Shown one piece after another: positions 1 to 64,000 of a DNA stretch of 64,000 nt. The notes below the pieces were generated by a model. The model had not been told where the DNA came from and searched no databases. It saw only the letters and a program-made list of their open reading frames with translations. The position numbers and the translations under genes were made by a program. The stretch covers positions 4,712,001 to 4,776,000 of the forward strand of contig NC_084763.1 in assembly GCF_028858725.1 (NCBI RefSeq), written 5' to 3'. The stretch comes from Colius striatus. Taxonomy: Eukaryota > Chordata > Aves > Coliiformes > Coliidae. Positions within the stretch are counted from its first letter, which is position 1; each line of letters opens with the position of its first letter.

Positions 1-3000
1 TAGTAATGTCTGTCCAGGTTGTTTCCATGTTAGGTTTCCTTATGTTGTAAATAACAGGATTTCATGGTAGTTGTCTGTGCCAAAAACACTTAACCTTGAG
101 CTTTTGCACATTGTCGCCAGCCATAAAGGTTCTTAGGGCTGTATGTGCAGGCTCTTCTTTCTTGTGTCCAGCAGTCATATCTAGTGGTGTCTCTCACATC
201 TGCCTAAAGAGAATGTTAAACAGTTCATCAGAAGAGCAGGGTTTTCTTTTCTGGAGGATATCTGTAGAAATGACGTGTGAGACAGAAGGACAGCTTACCT
301 TTCCAGCTGTAGTTACAATATAGCTGCTCTGATCTAACCCTCACCAGGAGGAACTAATTGTTTTGCCTTTTCTCACTTATCTTGAGAACATTTTTGCCAC
401 TTCCTTCACTGATGCCTTGTTATACTCCATATTCCATCACTGTGAGTGAACAAACCTGAGAAAACTGGTTTCATAAACCAAAACCAGGTAGTATTCTATT
501 ATTTATTCTTTGGAGCAGACAGTGAGCCTTTGGCCATCCAAAACAGGTGGAGTAGAGAGGAAGGAGATGAACCACCCTTTTAGGAGCAGCTAGCTGTTGG
601 CCTGGCTTAGCTGTGACACAGAACCTGCCTTTCAAGATCCAACTCTGGAAGAATGTTGCATTTGCAGGGAGTAGTTTAAGGTTTGGGTTAGTGGGTTTTT
701 TGTACACAGACTGGCAGATTTAGTCTGGAAAACTGTGAAGCACTCCTACATACATGCTACTCTAACTGGTTTTTGTGAAAAAGCACTGAAATGTACACTG
801 AATTAGTTTTTTAGGGTTTTTTAACAACAGTGCCTTGGAGATATGAGAAAGCCGAAGTCAATGTTGTTGAGCAAGTTGGGTCAGGCCAGCCAAAAACACT
901 AACAGACATTTGTATCATTTTAGTTCTCAAGGCAGAAATGGCAGCAAGTGAAAATAAAAATGCATCTGATATTTTTGAGGCATTTTTATCACAACTAATA
1001 CATATTCTATTCCATGGTCAGGTTTGTTTCAGGCTCTTTAGGTAGCTCCCCATCAATTCCTAGGGACTGATGTTAGGAAAAAGATTTGTCCCACTTTCAT
1101 TTTGTCATACTGGAGCCTCGTTAAGCTTTGCTTACTTGCTCAAGTGTGATCTGGTTTCAGCCAGCTCATATTACTTCCACTTCTCTGAGCATCTTGAGCA
1201 CGTAGATCTTGAAGGTAATCGTGGATTAAGTTCAGAGAAATCTTCCTTACTGACAGTTCCCATCAAATTATCACTGTCCAGTGTGGGAAACTGTGTTGTA
1301 CCTCTGAGATGATTTCTAATTCTCTGTTTTATAGGTTCAGAAGACCTTGCACTAAAATATTTTCCTTGTCTGTTTTGATCTGTAGATGTCATATTGTTGA
1401 CTTTTAGGTGTTTATTTTTTCTACTGATGTTTTTGTGGTGGTTTTGTAACAAGTTTTGCAAGGCAGTGCTATATATTGTGTTCCTGTAAATCACTAGCAG
1501 TATAGTGTGGATGTTTCTTGATCATTTTGCTTCAGTTCAGTAATGGGAGTTGCAACACAAAAGCTTTAGACCTCTTGACACGATAAAATTGGTCAAGACT
1601 TGTGAGATTAAACTCAAAAACGATGCAGAGTTGACACAGTACTGTTTGGAATATCATGTATTTTGTTATTTCTTCTGTTTAGGAACAGCTTCTGAAGATG
1701 GTAAGAAAACATTTTGTTAGAAGAGCTAATATTTTCAGCTTCATATTTTCATTGATACAAATCAAGCTTTACAAGTAGAATGTGGCCTTCCTGGGACTTT
1801 GTGGAGGTTCTGAACTCCAGATAGCTTTATGCATCTAATACTTGGTTGTCATGTAGTGTTATTTTAAGAATTCTTTTGCTTTTATTTCACTTCTCAAGTA
1901 CTCATCTGCAGTAGAAGCATCATTGCTTAACATTTTTAGTATGAAAAAAACAACCCCAGGAGCTTTCTAATTTTGCATTTGTTTTTTGGAGCGAAACTCC
2001 TCACAGAGTGTTTCATCAAATGTGTTCATGCTCTGGGAAGCAGGTGCTACTATTACTCATCTCTTTGAGACTTGGGAATTAATTCTCAATACACTGTTAA
2101 CATTTAAACCTGTCATTAGTGGATGGATGTAGAGACTCCAAGTGAGTTACCAGTTCATTTGCTTCACAAATATCAATTGGTTTTTTCCCCATAAAATGGA
2201 ACCAGGTGATAATTTAATGTTGTTGAAATAGTGGCACTCTGTATTCCTAAGTCTTTGGGCCAAATTCTGAACGCAGTGACGTGCTTTGCAGCCTCCCAGC
2301 ACTCAGTGGGAAAACATTGCCATTGCACGGGGATAACTAGTAGAGTTTGGACCAGTTAATCTAACCCATCTTGCTACCGTATTGTTTTCTAATAGTTTAG
2401 TGAATAACCTCCTTTATCCTGATTCTCTTCTTATAGACTCTCATCTATGGCTATTCCCTCTACTTGGATGAATAATATTAACTTCGTTGGGCTCCAAATT
2501 CTGCTGTGGAAAGCCTAAAGGGGCTAGAGCTAAATAACAGTCTGTGTACCTAATTCTTCTGGGTCAAATATTGACTCTACATGTCTAGAGAATATTTTAA
2601 TCATGCTGTTGCTGAAAGTGGATTATTTGTTGAGCTAGATCCACCCTGTAAAAGCTTTTTGGGTTTTGTTCCTGCAGCTTCTAAGAGTGAGGGTTAGCAT
2701 TGTTTTGCTTTTTGTTTCCTTTTCCTGGAGACTGGCTTAGGGAATGCACAGCTCTGCTATTGTCTTTAATGAATAATCTTTCAGTTGCCTATAATTCATC
2801 CAACTGGAGTCTCTCTTTCTTTTATAATCTCATTGTATACTCCTGATGATATGAGGAACACGACCAGCAGTGCAGGAAGGTTTAACCCAAAATCAAGATG
2901 GTTTGGCATCCCAGAGAGAAGCCAATGGATCAATACTCAGTTTATTCTGTGTTTTCCTCAGTTCTTCTATCTATTGAGGAGAACAGTATTTCCTTGAATC

Positions 3001-3606
3001 ATGTTGTCACTGAGAACTACTGAAGTGTACTTAAGTCTTGGCAAAATGCTGTAAATGGCTTGGGAAATCTGTTAGAAGTCTGTATGACAGCAGCTGGGAA
3101 AAGCGGCAGGACCTTCAGTATTAAGAAAGCTTGTATTGAGGTTTCTAGAAAGAGAAGTGAAGTTGGGAAGAAACCTCAGAACCATTGTCAAAACCCCAAA
3201 TTTTTGTAGTTTTATGACAGCAAACACAGATTTACAACCATGAGTGATCATGAGAGGACTGTAGCTGATACAGGGACCTTAGTGTATCCGTTGCCAGTTA
3301 CACTGAAATACACTTCCCTTCTATAATATGATGAACCTGTTTTATGTAGGAAGCAAGAATGAGCTAGCTAGTTGAGGGTCTTTAAGTGATAATGTACATT
3401 GTTTACTGACACATGTACAACTGTTACATCCTTCAAGGTGTTCAAATTTCTACTAATTATCCCAAGCCAGATTTCACCAATTGACTTCCATTATGCTGCT
3501 GCTTCTTAGCTGCAGAAGCTTAAGAAAATATTAGTAAAAGCTGCTGGTGCTTTGCTTTTCACTTAACTGCAAAAGAACTGATTTAATGCCCTTTTTTCTT
3601 CTCTAG
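1..3606 (+). other. CLASP2: CLASP2 intron (5' truncated by window)
   Basis: AT-rich intronic sequence with no constitutive exon that I can support. The only coding-like element is the 18-nt candidate microexon at 1683-1700. Short ORFs here have no recognisable protein and ordinary intronic composition. Confidence 0.75.
1683..1700 (+). CDS. CLASP2: candidate 18-nt CLASP2 microexon (TASED)
   Basis: A pyrimidine-rich tract ending tttcttctgtttag precedes 18 nt that are followed by a good donor, gtaaga. In the phase needed by the exon at 3607 it reads xGA ACA GCT TCT GAA GAT G, an in-frame insertion of TASED with the flanking glycine kept. The length is a multiple of three. I do not remember this peptide in mammalian CLASP2, so the call rests on splice signals and phase only. 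Confidence 0.42.
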
Positions 3607-3708
3607 GTCGTATCCGAACAAAGCTTTCAACGCCTTCTCTCAGTATGGGAAGTAGTAAAACAGATTCCAGAGGACGGAGTAGAACCAAAGTGGTGTCACA
3701 GTCTCAGC
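3607..3708 (+). CDS. CLASP2: CLASP2 exon: IRTKLSTPS...KVVSQSQ linker
   Basis: A 102-nt exon between ttcttctctag and gtatgt, entering and leaving in phase 1. It encodes RIRTKLSTPSLSMG, then GRSRTKVVSQSQ, a basic Ser/Thr-rich segment in the disordered linker between TOG2 and TOG3. This linker is the microtubule-lattice and EB-binding part of CLASPs. It is the first constitutive exon I can place. Confidence 0.93.
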
Positions 3709-3843
3709 GTATGTATTCTCTGTTTGTCAAGTTACACCTGCTAAAAGAGGCCAAATGCTTAAGCATATATTCATTGAGCAATGGTTACAGTCAAAGTTAA
3801 TTTCCAACAAAGCTACATACTGAGTTGTTGTTCTGTGCCTTAG

Positions 3844-3870
3844 GTTCATCATCGACTGAGAAAGATGAAG
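3844..3870 (+). CDS. CLASP2: candidate 27-nt CLASP2 microexon (SSSTEKDE)
   Basis: The acceptor gttctgtgccttag precedes 27 nt and a weaker donor, gtattt. In the phase 1 left by the preceding exon it reads R-SSSTEKDE-(G/A), fully open, and joins in frame to the exon at 8715 or to the next microexon. It would add Ser/Thr and acidic residues just before GSRSGSPGRV in the EB-binding linker. Confidence 0.55.
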
Positions 3871-6814
3871 GTATTTTTTTCAGTGTTTTGGGTCAGTGGT
3901 ATTTGCATGCTTTTCTAATTCATGTTGTTTTTCTCTGGACAAAACACTAGCTTAGGTCTTAGTTTGCCAGTCAAATCAGATAATGCAACAGGAAATTAAA
4001 TCTACCCCTAAGTTGTGTCTTCAATTATAACTTCTCAACATTCTTTTCCCCCCCTTTCTGACCTCTGCAACATGAAATAGCAGTGAAGTTCTGTCAGTTT
4101 CATATAACACGTGGACAAGTAAGAAAGAGGAGTCCTCAGTGTTGCCTGCAAAACTTAATTCCTCAAGAAGTCTAACTTTTAGACCAAAATACCTACTTGC
4201 CTATAAAGCTAGGCACTATCTCTTAGACATATTCCTTTATTGTATTACAACTGTTACCTTAATTCTTCTTTGGAGTAAGAATACTAAACTAACTTTACAA
4301 TCAGTTACTTACTTTATGTTGAATCAAAGAGTTAAAGCAAGCAATTTACTACATGTCAACACATCTAGAGTTAATTTTCTATTTGTGTTTAGAAACCAAA
4401 GCAAATGCAAAAAGTTCTGAGCGCTCTGTCGTGAATTGGAAAGACCTATTGCCCCCATTATCTTGATACTGACTGACCTGCAGCAGTTTGTTCACACATT
4501 TGATGTCTCCAACAGACGTCTTCTGACTAAGCTCTGTAGTGTTTTCAGATTCTCATCTTTATCCAAGTGGAAAACAATGGAACGAATAAAAGGAAGACAA
4601 ATTATGGATGAAATTAGAATAAACTAACCAGTCCTAAAGTGTGTCAGGACAAACCCAGTCAATTATGGAGACTATGAATTTTCCACTACAATTCTTTGTC
4701 AGTAACTATATCCATTTTCTTCTAATATAATCCCTTAATTTTGTATTTCATGGCAGAAACAGTTACCTTCATAGCAGTAACTACATTAATCATTTATAGA
4801 TCTACTTCAGAGGTCTTTTACTTCAGGTAAAAGCATTTTGGGATGCTCTTCTTTTGGGAGTACTTCTCATTCAATTTTATATTACTTCCATTTCTCAACA
4901 AATCCAGCTGGATCTAACCTGATCCAGTGTTGTTGGTTGTGTGAAATAAACATTCCTAAAAAATCCAAACAGATGGATACAAAATAATGAAATCCAATTA
5001 CAGAAGTTCTCTTGAGTGATTTTTTTTGGGGGGGAGTTTTGACAATGCTCTAATACCTCTAATGTTTGTGGCATAAGAGCTTGTCTAGTTATTGGCTGTC
5101 ACAAAGGTTGTGCAAAACTTGTTCTATGTTTTCAGTGTTAGGATGACTACACTATATCTTAAGCCAAGAATGCTTGGTTTAATAATTTGAAAGGGAGGAG
5201 AGGTAACAATCCTATGAAATAACTTTTTATGAGGAGCTGCAAGGAGTATCTCTAATGCCCTTTTCATTGGTATTGAAAGTTCATTTTCATCCATTGCAAT
5301 AAGCTGTTTGAAAACACCTTCATGCTTTGCATAATGGTGGCAAATTCTTCAAAACTTCAGCTGTTGGATGAACTTGAAATTTAGGTGGCAATGTTTTGTG
5401 ATAATTCTTGTCATATTTATTAACCTGACTATATTCAGGGAAGCAAACAGAAGCTTTTCCAGCTCCTTTTCACTAATAATGGCAATTTTTTCCAAGAGAA
5501 TTCATCTTTGCACGATGTTAATGTCTAAAGAGATAAATTGAATTGATAGTGCAATAACTAGGTCTGTCCACATCTGATGATGTGTGAGAATTTAATACAT
5601 GAATGCATCATTGCAGCCTTTCACTACTACTTCTGCTGAGAACTGATGGCTTCACACAGCTCCTTTTATAACCTGTCAGTGGGGGAGAACAAGAATTCTG
5701 AGATGTTTTAAGGAAGATAAACAGGGCAAATACAAATGGACAGGCAAAGGAGGATTGTCAGGCACTGTGTGTTGGTTACATGGGTGGGGGATGTTTCTCT
5801 GTGTGACTCAATTCTCAGAGCATTGTGGGGAGCGAGATCCTTGATGTTTCCATACAGGAATTTGTTTTAGTTTCCCAGCTTATAGTGGGAAAACAGCTTC
5901 ATGTGACATTTAAGCAACACTGTAACACAGACCCTTTTGTAAATTGAGAGTTATGACTCTTTAGCTCATTTTGTGAAAGACTTGCAAATGTGAATGCTTT
6001 GACAGAAGACACCTTTTTAGGGTTTTAGAAACCCTTTGCTGCTCTTATCCTGTTGCAGCATAAAATAAATGCATTTTCAATCCATAGCCCTTCTTCTATT
6101 CCTAACTTTGGGGGAAAAAAGTTCCCTTTTTCCCTTTCCCTCTCTTCGTGATTGGCTGTCAGGTAATTCAGCCAGGTGTGCTAAAAGCTGCCCTTATGAT
6201 CTTAGTTTGGAGAAAGAGCAAAAAAAAATTTCTGAATGGAAGCAAATTCTTGCTTTTAAACTCCAGATGAACATTGAAGTGGAAAACCTGAAATTTTATG
6301 CAAGTCTTTTCAGTTGTGCCATTGTGAGTTTGTTTTTTTGGTCATCCACCGCACCTGCAGCTCAGTTCCTTTACTGTGTGTCCCAAAAAACAAAAGATCT
6401 TAAAAACATTTTGGCCTTGTGTGTAATTTTTGTTCAGCTGTTGATCTTCTTGAACCCTTTTGGCAATGTGACATTCATTTAAAGTAATGTGAAGGCTACA
6501 GTTTCATGTTTAATTGAAATGAAATTCTTCAGTGCTATCCAGTTGTTGATTAGAGAAGCTGAAGAATTGTAATTTGCTTGTGCAGCTTGGCTTCATCTGC
6601 TTTGTACATGTAGCATCTGAGTTAAGTTCTTCAACTGTGGGAGCTACTTAAAAGCACTGCTTTAGCCTAACCCCCTTGTGGCTTTTTTTTTTCCTGTGTG
6701 AAATGACTAAAGCTTTCTTATTTCCGTTTGCCATCCATTTTTTAATCTGCTCTGCTCCCTCCCTCTTCATGGATTATAAACCCCTACCCTAATCCTGCCT
6801 TTACACTTGTTCAG

Positions 6815-6841
6815 GATCACAGTCTGCTAACCCCATTGGTG
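6815..6841 (+). CDS. CLASP2: 27-nt CLASP2 alternative microexon (SQSANPIG)
   Basis: The acceptor acacttgttcag and strong donor gtaaga flank 27 nt. Read in phase 1 it gives (R/G)SQSANPIG followed by AGSRSGSPG. This closely matches the segment SRSANPAGAGSRSSSPG that I recall from the paralogue CLASP1, so it is probably an old, shared alternative exon. When both microexons are skipped, the flanking exons join as SQSQPGSRSGSPG, the form I recall for human CLASP2. Confidence 0.78.
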
Positions 6842-8714
6842 GTAAGAGTCTACAGAATTTGTGTATACATCATTGTTTGATCACCTGTTTGACATATCTC
6901 ATTTAAGGACCCTATTCAGCAGAAATACTGGCTCACTTCTTTTTCAATGCTGCATTTGCCTAATTGGCTGTAATCCTTACGCAGAAGGCAGTAGAGGTGA
7001 GAGAGTTTTGGCACTTCGGAATGCTGTTTTAGTCATCTTTCTTTCATCTGTCAGTTCACTTAGATCTAGGACTGGTGGTGGTACTGCTAACAGTATGCCA
7101 ATACCATCGTATTTTCAGGATATTAAGCTTCGTTTAGTTTATTTACACTATAGTGGGTGAGAAGGCTTTGCAGGTCAGACAACAAGATAAGGTGTTGAAG
7201 TGAGAGATGGTATTGCTTCTGTTTGTTATGAGAAGAGAAAGTTTTTCAGCCTTTTGATTTATTGAAGAAAACCTTTTAAAAGTCTCCAGCATGGTGGAAA
7301 ATGTCACAATACTTTGACTGTTTTAAAGAGAGAGAAAATTCAGGAGGCTGGGCAGCAGGCACAGTAACGTTAGGTCTAAGCTGAAATGCCCTGATGCAGA
7401 CCACAACCATTTCATACATTTGCCTATTCTTTATTTGCTCCAGGAGTTAAGCTTATTTTTTTCCAGGCTGTGCAATATTCTATTTATCATTTCTGCTGAA
7501 TAGGCCCAGAGTTTGTAAAAGGGATTTTAATAAATAATCATTTCAAGTTTGAATTCAAACAATGACTCTGAAAGTATATGCATGGTCCATGGTTCCAGTT
7601 TTCTCCCTTCCACACAGCATATCTTCTCTTTCGTTGGGGATTTTGTTTCTTTTCTCATATAGTCAAGCTTTAATCAACTTGTACCTGTTTAAAACATGCC
7701 TCATTAAGAACTAACCCATGAAACTCACGTGAGATGTTGCATGTGAAGTCTGTAGATCTGACGGCATAGCTGTGGTCACACAGTTACCTGGGTATTGGGA
7801 CAAGAGTCATGAGAGATTTGTATCTGTATGTGATGAACCTTTGGTTAAAATTACTTTTTGCTTTGTGTTTGGTCAAACTCCTTGAATTCTGCAGCTGTCA
7901 ACTCATTCTATAGGTTGGTTGTAGCTTGAGAAGAATGAACTCCTTAGGGCTTAGAACTTATATTTTCTAACTGCAATAGCAAAGCTAGGGGTCAGCAACC
8001 AGTTTCTGCTAGTGAGTACAGTGTGTTAAAAAGCCATTTATAGCACATATGTAATGTGCAGTTTTGATTAATAGAAACAGAAGATACTTAACTAAATGTG
8101 CACATTTTTTAGCTTGTGGGAAAGCAATTGAATAGCCCCCAAAGAAACGGACACCAAGTATTTAATTGTCTTCAGTGACACTGTATTTGACTTCTGAGAA
8201 GTCCTTGAAGAGCCCCTGCTTTTTAAAAGCAAGGGAGAACAGATAAAATGTTATTAAAAGTATGTTCTTTTCTTAAAACACTGGTTGCATTGGAAGAGCT
8301 GGGATAATGGCATCACTAGTAGAAAGCTGCTACTTCTTCTTTTCCAGCAGTTCCCTCTTTTCTTCACTTACTTTTCAATAATGTGATTAGTGAAACCATA
8401 TCATTTACAAAATGAACGCACCAGTTGTTCATGTTGGGGACATTGGAACTGTTGGGGAAGACTAGAAATGCTGTTTATGGTTTCTTGAGTGTGTCTAGTC
8501 CTAAATACTGTGTCAACTGTATTATCTCCCTTGTGTGTAGCACTGTGAGAACTTGGGCCAGGGGTTTCTAATTCTCATTTTTCCCTTGTATGTTTTTCCA
8601 GACCATTTCAATGTACCCCCACTTTGCCACTAACTTGAAGCATTTCTTTTCTTTTTCACCATGGTTGTTTATCTTCCATATGCTGTTACTTACATCTGTT
8701 CATTTTGCCTTCAG

Positions 8715-8885
8715 CTGGCAGTAGATCTGGGTCTCCTGGAAGAGTTTTGACAACCACCACCCTTTCCACCATGAACACAGGAGTTCAGAGGGTGTTAGTG
8801 AATCCTGCAGCTGCACAAAAGCGAAGCAAAATCCCACGAAGTCAGGGATGCAGCAGAGAAGCTAGTCCTTCTAGATTGTCAGTAG
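8715..8885 (+). CDS. CLASP2: CLASP2 exon with first SxIP motif (SKIP)
   Basis: A 171-nt exon, phase 1 in and out, between tttgccttcag and gtaaga. It encodes GSRSGSPGRVLTTT..., then [20 protein letters not shown]. The SKIP tetrapeptide in a Ser/Pro/basic setting is an EB1-binding SxIP motif, which recruits CLASP to growing microtubule ends. Nearby SP sites and spaced serines are the kind phosphorylated by CDKs and GSK3-beta in this family to release microtubule binding (family knowledge). Confidence 0.96.
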
Positions 8886-9785
8886 GTAAGAATCACTAGT
8901 TTCTTTACAGCCCTTCCTACTTGAAATACTGGGTATCTACATCTTGCATTTAATTGTAGGTGTATGATAAAGTTAGAATATGTATTGATTAAAACCTGAA
9001 ACGTGTCTGTTCTGTGAGTCTGGTCTTTGTACAAGACAGTTCCAAATTCAAGATGAAACTTGATTTATTTTGCCATCAGAATGCAGTAGTTGTTCTTTTC
9101 CTCACATCCCTGTCTTCCTTGTTCCTCTCTTTCTCTTCATTTTTATCCCCACCCTCAAAATACCCACATCCACTGAATGAAAGTGTGATGCTGTTTTGAG
9201 AAGATTTACTTGGTTACTCTTTAGTCTTCTGTGTGTGTGCATGTGTATGCTTCTGTGATACAAAAATGAACATCATACCTCATAAATCTCACAGTAGAAC
9301 CTGATTACACTTTATTACAGTCAGTTGATGTTTAATGGCATTACTGCTGTTCTTTGTGTTTTGATTTTTACCTTTAGTACGTTAACTTTCTGCTGTTTTC
9401 CTTGTTTAGAAAGCTGTAGGTGTTTTTATTTATGTTACTGCAGAATAACTTGGGCACAAATTCTGAATCAATACTCTGATCATATCTTCTGTTGCTTGTT
9501 TTCTCTCCGGCCTCTTCAAGAGTTTTTTCAACCTTTCTGTAAAGAGTTGGTAAATCCCCATTTTTAGCTGTGCCAAGGAATAGTTTGGTGGGACTGACTA
9601 CACTTGGTGTAATCCAGCACCATCAGGAAACAGTTACGACTACAAAACGACATCATCATCAGTGTCTTTGTCTTAGAAATACATCTTTGATCTTACTGCA
9701 AAACCAGAATTGCGTTAAAACTGCAACTTTTCTTATGTCTTCTCCCTTCTGTGCTGCTGTTGGTCTGTACCCTGAATCATACTAG
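8886..9785 (+). other. CLASP2: CLASP2 intron
   Basis: 900-bp intron with an imperfect (TG) run near 9230-9250. I see nothing else in it. Confidence 0.85.
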
Positions 9786-9893
9786 CACGAGGCAGCCGCA
9801 TTCCTCGGCCTAGTGTGAGTCAGGGCTGCAGTCGGGAGGCCAGCCGTGAAAGTAGCAGGGACACGAGCCCTGTCCGCTCTTTTCCACCCCTTG
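9786..9893 (+). CDS. CLASP2: CLASP2 exon with second SxIP motif (SRIP)
   Basis: A 108-nt exon, phase 1 in and out, donor gtaagt. It encodes [19 protein letters not shown], then [18 protein letters not shown] is the second EB1-binding motif. The stretch [14 protein letters not shown] is a serine ladder with four-residue spacing, typical of GSK3-beta processive phosphorylation primed at the TSP site. As I recall, mammals have ARSSRIP; here the residue before SRIP is Gly. The exon is GC-richer than its surroundings. Confidence 0.96.
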
Positions 9894-12800
9894 GTAAGTA
9901 CTCAGAGCCCCTCATTGTGCATGGCTGTCTTTGCCCTTCATTATTTGCACCTAACGAATCCATGCCTCCCTCATTTAGCTTGTAGCCAACCACAGTGATT
10001 TTTTTCCCCTTCCTTTGGCTCACTCACCACTTGGATGCAAAATTGACCAACGTGTGAATGGGTTGCACAGATGAAAAGTAAATGCTTTGCTAGTGGCAGT
10101 CTTAGCTGAAGTACCGAGTCTGGGAAGTTACATGATATACAGCATTTAGATACTTCTTTAGGAAGAGCCATTGTGCTTATGGCAAGCTTTTTGAAACTGT
10201 TTGTTTCTCTTCTCATGGCAGCACTCGTTGCCTGAGTGCAGTTAGAGAATCCAGTTCTTACTGACCAGCTAGAGCAAAAAATGCAGCATGGCTCAGCCTC
10301 TGTCTCTCTGCATCAGCAGCCAGGGTCTACTAAGTATTCAAAATTGCTCACTAGTCCATGAATCATTCCAGTGTATAAGAAGAAAAATAAGCTTTGTTTT
10401 GTATCTCTGTAGATATATTGTCTTAATTGTATTGTGTGACAAAATAACACTTTTCACTTGTTGCTGTTCAAGCAAGTACATGATGGTGCAGGTAAGGGAG
10501 CAATGTACTGAAGCAGGACTGTGTTCTAAGGCCTCTTTCCATTTGCTGAAAATGAACAGGGCAAGTAGCAAAGTCCTTGTAGGAGCAGATGAACAAAGTA
10601 CAGTTCTCAAGTTTACTTTTAATCAGTGTACAACTAGTGATAAATAATCACTTGTTACAAATAAATGTGGAACTGTTGTTGCATAGAGGAGAAGAGGAAT
10701 GGAAAACATTTAACATACAAACAGAGCTATATTCAGTCTTCATTTCTGAAGCTGCCATGAGCAAAAGCTTTGTTTTCACTTGGTATACTTTCAGCTTACT
10801 GGCCTGACACTTACAAGATATTTCAGGATTGTCAGCTGTTGTTTGTTACTGAAATGTCAGCAAGGCCTAGGAACAGTACCTTATAATTACTTTTAACACG
10901 TTGGATAAGAACTAGGGAAGCTTCTCATGTCCATGTATAAGTCTTTTTACATATTGTGGGGTTTTTATTTGTTTTGATTGTTTGGTAAGACAAAAATGTC
11001 TCTGCAAGACTGTATCTCAAACTGATGCTTTTGACTGTTATCCTTGAATTAGTCTTTAGTATGTATCCCTGTTCTCCAGTGTGGCCTACAGTTAAGGACT
11101 TAGTGATGCTAGCTGTTAATCATAGTCTGAAAATAGTCAATCTCTGATTTCTATCCCAGATTGAGGTACCTGACTGTACTTTTCATTAGTGTTGGAAATC
11201 TATTACAGTCTGTTAAAGCAGTATGGTTCCTGTCAGCCATGGTTTGTTTTACAGGGAAAGTGCAGATTAAGTGAATGAAAGCTGTTTCAGTAACTAATGC
11301 TGATCTGCCCAGATGCTGTTTAATTGGGAAATTAAATTACAAGTTGACATTATACAGGATCCATTAGTAAGCTTGTGTCTTTTACTAAAACCCCACTGGC
11401 AGGCTGTGTTTTAGTACACACTTTTGCTGCCTCACAGCTTGATTTTGCATGTGTGCAGGGTCTGATTTCCATTTTATATTTGATCAGATCCTTGTTGTCT
11501 TAAGAAATCTGTATTGAACTAATACTGTAACATGAGTCAGTGGAATGGATGCTACTTGAGGTTTTATTTTCATTGGAGTTGATTTTTTTAAGTGTTTAGA
11601 TAGGAAAACCAGTACCCAAACAAATAGAATTGGTGGAGTTCTCTCACAGCACAGAGAATGCAAAGTGGCATGGATAGGAAATGCAGTGTTGTTTAAAATA
11701 ACCCCAAAACAGCTATAGCTGCTAAAAATGGTGATTCCTTGGATCCCTCCTGTTATGTTGTCTTACTTTGAAAGGTTTTGAATACCATTCAGTGTTTTCT
11801 TGGATCATTTTTGTGTTACGGGATGCTGTCAGCTTCTATCAAAATCAGTAGTTTTAGGGATTTTTTCAGAGGTTAAGCAGGAGATGAAATAAGAGCAATT
11901 CAGCTCTCCCTGTGGAGAGGAGACACTTCTACCTGGGTTTGGAGGAGGAAATGTAATTTGGATTCCATTTGCTTCTCAGCACAGAAATTTTTGCTTACAA
12001 ATACTGAGCCCTTTGGGGCATGAAGTGACCTGAATGTGACATAATTGCTTCTCTGAATGTTTTGATATGGAATGTTTATGTATCATTTCCCATCTCACTG
12101 TAAGATTAAACTGAGACATGACAGGCACTCTGAGAAGAAAATGATTTGTAATTTATATGGCAGTACCTATTTTTCTGTTACATTTCGTTAACATTAAATA
12201 TCAGACTGCTGTAATATCCATCTTTTATCTAAGAAATGATGTGCTTTTGAGATAATTAAGAGTGTGACTTGGATTCTTCTCTTAAATGAAGCACCAAAAG
12301 TCGATATTTGTACAATTCCTGCAGTGTGAGGGGTGCAAAGAATGTTCTTGAAAACATGCATTGGATTTGTGGTATGTTTGATCCAATATAGTGCTTCAGT
12401 CCACTGTATTAAAAGCTCCTCTGGCATGTTTCAAATATATATGGGGACAGGATCATCTTGAGTTACATGCTTGGAGTTGGAGTTTTTCCATTTACCTGGA
12501 ATTTTCGGGGCTGGTTGATTTAAAGCAATAGCAAGGTTTATCCCTTCATTGCTTGTGTTTGAAACTCTTATCAGCTTTTCAATGCTGAGATGTACTTTCT
12601 AAAGAACCAAGTATTCCACAAAGCATTAGTTGCAGGCTAAGATTGCCTAGCCTGGACACGTTCCTGTACGAGCTGATCTAGGTGGGACCTGCTTCTGCAG
12701 GGGGTTGGAATTAGATGATCTCTAAAGGTCCCTAAAGGAATATCTAGTCCAACTTAAGCTTATGCAAGTTGTCAACACTTACAGCTATTTGGTGCAGCAG

Positions 12801-13235
12801 TCACCTTTTGCAGATGATGTTTGGTATGACTTTAGGATGTGGAGTTGAGTTCACTCTACAATGGTAGACCAGTGTCAGTGGAACATGTTAGATAACCCTG
12901 AGGATTCTGTGTGTGTGTGCGTGCATGCATGTGGATCCACGCTTTTTTTTCCTTTTCTGAACTTAAAACATGCTTTTAATCTGCTCTTAATCTTCAGAAT
13001 TAAAACCAAAAATCATGCATGAAATATCCAGTGTACATAAACCTCTATAATTCTGTGTAATTGTATTCTGTGTAATCAAACAATGTGTCTGTAGCTTTTT
13101 CTTGCTGTGTAATACTCCGTTTCGTGGGCTAAAGCTGAACCCTTTTGATCAATATTATCTTGTGCATCTAAGCAACTATTACAGCACTTGGATTCCAGGG
13201 TGAGAGATAGGGTTTATATGATCCTGTTATTGCAG
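9894..13235 (+). other. CLASP2: CLASP2 intron
   Basis: 3.3-kb intron holding one CR1 tail (12648-12757) and a (TG)-rich run near 12907-12932. No other exon could be supported. Confidence 0.82.
12648..12757 (+). repeat. CR1 LINE 3' fragment
   Basis: The stretch contains cctggacacgttcctg, gagctgatctaggtg, tgcttctgcagggggttgg and gatgatctctaaaggtcc, the standard CR1 3' end in + orientation. The last part (gaatatctagtccaactt) looks like a second, rearranged CR1 scrap. Confidence 0.85.
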
Positions 13236-13298
13236 CTTCCAGACATCACTCCAGATCCACTGGTGCCCTCTACGCTCCTGATGCTTATGGGGCCACAG
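13236..13298 (+). CDS. CLASP2: CLASP2 exon: SRHHSRSTGALYAP
   Basis: A 63-nt exon, phase 1 in and out, between gttattgcag and gtgaag. It encodes ASRHHSRSTGALYAPDAYGAT, matching the linker segment just C-terminal to the SxIP motifs in CLASP2. It is short and symmetric, so it could be skipped without a frameshift. Confidence 0.93.
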
Positions 13299-13979
13299 GT
13301 GAAGGATGAGTACACTTTGCTGTCATCTGTGCAGTCATCCTGGATATTATTTTTCCCCCCACCCACTTGGTTATTCTCCTAGTTCAGTTTTAAAACCCAT
13401 CATTTATATTAATTTGAGTTTTGTGGTTTTAATAATCTAGCTAGATGTGTTTATGTTGCTAGATTTTTGTCTCCACCCACACTCTGCCACGTTAATCCTT
13501 CTCTCCCTTAACAACAACAATAATTTCCTTTTTACTTGCAGAGAACCTTTTTTAGTTTCCATTTTTCAGTATTTGTAGAGCATTCTTCATGCATGTAGTT
13601 GTCTAATCAGCATTCTCAGTAGCCTTCCTATTGTATATGCTTTCCAAATGAAAATAAAAACCCAAAATGAAGAAGACATGAAGTGGGGGAAATAGAGAAG
13701 TTCTTTCAGTTAAAACCATTGGTTTGTGGGAGGTTTTCCCCTATGATATTGGAATAGAGTATTTGTACATGACTCTGCTTGTTAGCTTCAGTTCTTATTC
13801 TTCACTGTGCCACTAAAGACTTCAGAATGAAAATAACCAGTATTTTAGCCACTACATAATTAAAATGTTACCAAATGCTTCTCTTCTGCTTGGGTTTTTT
13901 TAAGTGAATGTGGTGTTTTTGTCCCACATTGCTTTGCTGATTCAGTTCTTCATACTTATTTTTGTTGTTGTTAAAACAG
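13299..13979 (+). other. CLASP2: CLASP2 intron
   Basis: 680-bp pyrimidine-rich intron. I see nothing else in it. Confidence 0.85.
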
Positions 13980-14086
13980 GTGCTGGCTTTGGAATTAGTC
14001 AGTCGAGTAGATTGTCGTCATCAGTTAGTGCTATGAGAGTTCTGAACACTGGGTCTGACGTGGAAGAAGCAGTAGCAGATGCTTTG
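13980..14086 (+). CDS. CLASP2: CLASP2 exon: SQSSRLSSSVSAMRVLNTGSD
   Basis: A 107-nt exon entering in phase 1 and leaving in phase 0 (donor gtaaga). It encodes GAGFGISQSSRLSSSVSAM and RVLNTGSDVEEAVADAL, the end of the disordered linker and the start of the helical lead-in to TOG3. Confidence 0.95.
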
Positions 14087-16842
14087 GTAAGAATCTTTGC
14101 ACTTGTGTGGGATAGAGACTCTTAAAATGTTTAGCATTTGTACATTGAAGTATGCAAAAGAACTTGTTCTTCATTATTTTATTGGCTTGTAGATGGGGAA
14201 AGAAAGAGACACTGAATTGCTAGAGCTGCAAAGCATTGGAATTTTTGTTCCCTGCAGAAGTATTGATCTCTGTAGGTGTGAAATGTACGTTTTTCATGGC
14301 AGACAGGGAGTAGCCTTGGATTACTCTGTTGGAGTGGCCCAAGGAGCCACTTGAGCAGGTAACACTGAACAGCAGTTTCCAACAAGAGCCAGACAAACTT
14401 CTGGATAGACTGAAGGCTTTTCAGAGCTAGGAATGATGACAGCTAAAGCACTCTACCTGTCATAGGCCTGGGTTCTCTTTAAAGCTGTGCTGTCTGACAA
14501 CATGCCAGATGGATGCTGAAGAGATCAACTGATGGCTTAGCAGGCATCGTTTTCCTAAGTTCAGTTTTTGGTTCCTTCTGCTTTGACTGGTACACTGAAT
14601 TCACAACTTGTTATGCCATCCTCCCTTTTCATCTCTGCTGTTCTTTAAAAGGATGAGTTTGGCTTCTCTGTTTCCCTGCCCCAGTTAGCCAAACACATCA
14701 TGTATTTTGCTCTTCTAACACGGATATCAACAAGCTGAAATATTTTGCAGTAGTGATGCTACGAATCAGATGCCTTTTTTAAATCAGATGTTGTATCCTA
14801 TTTGAATATCATGGGATATTTGTAAGTACCTGTTATCTAGTTAGCAGAGTGTTTCAAGGAATTCATTATTACTCTGTTTTAACAAAGATATTATTTGGAA
14901 CAGTAGTAAAAAACCCAACAAATCAGACTCTAAAAAACACAAGTATAACCTGATAGGACTGGACAGAGAGAAAGAGAATTTCCAAGGAAACAATCTTCAG
15001 AACTCTGTCATGTTCTTTTAGTCTGACAATTTATTGATTTCTTGGTTAATACTCTGTTTTTGGCACATGAGTTGAAAATTTGTGTATCTTCCTTCACTGG
15101 CATTAGGGATCAGGAGATCTCTGAAATCTTGCCCAGGAGGTCATGGGGAGATTGAGCGTGTTCTGATACTGTAAACTTGCAGAAAGTCCTCAGCCTTGAT
15201 AGGGATTGCTAGTTTGTGAGCTGGAAGTCAGTCTGGGTTTTGGAGTAAGAAACAATAGAAAAACAGTTCATGAAAGACAAAAAAATTCTGGCTATTAATT
15301 TGAAAGGCTGTCCTGTGGATTTATCCACAGTGGTGCTACATGAAGAGTAGCTTTAGTACTTTTAGCAGCTTCATAACTTCTTCAGACTTACGTAGCCAAA
15401 GTATGTAGTAAGAATACAAATTAAGAAGGAACTTGTGTTTCCAGTGACTGCTTTTGAGCTTGAATGTGTCCTGCTTTGTCAACTAAGTCAAGTTTGTTCT
15501 TGGAAACAGGTTTCCATTGCCTGGATCCAGGAGAGCACTATGCTTCTAGAAACGTTAGAGGAAAATTAGTTTGCCTGTTGTAGCTAGAATCTGCCATTAG
15601 AAAGAAGGATCAATAACAGCAACATTTTATTAGTGTAGTATTTGCATGCCTGGTTGCCTGCCATGCTCTAAATACACAGGCTGTCTTGCACTTATGGCTC
15701 CATTCAGGTGACAGCCTGGTTATGAGCGCCCTCCTGTTCTGTCAGAGGCTGAAGCCCCCACCTTCACTCTGGAACAGTGTTTTTAAAAGGCAGAATGTAG
15801 AGCCCTGAGAGATGTAATATCAAAATAACACCAGTAATACAATCCAGAATGCTTTGTATTGTATGAGAGAGACTTGTCCAGTTACAACATTGCTCTAACC
15901 AAAGGGCTAGGATGTGGTTTGAATAGAGGATGCATGAAGTGTAAGTGCAGAAGTGTAGCCATCTTTATGTATTTTTATGCCTTGTGTTTAACACAGTACT
16001 TGGCATTTCAGATTCTGTGTCCTAAACCCCAGGCTTTTTACTTATGGTGACCTTTTTAAGTATGCTCATCTTCATGACTTTTATTGTGTTACCATGCATG
16101 TGTGCTTGTTCTGTTGACAGGAAGCTTGATTGTTACATCACATATTGACTATTTGATATTGCAATATCCTATTGAGTTATTCTGTAGTCAAATATGAGAA
16201 CCCTGTGCAAATGGCAATTAAAGGGAAAACAATCACATAACTACATTGAGTATGTGATGAAACTGAATCTTTAATTACTAGCTTCAGCTTCACAATTGGA
16301 CTGGCAGAGTTATTTTGCAGAGGTGTATGTTTTCAGCGTGAATAGCTCTTTTTTTCCCCTCTGGCATGTTGTGTCTTTTTTTTGGCTTGTTTTTAGGGGA
16401 TTTGTGATTTTTCATGATGTAATTAATTTCTGTAGGACGTTGACCGCTGAAGTAATTGTTGCAATGCCAAAATTGCCAGATTGAAATGAAGATAGAGATG
16501 AAAAAGTTGGTAGGAAAATCAAGTGAAGGTTTTGTGCTTGGATAGCAATTGACTGCGTGTGTTAAGTCTTCATGCTCAAAGATCATTGCATAAGCCACTA
16601 GGTATTGACAGAGAAGCCTTTGTGACCAACCAGGAGATATGTACTATTTCCTTGGGAATGGCAGCTTAGCAAACTACTTGTTGGTAACGCACGACATGCT
16701 AATCAGACACTGAGCTAAGAATGACATTTACCATTAGACTGTATGTTTGCCAGTGGCAGGTAGTTTTAATAGTCACAGTGCTGCTATGCCTTACCTTGCT
16801 GTTCTCAATTTCTGTTTCTTTTCAATAATTTACTGCTAACAG
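14087..16842 (+). other. CLASP2: CLASP2 intron
   Basis: 2.75-kb AT-rich intron. I see no repeat or exon in it that I can support. Confidence 0.8.
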
Positions 16843-16866
16843 CTCTTAGGAGACATACGGACTAAG
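16843..16866 (+). CDS. CLASP2: CLASP2 24-nt exon (LLGDIRTK)
   Basis: Eight codons, LLGDIRTK, between acceptor tactgctaacag and donor gtatag, phase 0 on both sides. It follows VADAL and precedes KKPVRRRYEPYG, as in mammalian CLASP2. The exon is tiny, but the peptide is part of the ordinary protein, so I treat it as constitutive. Confidence 0.93.
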
Positions 16867-17322
16867 GTATAGAAACTCTTTTTCTTCTTCAATAGTTTAA
16901 TGTTTCTCTATTAATGTGCTTGATACCAAGTCAGTTAAAATGACAGAATATGTAGGTTTAGACCTGAATCTTTTTCTTCTGTAACATCTCCAAAGCTATC
17001 AGTGAAATAACTAACTTTCAACAGTCTTTCTCACTCTATCATGCAATTTGGCAGATTTTCACAAGTAAACTTCAGTTGAACATTTCATCACACGAATGTC
17101 TTCTCTGCTTTGCTTTGCTTTTGTGTTGGGGATACTGCACAAGCCATACTTCTGGAAAATCTTTTTATTAACTCAGTTTGACCTGCTGAACAGTCAGAGC
17201 TATTTGTCACTGCAGGAAGCAGGGGTCACACTGATGGTTTGAGCTCTTGGGCTTCCTGCTGGTTGTGGGTACGTGTACAAAGGTTGGGAAGCAGTGCTAA
17301 CACGAGATGTTCTGTACAATAG
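16867..17322 (+). other. CLASP2: CLASP2 intron
   Basis: 456-bp intron. I see nothing of note in it. Confidence 0.85.
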
Positions 17323-17567
17323 AAGAAGCCTGTGAGACGAAGATACGAGCCCTATGGCATGTACTCGGACGATGATGCCAACAGTGACGCATCAAGTGCC
17401 TGTTCAGAGAGGTCCTATAGCTCTAGGAACGGGAGCATACCAACGTACATGAGACAGACAGAAGATGTGGCTGAAGTCCTCAATCGTTGTGCCAGCACCA
17501 ACTGGTCTGAGAGAAAAGAAGGGCTTCTGGGCCTGCAGAACTTACTGAAGAACCAGAGAACTTTAAG
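17323..17567 (+). CDS. CLASP2: CLASP2 exon: start of TOG3
   Basis: A 245-nt exon, phase 0 in and phase 2 out. It encodes KKPVRRRYEPYGMYSDDDA, a Ser-rich stretch (SSACSERSYSSRNG), then QTEDVAEVLNRCASTNWSER and KEGLLGLQNLLKNQRTL. The second half is the first HEAT repeat of the third TOG domain. In CLASPs the TOG2 and TOG3 arrays limit catastrophe and promote rescue (family knowledge). Confidence 0.97.
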
Positions 17568-18151
17568 GTGAGAAAAGATGTTAGAGGAAAAATGCTTGAT
17601 TTCAGAGTTAAAGGGAGGCTGATGTTCTGAGGAATACAGAAAGCTGGGGAGAGGGCAAGTAGAGTGTATGTCTGTGAAAGTGAGGTGGGGGAAGGGATGA
17701 GAAAGCTGTTGTCACTTCTGGCCACTAGTGTATTGGATGTGTTTAAAAAATGGAAGAATCAAGAGCATCCTTCATCTACAAAAGATTCCTCAGGTGCTTG
17801 CACCTAGCATTGATTTATGGCCTTTGTTGTTAGATGATAGTTTTCTATTGGATATTTCTTTAGAAGAAACTGTTTACTACTGGCTGCTAAGAATATCTTT
17901 TTCATTATCTGCCCTGTTAAAATAGCCAGGAATGGTGTAATATATGAATGAGTTTCAAGAGACATTTCTAGGTGAAAAGCCTCATTTTAGACAAACTATT
18001 GCATGTTGATCCATGTGTTAAAATACTTTTCCTTGCTTAGTTTACTGGATTATTTGATTCAATGTTTGCAATTGATTTCAGACTGCTATGCATTAGCCCT
18101 GTGTTGGTACTGGCAGGGGAGTTGATTAATATATTGTTGTTACTTTGGCAG
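17568..18151 (+). other. CLASP2: CLASP2 intron
   Basis: 584-bp intron. I see nothing of note in it. Confidence 0.85.
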
Positions 18152-18215
18152 TCGTGTTGAGTTGAAAAGGTTGTGTGAAATCTTCACAAGGATGTTTGCT
18201 GATCCTCACAGTAAG
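18152..18215 (+). CDS. CLASP2: CLASP2 exon: VELKRLCEIFTRMFADPHSK
   Basis: A 64-nt exon between tactttggcag and gtatgt. It completes the Ser codon split from the previous exon and encodes RVELKRLCEIFTRMFADPHS plus Lys, ending in phase 0. It is a TOG3 HEAT helix. It may be joined either directly to the exon at 23147 or through the 3-nt candidate at 20244. Confidence 0.97.
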
Positions 18216-20243
18216 GTATGTTTAGGTTTTTCTTACTTTCAGTAAGCATTGAAAACATAGATGACTAGAGAGCCACTTGGGGCAAAATATGTCAGCAATA
18301 TTTGTGCAGGTGATGTTGACAAGCTGTTTTCTGTAATCAGTTAATGGCATCAGCTTTCAATTCATTGAATTTGTCATTTTGAGCAAGATAATTCACCCTT
18401 TTTTCAGGATAATAGAAATAAAGGTTAATTTCATCTAAAATGCATCAAAGTGGTTCAACAGGTGGTGCTGAAAACTATTTTAAAGAAGTTGTGTTGTTCA
18501 TAAAGACACTTAAACATGAGTGAGAGTTTTCTTTCAGTTGGAACCAAAAGACTCTGGTGCCTTGCCTTAAATCACTAAGGAAGTGGTCTGACTAAATTGT
18601 ACATGAATCTGAACTGAAACCAAGTGTGTACTTATTTATTGCCCAGGGTACTTTTTATTATCACAGTTATGATGTTCTTCCTTGGATTTCATAGGTAAGG
18701 CTGGCAGTTGAGACTGTTGAATCATTTTACGTTAGTGTTACTATTCCATAGATTAGATGGAGATTTTACTTGGATATAAAAGAAGTGCAATGTTTTATTC
18801 ACTTTTACGTCAGTAAAACACAGTATGGATGATACAACAAGGAGAATAATCCTTCCGGTTTTTAAGACCATTGAAATACTTGAAACCGAGTTACTTTTAC
18901 TTGGTAGTTCTTTTAACAGTTTCTGTGGGAGGTGGGTTATCAGTACAGCTTTATAGATGGTAATTTCCCATAGCAAAGAGACCGCAGGTAAGCAAGGAAC
19001 TGAGTGAAGTTAGAATGATGTCATGTAAAAACCCATGTAACTTGATATTTTGTCTGAACTACAAGGCTTCTGTGGAAGCAACCTTATCTTTGAATATAAC
19101 AAATCCCGCTTTGTGTCCACATTACAAAACTGATACAATCATAACCCAGGAAGATTCAGAGCAAATCAGTTAATTCAAAAGTGTTGGCTTTTCCCAGAAC
19201 TCTGAAAAACTACTTGGCTTATGCTATGCCTTCTCTATATTTTAAGCCTTACAGCAACGTAAGGAAGTTGCTCACATGCTGCAGAAATCCAGCAGCAAGA
19301 CTTAAAGCCAAGCAGTTACAAGAGAAACTGAAGAAAGCATTCCATAAACAAATCCCAGTTCAGTCAGAAAAGAAAGCAAATAAAATGTTGAAATATTATT
19401 GGTTTCTGAGTCGAGTAATGACAAAATTGGGAAGAGCAACTTGGTTGAGTTTTCCTTGTGTTAGTTAATATTGCAGCTATTCATATGGAGATTTGTTTTT
19501 TCTAGTGGAGGTGCCAGGGAAGGATAATGAACATGTTCCAAAATCTAGTTGCATGTGTGAGAAGAGCATTTTTCCTTTCCATTGAGCCTTTAGGAATGTT
19601 ACTTGGAATTATTCTGTGTGTTTTCTTTTGTTTGTTGGACGTTCTGACATAAAACAATGTTGCTTTGGTTTTACAAACCTGACCTGTGTTATAGCACCTG
19701 TGATACACCTGTTGTAGTAACTGAAACCATGACTGCTTTTTGGTGTTGCAAAACTAGTAAGAGTTACCAATATATTATCAGGAGGATCCTTTAAAGTATT
19801 AAGACTCCATGAGCTATAATTCCTCTCACACATGGCTACCCAAGTTACGTTGCAGACTATTGTCAAGTGTCTGTTGGAATGACTCTGCCATCACTTTTGG
19901 TTTTGTTTTAACGTGATAACTGGATGTAGGGAATTATTAAAGAGAAATATCATTTGGAGGAGAGAATGTGAGAATGATTTGAGGAGTATTTGTTGGATAT
20001 GCCAAGTGCTTACTTGAAAAACACATCGAGTATCCCAATAAAACTAGTAAATTTATCATTAAAGTTTTTATATACCTTTTTTTTTGCTTTATTTTGTTTT
20101 ATATTCCATACAGGAACTTTGTATTGATGGTCACTAATTTGTGTGTTTTTATCTTTTTCCCTTTTTTTTTGTTGTTTTGTTTTTGTTTTCTTTTGGTTTT
20201 GTTTCATTTTGCATGCTGTCCCCTGTGTTGGAACTCTCTTTAG

Positions 20244-20246
20244 AGA
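20244..20246 (+). CDS. CLASP2: candidate 3-nt CLASP2 microexon (AGA, Arg)
   Basis: The sequence ctctctttag-AGA-gtaagt pairs a pyrimidine-rich acceptor with a perfect consensus donor around three nucleotides. Upstream lies about 150 bp of T-rich sequence and a TGC-containing stretch, both usual next to neuronal microexons. The flanking exons end and begin in phase 0, so inclusion inserts exactly one Arg, giving HSK-R-VFSMF. I recall KRVFSMFLETLVDF in human CLASP1 and CLASP2. Joining 18215 directly to 23147 lacks that Arg, and the acceptor at 23147 has no alternative AG that could supply it. Confidence 0.68.
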
Positions 20247-21639
20247 GTAAGTTGGTTCAATATTTGTTGGAAGCCTAACCTTACTTGCATGAATGTGCAA
20301 TTAACCCTTTTTCTCTATTTTTCTTCCCCAAAGAATTCATGCAGTGTCAAGCCTTTTGCAATCATAAAATGCTATATACAATTCTGTAAACTGTGTGGTA
20401 AAGTTTCGAGATGTGCTTTATCTACTAATGAACTGACATTGTTTGGTTATGCATTCCTGCTTTATATTGTGGTGGTTGGCACATCTGAAATCATTCACTT
20501 TAAAGACAGATCGCTTACTGTCCTTTTCATAGCTGTTCATTGTTTTCACTGTCAAATTACTTAAGACTTCAGCTTTAGATGCTTGATTTCAGAGTTGTGA
20601 TTTGCATCACACAGGAACTGCAGAAGTTGCAGTACCTACGTACATTGTTCAGCATACAGGTGGCTGAGTTCCATTTCCCATTCCAAATTCATCATTAAAT
20701 GCTCTTACAGCCTTCTTAAATTCTTCATGCTTTGGCCTGAGACTAGCTGGTATGATTCATGGTTTGCTTGTTTTAAAGTACAACAAAATGACTCAACTTA
20801 CTGGAGTTTTCTCCAGACTGTGGTAAACCTAAAATCAAACAGAACTTGAAAAGAAGATTAAGTCCTCAGTTAAGTGTATTTTTAATAGCTGAAACATTGG
20901 CACAGGAGCTTTAGAGTGATTTTTGCCTTAGTGATTCATAGCTCACTTCACAATAATTTGAATTTCAACCACTTCACATGTTTAGTGTCATAAGAAGTCC
21001 ACATTACTCCACCAAAGAAGAGGTTTTAAGCAGTTTGTTCAGCTTGCACGTTTTCATGACAGATGGTTGTGTCAGTGTCTGCAAACTGGAAGGAACAAAT
21101 GAAGTTAGAAAATCCTGCTGAGGTGTATAGTTCCATTGGAAGGGTTTTCAATGCAGTTGTAAGATCTTTGTAGCACCAGAATCTTTTTTTTTGCTATTTT
21201 CCTGAGTCTGGATATTTTTCCCAAACTGCAGGGCTGTGAAATCCAGAGACTGTTACATTACATTACAAAAAGTACTTCTTGGCTTGCCCCTGCCTAGCTC
21301 TTACAATTGTGCCCACTAACTCTGCATCCATGAAGTGACAGATCACTTCACTGCAGCCAAAATTAGAAGACTCTTCCAATCCCAAGCATAAACATTTATT
21401 CCCAGTACCAGAACGTTAGGTTTTACACCTCAGACTTGACCACAAGTCCAGACAAAGTAGCAGAGGAGTGAGTAATTCACTTTGTTTTACAGTTCTCAGT
21501 GTAGTTTGCCCCAAAAGAGAAGTTAGTTGTAGTAGCCAGTGCTGATGGGTTTTGAGTATTGGGTTGTTTCTAGTGCAGCTTTTCAGAGTTTCAGGTATCT
21601 ATTAAGAAAATCTCCCTCATCTTTATTAGATCCTGAAAG

Positions 21640-21695
21640 AGTCAGAGAATACCAGGTTGGAAGGGACCTCAAGAAACATCTGCTCAACCTTTCTT
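21640..21695 (-). repeat. CR1 tail fragment, reverse
   Basis: The stretch agtcagagaataccaggttgg, then aagggacctcaagaaacatctg, is a degraded CR1 3' end read on the opposite strand. Confidence 0.7.
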
Positions 21696-23146
21696 GGCAA
21701 AAAAGAATCTGAGTTTATTTCTTACTTCTGATGTAAGCTTTGAGGCAGTTGGTTTTAAAGATACCTGTATGGATCTTTTTTTCCTTTTTGGTGTGAATTT
21801 GCTTACTCTGGCTTGTTTATCAACACGAACAAGACATCTCATTTTCTCAGTGATGAAGGCATGCAGCAGCATGCGCCAACTCCTCCATACTTGATTGGTG
21901 CTAAGCCTGATGCCATGGGTTGGTTTCTGCAACTGTGTGAGATATGATGACAGTTTGGACTGATTCTACAAAGCAGCAGAACTTGACCTCGTGGCAAGCA
22001 GGGTCAGCTGCAGGAAGATGTGGGGCTCCAGCCCCTTCCTCAGCAGTAGCTACTTCCAACCTTGTGCCCATGTCATAAAGAGCAGGCAATATCTCTTCAA
22101 CCTTAGAGCAATAGTTCTGCTTCTGTACCCAGCTAGGTGCTGGAGCTGGAATGCCTCTCACTTGTGAAGGTAGCATTTGCAGTCCAAGCACCCATTTTTC
22201 TTGCCAGAGAAAGAGAAACCCTCGTGTACCACGCTAATATAGAGCATGTGCATCCTAATTGCACCACTTGAAAAGACACAGAATTAGTGAGATAGTAAAA
22301 AGGCTGTTTAAACCAAGTGACCTATTTGTCATGCCCTGCTTTACCTCTTCCTTCCAAGAAGCCCTTCTTCCTGGTCTGAGTGCTGAGGTGACTATAAATA
22401 CAACAATATTATCCTTTTTTTGTTACTGAATGCGACCTTTTTGACATGATTTGTATTTATTGTCTCCAATGTCATTTGTTGAGAACAAAATAGGTAACAG
22501 CTTTTTGAAACTACAGAAGTACTTCTGTGTTTTAAACACCTGCCAGTCTGAAATGTGTCGTGGCTTTTTTTCCCCCTAGTCTAGTGGATGATTTTGTGTT
22601 TAGATACCTGCAGCAGCAGGAGCATCTTGTTCTGCTGCACAAATACTTTATGTGAAGAAGTTGGCCAGCTTTCATGACTTTGCTCTATTAAGTAATGCAG
22701 ATGTTTACAGGGAATGTTTTGCTGGAGAATTGCAGCAGGATTTTTGTTCTGGAGAGAAAGGGTTTTTGTAGTCTTTGAGGAATACGTCAAAACCATGATG
22801 AAGCTTGAAAGGGTAAAAAGATGAAGTGACCAAATTGAGGTTGCGCCAGCCATCACAGTAAGCATTTCTTTTTCTTGACGAAACTGCATGGAATACCTAA
22901 TTGTCAAACTTCTCCAGAAGTCAGCTAACATTTCCAATGTACTCCTGTATCAAAAGGCAATGAAAAAAGCAAGGCAGATTTCTTTTTTGTTGTTCTTTTT
23001 TCTTTCTCCTGCTTGGCTGCAAAAACACTGCCTTTCTCTGCCTCCGATTCCCTTACCGCTTTCTTCTTTGTTTCTAAGTTCAGCATACGTCAGTGTCGTT
23101 TCCTCTTTTGCCCCATCCTACCCTCTTTCCATCTTCTGCCTTTTAG

Positions 23147-23310
23147 GTGTTCAGTATGTTTTTGGAGACACTGGTGGACTTCATCCAGGTCCATAAAGAA
23201 GATCTGCAAGACTGGCTGTTTGTACTGTTGACACAGCTGTTGAAAAAAATGGGTGCTGATTTGCTTGGGTCCGTGCAAGCAAAAGTTCAGAAGGCGCTTG
23301 ATGTCACAAG
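23147..23310 (+). CDS. CLASP2: CLASP2 exon: TOG3 core (VFSMFLETLVDF)
   Basis: A 164-nt exon between cttctgccttttag and gtaatg, phase 0 in and phase 2 out. It encodes VFSMFLETLVDFIQVHKED, LQDWLFVLLTQLLKKMGADL and LGSVQAKVQKALDVT. These are HEAT helices of TOG3 and are nearly identical to the mammalian protein. Confidence 0.98.
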
Positions 23311-23603
23311 GTAATGAGTCCCTAATAATGATTTAGGAAAACCAAAGCAAGACTCAAAAACTCCCCCAATCCCTCATGTGATTTGGGAGGTTTTGTGGGT
23401 TCTTAATACGTTAGTGGAGCCTTATTAAAATACATGTCTGAAACAAGATCATGAAACTTCAGTGAGCTTCACTGCACAAGTGTTTTGGTTTCCTAAATGA
23501 CCCGTAGCCAAAAGGGTTTGAGTTCTTAATGCTGAACAGATACTAAGATGCTACTTGACTGATTCCAAAATACACATCTGAACCATGGATGTTGTTCTGC
23601 CTT

Positions 23604-23672
23604 AGAATCATAGAATGGTAGGGTTGGAAGGGACCTTTAGAGATCATCTAGTCCAACTCCCCTGGTGCAGTG
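23604..23672 (-). repeat. CR1 tail, reverse
   Basis: It contains agaatcatagaatggtaggg, ttggaagggacctttagaga and tcatctagtccaactcccct, the reverse complement of the CR1 3' end. Confidence 0.92.
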
Positions 23673-24081
23673 CTTGTGTTTAAATCTCTTTGGAACATCT
23701 CCCAGTGTTACCAAGCTTTTAAGGAGTTACAGCAGTAATGGATTTGCTTCCCTCAACTCTTCCCACACTTCACTAATAGCCTGATCCCAAAATGTTCCTA
23801 TGTGATTTTGAGGGCTGTCAGAACTGCCTATCTCTGGCCAGTTCTATTTCTAGGCTTTTAGGTAAATCTGGAGGAGCTCAAGGGATCTCCTTTTTATCCT
23901 CCAGTCTCTGAAGTATAAGCAGTATAGGTCACTGCTGAAACTATTTATGTGGAAGATGTGCTGTGAAATCTGGGGAAGGATTATAGTTTGTAGTGTGAGG
24001 AGAGGGGGAAATATCATCTGCTGTAAAAAGCCTTCCTTAGATTTCCGTCTCTTGTCTGTTCTTCCACCAGTTCCTGCTTTA

Positions 24082-24149
24082 GTGGGGGGGTGGAATAGGT
24101 GATAGAGGTCCCTTCCAACCCCTACCATTCTATGGCTGTGACTCTATGC
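24082..24149 (+). repeat. CR1 tail
   Basis: The sequence tggaataggtgatagaggtc, then ccttccaacccctaccattc, is a CR1 3' terminus in + orientation. Confidence 0.85.
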
Positions 24150-24573
24150 AGCACATCTCTTTGAGAGTCATACCTCACCTGCACAATGTAGGAGAGTGCA
24201 GGCTGCCCTAGGTGGAACAGGATGATTCAGAGAGCTCTGGAGGCATGTAGTATATACCTTTAGCAGTACTACTGCATATCAATTTGAGAGGTATGTAGAT
24301 TTAGGATCATGATACTATTATTATCACATCATTCCTCGTTGCCTGCATTATCTATTCTAGTTGAAATTGCTTCAAAGCAGGAATTTCTTAAGTGTTATGT
24401 GGTTTACACACTAGGTGAATGTTCTTAGAAGTCAGACACAGTATCAACAGTTGTTTGTTTCTTTCAGGAGCACTAAAGCCTTACTGAAAAGGAATGGGAG
24501 CTTGTTTAGTGTCTTTGTAGGTATTCAAAGCAAATTTCGTGGGACTTTATGAAATTTGATGTTTGTTTTGCAG

Positions 24574-24652
24574 AGAATCTTTTCCAAATGACCTCCAGTT
24601 CAGTATTTTAATGAGATTTACTGTTGACCAGACCCAGACACCTAGCCTGAAG
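24574..24652 (+). CDS. CLASP2: CLASP2 exon: ESFPNDLQFSILMRFTVDQTQ
   Basis: A 79-nt exon between gtttgttttgcag and gtaagt. It completes the split Arg codon and encodes ESFPNDLQFSILMRF, then TVDQTQTPSLK, phase 0 out. It is a TOG3 helix-loop. Its donor runs straight into a (GT)10 repeat. Confidence 0.97.
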
Positions 24653-24656
24653 GTAA

Positions 24657-24676
24657 GTGTGTGTGTGTGTGTGTGT
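24657..24676 (+). repeat. (GT)10 microsatellite at a 5' splice site
   Basis: Ten uninterrupted GT units begin inside the gtaagt donor of the exon ending at 24652. In RNA this is a UG repeat, the preferred target of TDP-43 and CELF proteins (established knowledge). Confidence 0.95.
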
Positions 24677-24816
24677 TCAGACTTGCATTGCAAGCAGAAA
24701 TCTCCACTGATAGACGTTTGCCTGTCTTGAATTTGAACTGTTCTTTCTGTTTTGTATTTAAACTTAAAACAAAATAAGGTTTTCAATTAGTGGATTTTGT
24801 TTTTGTAAACTTTCAG

Positions 24817-24867
24817 ACAGTCAAGCCAGCACTACAGGACCAGCTTCGCTCTTTTTGGAGCTCCAAG
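24817..24867 (+). CDS. CLASP2: candidate 51-nt alternative CLASP2 exon
   Basis: A good acceptor (tttttgtaaactttcag) precedes 51 nt that read TVKPALQDQLRSFWSSK without a stop in phase 0. That is exactly the phase shared by the exons ending at 24652 and starting at 29769. The donor gttttt is weak. If included, it would insert 17 residues between SLK and VKVAILKY inside TOG3. I do not recognise the peptide from known isoforms. Confidence 0.35.
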
Positions 24868-27800
24868 GTTTTTGTCTGAATTATTGTCTTTATTCTTAAC
24901 CCTATATCCAACTCTTACAGTGTTTTCAATAATTGATATTTGAATGCACTTGTATGCTGCTACTAACCTCTGCAAGAACCTTTGAAGCATGCAGATGTTC
25001 CATTTTAAGCATTACACTAGTATGAAAACGTTTGCTGCAAGAGAGATCTAATAAAACCACAGTACAGTAAAAACGAGCAACAAAAAATGTGGCCGCCTAA
25101 CATCAAGCTGGTTATGCAAACTCACTCTCTCAAGTCTTTCCTAATGTTATGTTTGTGATTTCCCAGAAATGTGTTCCTAGTTGATACTGTTCTCTCTGTT
25201 AAGCCTGATAAGTCTTGAATATCAATTAAATTGTTTTAATTGTAAAACAAACTTGAGTTAGTGTATTAAAAATCAGCTCCCTTTGTGGTACACTTCACTG
25301 AAAGCTATGTGTAGTTTTAGAGCTACACACTTTTTTACATGAGGATCTGTAGTCAATAGACTGTTTCCTCAAGTACATCTACAGTTCCAAAGAGAGTTGA
25401 TTTTAGGATAAACACATCCAAACCAAAGATGTACAAGTGATGTCAATGGGGAAATAACAAGCATATGTAACTGGCATTTTCTGCTCTATCCTGCACGAAA
25501 TACGTTGTACATATTTTGATACTGCACAAGAAATATGGCTTTTCCCAAGTTACATTGAACATAAAGTCAAATGAATATGCCTTTTTTGTCTACAATACAG
25601 TAAAACTTACATTTTTAAGCTTTTGAGGACAGTTGATACGTTGACCACTGTTGCTTCGTAGAGCTGTGTTTAAAAGGGACTGCTGTCATTTATTGAAGAC
25701 AGCAAATGAGGTAGTAAAAATCAGTTTGTTGTTTAAATAAATCCTTGGAACAAATTGGGCTTGGTTTTGTTTTACTTGGTTTTCTTCCCCAGAGGGTGAA
25801 TTTGGTGGTTGAGACGTTCTCTTTTTCCCCCCTATACAGTAGTACAGCTGCTAAACGTACATTGATCATGTTTTGAAGTTGAGAGTGGAGATTTGGAACA
25901 GGGCATAGACTCCTCCTAGGCTGAGTTGGGGCCTAAGTTCAAGAATATTCATTCTGTGATCTAGAAGGAATGAAGAAATTTGAAACACTTAATGGGAAGA
26001 CACTGAAAATGATTTCCAGAATTTGAGAGAGACTTCAGAAATCATTATGCTGGTAAAACTGCCTCCAGAGAAAATCATCAGTCAGTTTGAAATAGAGACT
26101 GTTTATAATGCAATGAGACAGTAAAACATGTAATGTTTAAGAGAAGGTAAACTCTTTTCAGAAGAAAGTGGTGTCTGCCCCCTAATTCTATCATGACAAG
26201 GTAACTACAGCTTCAGGATCCAGACAGTAAAGTTACTGAACGTAAATTGCAGGAGTATCCATTTCATATCCACTTTATGGAATGTTTTGTCTAAATCCCA
26301 TCCTAAATGCACTCAGATGTGTAACAGGTAAATCAATACTCTGAAGTCTCTACTCCATTTCTTGAAATCTTCTGCTTTTGTTCTTCCTCTGATAGATGGC
26401 TGTTTGGTTGCAGAGTGTCCCTTTGGGCTAGATATGCTGAGACAGGGTTTTTCAGCATCTTTGAAGATGTTCAGATTTAAGAAAGGGGGTGATAGATCAG
26501 AAATTTGCTTTGTGGAAAGATTCCCTTCTTTTCCTTCTGGTTCTCATGTGACAGTAGTAAATAATCATGATCCTTTCGAGTAAACTGCCACTGTTGTTGT
26601 TACTTACCAGTGCACCTAAGTCTTAGTCACACTTTTAAGTGGCCACAGAGGTAGATGTGATAGGTAGCCAGTAAGTGGACCAAACACAGAGATGGTACAA
26701 TTCTACTGGCATCATCCATGGAGCATGCAGCACTGTGAATCATACAGGATCTATCCAACATTCCTTTGCTAAACTTTTACATGTAGGTGTAGTGAATTGC
26801 TCAAACAGTTTAGAGGTGCCAGATGCTTCCGTCTGCTTTGGGCCAATGTATGGGTGAGCAAGGGAGTCAAATTTTCTAGATGGGATAGAATCTGTGGAGC
26901 TTCTTGTTTGGGTGCAAAACATACACTTTCCAAAGCATGGGTGTTGGCTTGAAATACGCTCCAAGTCATCACTTGGATTGTTCTCAGGTTGAATATCAAA
27001 TGGCTCACACTCAGTGAGGGTTTGATTTTAAGCACTGTGGCCCAAGTTTGGTACGAGTTTCTACGTGTTCTTTCCTTAGAAAACATTGCCCTGGTGACAG
27101 AGCTTTTTGCAGAGACAGGTCTTGCTGATCATAGAATACTTTGTTTTCTTTCAAACAGTGACACATTCACAGAGATGAGAGCACTCTTCAGAGTTCCTTA
27201 GTGAGTGTTTTAGTCATTTGGTTAAATAATGAGAGATAGTCTAAGTATCCAGTACCTTAGGGGCAGACACCTGACATACAGCAATCTGAAAGTCACTTCA
27301 CATGATTATATTCAGTTGGAATAAGGCAGAGTAGTGTCTCACATCCTAGGAAAGCACTCTAAGAGATGGGCTGCTTTTTCCTGGTTTATGTAAAGCAGCT
27401 TCTCTACCTCCTTCTTTCTTTCTTCTTGTAATGTGAAATATTTCTTTTGTCTTGCTCCTTACACTCCATCTCAGTTTTTTCACAGGACAGGAAAACAGTT
27501 TGCCTTCAGGCACTGACTGTGTAGCATCCTCTCAGTGTTCCCTGAATCTCTGGAGGTAGCTGCACATAGTTTTATGCCAGAATTTGTCTTCTCATTATCT
27601 GTGGAAGATGTTTATGAAGCACTTTAGTACCATTTATACCTGATCTTTTGTGAGTGATAGTGCTAATGATGCCTTGATCTGTATTTCATCTCACTTACAC
27701 AGCAGTGCTATTCTTAGGGAAAATATCTGTATGTGTTATATGCTGTACAGGACACATGTCTCAGTGTTTATAGTCCAGCTGAAGTACAAGAAATTCAACC

Positions 27801-29768
27801 TAGGGTACAAAGATAGTCAAGACAGTATTAAATAAAAAGACAGTGGTTTCAGATATACAGCAAATATTTACTGAAAGAATTCCTGGAGCTGCTTACATGA
27901 CAGTCAGGAATTGTGTCCCTCCTCTCAGAGATTAAGTGGCTTGTTGGAAGAGGACTGTGTTAGACCTTTCATTGCTACATCTAAACTCTGTACATACTTG
28001 GATGAGATGCTGTTAGGGAGTGTACTTCAAGGTGGAGATTCTGATCCATAGTAGTACTATCTCATGATATTTGAGCATAAAAAGGTATCCCTTCTCTCTA
28101 AAGCAGTTAGTGAAAAACACTGCCTTTCAAAACAGTTGTCAAGCTTGGCTTTGGGTATCCGTCTCACTGTGAAGAGTTTGATGAGTGTGAACTCTCCAGT
28201 CATCTTCTGATTACAGGTTTTCTGTCTCCTGAGAGCTTCAGTCATTCAGAAGTCTGTGCCATTTACTCTGTGAGAGTAGTTTAGACAGTAAATAGTGCTG
28301 TTCTCTTAGATACCAGTACTCCAGGATTTTTTAACTGGGAGAAAGGCCTGTGGATGTTCTAAGTATCAGAGTTCTTTTTGTTTAAGGTGTGATATGTATT
28401 TAAGTCATAAACAGTTAAAGATAGTGCTGTTGATCATCTAGAAGTGTTAACTATTGCTTTATGTTTGGAAAACCATATAGCCTAAGGTGATTTTTGTTGT
28501 AGAGGTGTTTGTGGGGTATTTTTCCTTTGGAAAGAATGTAGCAAATAGTGTGGACTTCACTGCATTTGTTGGTCCTGATCTGCAGAACCTGAGAACTTCC
28601 ACAAGTTGTTGTTATGTTGGTACCTAACTTTGGAGGAGTCCAACTTTAACAGCTGCCATGAAAATGAAGTGTTCATTATTGATCTACATGTATCAGGAGT
28701 CACTGATGTGTGTGTTGGTGTATCTGGAGTTTTTACATTGGCACGACCAAGGAAAATTTCTACATAGCTTTGCTCAGAACAGTTGTATTGAATCCCTGAA
28801 CAATGAAACATACACCCAGAACTCTCTTTTTCTTCTTTCTGATTATCATGGGCATAAGTGTCTCTCTCTTGGTAGATATTTCTGGTTCACTTGAATTGTA
28901 AGTGGAAATAAAGGCAGCTAAGTCAAATAGGTGGCCTCAATAAAGCTTTACCGTTTTTGTTGGGATGTATTGTGTGATAAATCCTTGGGGCAGCAGGAGT
29001 CAAGGAAGTAAATATTTAAAGGAGATATGAGCATAAAAGCCCTGTACTCAAAGCTGTGCAGGTGCAGTTCTGGAGCAACTAGAGACTGCAGTCTGGGATG
29101 TACAGAACAGATTCTCTTTTAATGAGCAGGAGTTTGCAGAGTAGCAGAAGGATGCTCAGATAATTGAAGGGGTAAATACATGTGTCTGGCTTTTGAATAT
29201 CTTCAAAGGAAGAGTGTGCATATGACCCTTCTGTGATTCTGTGACCCCTTCTAAGTCTTTTGTAGAAGTTCTAGTCCATATCTTTTTAGTATTTAATGGG
29301 AAGATTGGTGTGGCTTATCCCCAGCAATAGTGAGTGCTCAGATCTGGTGCTTTAAGGAAGGATGGTGACTGTTAACTACATAGTAGGAGCTAATAGGAAC
29401 TGACACTTGGTTCACCAGATGATGTTCTTCTTTCATTTTAGTACTTGAAAAAAATTCTTAATGATTCTGAAAGCAGTTTTCTGTGAAATATGAGCTTCTG
29501 CATATGCAATGATTTCTGTATCTTTTAGTTGCTATCAGTGAAATGTAAGACTTACATTAATATTGGAGTTTCTGTGGAATAACTCACTTCTTGAAATGTC
29601 ACATCCATCTGTAGATTGATTTATTGTGTAGAGTTTTGTATCAATGCTGAAGTGATGCCTAATTGGGGGAAAAAACCCATCTTTAGGGAATGAACACTGT
29701 CCTGTCAGCACCTTTGTTCTTGCAGAAAACCATTGCTGTTTTCCACCTGACTCTCTCTCTCTTTGCAG

Positions 29769-29912
29769 GTCAAAGTCGCCATCCTTAAATACATCGAGAC
29801 TCTTGCACAGCAGATGGATCCAGGAGATTTTGTCAATTCAAGTGAAACTAGGTTAGCAGTGTCTCGTATCATCACCTGGACCACAGAACCTAAAAGCTCA
29901 GATGTTAGGAAG
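29769..29912 (+). CDS. CLASP2: CLASP2 exon: VKVAILKYIETLAQQMDPGDF
   Basis: A 144-nt exon, phase 0 in and out, between ctctttgcag and gtatgt. It encodes VKVAILKYIETLAQQMDPGD, then SSETRLAVSRIITWTTEPKS and SDVRK. It is a TOG3 HEAT repeat. The mammalian counterpart differs at only a few residues, as I recall. Confidence 0.98.
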
Positions 29913-30099
29913 GTATGTTTGTTCATATGTGCTTCGAATTGCCATGTATTGCAAGTGCCGTGGTGGTTTAGGGAAGCTATTGCTTATTGTCTATTGTCTA
30001 AACAACAACAACAAAAATTCTCTTCAAAACCAAACTTCCTTTTCATAGAGAAAAAATAATTTTATATCCTTCTCAGCAAACACTCCCAAGTTTGCTGAT

Positions 30100-30458
30100 A
30101 AGAGGAGACAGCAGCAGCATCTCATTGATGGTTACAAATATCTCCATGGTGGGTGTCAGGAGGTTGAGGCATCCCTTCTTCCTGTTGTATCCAGTGATAG
30201 GACAAGGGGTAATGGAAAGAAGCTGGAACACAAGAGGTTTCATTGAAACATAAGGAGAAACTATTTCCCTGCTGAGGTGAGGGAGTCCTGGCCCAGGCTG
30301 CCCAGGGAGAGTGTGGAGGCTCCTTCTTGGGAGATCTTCAAACCCACGTGGACACGTTCCTGTGTGACCTACTCTAGGTGGCCCTGCTCTGGCAGGGGGT
30401 TGGTTTGGATGATCTTTCAAGGTCCCTTCCAACCCCTGCCATTCTGTGATTCCATGAT
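30100..30458 (+). repeat. CR1 LINE 3' UTR fragment
   Basis: About 360 bp of CR1 3' region: ggtgggtgtcaggaggttga, gataggacaaggggtaatgg, aggctgcccagggagagtgt, tgtgacctactctaggtggc, and the tail ccttccaacccctgccattc. Open frames here on either strand are repeat artefacts. Confidence 0.95.
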
Positions 30459-33374
30459 TTCTCTTGATAAAGTATCAGAAGTGACAAAGTAAAACTTTGC
30501 CAAATATATGATTAAGAACTTTAATGCATCTTGAGACTCTGTTAGGGTTGTATTTTCATCCATGTTAATATATTGAGTTCAGCTTTCATAATACAAGGAA
30601 TAGCTTTTTTCAAGCATTTCCTGATGTTAAAATCTCTTGAGTGGGCATTTTCTGTCACTTTAATGTCACTCCAGAGGTCATCCTAAGTTATACTAGTAAC
30701 TCATTCATAACAGGAATGGTAGGTTTGGGAGCAAACTTGGTTCACCCAAACACATAGGATTTTCTCCCATCCTATGTGTTTAACAAATTACAGGTAAATA
30801 ATTGTTGACCTTTTGGCAAAAGGAAGTTAGTGCTTTAATAAGCATCAAGATTTGTTCTTGTAATGCTGCAGTTCCAGTGCAGAACTCTTCTTTTCTATAA
30901 CTGCTGTGAAATGAAAACTAATACTTGAGCTACATGGATGTGCCAGAGATACAGAATAACCATGAGAAAGATAGCAATGGAGTCCCATTATAGAAGGCAA
31001 AAATCTTTCAGGTTTGTTTGCAGTTGGATGGAATAGACTTGTGTTGTTGTTAGTGTCACCAGCTGTTTTGTTTTAGCTGCCATTATCAGCATGCTAGCAC
31101 TTTTTGAATCAGAAAACATACTTCATAGCTGTTAAGTGCAGGCATCTTTGGCACAGAGAAGTAGCTCTTCTTTTTCTTTATCACTGTTTCTGCAGTTGGA
31201 AGAGTTATAGAAGTTGATGTGTTTAGATTTACTTTGGTGTTTTCAATTATGTTTGACTTTTGGCAACTTGATCATTTCTGGAAACACTACCAAAACTTAC
31301 TTCTTTAAGGAAGGATGTTTTGTGGGAGAGGATTGAGAGAAAGTAGTGGAAGCTGTCTCCCACCCAAACTGTGCAACATGAGAACAAAACTAAAAGTAAC
31401 TTCTTGTTGTCTTGAATGTTTGTCATATGTAATATAAAAACAAAGGAGAGTGTATATTGGAGATACTTATTTTTAGTCTTTCACTTGTTACGTAACTTCA
31501 TAAACATGAGGAAACAGGAATGGATTATATCCTGTGGATTTTACCGTGTTCTAGTGACATAGGTGAGACCATAGGCCAGGAGGAGAATTGAAGCAGCACT
31601 ATCTCCTCAATCTGTAAAGTTTTAGTGCTAAGACACGTGGCAAGCTCCCTTATCTGATGGTTCAGATCTCTAATAAGCATTTTTATGTCAATAAGTAACT
31701 GAATCATGGAAAGAATTGCCACAGTTTAATCATCTGGAACACCTGAATTCTATGAAGCTTTCTCATTTTATTTTTGCTTTCCATAGCACAGCCATTAGAA
31801 GCAGCTAAATGCCAAAAACATTGAGGAGCTCTTGAAAACTAAATTTCCCCAGAAGTGTGAAAGAATGGTTCTGATGGTGTAAAATGTTTTCATTTCATAA
31901 CAGGCTTCACAGCTGCTACCACAGGCTTTTTCCTTTCATTTAGTCTAAGAGACTTACAGCATTTAGTATGTTTTCTTGAAATGAAAACTGTGTTTCTGCC
32001 TAATTGTTGTGTTTGAGGGGTTATTTTTAGTAAGAATATTTCCAATACTAAGTATTATGAACAATCCTTTTCTTATTTCATCATTTTGGAGTTGGTCACT
32101 CAGTGCAGTTCAGTGACAGGGGCTTTTTCACTTTCTGGAAGGTAAAATTACGTGTTTCAGAACTTAGTTTCTTTTCTAAGGTTAGAGAATAGAATCTTCT
32201 TAGAAGCAAAGTATCTGTAATCCTTACTGCACAGTTCCAGAGGGGTTATTTGTATGACCAGTTTAGTCAGCTCATGCTGATGAGGAGAAAAACCTCCAAA
32301 TATCCTAAAATGGTTTTTTTTTTCAAGGAAGACATTAAAAATAGATAATGGCATAGTTGAAAACCATCTGTGAGTCTGGAGCAATTCTGATACTTCAGGT
32401 TGAGCTTCATTGTGGGCAGACTGGATGATACCTGTTTCTTTTCTGATGACACTGGACTATCTATTCTGTTGTCAGCTTCAATAGACAGTGTGGCAGAGTG
32501 TAGACATGAGTAACTGGACAGAAAAAGCAAAGTGTTAATTCCCAAGCCTTTGCTCAGTTGCTGAACTTGTTTTCATTTTGCTTTGTATCAATTTCTGCTC
32601 TAAGACAGACCATAAGGAATAACAAGGACAAGAGAAATGTTAAAGGCAGGTTGTAGAGGGCATTCAGGGTGTTTACTTGAAGGAAACAGGTATAAAAGGT
32701 AAAGAAAACAGCCAGTCACGAGTGTGCAGAGATAATTTGTGGCCATCTATCATGCCAGTATTTTTGTCATTAAACTCAATACTGAGATGTGTGCTGGTAT
32801 GTGTGCTCATACCTTGGCTTTCTGCTTTTAATTAAGAAATGCTACAGTTCATTGCTCTGGAAGCGAAAGGAGGGAAATAAATATCTAAAACCATTTTCTA
32901 AACTACCTGCTTGAAGTGTGTTGCTGTTTAAGCAAGCTGCCTCCCATTCTGTCTAACGTGAGGCACTGGTTCTCTCCAGAGCATGGCAGACCTCGATGGT
33001 GAGCTGTATAAACTAGACATTGTTGGTTAATCTTAGAATCAGAGTTTTGTACTGCAAAGAAGCTGTTAAACAATTCTGGGGAACTTACTCTTTAGCCTTT
33101 CACTGCAGTTGCTGTGTTGATGGGTTTGTTAGGCTATTCAGCAAGTGGTCATCAAACTGTATGAAGTTACTAAGTCGTGCAGTCAACATTCCTTTGCTAG
33201 AGGGAACCCAAGCCTTGTTTAAAAGCCTGTGTTGTCAGTTAAGAGCTCTGATTTTCTTTTAGTTCAGATTTTTGGCAAAAAAATACCTATAGTAAAACAT
33301 CATGTAGGATGAGGGTGATGTTAAAGGTGAAGTATTAAAATTGAGGGTGTGGGAGATGACATCCATTAGACTGG

Positions 33375-33520
33375 ATGGGACAGCCATGGCCTCATGGGCA
33401 ACCTGTGTCAGGGCCTCCCCACTCTCCCAGGGAGGAACTTCTTCCACATACCTAGTCTAAATCTGCCCTGTTTCAGTTCAAAGCCATTACACCTTGTCCT
33501 ATCGCTCCGTGCCCTTCCGT
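33375..33520 (-). repeat. CR1 fragment, reverse
   Basis: The sequence aacctgtgtcagggcctccc, ggaacttcttccacatacct and gttcaaagccattacacctt is the reverse complement of an internal CR1 3' segment. It lacks the terminal tail. Confidence 0.85.
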
Positions 33521-33945
33521 CACCTGTAATTACCACTTGCAGAAGTCAGGAGAAGGAATTGCAGGCCTGTTTCTGCTTGGTGTCTTCCATTTCTCCCTTT
33601 ATTTTTTTTTTTTCAACTTGCCAAACCCTTTGTGAGTTCCTTCAGTACTTTTTTTACCAAGTAGGATTCTGAGGTTGGTGGGGCTGAGGAGCATGTTTGA
33701 AAGCATTGTTAAAATGATTGTGCGAAGTGTGAGCTCATTGTTGTGTGCCTGGGTTTATCCAGATCTGAATTACCAGCTTCCCAGCAAACATGAATCACTT
33801 CTGTTCCCATCTAACATCCTTATTCAAGCTTGATCAAGACTTAAGTTATGTTTTGTGATTACCACTTGTTACGGCATCTCTTGCCATAAGAATCCCTTAC
33901 TTTAGAAACTCAATCAAGTCTTCAGTCTGTATTTTCTTCTTCTAG

Positions 33946-34089
33946 GCTGCACAGTCAGTGCTGATTTCCCTTTTTGAACTCAACACTCCAGAGTTTACAA
34001 TGCTATTGGGTGCTTTACCAAAAACATTTCAGGATGGAGCCACAAAGCTTCTCCATAATCATCTCCGGAACACGGGCAACAGCAGTCAG
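33946..34089 (+). CDS. CLASP2: CLASP2 exon: AAQSVLISLFELNTPEFTM
   Basis: A 144-nt exon, phase 0 in and out, acceptor tcttcttctag. It encodes AAQSVLISLFELNTPEFTML, LGALPKTFQDGATKLLHNHL and RNTGNSSQ, the last HEAT repeat of TOG3 and its exit helix. The donor is the weaker gtttgt. Confidence 0.98.
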
Positions 34090-34488
34090 GTTTGTACACC
34101 TCTTACTGTTCATTCTGAAGTCACTGGTGTTTTGAGCATAGGTCCTCTTCAGTAGACTCTCATTTGTGTGAGAGAGCAACAAGGCTGGTAGAGTAGGGGA
34201 GGCAACTCAAATCCTATGTCTAAGTCTGAGTAGAAGATAGTACTCTTCATGGAATGCCTTTTCTTTATCCTCCAGAGAATGTGCTGTGTTGCTTCCAAGT
34301 CGTGTAGGAAGCTTGAATGTGCTTTTTAATGGGTAGTTGATTGTTTTCACTGTCTTGAAGTTGTTCCTGATTGAAGTTACTGTTAAATCATTAGACAAAC
34401 AAGAAATCAAATAGAAATTCCTTAAGTGATGTAATAAGTTAAAAGGGAAGCTGTACTACAGTATCTCTTCTCGCCTCTCCTGCTTCAG
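34090..34488 (+). other. CLASP2: CLASP2 intron
   Basis: 399-bp intron. I see nothing in it. Confidence 0.85.
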
Positions 34489-34595
34489 GGATCAATGGGA
34501 AGTCCTTTAACGAGACCTACTCCACGCTCCCCAGCAAGTTGGTCAAGTCCTCTCACTTCCCCAACCAATACATCACAGAACACTTTGTCACCAAG
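34489..34595 (+). CDS. CLASP2: CLASP2 exon: GSPLTRPTPRSPASWSSPLTS
   Basis: A 107-nt exon between cctgcttcag and gtaatg. It encodes GSMGSPLTRPTPRSPASWSS, then PLTSPTNTSQNTLSP, ending in phase 2. It is a disordered linker rich in SP/TP sites between TOG3 and the C-terminal domain. Confidence 0.96.
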
Positions 34596-35201
34596 GTAAT
34601 GTAGTGACAGATGCTGGGAAATGATGGCCCTCACTGCACAGGTCTGGGAAGGGCTATGCAAAATGGATTTGCAAGAGAAGAGTTTGCAAACCTTAGGTCA
34701 GCTGGATCATCAAACCACACTTAATATTGGGGAGACTAATTTAGTAGTAGCTCATAAATGTTGTGGTCTCCAATTTTGTGGTTCCAACATTGCCAGTGAA
34801 GCAATCAAGTTGGTGTGAAAATTGTGTGCTTTCAGTCCTCCATACTTTGGATCTTCTCATCTAGAGAGAATGGTGCAAAAATCCCAGTTGTTTCATATTC
34901 ATAAGAGTTAAACAGAGAGCAAGAAGTTTATTTCTTCAGGCAGATGCTGCTACATGATGTAGCCCTTCCCTTAGCTGGCTGCTCTTTCTCTGTAAGTGAC
35001 AGTGCACTTACTAAGATGTACCATACATAGGAGGCTTTTCATGTGAAGATGCAGCTTTTTTCCTTGATGTGTTTCAAGAAAAATATTGATTTTATTAGTA
35101 TTTCTGGAGTCTCTGTAGTTCCACGCTCATGTTATTGAAAAACACAGGGATCACAGAACAAAACCATCTGAAACCCTTTGTCCTTCCTCTGTGACCCACA
35201 G
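34596..35201 (+). other. CLASP2: CLASP2 intron
   Basis: 606-bp intron. I looked here for an equivalent of the CLASP1-specific alternative insert and found none. Confidence 0.8.
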
Positions 35202-35355
35202 TGCATTTGATTATGACACTGAAAATATGAATTCTGAAGATATTTACAGCTCACTTCGTGGAGTCACTGAAGCCATTCAGAACTTCAGTTTTCGTAGTCA
35301 GGAAGATATGAACGAGCCTGTAAAACGAGACTCCAAAAAAGATGATGGTGATTTG
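35202..35355 (+). CDS. CLASP2: CLASP2 exon: FDYDTENMNSEDIYSSLRG
   Basis: A 154-nt exon completing a split Ser, with acceptor ctctgtgacccacag and donor gtgagt, phase 0 out. It encodes AFDYDTENMNSEDIYSSLRG, VTEAIQNFSFRSQEDMNEPV and KRDSKKDDGDL, an acidic and amphipathic segment leading into the C-terminal domain. Confidence 0.97.
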
Positions 35356-35946
35356 GTGAGTATCTCAGCTTGGTGCATCTCTGTATCAGCAAACCAAGCC
35401 AATGACCAATCCTTTGCAGATGGTGAAGCCTCTTGTTTGGTAGGTTTATATGTTAACACTTCTGAAATGGGACCTCTCTCCTAAATGAGAGCTTTAGAAC
35501 AATGCATTGCTAGTCTGGAACCCCGTTTTGGGAATGCCAAAGCTAAGTAGCACGAGCTGGTTGGTTGTCTAAGATGTGAGCAGATTAAAAAGAGATTGTC
35601 TTGCAAAGCACCTGCATTTCAGTTTGAGAGGCCTACACTTCAATATCTGTTTTTCCAAAGGCTTCATTTTATTCTGTACAAACCCTGTGGGGTTTTCAGT
35701 GCTGCATGGCAGCATTTTCAACTTCTGTCTCTGTGGAATTTGGGGATTTGTTGAGCTTGACCAGTACATTTACGTCGAAACATGTTTTTAGTTACTTGGC
35801 ATCAAACTTCTGAGGTAAAACAAAGCCAGCTGTTTCCAGTTGAAAGTTTGGAAGTTGGTAAACTCATTGCCATTTTTGCTGCTTAGACAAATGAGTGGCT
35901 ATTTGAAACCTCCCAAGTGCTTGTGTAACATGTGTTGTTCCTGCAG
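35356..35946 (+). other. CLASP2: CLASP2 intron
   Basis: 591-bp intron. I see nothing in it. Confidence 0.85.
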
Positions 35947-36175
35947 GTTTGCAGTGCTGCTGGGATAGTAGAGCTCCGAGCGGGCAGTGGCGGGAGCGAG
36001 ACAGGCCGAACAGCTCTGGATAACAAAACGTCCTTACTCAACACAATGCCTCCCCACTCTTCCCCACGCTCACGGGACTACAACCCATACAATTACTCTG
36101 ATGGCATCAGTTCCTTTAACAAGTCTGCTCTGAAAGAAGCCATGTTTGATGACGATGCAGAGCAGTTTCCTGATG
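35947..36175 (+). CDS. CLASP2: CLASP2 exon: RTALDNKTSLLNTMPPHSSP
   Basis: A 229-nt exon, phase 0 in and phase 1 out, between tgttcctgcag and gtaagt. It starts VCSAAGIVELRAGSGGSETG, which diverges from the mammalian sequence but has the same length as I recall it. It then returns to conserved RTALDNKTSLLNTMPPHSSP, RSRDYNPYNYSDGISSFNKS and ALKEAMFDDDAEQFPD. Confidence 0.96.
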
Positions 36176-36281
36176 GTAAGTTGCCGATTGCGTTCTGTGC
36201 CGCGAGGAAGACTCCGATTTTTCCACGTTGGGGTTCAGCAGTGGATGTGTCACCAGTGCCACTTGTAGGTTTAAAGGGTGA

Positions 36282-37085
36282 AAAAGGGATAAATACTGAA
36301 CTACAAACTGGTCAGCCTCATCTCCATCCTTGGAAAGGTGATGGAACAACTCATCCTGAATGTCATCACTGAACATGTGAAGGATAAGATGGTTATCAGG
36401 GGAGTCTGTTGCCTTCTATGAGTGCATAACCGGCTGGCTAGATGAGGGAATAGCAGCAGATGTCATCAGCCTTGACTTCAGCAAGGCTTTTGGCACTGTC
36501 TCCCACAATATCCTCATCAGAAAGCTCAGGCAGTGTGGCTTGGATGAGTGGACAGGGAGGTGGATGGAGAGCTGGCTGAATGACAGAGCCCAGAGGGGGG
36601 TGATCAATGGCACAGAGTTGAGTTGGAGGCCTGTGGCCAGTGGAGTTCCACAGGGATGGGTTCTGGGGCCAGTCTTGTTCAACATCTTCATCAACGACCT
36701 GGATGAGGGGACAGAGTGACCCTCAGCAAGTTCCCTGATGGCACCAAACTGGGAGCACTGGCTGATTCCCCAGAGGCTGTGCTGCCATTCAGCGGGATCT
36801 CGACTGGCTGGAGAGTTGGGCAGAGAGGAGCCTCACGAGGTTCAACAAGGGCAAGGGCAGAGTCCTGCAGCTGGGAAGGAGCAACATAAGCAAAAACTAT
36901 TTCAGTGTTTCAGTGAGGGAGCCCTGGCACAGGCTGCCCAGAGGGGTTGTGGAGGCTCCTTCTCTGGAGGTCTTCAGACCCGCCTGGACACGTTCCTATG
37001 TGACCTGATCTAGGTGAACCTGCTTCTGCAGGGGGGTTGGACTGGATGATCTCTAAAGGTCCCTTCCAACCCCACCATTCTATGA
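36282..37085 (+). mobile_element. CR1 LINE with reverse-transcriptase remnant, defective
   Basis: A 5'-truncated CR1 in the same orientation as CLASP2. The first part encodes VSLISILGKVMEQLIL and VITEHVKDK. After a break near 36400-36417 the frame shifts and reads 100 codons (36417-36716) with [16 protein letters not shown] and [20 protein letters not shown] before a stop at 36717-36719. These are conserved blocks of the non-LTR reverse transcriptase. The catalytic FADD box that should follow is missing or degraded. The element continues into a shortened CR1 3' UTR and ends at ccttccaaccccaccattct. It cannot move by itself. Confidence 0.93.
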
Positions 37086-37111
37086 ACTCTGTTGTATATT
37101 TTTGTCAGTAC

Positions 37112-37116
37112 ATCCT
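37112..37116 (+). repeat. 5-bp target-site duplication, left copy (ATCCT)
   Basis: ATCCT stands directly before the TG start of the LTR and is repeated directly after its CA end at 37568-37572. Confidence 0.85.
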
Positions 37117-37567
37117 TGTCCTGGTTTGAGCCAGGATAGAGTTAATTCCCGTGAGGAACCAGGAAAGGGCACAGCCTGAACAGCTGACCCAGGCTGGCCA
37201 GCAGGTATTGGATGCCATCCTAGCCGTCATGCCCAGGGTACAGGTGGGGGCTGGCCGGAATAAGCTCTTGCCCCGGATTAAGCTCTTCCCGGCGCGGCGC
37301 GGGCTCTGGGTCGCCGGTCGGGAACGGTCGCTTACGTCGGGTCCCGGGTGGTGAGCAACAGTATCACTCACCAGTTTTCTTTGTAATATTCCCTTGTCTT
37401 TGTTATAGTTGTTACTGTTCAATTTCCCCAGTAAACTGTTCTTATTTCAACTTAGGCGGGCTCTTTTTTTCCCTCCCTCTCCGATCGCCTCCGCATTCCG
37501 TCGGGAGGGGGAGGGGGAGGAGTCGCGGTTTTCTTCCCCTTTGCTCCGGCTGGGCAAAACCACGACA
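37117..37567 (+). mobile_element. solo LTR of an avian endogenous retrovirus
   Basis: A 451-bp element starting tgtcctggtttgagccagga and ending aaaaccacgaca, that is TG...CA termini, flanked by 5-bp ATCCT duplications. A GC-rich promoter-like middle (37260-37350) is followed by a T-rich part with an AGTAAA-type signal near 37430. No gag, pol or env lies beside it, so this is a recombination-derived solo LTR. A 5-bp duplication suits ERVL- or ERVK-like families; the family is inferred. Confidence 0.88.
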
Positions 37568-37572
37568 ATCCT
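37568..37572 (+). repeat. 5-bp target-site duplication, right copy (ATCCT)
   Basis: It matches the left copy at 37112-37116 exactly and marks the insertion site of the LTR. Confidence 0.85.
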
Positions 37573-38208
37573 GTGGCAATATTATCAATATAAACTTATC
37601 AAGTTGCTATTTGATTGGAACTTGGAAAAAAGATTGGCAGCAAAGAAGTAAAACTGAATCAAACTGTGTTGGGAATTAGGTGATGGATCAAGTATTTTGT
37701 TAGTTATGTGTTTGCATTGGACACAGGACATTGGCATTTTCTATTGACTAAACGTTCTCTTCATGAAAACCAAAACAAAACTACAAAACCAAAACAAATG
37801 AGCTTTTACCAGGGTGATGTTTTACCATGTAAATGTCATAACTTGGGCAGTTATTAGTAGGCTTCTAGAGCTTCTTCCTCATAGTTCTCAGTATATCTTT
37901 GGGGGATTTGTTTTTAGTATGTTTAAATGTTGGAAAGGTTCCAAAGCATCATTACATCAGTATTTTTAAAAGGAGTAAGTGGTTTTCATAGTCATTGTTG
38001 ATATTTCATATTCAGTTACAGATTAAAATCAAGTTGTAAGCAAACAAAGTACTTGCTAGTGAGGGACAAATGGATTTCCCCCCTTCTTTCATTCAGCAAA
38101 GGTGTGTTAGAGAAGCTGTGTTTTATTCAGCTATTCTATAAATTGGCATGAAGTTTACATTAAATTAAAATCAAATCCATGTAAAATGCATTTGTCTTTA
38201 TATTGAAT

Positions 38209-38424
38209 CCTTTAGGTTGTAAAAGACCTTAAAGATCAAAGAGTCCAACTGTTAACCCAGCACTGTCACATCCACCATGTCCTTAAGAGCCATGTCCTTA
38301 AGAGCCACATGTCCATGTCTTCTAAATACTCCCAGGGATGATGACTCTGTCACTTCCCCAGGCAGCCTGGTCCAGGCCTTGACAACCCTTTTGGTGATGA
38401 AATGTTTCCTAACAGCCAATCTCA
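38209..38424 (-). repeat. old CR1 fragment, reverse
   Basis: The sequence ttaaagatcaaagagtccaa, aatactcccagggatgatga and ccaggcagcctggtccaggc is a diverged reverse-oriented CR1. A 15-bp unit is tandemly doubled inside it (38276-38290 and 38291-38305). Confidence 0.82.
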
Positions 38425-38817
38425 GTCATCTCTGTTTGTTTTCTCCTCTGTGTATTTGTCATCCACATGGAGTTTATAGTTGAGATTCTGTATTACAGGG
38501 ATCCTGTTACATGGGATAAGCCTCTTCGTAGATCAGATTTAAAAGGGTACAGAGCACTTCTCACTTTAGGCATTGCAAGCATAAACCTCCTGCAGTAAAC
38601 TAGCTTAAGGGGGGGTCTTGCAGTGTCATTGTTGGGGTGTTCTTGGTGATTGTCCACTTGTCCAGCAATGTTGGCTGCACTGAAACTGTAGCCAGATTGC
38701 ACATTTCCTTCTAAAAAATCGGGGAATAAAAGTTAAATCATGTTAGAAAAGCCATCCTAGAAAATACCCTTTAGTCATACAGCAGGCAGTAACATTTACT
38801 CACAATGATCTGACAGC

Positions 38818-38831
38818 TGTGTGTGTGTGTT
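38818..38831 (+). repeat. short (TG) run in a 3' splice site
   Basis: About seven TG units end 11 nt before the exon starting at 38843, in the order (TG)n, short pyrimidine tract, AG. Confidence 0.9.
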
Positions 38832-38842
38832 CCTTTCGACAG

Positions 38843-39036
38843 AGCCTCCCATGGACCATTCTGATTTAGTTGCAGAGTTACTGAAAGAGTTATCAAACCA
38901 TAATGAGAGAGTTGAAGAGAGAAAGGCCGCCCTGTACGAGCTCATGAAGTTAACTCAGGAGGAGTCTTTCGGTGTTTGGGATGAGCACTTCAAAACAATA
39001 CTACTGCTGCTGCTTGAAACACTTGGAGATAAAGAG
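38843..39036 (+). CDS. CLASP2: CLASP2 exon: MDHSDLVAELLKELSNHNERV
   Basis: A 194-nt exon, phase 1 in and phase 0 out, between ttcctttcgacag and gtaaat. It encodes EPPMDHSDLVAELLKELSNH, NERVEERKAALYELMKLTQE and ESFGVWDEHFKTILLLLLET. It opens the C-terminal helical domain, which binds CLIP-170, CENP-E, GCC185 and LL5-beta in mammalian CLASPs (family knowledge). The length is not a multiple of three, so skipping would truncate the protein. Confidence 0.98.
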
Positions 39037-39850
39037 GTAAATTGAGATTAATCCAGTTTAAAATGCCAACACCACACATGGTTTACTTTCAGTGGCTTTG
39101 AGATTTGTATGGCTTGTAGGGAGAGCACAAAATCCAGCTGGCCTTGGAAAAGAGACAAACTGTGCAAAGAGAAAATCGGGTCTGAATGCCCCGATGGTGA
39201 AAAGGGCATCAGTAGAACTCAACCTCCTTAGGTGTTCTTATTTCTTGATACCTACATGATAGCTTAAATACAACATATTTCACTGGGATTCAGAGCTTGT
39301 CTGTTAACAGCCTCTGCTGGAATCTAGAATACCAAAACATCTCGTGTGGCAAAGCGCTTAAAAATATATTCCTAAAATGCAGTAATGCTCCTGGTGAAGA
39401 AACAGCCTTCTGTGTCATCATTCTATACAAGGAATGTGACTTTGATATTACAGAGGTTCAAAAAGACACTAATGCTTGGTTTTATAGTGTAAAAAAAAGA
39501 ACCCCACCATGTCTTGGCCTGGTGTGATGCTGAGGGTTTTATCAGGACTTGTGGAGAGTAAAATCTCTTTGCAACTGAACTTCTGGGTAGCACAGATAAC
39601 TCACTTAGGTTAGCAGCTTGGTGATGATGTGCCACCTGAATTACCTGCAGGAGGAGAGATGGAGAAGAGTGAGAAATTGAAGTGTTATTTTCTAGCTTTG
39701 TTTGTCAACAGTAGGTTCAAACTACAAGTATGTGTAGTGTATGATCTGATAGCTTTCCATTATCAGAGACTCTTTATGCTGCTGAACAAATCCTAATCAT
39801 CTTTCTGTTTCAAGGTATGTAACTCATTTCTTTTAATGTTAAATCTTTAG
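39037..39850 (+). other. CLASP2: CLASP2 intron
   Basis: 814-bp intron. I see nothing in it. Confidence 0.85.
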
Positions 39851-39979
39851 CATGCAATTAGAGCTTTGGCTTTGAAAGTCCTAAGAGAAATTCTAAGAAA
39901 CCAGCCATCAAGGTTTAAGAACTACGCAGAGCTCACAATCATGAAGACGTTAGAAGCGCATAAGGATCCTCATAAGGAG
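39851..39979 (+). CDS. CLASP2: CLASP2 exon: IRALALKVLREILRNQPSRF
   Basis: A 129-nt exon, phase 0 in and out, acceptor tgttaaatctttag and an unusual donor, gttggt. It encodes HAIRALALKVLREILRNQPS, RFKNYAELTIMKTLEAHKDP and HKE, HEAT-like helices of the C-terminal domain. Confidence 0.97.
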
Positions 39980-41188
39980 GTTGGTAATCAGTTATCCTGT
40001 TCCTTTCAAGTTACGACAAACTATTACATAATGAAACAGCTGTCCAAACAAATACTGTCTGAGAAATTCATCAGATCTTACTGAGGAAGTGACTTGTTTA
40101 ATAAAGGAGCATTCAGCTGTTACTAGTTAACATGGACGTGCAAGAAAAAATGAGCTGCAGTTTTACAAGCTCTCAAATGCTTGATACCAGCCCCAACAAC
40201 AGTTGCTCTGGGTACTGTCCAAGAGGACGTGGTAACCAGTGATGTGTCAGAGCTCAAGGAGTAACTGAAGGGAGGGTTTTTATTCCTTATGTGGCATCTT
40301 CAGCCAGATACACGTCCTGGAGCTCTGCAACAAGCTTTTGCATTTCATTAAGGTTCATGAATGAGAACCGAGGCTGAAGGACAGGGAATTGTCAGCCCTT
40401 CCCATCTTTAGCCATTTCTGTACCATTCAGGGGCATGGCTTTGAACGTTGTTAGGGGAGAACACACAGGCACAGATCAGAGGGAAGAGTTGCTTATGACC
40501 CTGAAGAGTGAGGGGCTTCAGAAGTAGAAGGGTAACTGTCATCTTGCTCAGAGGTAGCTGCGATGCACACAGACACAGTGAAGGGATAACGCACGTAAAT
40601 ACAAGAAACACAAATGCAGTAAGCACCCCAGTATGAAACAGTTCACATCAGTGTCACTGATGCTACAGGAGGAATCCAAGTTTGTTGTTATTAAATGAGT
40701 ACATCTTCTCCCAGCCTGCCCCATGCAAGAGCACATAATCTATATGGAACTTACTGTGGAGCTGTGGGTTTTGAAGTTACACTGCAGTTCCTCCCATACT
40801 GATCACTTCTGTCTCTCATCTGACACTTGTTTCTCTTTTCCTGCACCCTTTTGTTTCATACACTGTATTTATTACAGCATCTTGTTCCTATCTCTCCTCC
40901 TCCATTACTGTGCTTTATCTCTCTGTTAGTTTTGTGTATATGAGAGAGAGAGAGAAAAGGAGACAAGGGTGGAGAGAAGCCGTTAGAGAGGTTTTTGTAC
41001 ATCATTATACATCACTGATGGACAACTGATGGGATCTTGTAAACAGATTTACAGACAGCTCTTCATTCCAATACCTCTGCAATATTATAGAGCTCTCAGT
41101 AGGAAATGGTTATGCTCAAGGCCATTGCTGCTGGGTAGAAGTCTCTTATAAACCATTTTTCCATGACTTTCACTTATTCTTTCACTAG
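39980..41188 (+). other. CLASP2: CLASP2 intron
   Basis: 1.2-kb intron with a short (GA) run near 40939-40955. I see nothing else in it. Confidence 0.83.
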
Positions 41189-41395
41189 GTGGTGAGATCT
41201 GCTGAAGAAGCTGCTTCCATGCTGGCTACTTCCATTAGCCCAGATCAGTGCATCAAAGTTCTTTGTCCAATTATCCAAACTGCAGATTACCCCATTAATC
41301 TGGCTGCAATCAAAATGCAGACTAAAGTCATAGAAAGAGTATCTAAAGAAACCCTTACTCAGCTCTTACCAGAGATTGTGCCGGGTCTAATACAG
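41189..41395 (+). CDS. CLASP2: CLASP2 exon: VVRSAEEAASMLATSISPDQC
   Basis: A 207-nt exon, phase 0 in and out, donor gtaagg. It encodes VVRSAEEAASMLATSISPDQ, CIKVLCPIIQTADYPINLAA, IKMQTKVIERVSKETLTQLL and PEIVPGLIQ, the middle of the C-terminal partner-binding domain. Confidence 0.98.
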
Positions 41396-42304
41396 GTAAG
41401 GAGAGAAGAAAGGAAGAAGGAGAAAACAAACTGTATATAAAAATTGCCAAGAGTTTTAAAGAGTAATATCACGTGGCTTTCATGAAGGGTTGTAGTTAAG
41501 CTTGGTAGATACTTGCTTGTAGTTATAAGGGAGTTCCTTGTTGTTTGTATCTTTCTCCAATTTGTATATCTGCTGGAAGGCAGAGGCAGGCAAGGGGTCT
41601 GCTGAGAAAAGGATGTGAGACACAGCCATGCCTGGGGTACTAACAAAAAGACAAAAGGAAAGTCACTAAGGAACAAGAGGGGTGTTAACAAAACAATTAA
41701 CTACTAAGGGAACTCTTCTTTCAGAGCAAAGAAGCTCTAAGTTGAGTGGTCTTCTGCTTTAAGTAAATACCCGTATAATCTGGAACAATTTCTGTTATGT
41801 ACTCCCCTACTGCATGACAGCCTCTCTGTTATCAGTGTAACTTAGGAACAGGATTGTGTGAGACTTAATTTCAGTCTGGGAAGCATAAGAAAAAACTAAA
41901 CTACTTTACTGTTGAGGTGAGGGAGCCCTGGCACAGGCTGCCCGGGGAGGCTGGGGAGGCTCCTTCCCTCAAGGTTTCCAGGCCCGCATGGACACGTTCC
42001 TGTGTGACCTGATCTAGGTGACCCTGCTTCTGCAGGGGGGTTGGACTGGATGATCTCTAAAGGTCCCTTCCAACCCCTACCATTCTGTGATTAATCAATG
42101 TTGATTAATGTGCTGCCTGCTTTTGGTATGTTTGGGTTTTTATATTTGCACATTTGGGGCTTTGTTGGAATGCTTCACTGGGCTCCACTAGCATTAATTT
42201 ACTGTAGACTTCAACTTATTTATTATAGTGAATAAGTAAATAGCTTTCTGAGCCTTTTAATCATTAACTGATAAGGTATCAATGTTAATTTTATTGCTTT
42301 CTAG
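41396..42304 (+). other. CLASP2: CLASP2 intron
   Basis: 909-bp intron with one CR1 3' end (41877-42092). Confidence 0.86.
41877..42092 (+). repeat. CR1 LINE 3' fragment
   Basis: The sequence gagggagccctggcacaggc, ggacacgttcctgtgtgacc, tgcttctgcaggggggttgg and ccttccaacccctaccattc ends in attctgtgattaat, a well-preserved CR1 terminus. Confidence 0.95.
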
Positions 42305-42421
42305 GGTTATGATAATTCAGAGAGCAGTGTTCGGAAGGCGTGCGTTTTCTGCCTGGTAGCCATTCATGCAGTAATTGGTGATGAACTGAACCCCCATCTC
42401 AGTCAACTCACTGGCAGTAAA
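42305..42421 (+). CDS. CLASP2: CLASP2 exon: GYDNSESSVRKACVFCLVAIH
   Basis: A 117-nt exon, phase 0 in and out, between tattgctttctag and gtaagt. It encodes GYDNSESSVRKACVFCLVAI, then HAVIGDELNPHLSQLTGSK, helices close to the C-terminus. Confidence 0.98.
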
Positions 42422-43488
42422 GTAAGTAAAAGATACCATTTTAAGAAACCTTGGTTCATAATTGTATGTATGCCTTTGCTTTCTGGTTGACATTGCTGGA
42501 CAGTTTCATAACATTATATGCTTGAACGAGGGTATCTCGGCTACTGAAACCCTCTGAGGATTAATGTAGTTTGGTCATCAAACATTCAAAGCTGGAAATC
42601 CATACATCTTCATTTGTGCAAGTGTATGAACTGTAGCATTAAGATAAATACTGAATTATATTTCAGAACTGTAGCATTAAGTACTAAATTATGTTTCAGA
42701 CAGCTCTTGAATGGGTTTAGTTACGGGTTGTGTCTCCAGCAGGAGTGATAATGGCTGTAACTCAGCTTGGCTTTTCCCATCAGGTTTTCTTGACTTTTTC
42801 TTCATGCAAGTTCTGATCAGAAAGCAATAAGTGTAATATGTGGATGTTACCTACAGCAGTTTTAATTATTCTCCCTCTTTGTTATTTTGAATTCATGAAT
42901 CCTTACAGTAACTCCAATTTGTAACAGTAGTAGTAGCCAGCCTGTGATCCAGCACGTTTATTTACTGACATCTCCTACATGAAGCTTTTTGCATGCAAGC
43001 AGGTGCATGTTAATTGTGTATCTCTGTTCTTGTGAATCAAACAGGACAATTAGTTTTGTGTATCTTCAAGCAGTTAAATATTCTCTGGCAGTGATAGTGT
43101 TGAAAGTGATTCTGGATGCTATTGGAAGCTTCACTAAACATCAGCAACTCTTAACTAGAGGTTTAAAGCCTCAACATTAACTGAAAAGGAAGAAAACTCC
43201 AACCTGCTTAATTTAGCACATTGTAATTTGAGGAAAACATTTAATCTGTGTTAATCTAACTACCTTAGATCATTCTTTACATCCTTAAAGAACTTTGAGC
43301 AGTGTCTTTGTGACAAATGTTGCTGTGTTTGATGTTTTCATTGGAAAGTATATTACTGTGTAAGCATGGTTTTGCTTTGGGGGGGGGGAGGAAAGAAAAT
43401 GATTTTGTGTCTTGTTAGTTGTACCATTCCTGTAGTCTCTACAGTTTGCAAACACTAAACAATGTGACTTTCTGACTTCAATTTGCAG
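42422..43488 (+). other. CLASP2: CLASP2 intron
   Basis: 1.07-kb last intron with a G10 run at about 43380. I see nothing else in it. Confidence 0.84.
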
Positions 43489-43575
43489 ATGAAATTATTG
43501 AACCTTTACATCAAACGTGCACAAACAGGCTCTGGACCAGGGGATACCACAGCAGATATGTCTGGACAAAGCTAA
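43489..43575 (+). CDS. CLASP2: CLASP2 last coding exon and stop
   Basis: Acceptor ttcaatttgcag, then MKLLNLYIKRAQTGSGPGDT, TADMSGQS and TAA (43573-43575). This C-terminus matches the CLASP2 tail (Gly-rich, ending in SGQS) and not CLASP1, which ends in a Ser-rich tail, as I recall. Confidence 0.98.
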   Translation: MKLLNLYIKRAQTGSGPGDTTADMSGQS

Positions 43576-45734
43576 GGAAGCTGACAAGGGTTAACCAGGT
43601 CTCCTAAAGCAAGGGCAAGGCCCACTTCAGTGAAAGGAAAACTCTTACATACAACTTTTGGAACTTTTGGGGTTTTTTTTTTCCCCCCTTCTGTTGGGGT
43701 TTGGTTTATTTTTTGGCTTTTTTTTTTGTTCCTTTAACCAATGGCTGTCCTCAGCCTGCATGTGACTGTTGCAATAGAATTATTCCAAATCCAAGGAAAA
43801 ACAGTATTAACAGCAGTTGATCAAAGCAGAATAAATCCTCAAACCAATCTAATCCATCAGTTATGCTGTTTGCAATCCTCTGTGTCTCCCCATTAACTTT
43901 TGCCAGTGTTATCGTATTACAAAGGTTTCTTTTGAAATGCTAATGACAAAACTATGCTTTCAGCTTCAGAAGTTTAAAATATACATTCTGTTGCTTTTGT
44001 TCAGCTGCAGGTAACATTACTTTTTTTACTGCTCTTTCATTTGAGTATCATGTCCTTCGCTAGCAACAAGAAGTGATGTGAAACAAGGTTGAACTAGTCT
44101 GAACTGCAGTGAGGCTCGTTCACTGTGTTGGTGGTTCGTCTTATCTACAGCTTGTTTGGGATATTCTGGAGATTGAGAAATAAGCCTATAAAAAACAAAA
44201 AAAAAGCTGGATGGATCCAGTTCTGTAAAAGTGATATTGTTCATTGGTTGTATGTTTGTTGCATAAATAAGAATTTAGTGTGTGCAGCAGAGGGCTGGTA
44301 CAACCAGTCCCTCTCCGTGTGGAAGACGGCCCTTTCAGGGTAGCGTTGCTGACCCCGGTGATAGTGTGGCAGTCTGCTTTTGAGCAGCAGAGTTAATGGT
44401 CACTTGATGGACGTGAACCATCCTTGTCACCTTTCGTTCTTCAAGCAGGATGCTTCAGAATGGAGTGCTCTGCCCAAGCATGCTCAGTATGTATTTATCT
44501 TTATCACTAGAATGTTTCCTCTCAACCTAATTGCTGGAACAAGTAGTCTCGTATCGTAACTTACATGGGATTTTGACAGTGGTGCAGAAAACCTATTTAT
44601 TCCTTACCTTCCTAAAAGCACCAAGATTTTCTGCATTGAATTTAAGTGGGGGAGGGGGGAGGGGGAATAGTCACAGATGCTATGGAACTCACCACCTTTT
44701 AATTTTGGAAAAGAATATATATATTTTGGATGAGTTGGGAAAGCTGCACCAAACGATTTGCATGGTTGTCTTGATCAGCATCCTCAAGACCCAGCTGGGT
44801 TAAGGTGTGGAAATGTTTCCAGGCTTTGTTATTCCTTTTTTTTTTAAAGAAAAGAGAAGAGTTAGTTTATTGTGAATAATGGTTCTTTGTATTTATGAAC
44901 TTGATAATGGAAAGAGAGCAAAGATAAGTAAATGTGTCCCTAAATGTCTTTTTTTCTCTGTTTTTTTTTCTCCTTCCTTTTTTTGGCTGGGTTGTTGGTT
45001 TTTTTTTTTGGTCTTTGGTATAAGCAGCAAGCCAGTTAGCTGAGGGCTGGGATGAAGCAGTGCCCTTCCCAGGAATGATGGAACTTTTGTTTTTTTCCTT
45101 TTGACTGTGATGCTGTCTAGTTGTTGGGAGTGTATCCTGATAAGAGAGGAGATAGCGATGCCAAGGATGATGATCTATGCTAGGCTACAATTCTCTCTAC
45201 CTCTTCAGGGTGACTTAATTTTTGACTGAGCTGCTGCATATAGCACCTGGTAGAAGAACCATCTACAGAAAATCTTTGTTTTGTTTTATTTTTTGTCCCA
45301 AATTATCACATAATGTGTATTGAGAACTCTTCTTCCTTCAGCCAAATATCGTAAGAAACTACTTACCCACTTTACTTGCCAGGAACCCTGAAAAGCAAAA
45401 CTGATTCCAAATTAAGTCAGATGCTTGCAGTTGTTGGAAAGGTTGTTTGTCACTTGAGCTTGAAGTGAATGCAGTAGAAGGAGCTTAAGATGTGGTTGTA
45501 AGGGAAGCAGTGCCCTTAAAGAGATTTATTTGGAAGAGAAGTTGTAGAAATATATATGTAAAGACTTAAACCCAAGACTATGGTAACTCCTCACTAGCCC
45601 TTTCTAGCAGCTACATCAAGAAAATAGTATGTCCTCTTTGTTTCCTTTGTTACATGTAACATCCCTGTTGTTTTCTACTGTTCAATTACATTGTGTATTT
45701 ATAGTTCTATGCTTACCATTGTGCATATACTGGC

Positions 45735-45740
45735 AATAAA
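45735..45740 (+). terminator. CLASP2: CLASP2 poly(A) signal AATAAA (proximal of final pair)
   Basis: AATAAA in tggcaataaaatgtacat, followed about 45-60 nt later by a T/GT-rich stretch (ctggttttctgtttgatttg). It is the best candidate for the main 3' end. Confidence 0.75.
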
Positions 45741-45822
45741 ATGTACATAACATTACTGAAAGAATTAGCAATGTATACATTCTGGTTTTCTGTTTGATTT
45801 GATCACATGCTATAAGAAAAAT

Positions 45823-45828
45823 AATAAA
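45823..45828 (+). terminator. CLASP2: CLASP2 poly(A) signal AATAAA (distal)
   Basis: A second AATAAA 88 nt downstream, followed by tgtgattgatacaacattgg and an A-run. Confidence 0.6.
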
Positions 45829-45850
45829 TGTGATTGATACAACATTGGTT

Positions 45851-48800
45851 TTAAAAAAAAAATCATATTATCTTAATCTTCATGTTTTCTCTGTCCAAGT
45901 GATGGTTCTTTATATAGCTCTGTTACCGTGTCTGACCTGACATTTGAGAAAATGCTGTGAATATGTAGGTATTCTAGACACAAATGCTTCTTAGAAATGG
46001 AATAGAATCTTTATGGAGAGCCAGTTCCCTTCCTCTGGGCAGGTTTTGTGTTCACTGGTTCATTTATTTGTACATTACACATTGTTTGCATTTCATTTTT
46101 TTAACATTTAAAAGGAGTATTTTTCAGTCTACAGTCTTGTAGTTGGCATTTTGATTATACCACAGGCCATTTAAAGAAGAAGAAGAAATGGCACAAATTC
46201 TAAGCTTAATAGTCCTGTACGTTATTCCTGCTTTTTCTACAGGTCATGTTTCCTTTCAGAGGATCATGTCAAGGTGACTGCTGTTTGTCATCTTTGGGAA
46301 GATGCTATTTCATACTGAAAAAATAAGTTATTGGAACATAACAGCTGGATGAACCTGATTTGTTTTAATGTGTAAACAAAAGTTGATAAGAAAGAAATGG
46401 GCTTTTATCCCCTGAATGACTGAAGTTTTGCCCCAGCTAGGGGGAGAGGAAGATATTTACTCAAAGATTGTCCATCAGTTTTGCTTCCAAGTCATCTTTT
46501 AAATGCTTTAAAGTGTGGATATCCCATGTATTAAAAATCTAAATGAAATATACTTAAATGAATATTAAGACTAGGTCTGTTTCCAACAAAGATGAGGCTG
46601 CTGTGGGGGATATAATCTGTTTGTATTACATGAAGCCATCAAAACTTGGAACAAAACCATTTCCACTGCAGCCAGTTACCAGGTTGACTGCATTTCCTCT
46701 GCTGTAAATGGGCTTTGCCTGAGTTAAATTCCAGCAATGATTAGTCATGCTTTATGATACTGCTGGAGGTGGTTTCTCTAACGTTACCTTACAGATCTGG
46801 GGAAAATCGGGACAATTCCAAGTTGCTGATCTCTCAGAAAGGGTCTCTGTAAAGATATCAGTGCAGTCATTGGTGTAGTGAAGCATAGTTCTTAAAGGCT
46901 GGGTTTGGGCTTAAAAAACCAGAAAGGAGGACAGAAAGCTACATGCAGATCTTGGTTGTGCATTGTCCTGAGTTGGGCTGCTTGCTCGTTTTGAAGTTAA
47001 AGGTTGGAACAGATTGAGTTGTGTTTATTATTTGTGGTGTGAGTCCCTGAGTAAAGAGCAAACCTTTGTATCCCAAAACACACCATCTTGGTAGTTTCTG
47101 TGAATGCTTTGTGAATGTCTGAGTGAATTCCCAAACACACCCATATAAAAAGCCTGTTGAGAATGCAGGCTCCAACTGCTCACAGGCAGCAGAAGAATTC
47201 ACATCCTGAGTGTGACACTGTCCCCTTGAGAACAATCATGAAAGAGGAAATAATCTCAAGGAATAAATCTGTTGTGTTACACCACAGCTACTCTGTATGA
47301 CAGGCCAGTGAGAGTGGTTCAGCTTGTTGTGGTAACTTCCACTGTGTCAGGTTGGGGCTTGGCAAACACAACACAATGAACATGATTGTGATGGGGTTAA
47401 ATGGGCAGCTTGAGAACTCAAGGATTATTGGGAGAAAGAAAACTGTTGTTTTCTCCCAATTACAACAGTGAGCTGATCAGTTTTGCAGTTGCAATCTACT
47501 TCTAGGTGAGATGAAAATCAAGATTCATATTACATTACCTGAAGAAAACCACCTGCTTCTTCCCCCTCTCCATCTTGTAATTGTTTCCCAGCTCCTTAAA
47601 AGCACATACTTGAAAAATTTGCTTCATGTATCATAGATGTTCTCTTAAACAGATGATGTTTTTTCTTTGTTTTTTGTTAAAACACTCTCAATAAATGTGG
47701 GAAGTTGGAGAAACTAATTGTGCTAGGCTGACAAAGGAAAGAAAGCAAACTTCATTTACTACTCTTCCATATCATGGATACTCCTGTATATTTTAGTATA
47801 ATTTAAGACCTCAGGGTTCCCAGGCTTGTGCAGCTTGGATTATGCCAGTTAAAGAAGCTTCTTTATTTGCTGATAGGGTTTTAGGGTAATAAACACATTT
47901 ACTGAGGAGTTCCCTACCTGGCAAAGTTTGCTGATGAGTGATTTCTGCTGGGGCAGAGTCACAACTACATTTCTGACTTGCTTTTGGAAACTTGGAAATG
48001 GCATTTTTGAACACTGTGATTTCTATCAAATGCAAAAGTTCTGGAACTCTTGAGGTATTTTAGGTAGATGGAAGTGATCCTAAGGCATGTTTTGAGCGAG
48101 TAAGAAGGGGAAAATGGATGGATGTATATATTTCTTCAGTGTAAAAGGCAGCAGATGTGCATATAGCTGATTGCTGTCCAGACTTGTTACCATTGCCAGT
48201 AGGTAGTAAGGGAATTAAATTTTATTTTAGACAGAAAAGTATAAGTTTTCCATTTTAATGTGTTTCCTCCCAGGTTGTGATATTGTCTACCAGTGCACAT
48301 CTTTGGACCTTTATAAACTCAGTACTGCAGTCAGTTCTGTTCACTCTCAGGCCAGATTCAAAGGAAGTGCCTGTCTATCCAAGGAGAATAGATACAAGTG
48401 AAAACAAACATGTAGATGAAGTTATGCAGTGGATGGGTATTCTCAAAGAGTTAGCCAGGCTGCTTTGATATTCCCTCACCTTCTATTCATGTCTGCCCAC
48501 AGGTGCACCTTGTGGGAGCTCTGTTCCAGAGAAATGAGATGGAGGAACAGTCTGACTGACTGATCCTCCCACAGAACCCTGTGATCAGAACCTTCTGCCA
48601 GAGATGCTGGCCAAGGTCAACAGATGTGTGCCCAGTAGGTGAGGGAGGTGGTGGAATGGCACCACAAGGCCACGTTTCTCAGCAGTTTGTTTAGCCTGAG
48701 TGTGTGTAGCTCATGTTAAATTACCAGAGAAGACAGGGAAGCTGTGACTTCAGCTTGGTTGGAACAGCTGAAGTGTGAGCCTGTAGGAGAACTGGCTGTG

Positions 48801-51800
48801 TCTGTTTCAGTTAGAACTGCAGATTAGCATGTTTTTAAACAGTCTAATTACTCTTATCTGCTGATCTGAAATAATACACTTGAAATGTCACTGTAAAGGG
48901 ATTCAAGTGCAAAAAGCCTCTCATCTGGTAAAACAGTAATTTTTGGCCTTTTATTTTTTGTCCTTTCAACACAATTTAAACTGACGTTGGTAAAACGTTT
49001 TTACACCTATTAAATGTCATTCTAGATAGCTGCATTTTATGTAGAGGATTTCTGAGGTGTTTGATATGGTTTTTGACCTCTTGGATGACAGCTGTGGCCA
49101 TGTTGGCCAGCTAATTAAGTGAACTGTTTCACCCAGTCAGAATTACCTGTTTGCCGTAATTCCCATGCATCGCTGTTTATCTGTGTTTGCCTAAGAGAAG
49201 TCTTCATTGGGTGTTAAAACAACCCCCAGTTTATACCTCAGCACCTTAATCATATCTTCTCAGATTCCTAAGTGGGTTTTGGGAGGAATATGACTCCAGA
49301 GGGATAAACTCCAGAGCAGGAAGACCCTGCAGTGGAGGTTCTGATTTCTTTTTACAAGGGGATAGATCCCTTGAGGGAAGGAGCATACCCTGTGTTCTTC
49401 AGAAAAGGCCAGACCACGTGATTCTGGTCGACTGATGCTTGTTCACTGGGAGTAATCCTTATTTCTCCTTTACACAGTCAGTTCTCCAAGTGCCTCGTAT
49501 CAAGGAGACACTGCAGCAAGTCCAAGCACAGCATCTGCTACGTGTTAATGTATTTCATCAAAGTGATCAGAAGGAGCCCCTGAGGTGGTTACTGTACTCA
49601 GCCCTGTTACGTATCAAGCAGAGGGCTGTTCTGGTCAGGTACCCCATCTGTGGTGTTAATGTCCTAAGGTTTCTGCAGGAATTTAGGAGGTCTACCAAAT
49701 GCTTTCTTTATGGTTTTGTCCCATGTCCCCTTTGTTTTTGTGGTCAGCCCTGCTTCTCAGGACTTTATCACATAGGAAGGACTGGGAAATGCAGCAGTCC
49801 TTAGAGTGCTTCAACGTTAGGCAGCCCCAGAGCAGGATATCTAAAACCATTCAACAGTCCAGAATAAAGATGCAGGTGGCCATGGGGAGTAGTGCAGACA
49901 TTGCTGCTTATCCTTCACTGCACTGAACACACACAGTGTGTTGCTGTTTGTAAATGAGCTGTTATCAGCAACTGCCTGCTTGTGCCACCTTCAGTGGACC
50001 AGGCTGGGTCAAGTCCTAATGCATCAGGAGATGTGTGGAGAACTGCACGTGGTGATGGATCACATGCAGGAGACTTTTATGGCTTGTGCTTGTTACCCCT
50101 GTCTAAGTCCATTATAGTAGTAGCAGTGAATGCAGTCTCAATAACTGCATATAGGGGAGGCAGAGGGGTGGTATATCCAAAAGTGCATAGACAGAGGGGC
50201 TAGAAATCTTCTTTAGCACCTTTTCACGTACATGTATGATGGATTCATAGCCCATCCAACCAGGGAGTATCATCTAGATGTGAATAGCTCACTATTAATG
50301 GCGGTGATTTAGGTGGACAGGCTCACTGATGTCTGGTTTGACAAGTGTTTTCATTCCAAGGTTAGCCTGTGTTTGGCAGCAGCTGTTACATGACCAAACA
50401 GGACACATAAGAATAACAACACTTTATCTATCCCATGCTTTATTTTGGGGCACAGTATGTAGAGATTGTTCCTGCATACACAGAAACCTGTCTGCAGGTT
50501 TTAAACTGGTCTAATATTTTAACCACAGCAAAAAACCCATCACTGGACAGCAAAAACCTCCTTTCAATACATTTTTCAGAATATATATCAAATTGACAAT
50601 GTCTTGTGTGGTAGCTGATGGGGTTTTTTCATGTGGTGTTGCCTGTAAACTATTTTTTCCTTGCTGAAAGCAAAGAGCAAAGATGACATGCTGTGTACAT
50701 ACCCAGTGACAATACCTACAGTTAAGTTCATGTGTTGCAGTTCTCCACCCCTTAGCAAAACCTTAGCCCAGCCACCTTAAATTTCAGGTTGGACTTTGCA
50801 TGCCATACACAAGCCTTAGAGGAAGAGATGTTTTAAATAAATAGTGCCTTGTTGTTTGTGTATACAGTGCTCCTTTGCTGAGATATGCTTTAGTACTTAC
50901 TGGGCGGATCATAAAGCCAGAAACAAAAATAGTCCCTTAACAGTAAACAGTACAAGGTAAAAAAACTCCCCTTATTTGTCCCCAAACTTGCAAGACCGTG
51001 TAAGCACATACATTTATGTCTGGTTAGTCAAGGGCAGTCAAGGGCAGCAGGTGTGGGGAATATACTAATCTTTGTGAGGCAAAACACCAGTATTAAATGC
51101 AACCTGGGAAGTTTATCCTGATTTTAAGGACTGAGCAATACACTACTGAATTTTTACCCATTTACTGTTTCCAACAAAGATCAGTCAAAACACAGGACTG
51201 TGAAAAAGAAGAAAGAACATAAATACTGATACTGAGTTTACCAATAAGTAAGGGGTGGGTGTGAGGAGGATAGAGCCAGGCTGTGCTCAGTGATGGCCAA
51301 TGATAGGACAAGGGGCAACGGGCACAAGCTGGAACAGAAGAGGTTCCAAAGAAACACAAGGAAGAATTTCTTCCCTGTTGAGGTGAGGGAGCACTGGCAG
51401 GGGCTGCCCAGATGGGCTGTGGAGTCTCCTTCTCTGGAGACATTCCAGCCCAGCTGGATGAGTTCGTTTGTGTCCTACTCTAGGTGGCTCTGCTCTGGCA
51501 GGGGCGTTGCACTGAATGAGCTTTCCAAGTCCCTTCCAACCCTTGAGATTCTGTGATTGAAAAACCAAAATAATCAGTTTGAACGGTAACATCTTTGCTC
51601 CAGTGTTGTCTAGTACTTCACAAGGAACTTAAAAGCTTCTGAGTGACAAGCCAAGCATCCTGTCAACTCTTGGAGGGAAAACAGGCAAATTTTCCTCTCC
51701 CACAGTGCTTCTACATGGGTCCTGATTTTCAAGGACAACAAGTTGTCCATCTTGAAGTAACAAAAAATCTGGGGCTTTTGGTATGTTTGCTTTGTGTTCT

Positions 51801-53319
51801 TGAAAAATACCCAAATTAATTCTAGAAGGGCTATAACCAAGCCTGCTGTGGAAAGGTGACAAACAGGGGTGCAGTTTTAGTCTGTGTCCAGAGATGTTCG
51901 TGTATGTACATGTATTAACAGAAACCAGGCTACTGAGTAGTCTGGGAATCTCAGTTCCTTTTCCTCACTGAGTTTTCTTCCTGGACATCACAAAAAAGGA
52001 GGATCTTGTGCTTTTTCCATTTAATAAACAAGTCACAGAGCAAAACAGAGGCCTGTCGTCTCTGAGGGAAGCTCACGGGAGCCCCGAAGGAGGGTTGTGG
52101 GAGTGGTTTGTGGGATGTGTAGGTCCTTTTCTGAGGGAATAATCTATGTAATGGGAAATGGGGCTTCCACATACAATGCACTGTATGAGTTAACACCTTT
52201 GCCTAAATCTAGAGCTGACTGTGGTTTTATTTTACAGCTTGCCAGTAGATGGAGCAAGCTGGATAGCAGGACACATACTCTTATTTCTACCATCACTGAC
52301 ATCAAATTGGTTATTAAAGTAATGCAGCAGGGATCACTGGGACTCATCCAGCCTTTACATCTCGTAGGAGGGTGCTTAGTAAGAGCAGGCCAACCTCGGA
52401 AGGATTCCTCCAGCTCTCAGTGCTGGAGCAATGATCAAATTGTGTACACAAGCAGGTCTGTGTTAAGACAGCCCTTCTTGAGGTACATGGGTGCCTCTTA
52501 GAAGGGAATGATCTCTTAGAAGCACCAAGCCAGCAGTTCCAATTCTTGTCTGCTTTTCTGGTCATAGTGGCTTGTGGGTGCTTCTTTCTCTTTCCCATAT
52601 TTACAGTTCCTCTGCTACTACTACTCTGGCCTTTGATTTTTGTTTGTGGTGTTTGATGCTGAATAAGCATGGTAAGTTAAGGAGGACTGCCTCATGCTAT
52701 GAAAGACCCAACCATGCTGTTTGTTTGAAGGTTTTTTCACTGATGCATATTGCTCTCACTGGAATATGAAAGAATTCCTTTTGGTTTCGCAGAACCTCGC
52801 TCTTTGATGTTCCGATTTTCTTGGCTGAGTGTTGTGACAACATTGCAAAGCCTTTTAAAAGTACCTTTTCATAGAATGAGCTGCTGGGAACAAGCAATGT
52901 GTGCTTGTGTGGGGGTGGCATTTAAAAAACAACCCAACAAACTACTACTGTTAAGTCAGTAGTCCTCCCTGTTTCGAGCAGAATGGGTGCCCTCTGCAGG
53001 TGACTTCTTACAGACGAGGTGACTTCTTGAGTGAGAACTCCCTTTTATTTCCCAGTATCAAGCTCTTAGCAGGCTTGGCCAGTACTATTTTGTGTAGTTT
53101 AGGCATTACAATCCTGGCTGCAAACCCTGGCAAGCAAATGCCGCTGGGGACTGGGAGAGTAGGTGGGCCCAGCCAAAGCTTCACCTACCTGCCTCGGTTG
53201 GAGAGGCTGCCACTGGCCAGTGTGCTGGCAGCAGCTGTCAAGGTGTGAGGGCAACTCAACTGCAACTTTAATCTGAACCTGTGTGTTTGTTTTCTCTGTC
53301 CTGTCTCCCGTTGCTGCAG
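45851..53319. other. intergenic region between CLASP2 and the first UBP1 exon
   Basis: 7.5 kb of AT-rich single-copy sequence with one CR1 (51250-51558) and scattered AATAAA words (for example 47690, 50838). ORFs of up to about 120 codons (such as 49439-49804) have no recognisable family. A non-coding first exon or promoter serving the exon at 53320 would have to lie here, but I cannot point to one. Confidence 0.7.
51250..51558 (+). repeat. CR1 LINE 3' fragment
   Basis: The sequence aggggtgggtgtgaggagga, tgataggacaaggggcaacg, gaggttccaaagaaacacaa and tcctactctaggtggctctg ends in ttgagattctgtgatt. It belongs to the same subtype as the copies at 54792 and 55774. Confidence 0.94.
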
Positions 53320-53436
53320 TGACCATCTCTTAGCCGAGAACAACGCTTCATCTCATCCCAAAATGCTTTTCTGGCACAGCCAGCCTGAACATTATTACCA
53401 CCACCAGTATCCCACCAGTAACAGCAGCTACCTGCG
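53320..53436 (+). CDS. UBP1: alternative first coding exon of UBP1 (TFCP2L1-like N-terminus)
   Basis: A 117-nt exon-like block between tgtctcccgttgctgcag and the strong donor gtaaga. An ATG at 53363-53365 (A at -3) opens MLFWHSQPEHYYHH and, later, SNSSYL plus CG of a split codon. From memory the paralogue TFCP2L1 begins MLFWHTQPEHYNQ and passes through SYLR into DVLALPIFK. Canonical UBP1 exon 1 also ends in phase 2 (ATG AG), before the same DVLALPIFK exon, so CG+N would give Arg as in TFCP2L1 and AG+T gives Ser as in UBP1. The frame stays open upstream to the acceptor, so the block may be an internal exon behind a non-coding one or the end of a first exon. No other gene is expected in this interval. 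Confidence 0.82.
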
Positions 53437-54791
53437 GTAAGAAAACAACGGGGGGGGGGGTTAATAATGGTGATAATTGTGATGCTGTAACAAGAATGCA
53501 GACAGGCACAGCCTTTGCTTATTCACAAGTTCAAGCCTTCAAATAGGGCTGGTGTTTGTAGACCCTGTGAGAACAGTTGGAACAGCACAGTCAGATGCAG
53601 AGGAGATTTCCTTTCCTGTAGCTCCGTGGTCTTCACACACCAGGCCACTTGGATTATCTGCCCAAGCCCAGCTGATCTGCAGGGTCCAGGACTGCAGGCT
53701 GCGTGTCCTATCAGTCCAGGCACACAGGTTAAATGCTTTGCCTTGACATTCTGATGCAAGATACAGCTTGTTGCATCAGCATATCCCTGTCAGCTATGAA
53801 CCTCCTTTACCTCTTTGTGACCAAAACATTATTTGTGTACAGTATTTAAATTCTTCTTACACTTTAAACTGATGATGCTTTGACCAGAGCTCGGCTCATA
53901 GATCCCAGATAATGGTGCTGTTAATCGAGTTCCCATTTATAATGCAGTTCACTCCCTGAATTCAACTGCAGCTTATTACTTTTTTGGCTAAATACAATGT
54001 GTGTAAACATGCTAGTGTTTAATCATCACCTCGACGTGGCTTTCTGTGGGCTGGTCGTCTCACAGCTGCAACACAAGGTTAGTTCTGCTCTTACAGAAGT
54101 GCTGGGTAGCATGTTTTTATTAGAAGTGTGTGAAGGTTTAGGTTTAAAGAGCCAAGGAATTGAGGCTGTATTTGGGTTCCAAGGTGTGAAATGAATAAAA
54201 GTGCAGTGGAGTCTTATAAAGTCAGTCTATTTCAATACAAAGGTCAGGGTGATTGGATATTTAGATTGGCTGACACAAGTATGCAGCAAACACAGCTCTG
54301 CTCTATTGCCTCGAGTAGTACACCAGAAGTGAAGAAAGGGGTGCTGGAGTTCGCTGATGCCATGCAAAAGGAGCCAGGCAGCAAGGGAAAGTGAGGATGC
54401 CCACTCCCACCTCCAGTCCCCACTTCCTCAGCCTCTGTTCAGCTTGAATGAGGCACATCCTCTCCAGGCTCACCAGGTCCTCTTCATTGCTCCTCTGTTG
54501 CCTCCCCCTCAGCTAAGAGCCCCTCTGCAGTTACTTTTCCCCCCCAGTTTCCAGCACCTGCCTTTAGATTTGGATGACAGTACCCATCTTGGTGTTGGAA
54601 TACAATGCAGGGGAGGCACTTCCATAAATTAAAGGTGATGTACAAGAGCCAACAAGATTGGCTCTTGAGGGAGATGACCATAGGCAGAAAGAATACAAAC
54701 CAGTTCAGGCACTAGGCTGCAGTCTGCTCGTAAATATATAGAGTTGCTTGGCTCTGTCCTCAGTGCTTTTCCCTTAGTGAAGTACCACATG

Positions 54792-55176
54792 CTGAGGGAG
54801 CTGGGGCTCTTTGGCTTGGAGGAGGCTGAGAGGTGACCTCATTAATGGTTACAAACACATCAAGGGTGGGTGTCAGGAGGATGGAGCCAGGCTGTTCTCA
54901 GTGATAGCCAATGACAGGACAAGGGGCAATGGGGACAAGCTGGAACAGAAGAGGTTCTAAAGAGACACAAGGGAAAACTTCTTCAGTGTGAGGTTGAGGG
55001 AGCACTGGAAGGGGCTGCCCAGATGGGCTGTGGAGTCTCCTTCTCTGGAGACATTCCAACCCACCTGGATGAGTTCCTGTGTGACCTACTCTAGGTGGTG
55101 CTGCTCTGGCAGGGGAGGTTGGGCTGGATGAGCTTTCGAAGTCCCTTCCAGCCCTTCAGACTCTGTGATTCTGTGA
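54792..55176 (+). repeat. CR1 LINE 3' fragment
   Basis: The sequence gctgagggagctggggctct, cctcattaatggttacaaac, gatggagccaggctgttctc and tgtgacctactctaggtggt ends in agactctgtgattctgtgaa. It is a relatively young-looking copy. Confidence 0.95.
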
Positions 55177-55773
55177 AGGTTTTGATACAATCAGCAGTTG
55201 GATTCAGGGGAGGACACCAGACAGCGTTAGCGAAGAGCAAGTGAGAAAAAAGTGTCCCAGAGTCCATTCTTCCATCTGTGCAGATGTATCTGCAAAATAA
55301 GGCTCCCACTGCATGCACTTGCTCAGTTTTGCAGTCTTGTCCTCAAAACAGGCTCATATGCCAAACTTGTTGGGATGCTGCATGGGGCTCCTACTGTCTG
55401 TGTTGCAGAACAGCAGTTCCATTAGAAAAAGGTACCATATAGGCACAGTATGTGGGTTTTCAGTGGTTCCTGTTTGGTTAACCCAGCCCAGTCTCCTGTG
55501 GAATACAGATGGCACCAAAAGCATGACAGTTCTTTCCAGTTAATTCTGTCGCTTATAAAGAATAAGTGCAGCTTGACTTTTGCAATAGAAATCTCTGTGC
55601 TTTATTTGCTTTGTCTTTAAAACAGAGCTTTACTGTCCCTGAGTGAGGCCAATACCTAAATTTAGCCACAAACTAAACAGTTAAATTAGTGTAATGATGA
55701 AAAGAGATTGGAGTACTTGGAGCTGAATTGCACTGAAAATACAACTCCTTGCACTTCAAGCTGGCTATAGAGA

Positions 55774-56195
55774 GAATCACAGAATCTCAAGGGCTGGAAG
55801 GGACCTCAAAAGCTCATCCAGTGCAACTCCCCTGCCAGAGCAGGACCACCTAGAGTAGGGGACACAGGAACTCATCCAGCTGGGTTTGGAATGTCTCCAG
55901 AGAAGGAGCCTCCACAGCCCACCTGGGCAGCCCCTGCCAGTGCTCCCTCACCTCAACAGGGAAGAAATTCTTCCTTGTGTTTCTTTGGAACCTCTTGTGT
56001 TCCAGCTTGTCCCCATTGCCCCTTGTCCTGTCACTGGCCATCACTGAGCACAGCCTGGCTCCATCCTGCTGACACCCACCCTTTGTGTATTTGTAACCAT
56101 TAACCCCTCAGTCTCCTCTCCTCCAAGCTGAAGAGTCCCAGCTCCCTCAGCCTTTCCTAAGAAGGGAGATGCTCCACTCCCTTCATCATCTTTTC
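55774..56195 (-). repeat. CR1 LINE 3' fragment, reverse
   Basis: It begins gaatcacagaatctcaaggg and runs through ctggaagggacctcaaaagc, aactcccctgccagagcagg, ctccacagcccacctgggca and tctcctctcctccaagctga. It is the reverse-oriented copy of the subtype at 54792-55176, and the two can pair as an inverted repeat. Confidence 0.95.
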
Positions 56196-57197
56196 ACCTG
56201 GCTGGAAAGTGGTCTTTGTGTGCACTGCTGACCTGCAGCAGGTGATCTGAGAACGGGGCTGACCAAAGAACCCGCCCCAGAGAAAGAAACACATCTCAGG
56301 CTTGTGCTTCAAAATCAACAGACTCCAAACACCTCAAACCTCTACAGTAAACTTGCTGTAAATTAGCCAGGGATGTAAATAATTATGAAGGCAAATGTCT
56401 ATGCTATAATATTCATGTTTTAGCAGAAAAAGGACACTTTGTGTCCCGTGATAGCTGAAGACAACATCTTTAGAAACACTATCAGTTCATCAGGGACAAG
56501 TTTTACCCAGCTGTTAAAGACTGAACTGCAAGAGGATGAGTCTGTTGTATCCACTCCACATACCTCCAGCAGAGGTTGGAATTTTTGTCAGAACCATTCC
56601 CAGTGTACAAATCAACAATTTATGGTCTCGTAACTGCCATGTAGCTGTGTTAACATCAGCGTGGGGAGCACACCAACCGGTTTAGCTAAGCGTAAGCCAA
56701 ACTCTATCTGGTTTCTCCTGCCTTATCTGTCAGAAGCAGATATGCTACCTTGCTCTTATGAAGTCGAGTTTTGGCCTACAGATGTCTGCTTAGGGTAAGG
56801 TTTGAGTTCTCAGAGCTCTGTAGTTCTTCAATGATAGGGGTTTAAGCTAATTTTGTAGTCACTGCTGTTTAATGATGATTAATGCCTACTGCTCTATTCA
56901 CTAGACGATAAACATCCCTTTACAGTCACTGCCATCAAATAATCCCCTGGTTTGGCTTGTTACTGTCTGCAAAGTGTGAACAATTATTTGTTGTAACAAA
57001 TAAATGAATTCATGCTACTGTTGTCAGGCTTGAAAGGGGTGTTTTGTCTGTGGTAGCTCCTGTTTTAAGAGTTGTAACTCGGTAGCTAGTGCCTGTCTGA
57101 CTTGTCTCTGCATGGGTTTCACTTTCTAAGCTTCCTCATCTATGCAGATCAGCTGTTCATCTAGCCACAGACTTGCAGAGAACTCCTCCCTCTCTGT

Positions 57198-57680
57198 TCT
57201 GCCCTGGTGAGGCCTCATCTGGAGTCCTGTGTCCAGTTCTGGGCTCCTCAGCTCAAGAGGGACGGAGAAGTGCTGGAGAGAGGCCAGTGCAGGGCCACCA
57301 AGATGATCAGGGGACTGGAGCATCTTCCTTATGAGGAAAGGCTGTGGGAACTGGGGCTGTTTAGTCTGGAGGAGACTGAGGGGGGATCTCATTAATAGTT
57401 ACAAATAGCCAAAGGGTGGGTGTCAGGAGGCTGGGGCAGCACTTCATTCTGTTGTGTCCAGTGACGGGACGTGTGATGGGGTGAAGCTGGAACACAAAAA
57501 GTTGCGTTTGAAAGTAAGGAACAACTCTTTCACTGTGAGGTGAGGGAGCCCTGGCCCAGGCTGCCCCGGGAGCGTGTGGAGGCTCCTTCCTCGGAGCCGT
57601 TCAAGCCCCGCCTGGACACGCTCCTGTGTGAGCTGCTGTCGGTGACCCCGCTCCCCCCGCCGCTGTGTGTGATTAATGAG
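57198..57680 (+). repeat. CR1 LINE 3' fragment running into a CpG island
   Basis: The sequence gtgaggcctcatctggagtc, agggccaccaagatgatcag, gaggaaaggctgtgggaact and gggtgggtgtcaggaggctg leads to ggctgccccgggagcgtgtg. The last 120 bp are markedly GC- and CpG-enriched compared with other copies here, and the usual terminal ccttccaaccc tail is no longer recognisable. The element forms the upstream shore of the UBP1 CpG island. Confidence 0.9.
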
Positions 57681-57969
57681 TCACGAAGCGCCCTCAGCCG
57701 TGGCGCAGGCGCTGCCGCGCGCTCCCTGTGCCCGCCGCGCCCGCGCTTCCGGGCCGCGCCGCGCCTTCCGCCTCCGGGCCGCGCGCTCCCGGCATGCCGC
57801 GGGGCGGGCGGAAGCGCGCCGGCGCAGCGCGGCACGGGCCCGAGGGCGGGGCGCCGCGCCCGCGTCACCCGCTGACGTCGCCTGGCGTGACGGAGCGCTC
57901 GTTCATTGGCCGCGCTTCCCGCTCGCCCCTCCCTTCCCCTCCCTGATTGGGCGGCGGCGCAGAGGCCAG

Positions 57970-57974
57970 CCAAT
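57970..57974 (+). promoter_or_regulatory. UBP1: CCAAT box (with two inverted copies just upstream)
   Basis: CCAAT at 57970-57974 and ATTGG at 57905-57909 and 57946-57950 form a cluster within 70 bp, typical of NF-Y-bound CpG-island promoters. Confidence 0.65.
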
Positions 57975-58035
57975 GGGCGCGCCTCCCGGCGGCGGCCCCG
58001 CCCTGGCAGGCGCTCGGCCGGGGGGGACGGGAGTA

Positions 58036-58048
58036 GCCGCCATGTTGG
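58036..58048 (+). promoter_or_regulatory. UBP1: YY1-like element GCCGCCATGTTGG
   Basis: It differs from the YY1 downstream-promoter consensus GCCGCCATTTTG at one base. Such elements commonly sit just downstream of start sites. The ATG inside it starts a three-codon uORF. Confidence 0.6.
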
Positions 58049-58053
58049 CGTGA
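58042..58053 (+). other. minimal uORF (ATG TTG GCG TGA)
   Basis: Three codons and a stop in a near-perfect Kozak context (gccgccATG). It is relevant only if transcription starts upstream of 58042. Confidence 0.45.
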
Positions 58054-58207
58054 GCGGCGGCGCGGCGCGGGGGCACGGCGGAGGCGCGCGGGGGCAGCGG
58101 GGCGCCCCCCAGCGGCGGCCGGTACAGGCGGGCGGCGGCTCCCGGCGGGGCCCCGGCCCGCGCTGCTGCTGCCGCCGCCGCTGCCGCCGCGGCCTCGCCC
58201 CCTGCGA

Positions 58208-58375
58208 ATGATGCGGCGGGACGCGCCGCTGGGCTGCGTCGGAGCTCGGGCGGTGGCACAAGCGGCGGCGGCCCCGGGCGGCGACCGGCGGGAAGCGGCG
58301 GCGGGGAAGGAGGAGGAGGCGGCGGCCGCCCGGTCCCCAGCCCCCCGCGGCGGCCGGGCGAGCGCAGGATGCTGA
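58208..58375 (+). other. uORF of 55 codons in the UBP1 leader
   Basis: It starts at a doubled ATGATG (58208-58213) and stops at TGA 58373-58375, in a different reading frame from the main ORF. The peptide is Ala/Arg/Gly-rich with no recognisable domain. It overlaps the next uORF by 7 nt. Confidence 0.45.
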
Positions 58376-58410
58376 GAGCCGCCCCGCGCTCTGGTCCCTC
58401 CCGGGGCTGA
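58369..58410 (+). other. uORF of 13 codons in the UBP1 leader
   Basis: ATG at 58369, [13 protein letters not shown], stop at 58408-58410, about 208 nt before the main start codon. Confidence 0.45.
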
Positions 58411-58618
58411 ACGCCGACTCCTTTTTCCCCCTTCGCCCTCCGACGCGTTTCGCTCCCCCCGCCTCCCTCAGTTCCCTCCAGCCCTTCGGCGTGTCTCGGC
58501 GCCGCCCGCCGAGTCGCCGCCTCCCGGCAGAGCAGCGGCGGCGGCTCCGGGGCTCGGCGGCTCCTCCCCGTCCGGCTCCTCCCGCGGCCGCACACGGGAG
58601 CGCGGGGGGCGGTGGAAG

Positions 58619-58731
58619 ATGGCGTGGGTGCTGAAGATGGACGAAGTGATCGAGTCTGGGCTGGTGCACGACTTCGACGCCAGCCTCTCCGGCATCGGGC
58701 AGGAGCTGGGCGCCGGGGCCTACAGCATGAG
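58619..58731 (+). CDS. UBP1: UBP1 coding exon 1 (canonical N-terminus)
   Basis: ATG at 58619-58621 (A at -3, G at +4) opens [20 protein letters not shown], then [17 protein letters not shown], and splits Ser at AG before donor gtgggt. This is the LBP-1a/UBP1 N-terminus as I recall it, almost unchanged from human. TFCP2 starts with a related [18 protein letters not shown], so the missing LPLA and the CLASP2 neighbourhood both favour UBP1. The protein is a CP2-family DNA-binding factor with a CP2 domain, a SAM-like domain and a dimerisation domain; only the N-terminal 37 residues are in the window. Confidence 0.97.
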
Positions 58732-61700
58732 GTGGGTCCCTCACGGTGAGGGGATGTGTGTGTGCCCGGGGCAGCCCGGGAACGAGCTGGGGCTTACCCC
58801 CTCTTCTTCCCTCTGGTTTTGTTCCATCCCTCGGGCCTCCGGAGGCTCTTTCCCCGTATCTCGCGGCTTTTCCCCCGTACCATCGTGCTGTGCATGGCGT
58901 GAGGGGGCTGCCCCTCGCCCTGGCCAGCCCTCCCCGTTGCTGGCAGCCGTCCCGCTGATAGGGCGGGCTGCTCGGAGGCTTGGGCCCTCTCTGTGCCATC
59001 TCCGCTGTCAGAATGCCATCTCTCTGTTTCCTGGCGATGGAATCGGGGCACACATTCCAGAGGATCGTCATCTTTTACTCGGCGGGTGTAATTCCGTTTC
59101 GTTTAAAGCAATAGCTGTTTTCTCGAACGTTTACAAACGTGCCTTCTTGAGCAAGTAAGCGTCGTGGCAGTTAACAGGGCAACAGCATGACTCTGCCTTC
59201 ATCAGGACGTTCCTTCCCTTGTGTTTCTGCATATTCAGGGGCTTTAGCTACATATTTTCCTTGTCATGTTCTTCTGTGTTCCCGGGCAGCTTGTCAGTTT
59301 CATTACCTTTTAACTGTTTTCCAGTAAAAGTGTTTAAATAGGGTTTAGGTGTGCTTTGGAAAGATAAAACCATGCTCATCCCAAAGAAGTACAGGTTCTG
59401 GGTAGAACGTGGGGATTCCTGAGCTGCCATCAGAGGGAAACCACTGTGGAGATGCTGGGAGAGATTCAGTTGTAAGGTTTTCAACAAGATTAGTCGGTAC
59501 TTTTGAGAGTCTGGGGAAGTAAAACTGTGGTGTTTGATCGTTTTGATGGCCTATCCCCATGGAAGATATCATCTCATAGGGTTACCTGATGACTGGAGAT
59601 CACCACAAGTTTCAGTTTCTGCAAGTGCAGTGTCTTTGCTCAGTTATACGTAAGGCTTTTGGCTGGATAGAAAAGAGGACCATTTTTGGGATCGTGAGCT
59701 CAGCAGGTTTATGGCAAGTTGTGTATCTGATTTGGGGGGGGGGTGGTTGTTTGGTGTGGGCTTTGATTGTATTGTTATTTTAAGAACTAAAAAGCAATCT
59801 GAGAACTTGCCAGTTCAGAGAACAAGATGATTCACCACTCTTCCTCACACTGCTCCTGATTTTATATTCAGCACGTCTGGATTTTCTTCCTCTTCTGTCC
59901 TGTTTCTGTCGTCATGCAAACACTCAGCCCGTGGTGTGCAGCTTTTATTGGCAGCTGGATGTCAGTTGCTTAGCTGGCTTCTCAGCATTCATCTTCTGGT
60001 TATCTTTTCCTCGTGCAGACACCAGTGGATAACACGTGGCTTCCCGTTGAAGAGCTGATTTTCCCTCTCCATCATGAAGGCTGGCTAGGGTGACTATTTA
60101 AAGATCCCCCCTTTTTGTTTGGTAAACTTCATTTCTTCTCCCAGCAATGCACACTGCTGGAAACTTTAAGACTTCAAATCTTTGCTGCTGTTGTGTAGAT
60201 TCTGTGTTTTTGTAATGGACAGCAATCCTGAATGTGTTTTTAGTGATATTGGGATACTTTGAATTACTACACCAAGAGTTGTAGTAGTTAAAAACAACTC
60301 TTAAATGTATTGCACGAGCTAAGCTACACATGAGTCTTAAATCAGCAGGTATGTTAGTTATGTTATGTGTTCCCTAGATTTCTGCTTTAGGGAAATCATG
60401 GCCTGTTAAGTGGTGTGAGAGTGGCGAAGTGCCATAGCATGAGGAGTGAAGGTATTGCTCTGTCAGTGTTCTGTGTGCCAGCAAAAGCTAATTACTTGTA
60501 ACTTATGAAAAAAAAAGATGAGAGAAGAAGAAGAAATGTGTAGAGGAGAATGCTGGGAATGCTCCCCAAGCTACATGGTTCTGTGTCCTTTTACCTTTTT
60601 GGGTTGTGTATAATGCAGTTGATGCTTCCTGAAGTAGCTGATCCATGTAGAATATGTGGTATTACTCCTGTGTTTATTCTTACTAGGAAAACTGCTCGTG
60701 TCCACCAGAAACTGTGGTTTTCTTAGAAGGGAGCTAACAGGACAAAGCTTCTCTGCAGATTCATGTGGCTTTAAGTAGTTCTCAAAATTCCCTTAACATC
60801 TTGAAACCCAGTTTACCTGATTGCTGTTCTGATGTCTTGTCACGTGGCAAGAAACTGCCTGTAACCACATGTAATTCTAGTCAGATATGTCAAATAACCC
60901 CTTCAGAACCCTGTATAAGAAACCTGGTACCTTTAGTGGTGGTGGGTTTTAAGTATTGCTGTTGACTGCAAGACTCTCACAGTGGTAACATCTGTCATAA
61001 CCCAGCAAGAGTTGTATAATTTGGGGCATTGCTGTGGACTGTTAAATAACCAGAGGCTGCTTCCTGGAAAATACAAGTTGCAGGAGTTGCCTACCATTCT
61101 TCCAGGAGAATCCCACTTTTCATGTAATTAATTATTTGATTAACCAATTCCTTTCAATTAAGGTACATGAACGTTGAGGTAAGGACAAGTACCTTAGTGA
61201 CTGAGTTCTTATGCGTAATTTGGAAGCTTAGTGTGTGGCTCTGTTGAAACACTTGCAGTTCCAAGGGTATTTGTAGTGCTAGAGTTGAAGCCTGTCATTG
61301 GAGAACGTGCTGATTATTTCAGGAGTGGCTATTTTGGTGTATGTTTCTAGATGAAAGCCCGAAGTTTATGAAACTAAACTCCAATTTAGAAAGAGATGAC
61401 TTGGTTCTGAAAAGGAAAAGCCTGTAGAAAAGATTGTGTGGAAATACATCCAAACAATCCTCCATTTTTGGAGAATGAAGCCAGTTTGACTCTGCTGCAT
61501 CTCCCAGGCACTTGGAGGGAGCATCTTTGGAGAATGGAGCTGGCTGCTGCCTTGCTTGGAAAGACAAGAAACCAACTGCAGTCAGCCTTGTTTCTTTCCT
61601 GTGCTGTGGAGATGCTCGAGTGGCAAGGGAATTTGGTCTGTCAACTGCTGCAAAGTTTAGGCTAAAGCATCCGTGTGTTCCGTTAGGATTTAGGGGACCA

Positions 61701-64000
61701 TCATCTCTAGAGTGCTTATTTAAGGTATATGGAAAGTGTTCCTTTTTTTTTGGTAAGACATACAGAATATTTCCTGCAGAACACATTATAAAGCTTCCAC
61801 TGCCCTGATCTGTTCTATTTTTATGCCCTGTAGAAAATATAACTTTCACTGACACCTAGACTCCATAGAATAAGATCTGGTGTGCTGATTAGAATTGGAG
61901 CTTGGTATTTTTTTGATATGTCAGGAAATAGACATCTGAGAAAAAAGCAAACCCACAAACCTAAACCTCCTGTGTTTTGTCACCACAAATAAAACCTGTT
62001 TGAAGATAAACCTCGTGTTCTGTATCACTGACATTGATTTAGGTGGGGGTTTCTTTTCTGCCTCTTCGCAGTTGAAGGTGTAAACGTGTTTCAAAGAGTC
62101 AAGGCCAGTCTAATTCTTAATGACAAGACTCTATGTTGCACAGCTATCTTCTCTGTTCTTCTCTCACCTCTTGTGGTGGATGGATGTGTGGGATTGAGAG
62201 CAGAGCAACAGGTTTAGACCCGTTTAGGAGCAATCTGTACTGCAAATCAGAGCAGCTGCCTGACCTCCCCTTGTCAGGGGAGTGGATGGGCAACCAGGGA
62301 ACAGGAACGTGAGCAGATACAATTCTTACAGCTTTCCCCTGGTACTTTCAGGAGCTTAGGAAGACAAAGGTTTTGTTGGTGGGGTTTTTGTTCTTTCTTT
62401 GGTTGTTTTTTGCATTTTGTTCCCCAAGAGTTAAGGCCTTTAACCAGCTGAGTTTCTTTGTGGTGGGTGGTAGGATTCCCAGGCATGGCATTACGTTTGC
62501 ACCTGTTTTTCCATTTGTGTGGTGCTTCTTGACACCTGCTTCAGAGGAAGTTGCTTCTCAGCAGCTCCTTTCAGGAGTCTCCCTCCTCTCAACATCTTGC
62601 TTTTGTGGGAAAGCGTTAGGAAGTACCAGCTGTCCCCTTTTCCTGTGGCTCTTTCAGGCCTCGTAACAGTGCAGAGTTTGGCATTGAGATCATAACTGTA
62701 GTTCAAATTCTGCTGGAGAAGCAATTTTCTCAAGGTATTTGTCCTTGTAAATCATGCTTTACCGTTTCAGAAGACCTTCATGTTCTTGGATGCTTTAGTG
62801 CTCACACCCAAAAGTATACAATCCAGAAGACAGATAAGACAGATGATTGATGGGGTGTCACTTTGTATTTTGATGGCACACTAGTTCCTGTTCCTATAAG
62901 GACAGGAGATCCTTCATTTATTTTCTGACCCTATTACTTTTGTTGTTTTTTTCCAAATGCTTCAGAAAATGTATTGACTGAAGGACAGACCCATAACTTC
63001 ATAGTAGAATGGAGTAGTAGGGGTTGGAAGGGACCTTTGGAGATCATCTAGTCCAGTAGCTAGTAGCTTCTTTGTTGAAAGTCAGAAAAAATACATTGCT
63101 TTTTATAAAGGGAATTCGTAGTTGGTTCTAAACCAGTTCACATTTCTTTGTCACTGACACTTTGAAATACTTTATCCATACATTATTGTCTCTTGTTAGT
63201 GGCCAGCAGCTTTTATCTGTTTTTAGGTGGGAACAAGTGTATGTTTAAGTTTGAAAACACTGATAGCTCTTCCTGGATGAGTGAAGGAATCAAAGTGTTA
63301 CTGAAGTGGTATGTGTTTAAAGGTGGTCTGGGAAGGAGTTTTAAGTTGCTTTGACTTCTGTTTTTCCTATGGAATGTACTGGTACCCAGAAGAGTCTTTT
63401 ACATGAGAAATGTATGTTTTTATCTGGGAAAATAAATGAAGATCCTTACATTGGCCTCATGCTTTTGCTGGAGGGGGGTTTGGAGTTTGGAGGGGGGGCA
63501 TCTGAGAATGCACATTTTGCTCCCAACTAAATTGTAGGCTTGAGGAGTTGGGTGTCTTCTTTGTTTTTCCTTTCTCATTGGCAGGTAGTCATTACCACTT
63601 TGTAAGTATTAGCAAATGCAGGTCTAAAGCTGTCTAAATTTGTCTTCTGTTTGTGTTCCTTGGTTTCCAGTGCTTTGCCTGTTCATGTAACCAGTTCACT
63701 AACCACGACACTCATTCTCGAGCCAGACCAGATGCATTTTTGTCTTTTAAATTGTGGCTGGAAAAGGAAGCCTTGAAAGGCATCTTCCATAAACACCCCA
63801 AAGGCTTCTCTTTTTAAACTTAGGTGAAAGCAAGTGCTGAGCTTAGTGTGGACTTACAGGCCATGTGTTTGGTGAGACACTTTGCGTGCCTCCTTTGTTG
63901 CACTTTGACTCTGGTGTGTGTAATTTAAACACTGGTATCATTGCCCTGTTCTTTCCGTTTTCAAGTTCCACTTCATAAAACCACTGGTGTTTTACGTGCC
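58732..64000 (+). other. UBP1: UBP1 intron 1 (continues beyond window)
   Basis: 5.3 kb with no recognisable exon. I searched for the DVLALPIFKQEE exon and did not find it. The intron holds a reverse CR1 tail at 62997-63060. ORFs up to 178 codons (61319-61855, minus) have no family signature. Confidence 0.85.
62997..63060 (-). repeat. CR1 tail, reverse
   Basis: The sequence tagtagaatggagtagtagg, then ggttggaagggacctttgga and gatcatctagtcc, is a reverse-oriented CR1 3' end. Confidence 0.88.

Follow-up and report, generated by a model that had tools for sequence, protein, structure and literature searches.

The N-terminus of TFCP2L1 (CRTR-1/LBP-9) has been printed as MLFWHTQPEHYNQHNSGSYLR, and this 21-residue segment served as an antigen and was stated to be absent from the other CP2 members (PMC2908540). 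An earlier report placed a repression domain of the protein at residues 1-52, and deletions made in 2010 indicate residues 48-198 (PMC2908540); because the two assignments conflict, we claim no repressor role for a protein start of the MLFWH type. In the mouse, Tfcp2l1 is required for intercalated cells and has targets in common with Foxi1, at which both are found (PMC5484618). In frogs, where Ubp1 is used in beta-ionocytes, it acts as a repressor of ae1 and an inducer of pendrin and favours the beta cell type (review PMC6213935). The authors of a recent frog study, in which ubp1 and tfcp2l1 are separate genes, remarked that the part played by Ubp1 in frogs falls to Tfcp2l1 in the kidney of mammals, and they used mRNA of their ubp1 clone in ionocyte rescue and overexpression, beside a morpholino knock-down (PMC12768278). 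The open-licence PMC literature, searched by title and the start of the abstract, contained no report of an alternative-promoter UBP1 isoform of the kind proposed below, and the open-licence PMC literature had nothing on TFCP2L1 with an alternative first exon. The available part of a further paper (PMC2873413) had 0 occurrences of the term 'N-termin'.

The stretch of Colius striatus DNA analysed here (64,000 nucleotides, the window) contains an exon, termed exon A, that we judge from its sequence, with a probability of about 85%, to provide UBP1 with a genuine alternative first coding exon. The initial annotation had pointed to this exon, and its coordinates, frame, acceptor, donor, ATG at 53363 and phase 2 all held on re-reading the window (Table 1). 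The acceptor reads ...CTCCCGTTGCTGCAG/T and the donor CTGCG/GTAAGA, the slash marking the exon border. All GT and AG sites of the window were ranked with a simple weight matrix, and the splice sites of exon A score on par with most of the adjoining real sites. By the same matrix the donor of UBP1 exon 1 ranks 22, two CLASP2 donors rank 2 and 41, and three CLASP2 acceptors rank 55, 148 and 119. The CLASP2 match at 39866-39982 has no good splice site at its ends (the best acceptor there ranks 2409 and the best donor 270). Because exon A has an acceptor, a further 5' exon would lie upstream of it, if the acceptor is used. The CpG observed/expected ratio is 0.26 in the 500-base bin of exon A, and there is no CpG island there. 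A bacterial-type promoter scan of 53000-53400, a scan type unsuited to vertebrate DNA, gave none. A run of 11 G occupies 53451-53461, just past the donor.

Table 1. Features of the window that bear on the UBP1 first exons and the upstream gene.
Feature	Position	Strand	Remarks
Exon A (candidate alternative UBP1 exon)	53320..53436	+	43-nt leader and 74-nt coding part
Exon A, coding part	53363..53436	+	MLFWHSQPEHYYHHQYPTSNSSYL + CG, phase 2; CG is completed to an R codon whichever base opens exon 2
Exon A acceptor, pyrimidine tract and CAG	53289..53319	+	rank 56 of 4662 AG sites
Exon A donor, GTAAGA	53437..53442	+	rank 45 of 4225 GT sites
Exon B (canonical UBP1 exon 1), coding part	58619..58731	+	37 residues (MAWVLKM...) + AG, phase 2
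CpG island around exon B	57501..59000	+	CpG observed/expected 0.77-1.04, GC 0.71-0.81, three 500-base bins
CLASP2 coding stretch (matched part only)	39866..39982	+	
CLASP2 coding exon	41189..41395	+	
CLASP2 coding exon	42305..42421	+	
CLASP2 last coding exon, ends MSGQS	43489..43572	+	downstream end of the neighbouring gene

Exon A had been said to end in phase 2 about 5 kb upstream of the canonical first exon (exon B), and indeed both exons end in phase 2 and the distance is 5.2 kb. The two starts have different compositions: that of exon A has 24-25 residues and is rich in aromatic residues and histidine (6 F/W/Y, 4 H, 1 D/E), and the 37 residues of exon B are acidic (6 D/E, 1 K/R). The CpG island around exon B is presumably the promoter of the canonical isoform. 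Antisense to exon B, a stop-to-stop open frame of 514 residues runs over 57530-59074 on the minus strand, as is expected in a GC-rich CpG island. Among the matches listed for UBP1 exons beyond exon 1, none in the window had an E value better than 0.36; exon 2 lies outside the window, and therefore the junction between exon A and exon 2 is not readable in it.

The likeness of exon A to the TFCP2L1 start, which the annotation had also proposed, is beyond chance. A tblastn search of the window with the 21-residue TFCP2L1 N-terminus found exon A with an E value of 1.7e-7 and 35.4 bits, at 60% identity and with a gap of four residues. The second-best place in the window scored 18.5 bits, and the best score among 100 Markov-shuffled windows was 25.0 bits, so that exon A tops all 100 shuffles. 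The degenerate back-translated motif MLFWH.QPEHY had a single match in the window and none in the 100 shuffles. Exon A thus has the features of a TFCP2L1-type exon, that is, the MLFWH.QPEHY start, the SYLR end and phase 2. The peptide printed for mouse CRTR-1, together with the K30A primer (ALPIF-K30-QEEP; PMC2908540), fits a direct passage from SYLR to DVLALPIFK. Scans of viral and prokaryote contigs gave 0 matches, as expected. The PDB search with a TFCP2L1 fragment returned 4 matches, all of which begin at query residue 44 or later and leave the N-terminus uncovered.

The MLFWH start had been described as otherwise found in TFCP2L1, and in this exclusive form the claim did not stand. The forward primer for full-length cloning of Xenopus laevis ubp1 is printed as GGATCC ATG TTG TTT TGG CAC AGC CAA C and translates to MLFWHSQ, the same seven residues with which exon A starts (PMC12768278 Table 2). 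The comparison covers 22 bases of the gene start, known from the cloning primer alone, and the primer says nothing on the position of the exon in the frog genome. The table that contains it has slips, in that its heading reads 3'-5' and two primer pairs are printed identically. Other printed sequences of the frog gene are a ubp1 probe primer that reads FLKQED in one frame and a coding 3' end of the clone that reads FHCILR (PMC12768278). Our evidence for conservation consists of one window and the 22 frog bases. The KQED of the probe primer is as in UBP1. The target of the frog ubp1 morpholino matched the 45 bases before the ATG at 12 of 25 positions at best without gaps, fewer than the 16 of 25 found by chance elsewhere in the window, and so this comparison is uninformative. 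The main text of the frog paper has 0 occurrences of 'N-termin' and 'splice', and one unrelated occurrence each of 'isoform' and 'alternative', and it seems that the likeness between the Ubp1 and Tfcp2l1 starts is not discussed there. Taken together, the window and the frog gene contradict a general absence of the MLFWH start from CP2 members other than TFCP2L1. Judging by the window and the frog primer, the N-terminus that served as a TFCP2L1-specific antigen is not specific to that paralogue.

The frog sequence also bears on whether exon A is in use. Exon A could be a relic, inherited from a tetrapod ancestor and no longer transcribed in this species, and it has no adjoining CpG island, as such a relic might. 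We consider this unlikely. The reading frame is intact, as are the acceptor, the donor and the seven residues known from the frog, and 4 of the 22 compared bases differ between the frog primer and the window, all of them silently. Of the 247860 versions of these 22 bases with four changes, only 57 preserve the peptide (0.08% when transitions are favoured). Because the frog ubp1 clone starts with MLFWHSQ, an old exon maintained by selection is far likelier than a relic, and both first coding exons of UBP1 have probably been kept since the common ancestor of frogs and amniotes, as far as the sequences indicate.

The start codon itself needs a separate consideration. The frame of exon A is open across the acceptor, where DHLLAENNASSHPK precedes the Met, and the first in-frame stop is at 53246; therefore it is homology that places the start at 53363. 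In formal terms, a coding exon further 5' could be fused to exon A through the open frame of 53246-53362. With CLASP2 upstream on the same strand, exon A might then be internal and coding in a transcript that reads through from CLASP2 into UBP1, or translation might start further upstream. However, the same Met begins both the frog ubp1 clone and the CRTR-1 peptide as printed (PMC12768278; PMC2908540), and we regard either arrangement as very improbable.

We assign exon A to UBP1, as the annotation did, because it is preceded by CLASP2 on the same strand and followed by the canonical MAWVLKM exon, and because Clasp2, Ubp1 and Fbxl2 are named together in one mouse interval (PMC2715105). The locus could instead be the CLASP1-TFCP2L1 region, with exon A as the plain first exon of TFCP2L1, but the upstream gene is identical at 151 of 161 residues to PDB chains that bear the name CLIP-associating protein 2. 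The PDB search gave 5 matches; the two CLASP sequences in this set both have that name, and the set includes no CLASP1 chain of that part. The tails of the two proteins were also compared with the window. The CLASP1 tail was weaker than that of CLASP2 at 42305-42424 (77.5% vs 92.5%) and at 41189-41395 (113 vs 127 bits) and has a different C-terminus, although the two were about equal at 39866-39982 (79% vs 77%). Exon B agrees with the start of human UBP1, as used here, at 37 of 37 positions. Since the upstream gene is CLASP2, the locus is CLASP2-UBP1, and an error of locus is hardly conceivable; mammals have the same strand order of CLASP2 and UBP1. If the TFCP2L1 exon had recently been copied or converted into the UBP1 locus of this lineage, the resemblance of exon A to TFCP2L1 would be explained, but this is just as hard to credit, as the MLFWHSQ start is already present in frog ubp1 (PMC12768278) and S at residue 6 is common to exon A and the frog gene, against T in the printed CRTR-1 (PMC2908540).

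Reading exon A as an alternative first coding exon of UBP1, we suggest that exons A and B would be mutually exclusive. What the annotation had said of two first exons stands in the identity of the gene, the homology with TFCP2L1 and the shared phase, and falls in the restriction of this N-terminus to TFCP2L1. Exon B, with its CpG island, would serve a broadly expressed form. Exon A, in non-CpG DNA behind a 5' exon and promoter that are not seen, would be used in this species from a separate promoter of restricted activity and would be spliced in phase 2 to the shared exon 2. The product would exchange the 37-residue acidic start for a TFCP2L1-like start of 24-25 residues. Inverted interspersed repeats, which we take to be CR1-like, occur between the two exons at 54791-56151 and 57341-57653. 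Two arms among them, each of 221 bases and separated by 820 bases, have 90% complementarity and could form a hairpin in the exon A transcript.

The most economical mechanism would be an alternative promoter that provides UBP1 with the TFCP2L1-type start in ion-transporting cells, the tissue and the effect being our supposition. Exon A may mark an isoform of restricted expression, perhaps confined to epithelia of the ionocyte kind, and its form would act in ion-transporting epithelial cells of the Foxi1 type, where Ubp1 serves in frogs and Tfcp2l1 in the mouse kidney. We hold the chances of such an ionocyte-type job to be evenly balanced. The FOX-like word TGTTTAC was found 8 times in the window against 11.6 expected, which is no enrichment and gives no support for an ionocyte promoter. 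If the ionocyte-type job is true, the difference between frog Ubp1 and mouse kidney Tfcp2l1 would receive a simple answer, in that the proteins share their start.

More tentatively, the single ancestral vertebrate CP2/LSF gene might have had two promoters and two first coding exons, with the MAW exon retained in TFCP2, the MLFWH exon in TFCP2L1 and both in UBP1. The ion-transport job would then track the MLFWH exon, and hence fall to Ubp1 in frogs and to Tfcp2l1 in mammals. Such a partition of the ancestral exons among the paralogues is plausible, though we lean slightly against the scheme as a whole. If true, it would be a clean example of an ancestral set of alternative first exons shared out among paralogues.

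Exon A can thus be set beside three described starts. Like TFCP2L1, it has the MLFWH-QPEHY and SYLR ends and would stand directly before the (DVL)ALPIFK segment, but it is located in UBP1, is four residues longer and carries S at residue 6, where TFCP2L1 has T (compared with the sequence in PMC2908540). With X. laevis ubp1, the frog side being known from the primer alone, it shares the gene name and an identical MLFWHSQ (PMC12768278). The canonical first exon of UBP1 and TFCP2 (MAW...DEVIESGL) would likewise join the shared exon 2 in phase 2, whereas it is acidic, is associated with a CpG island and does not evidently resemble exon A in sequence.
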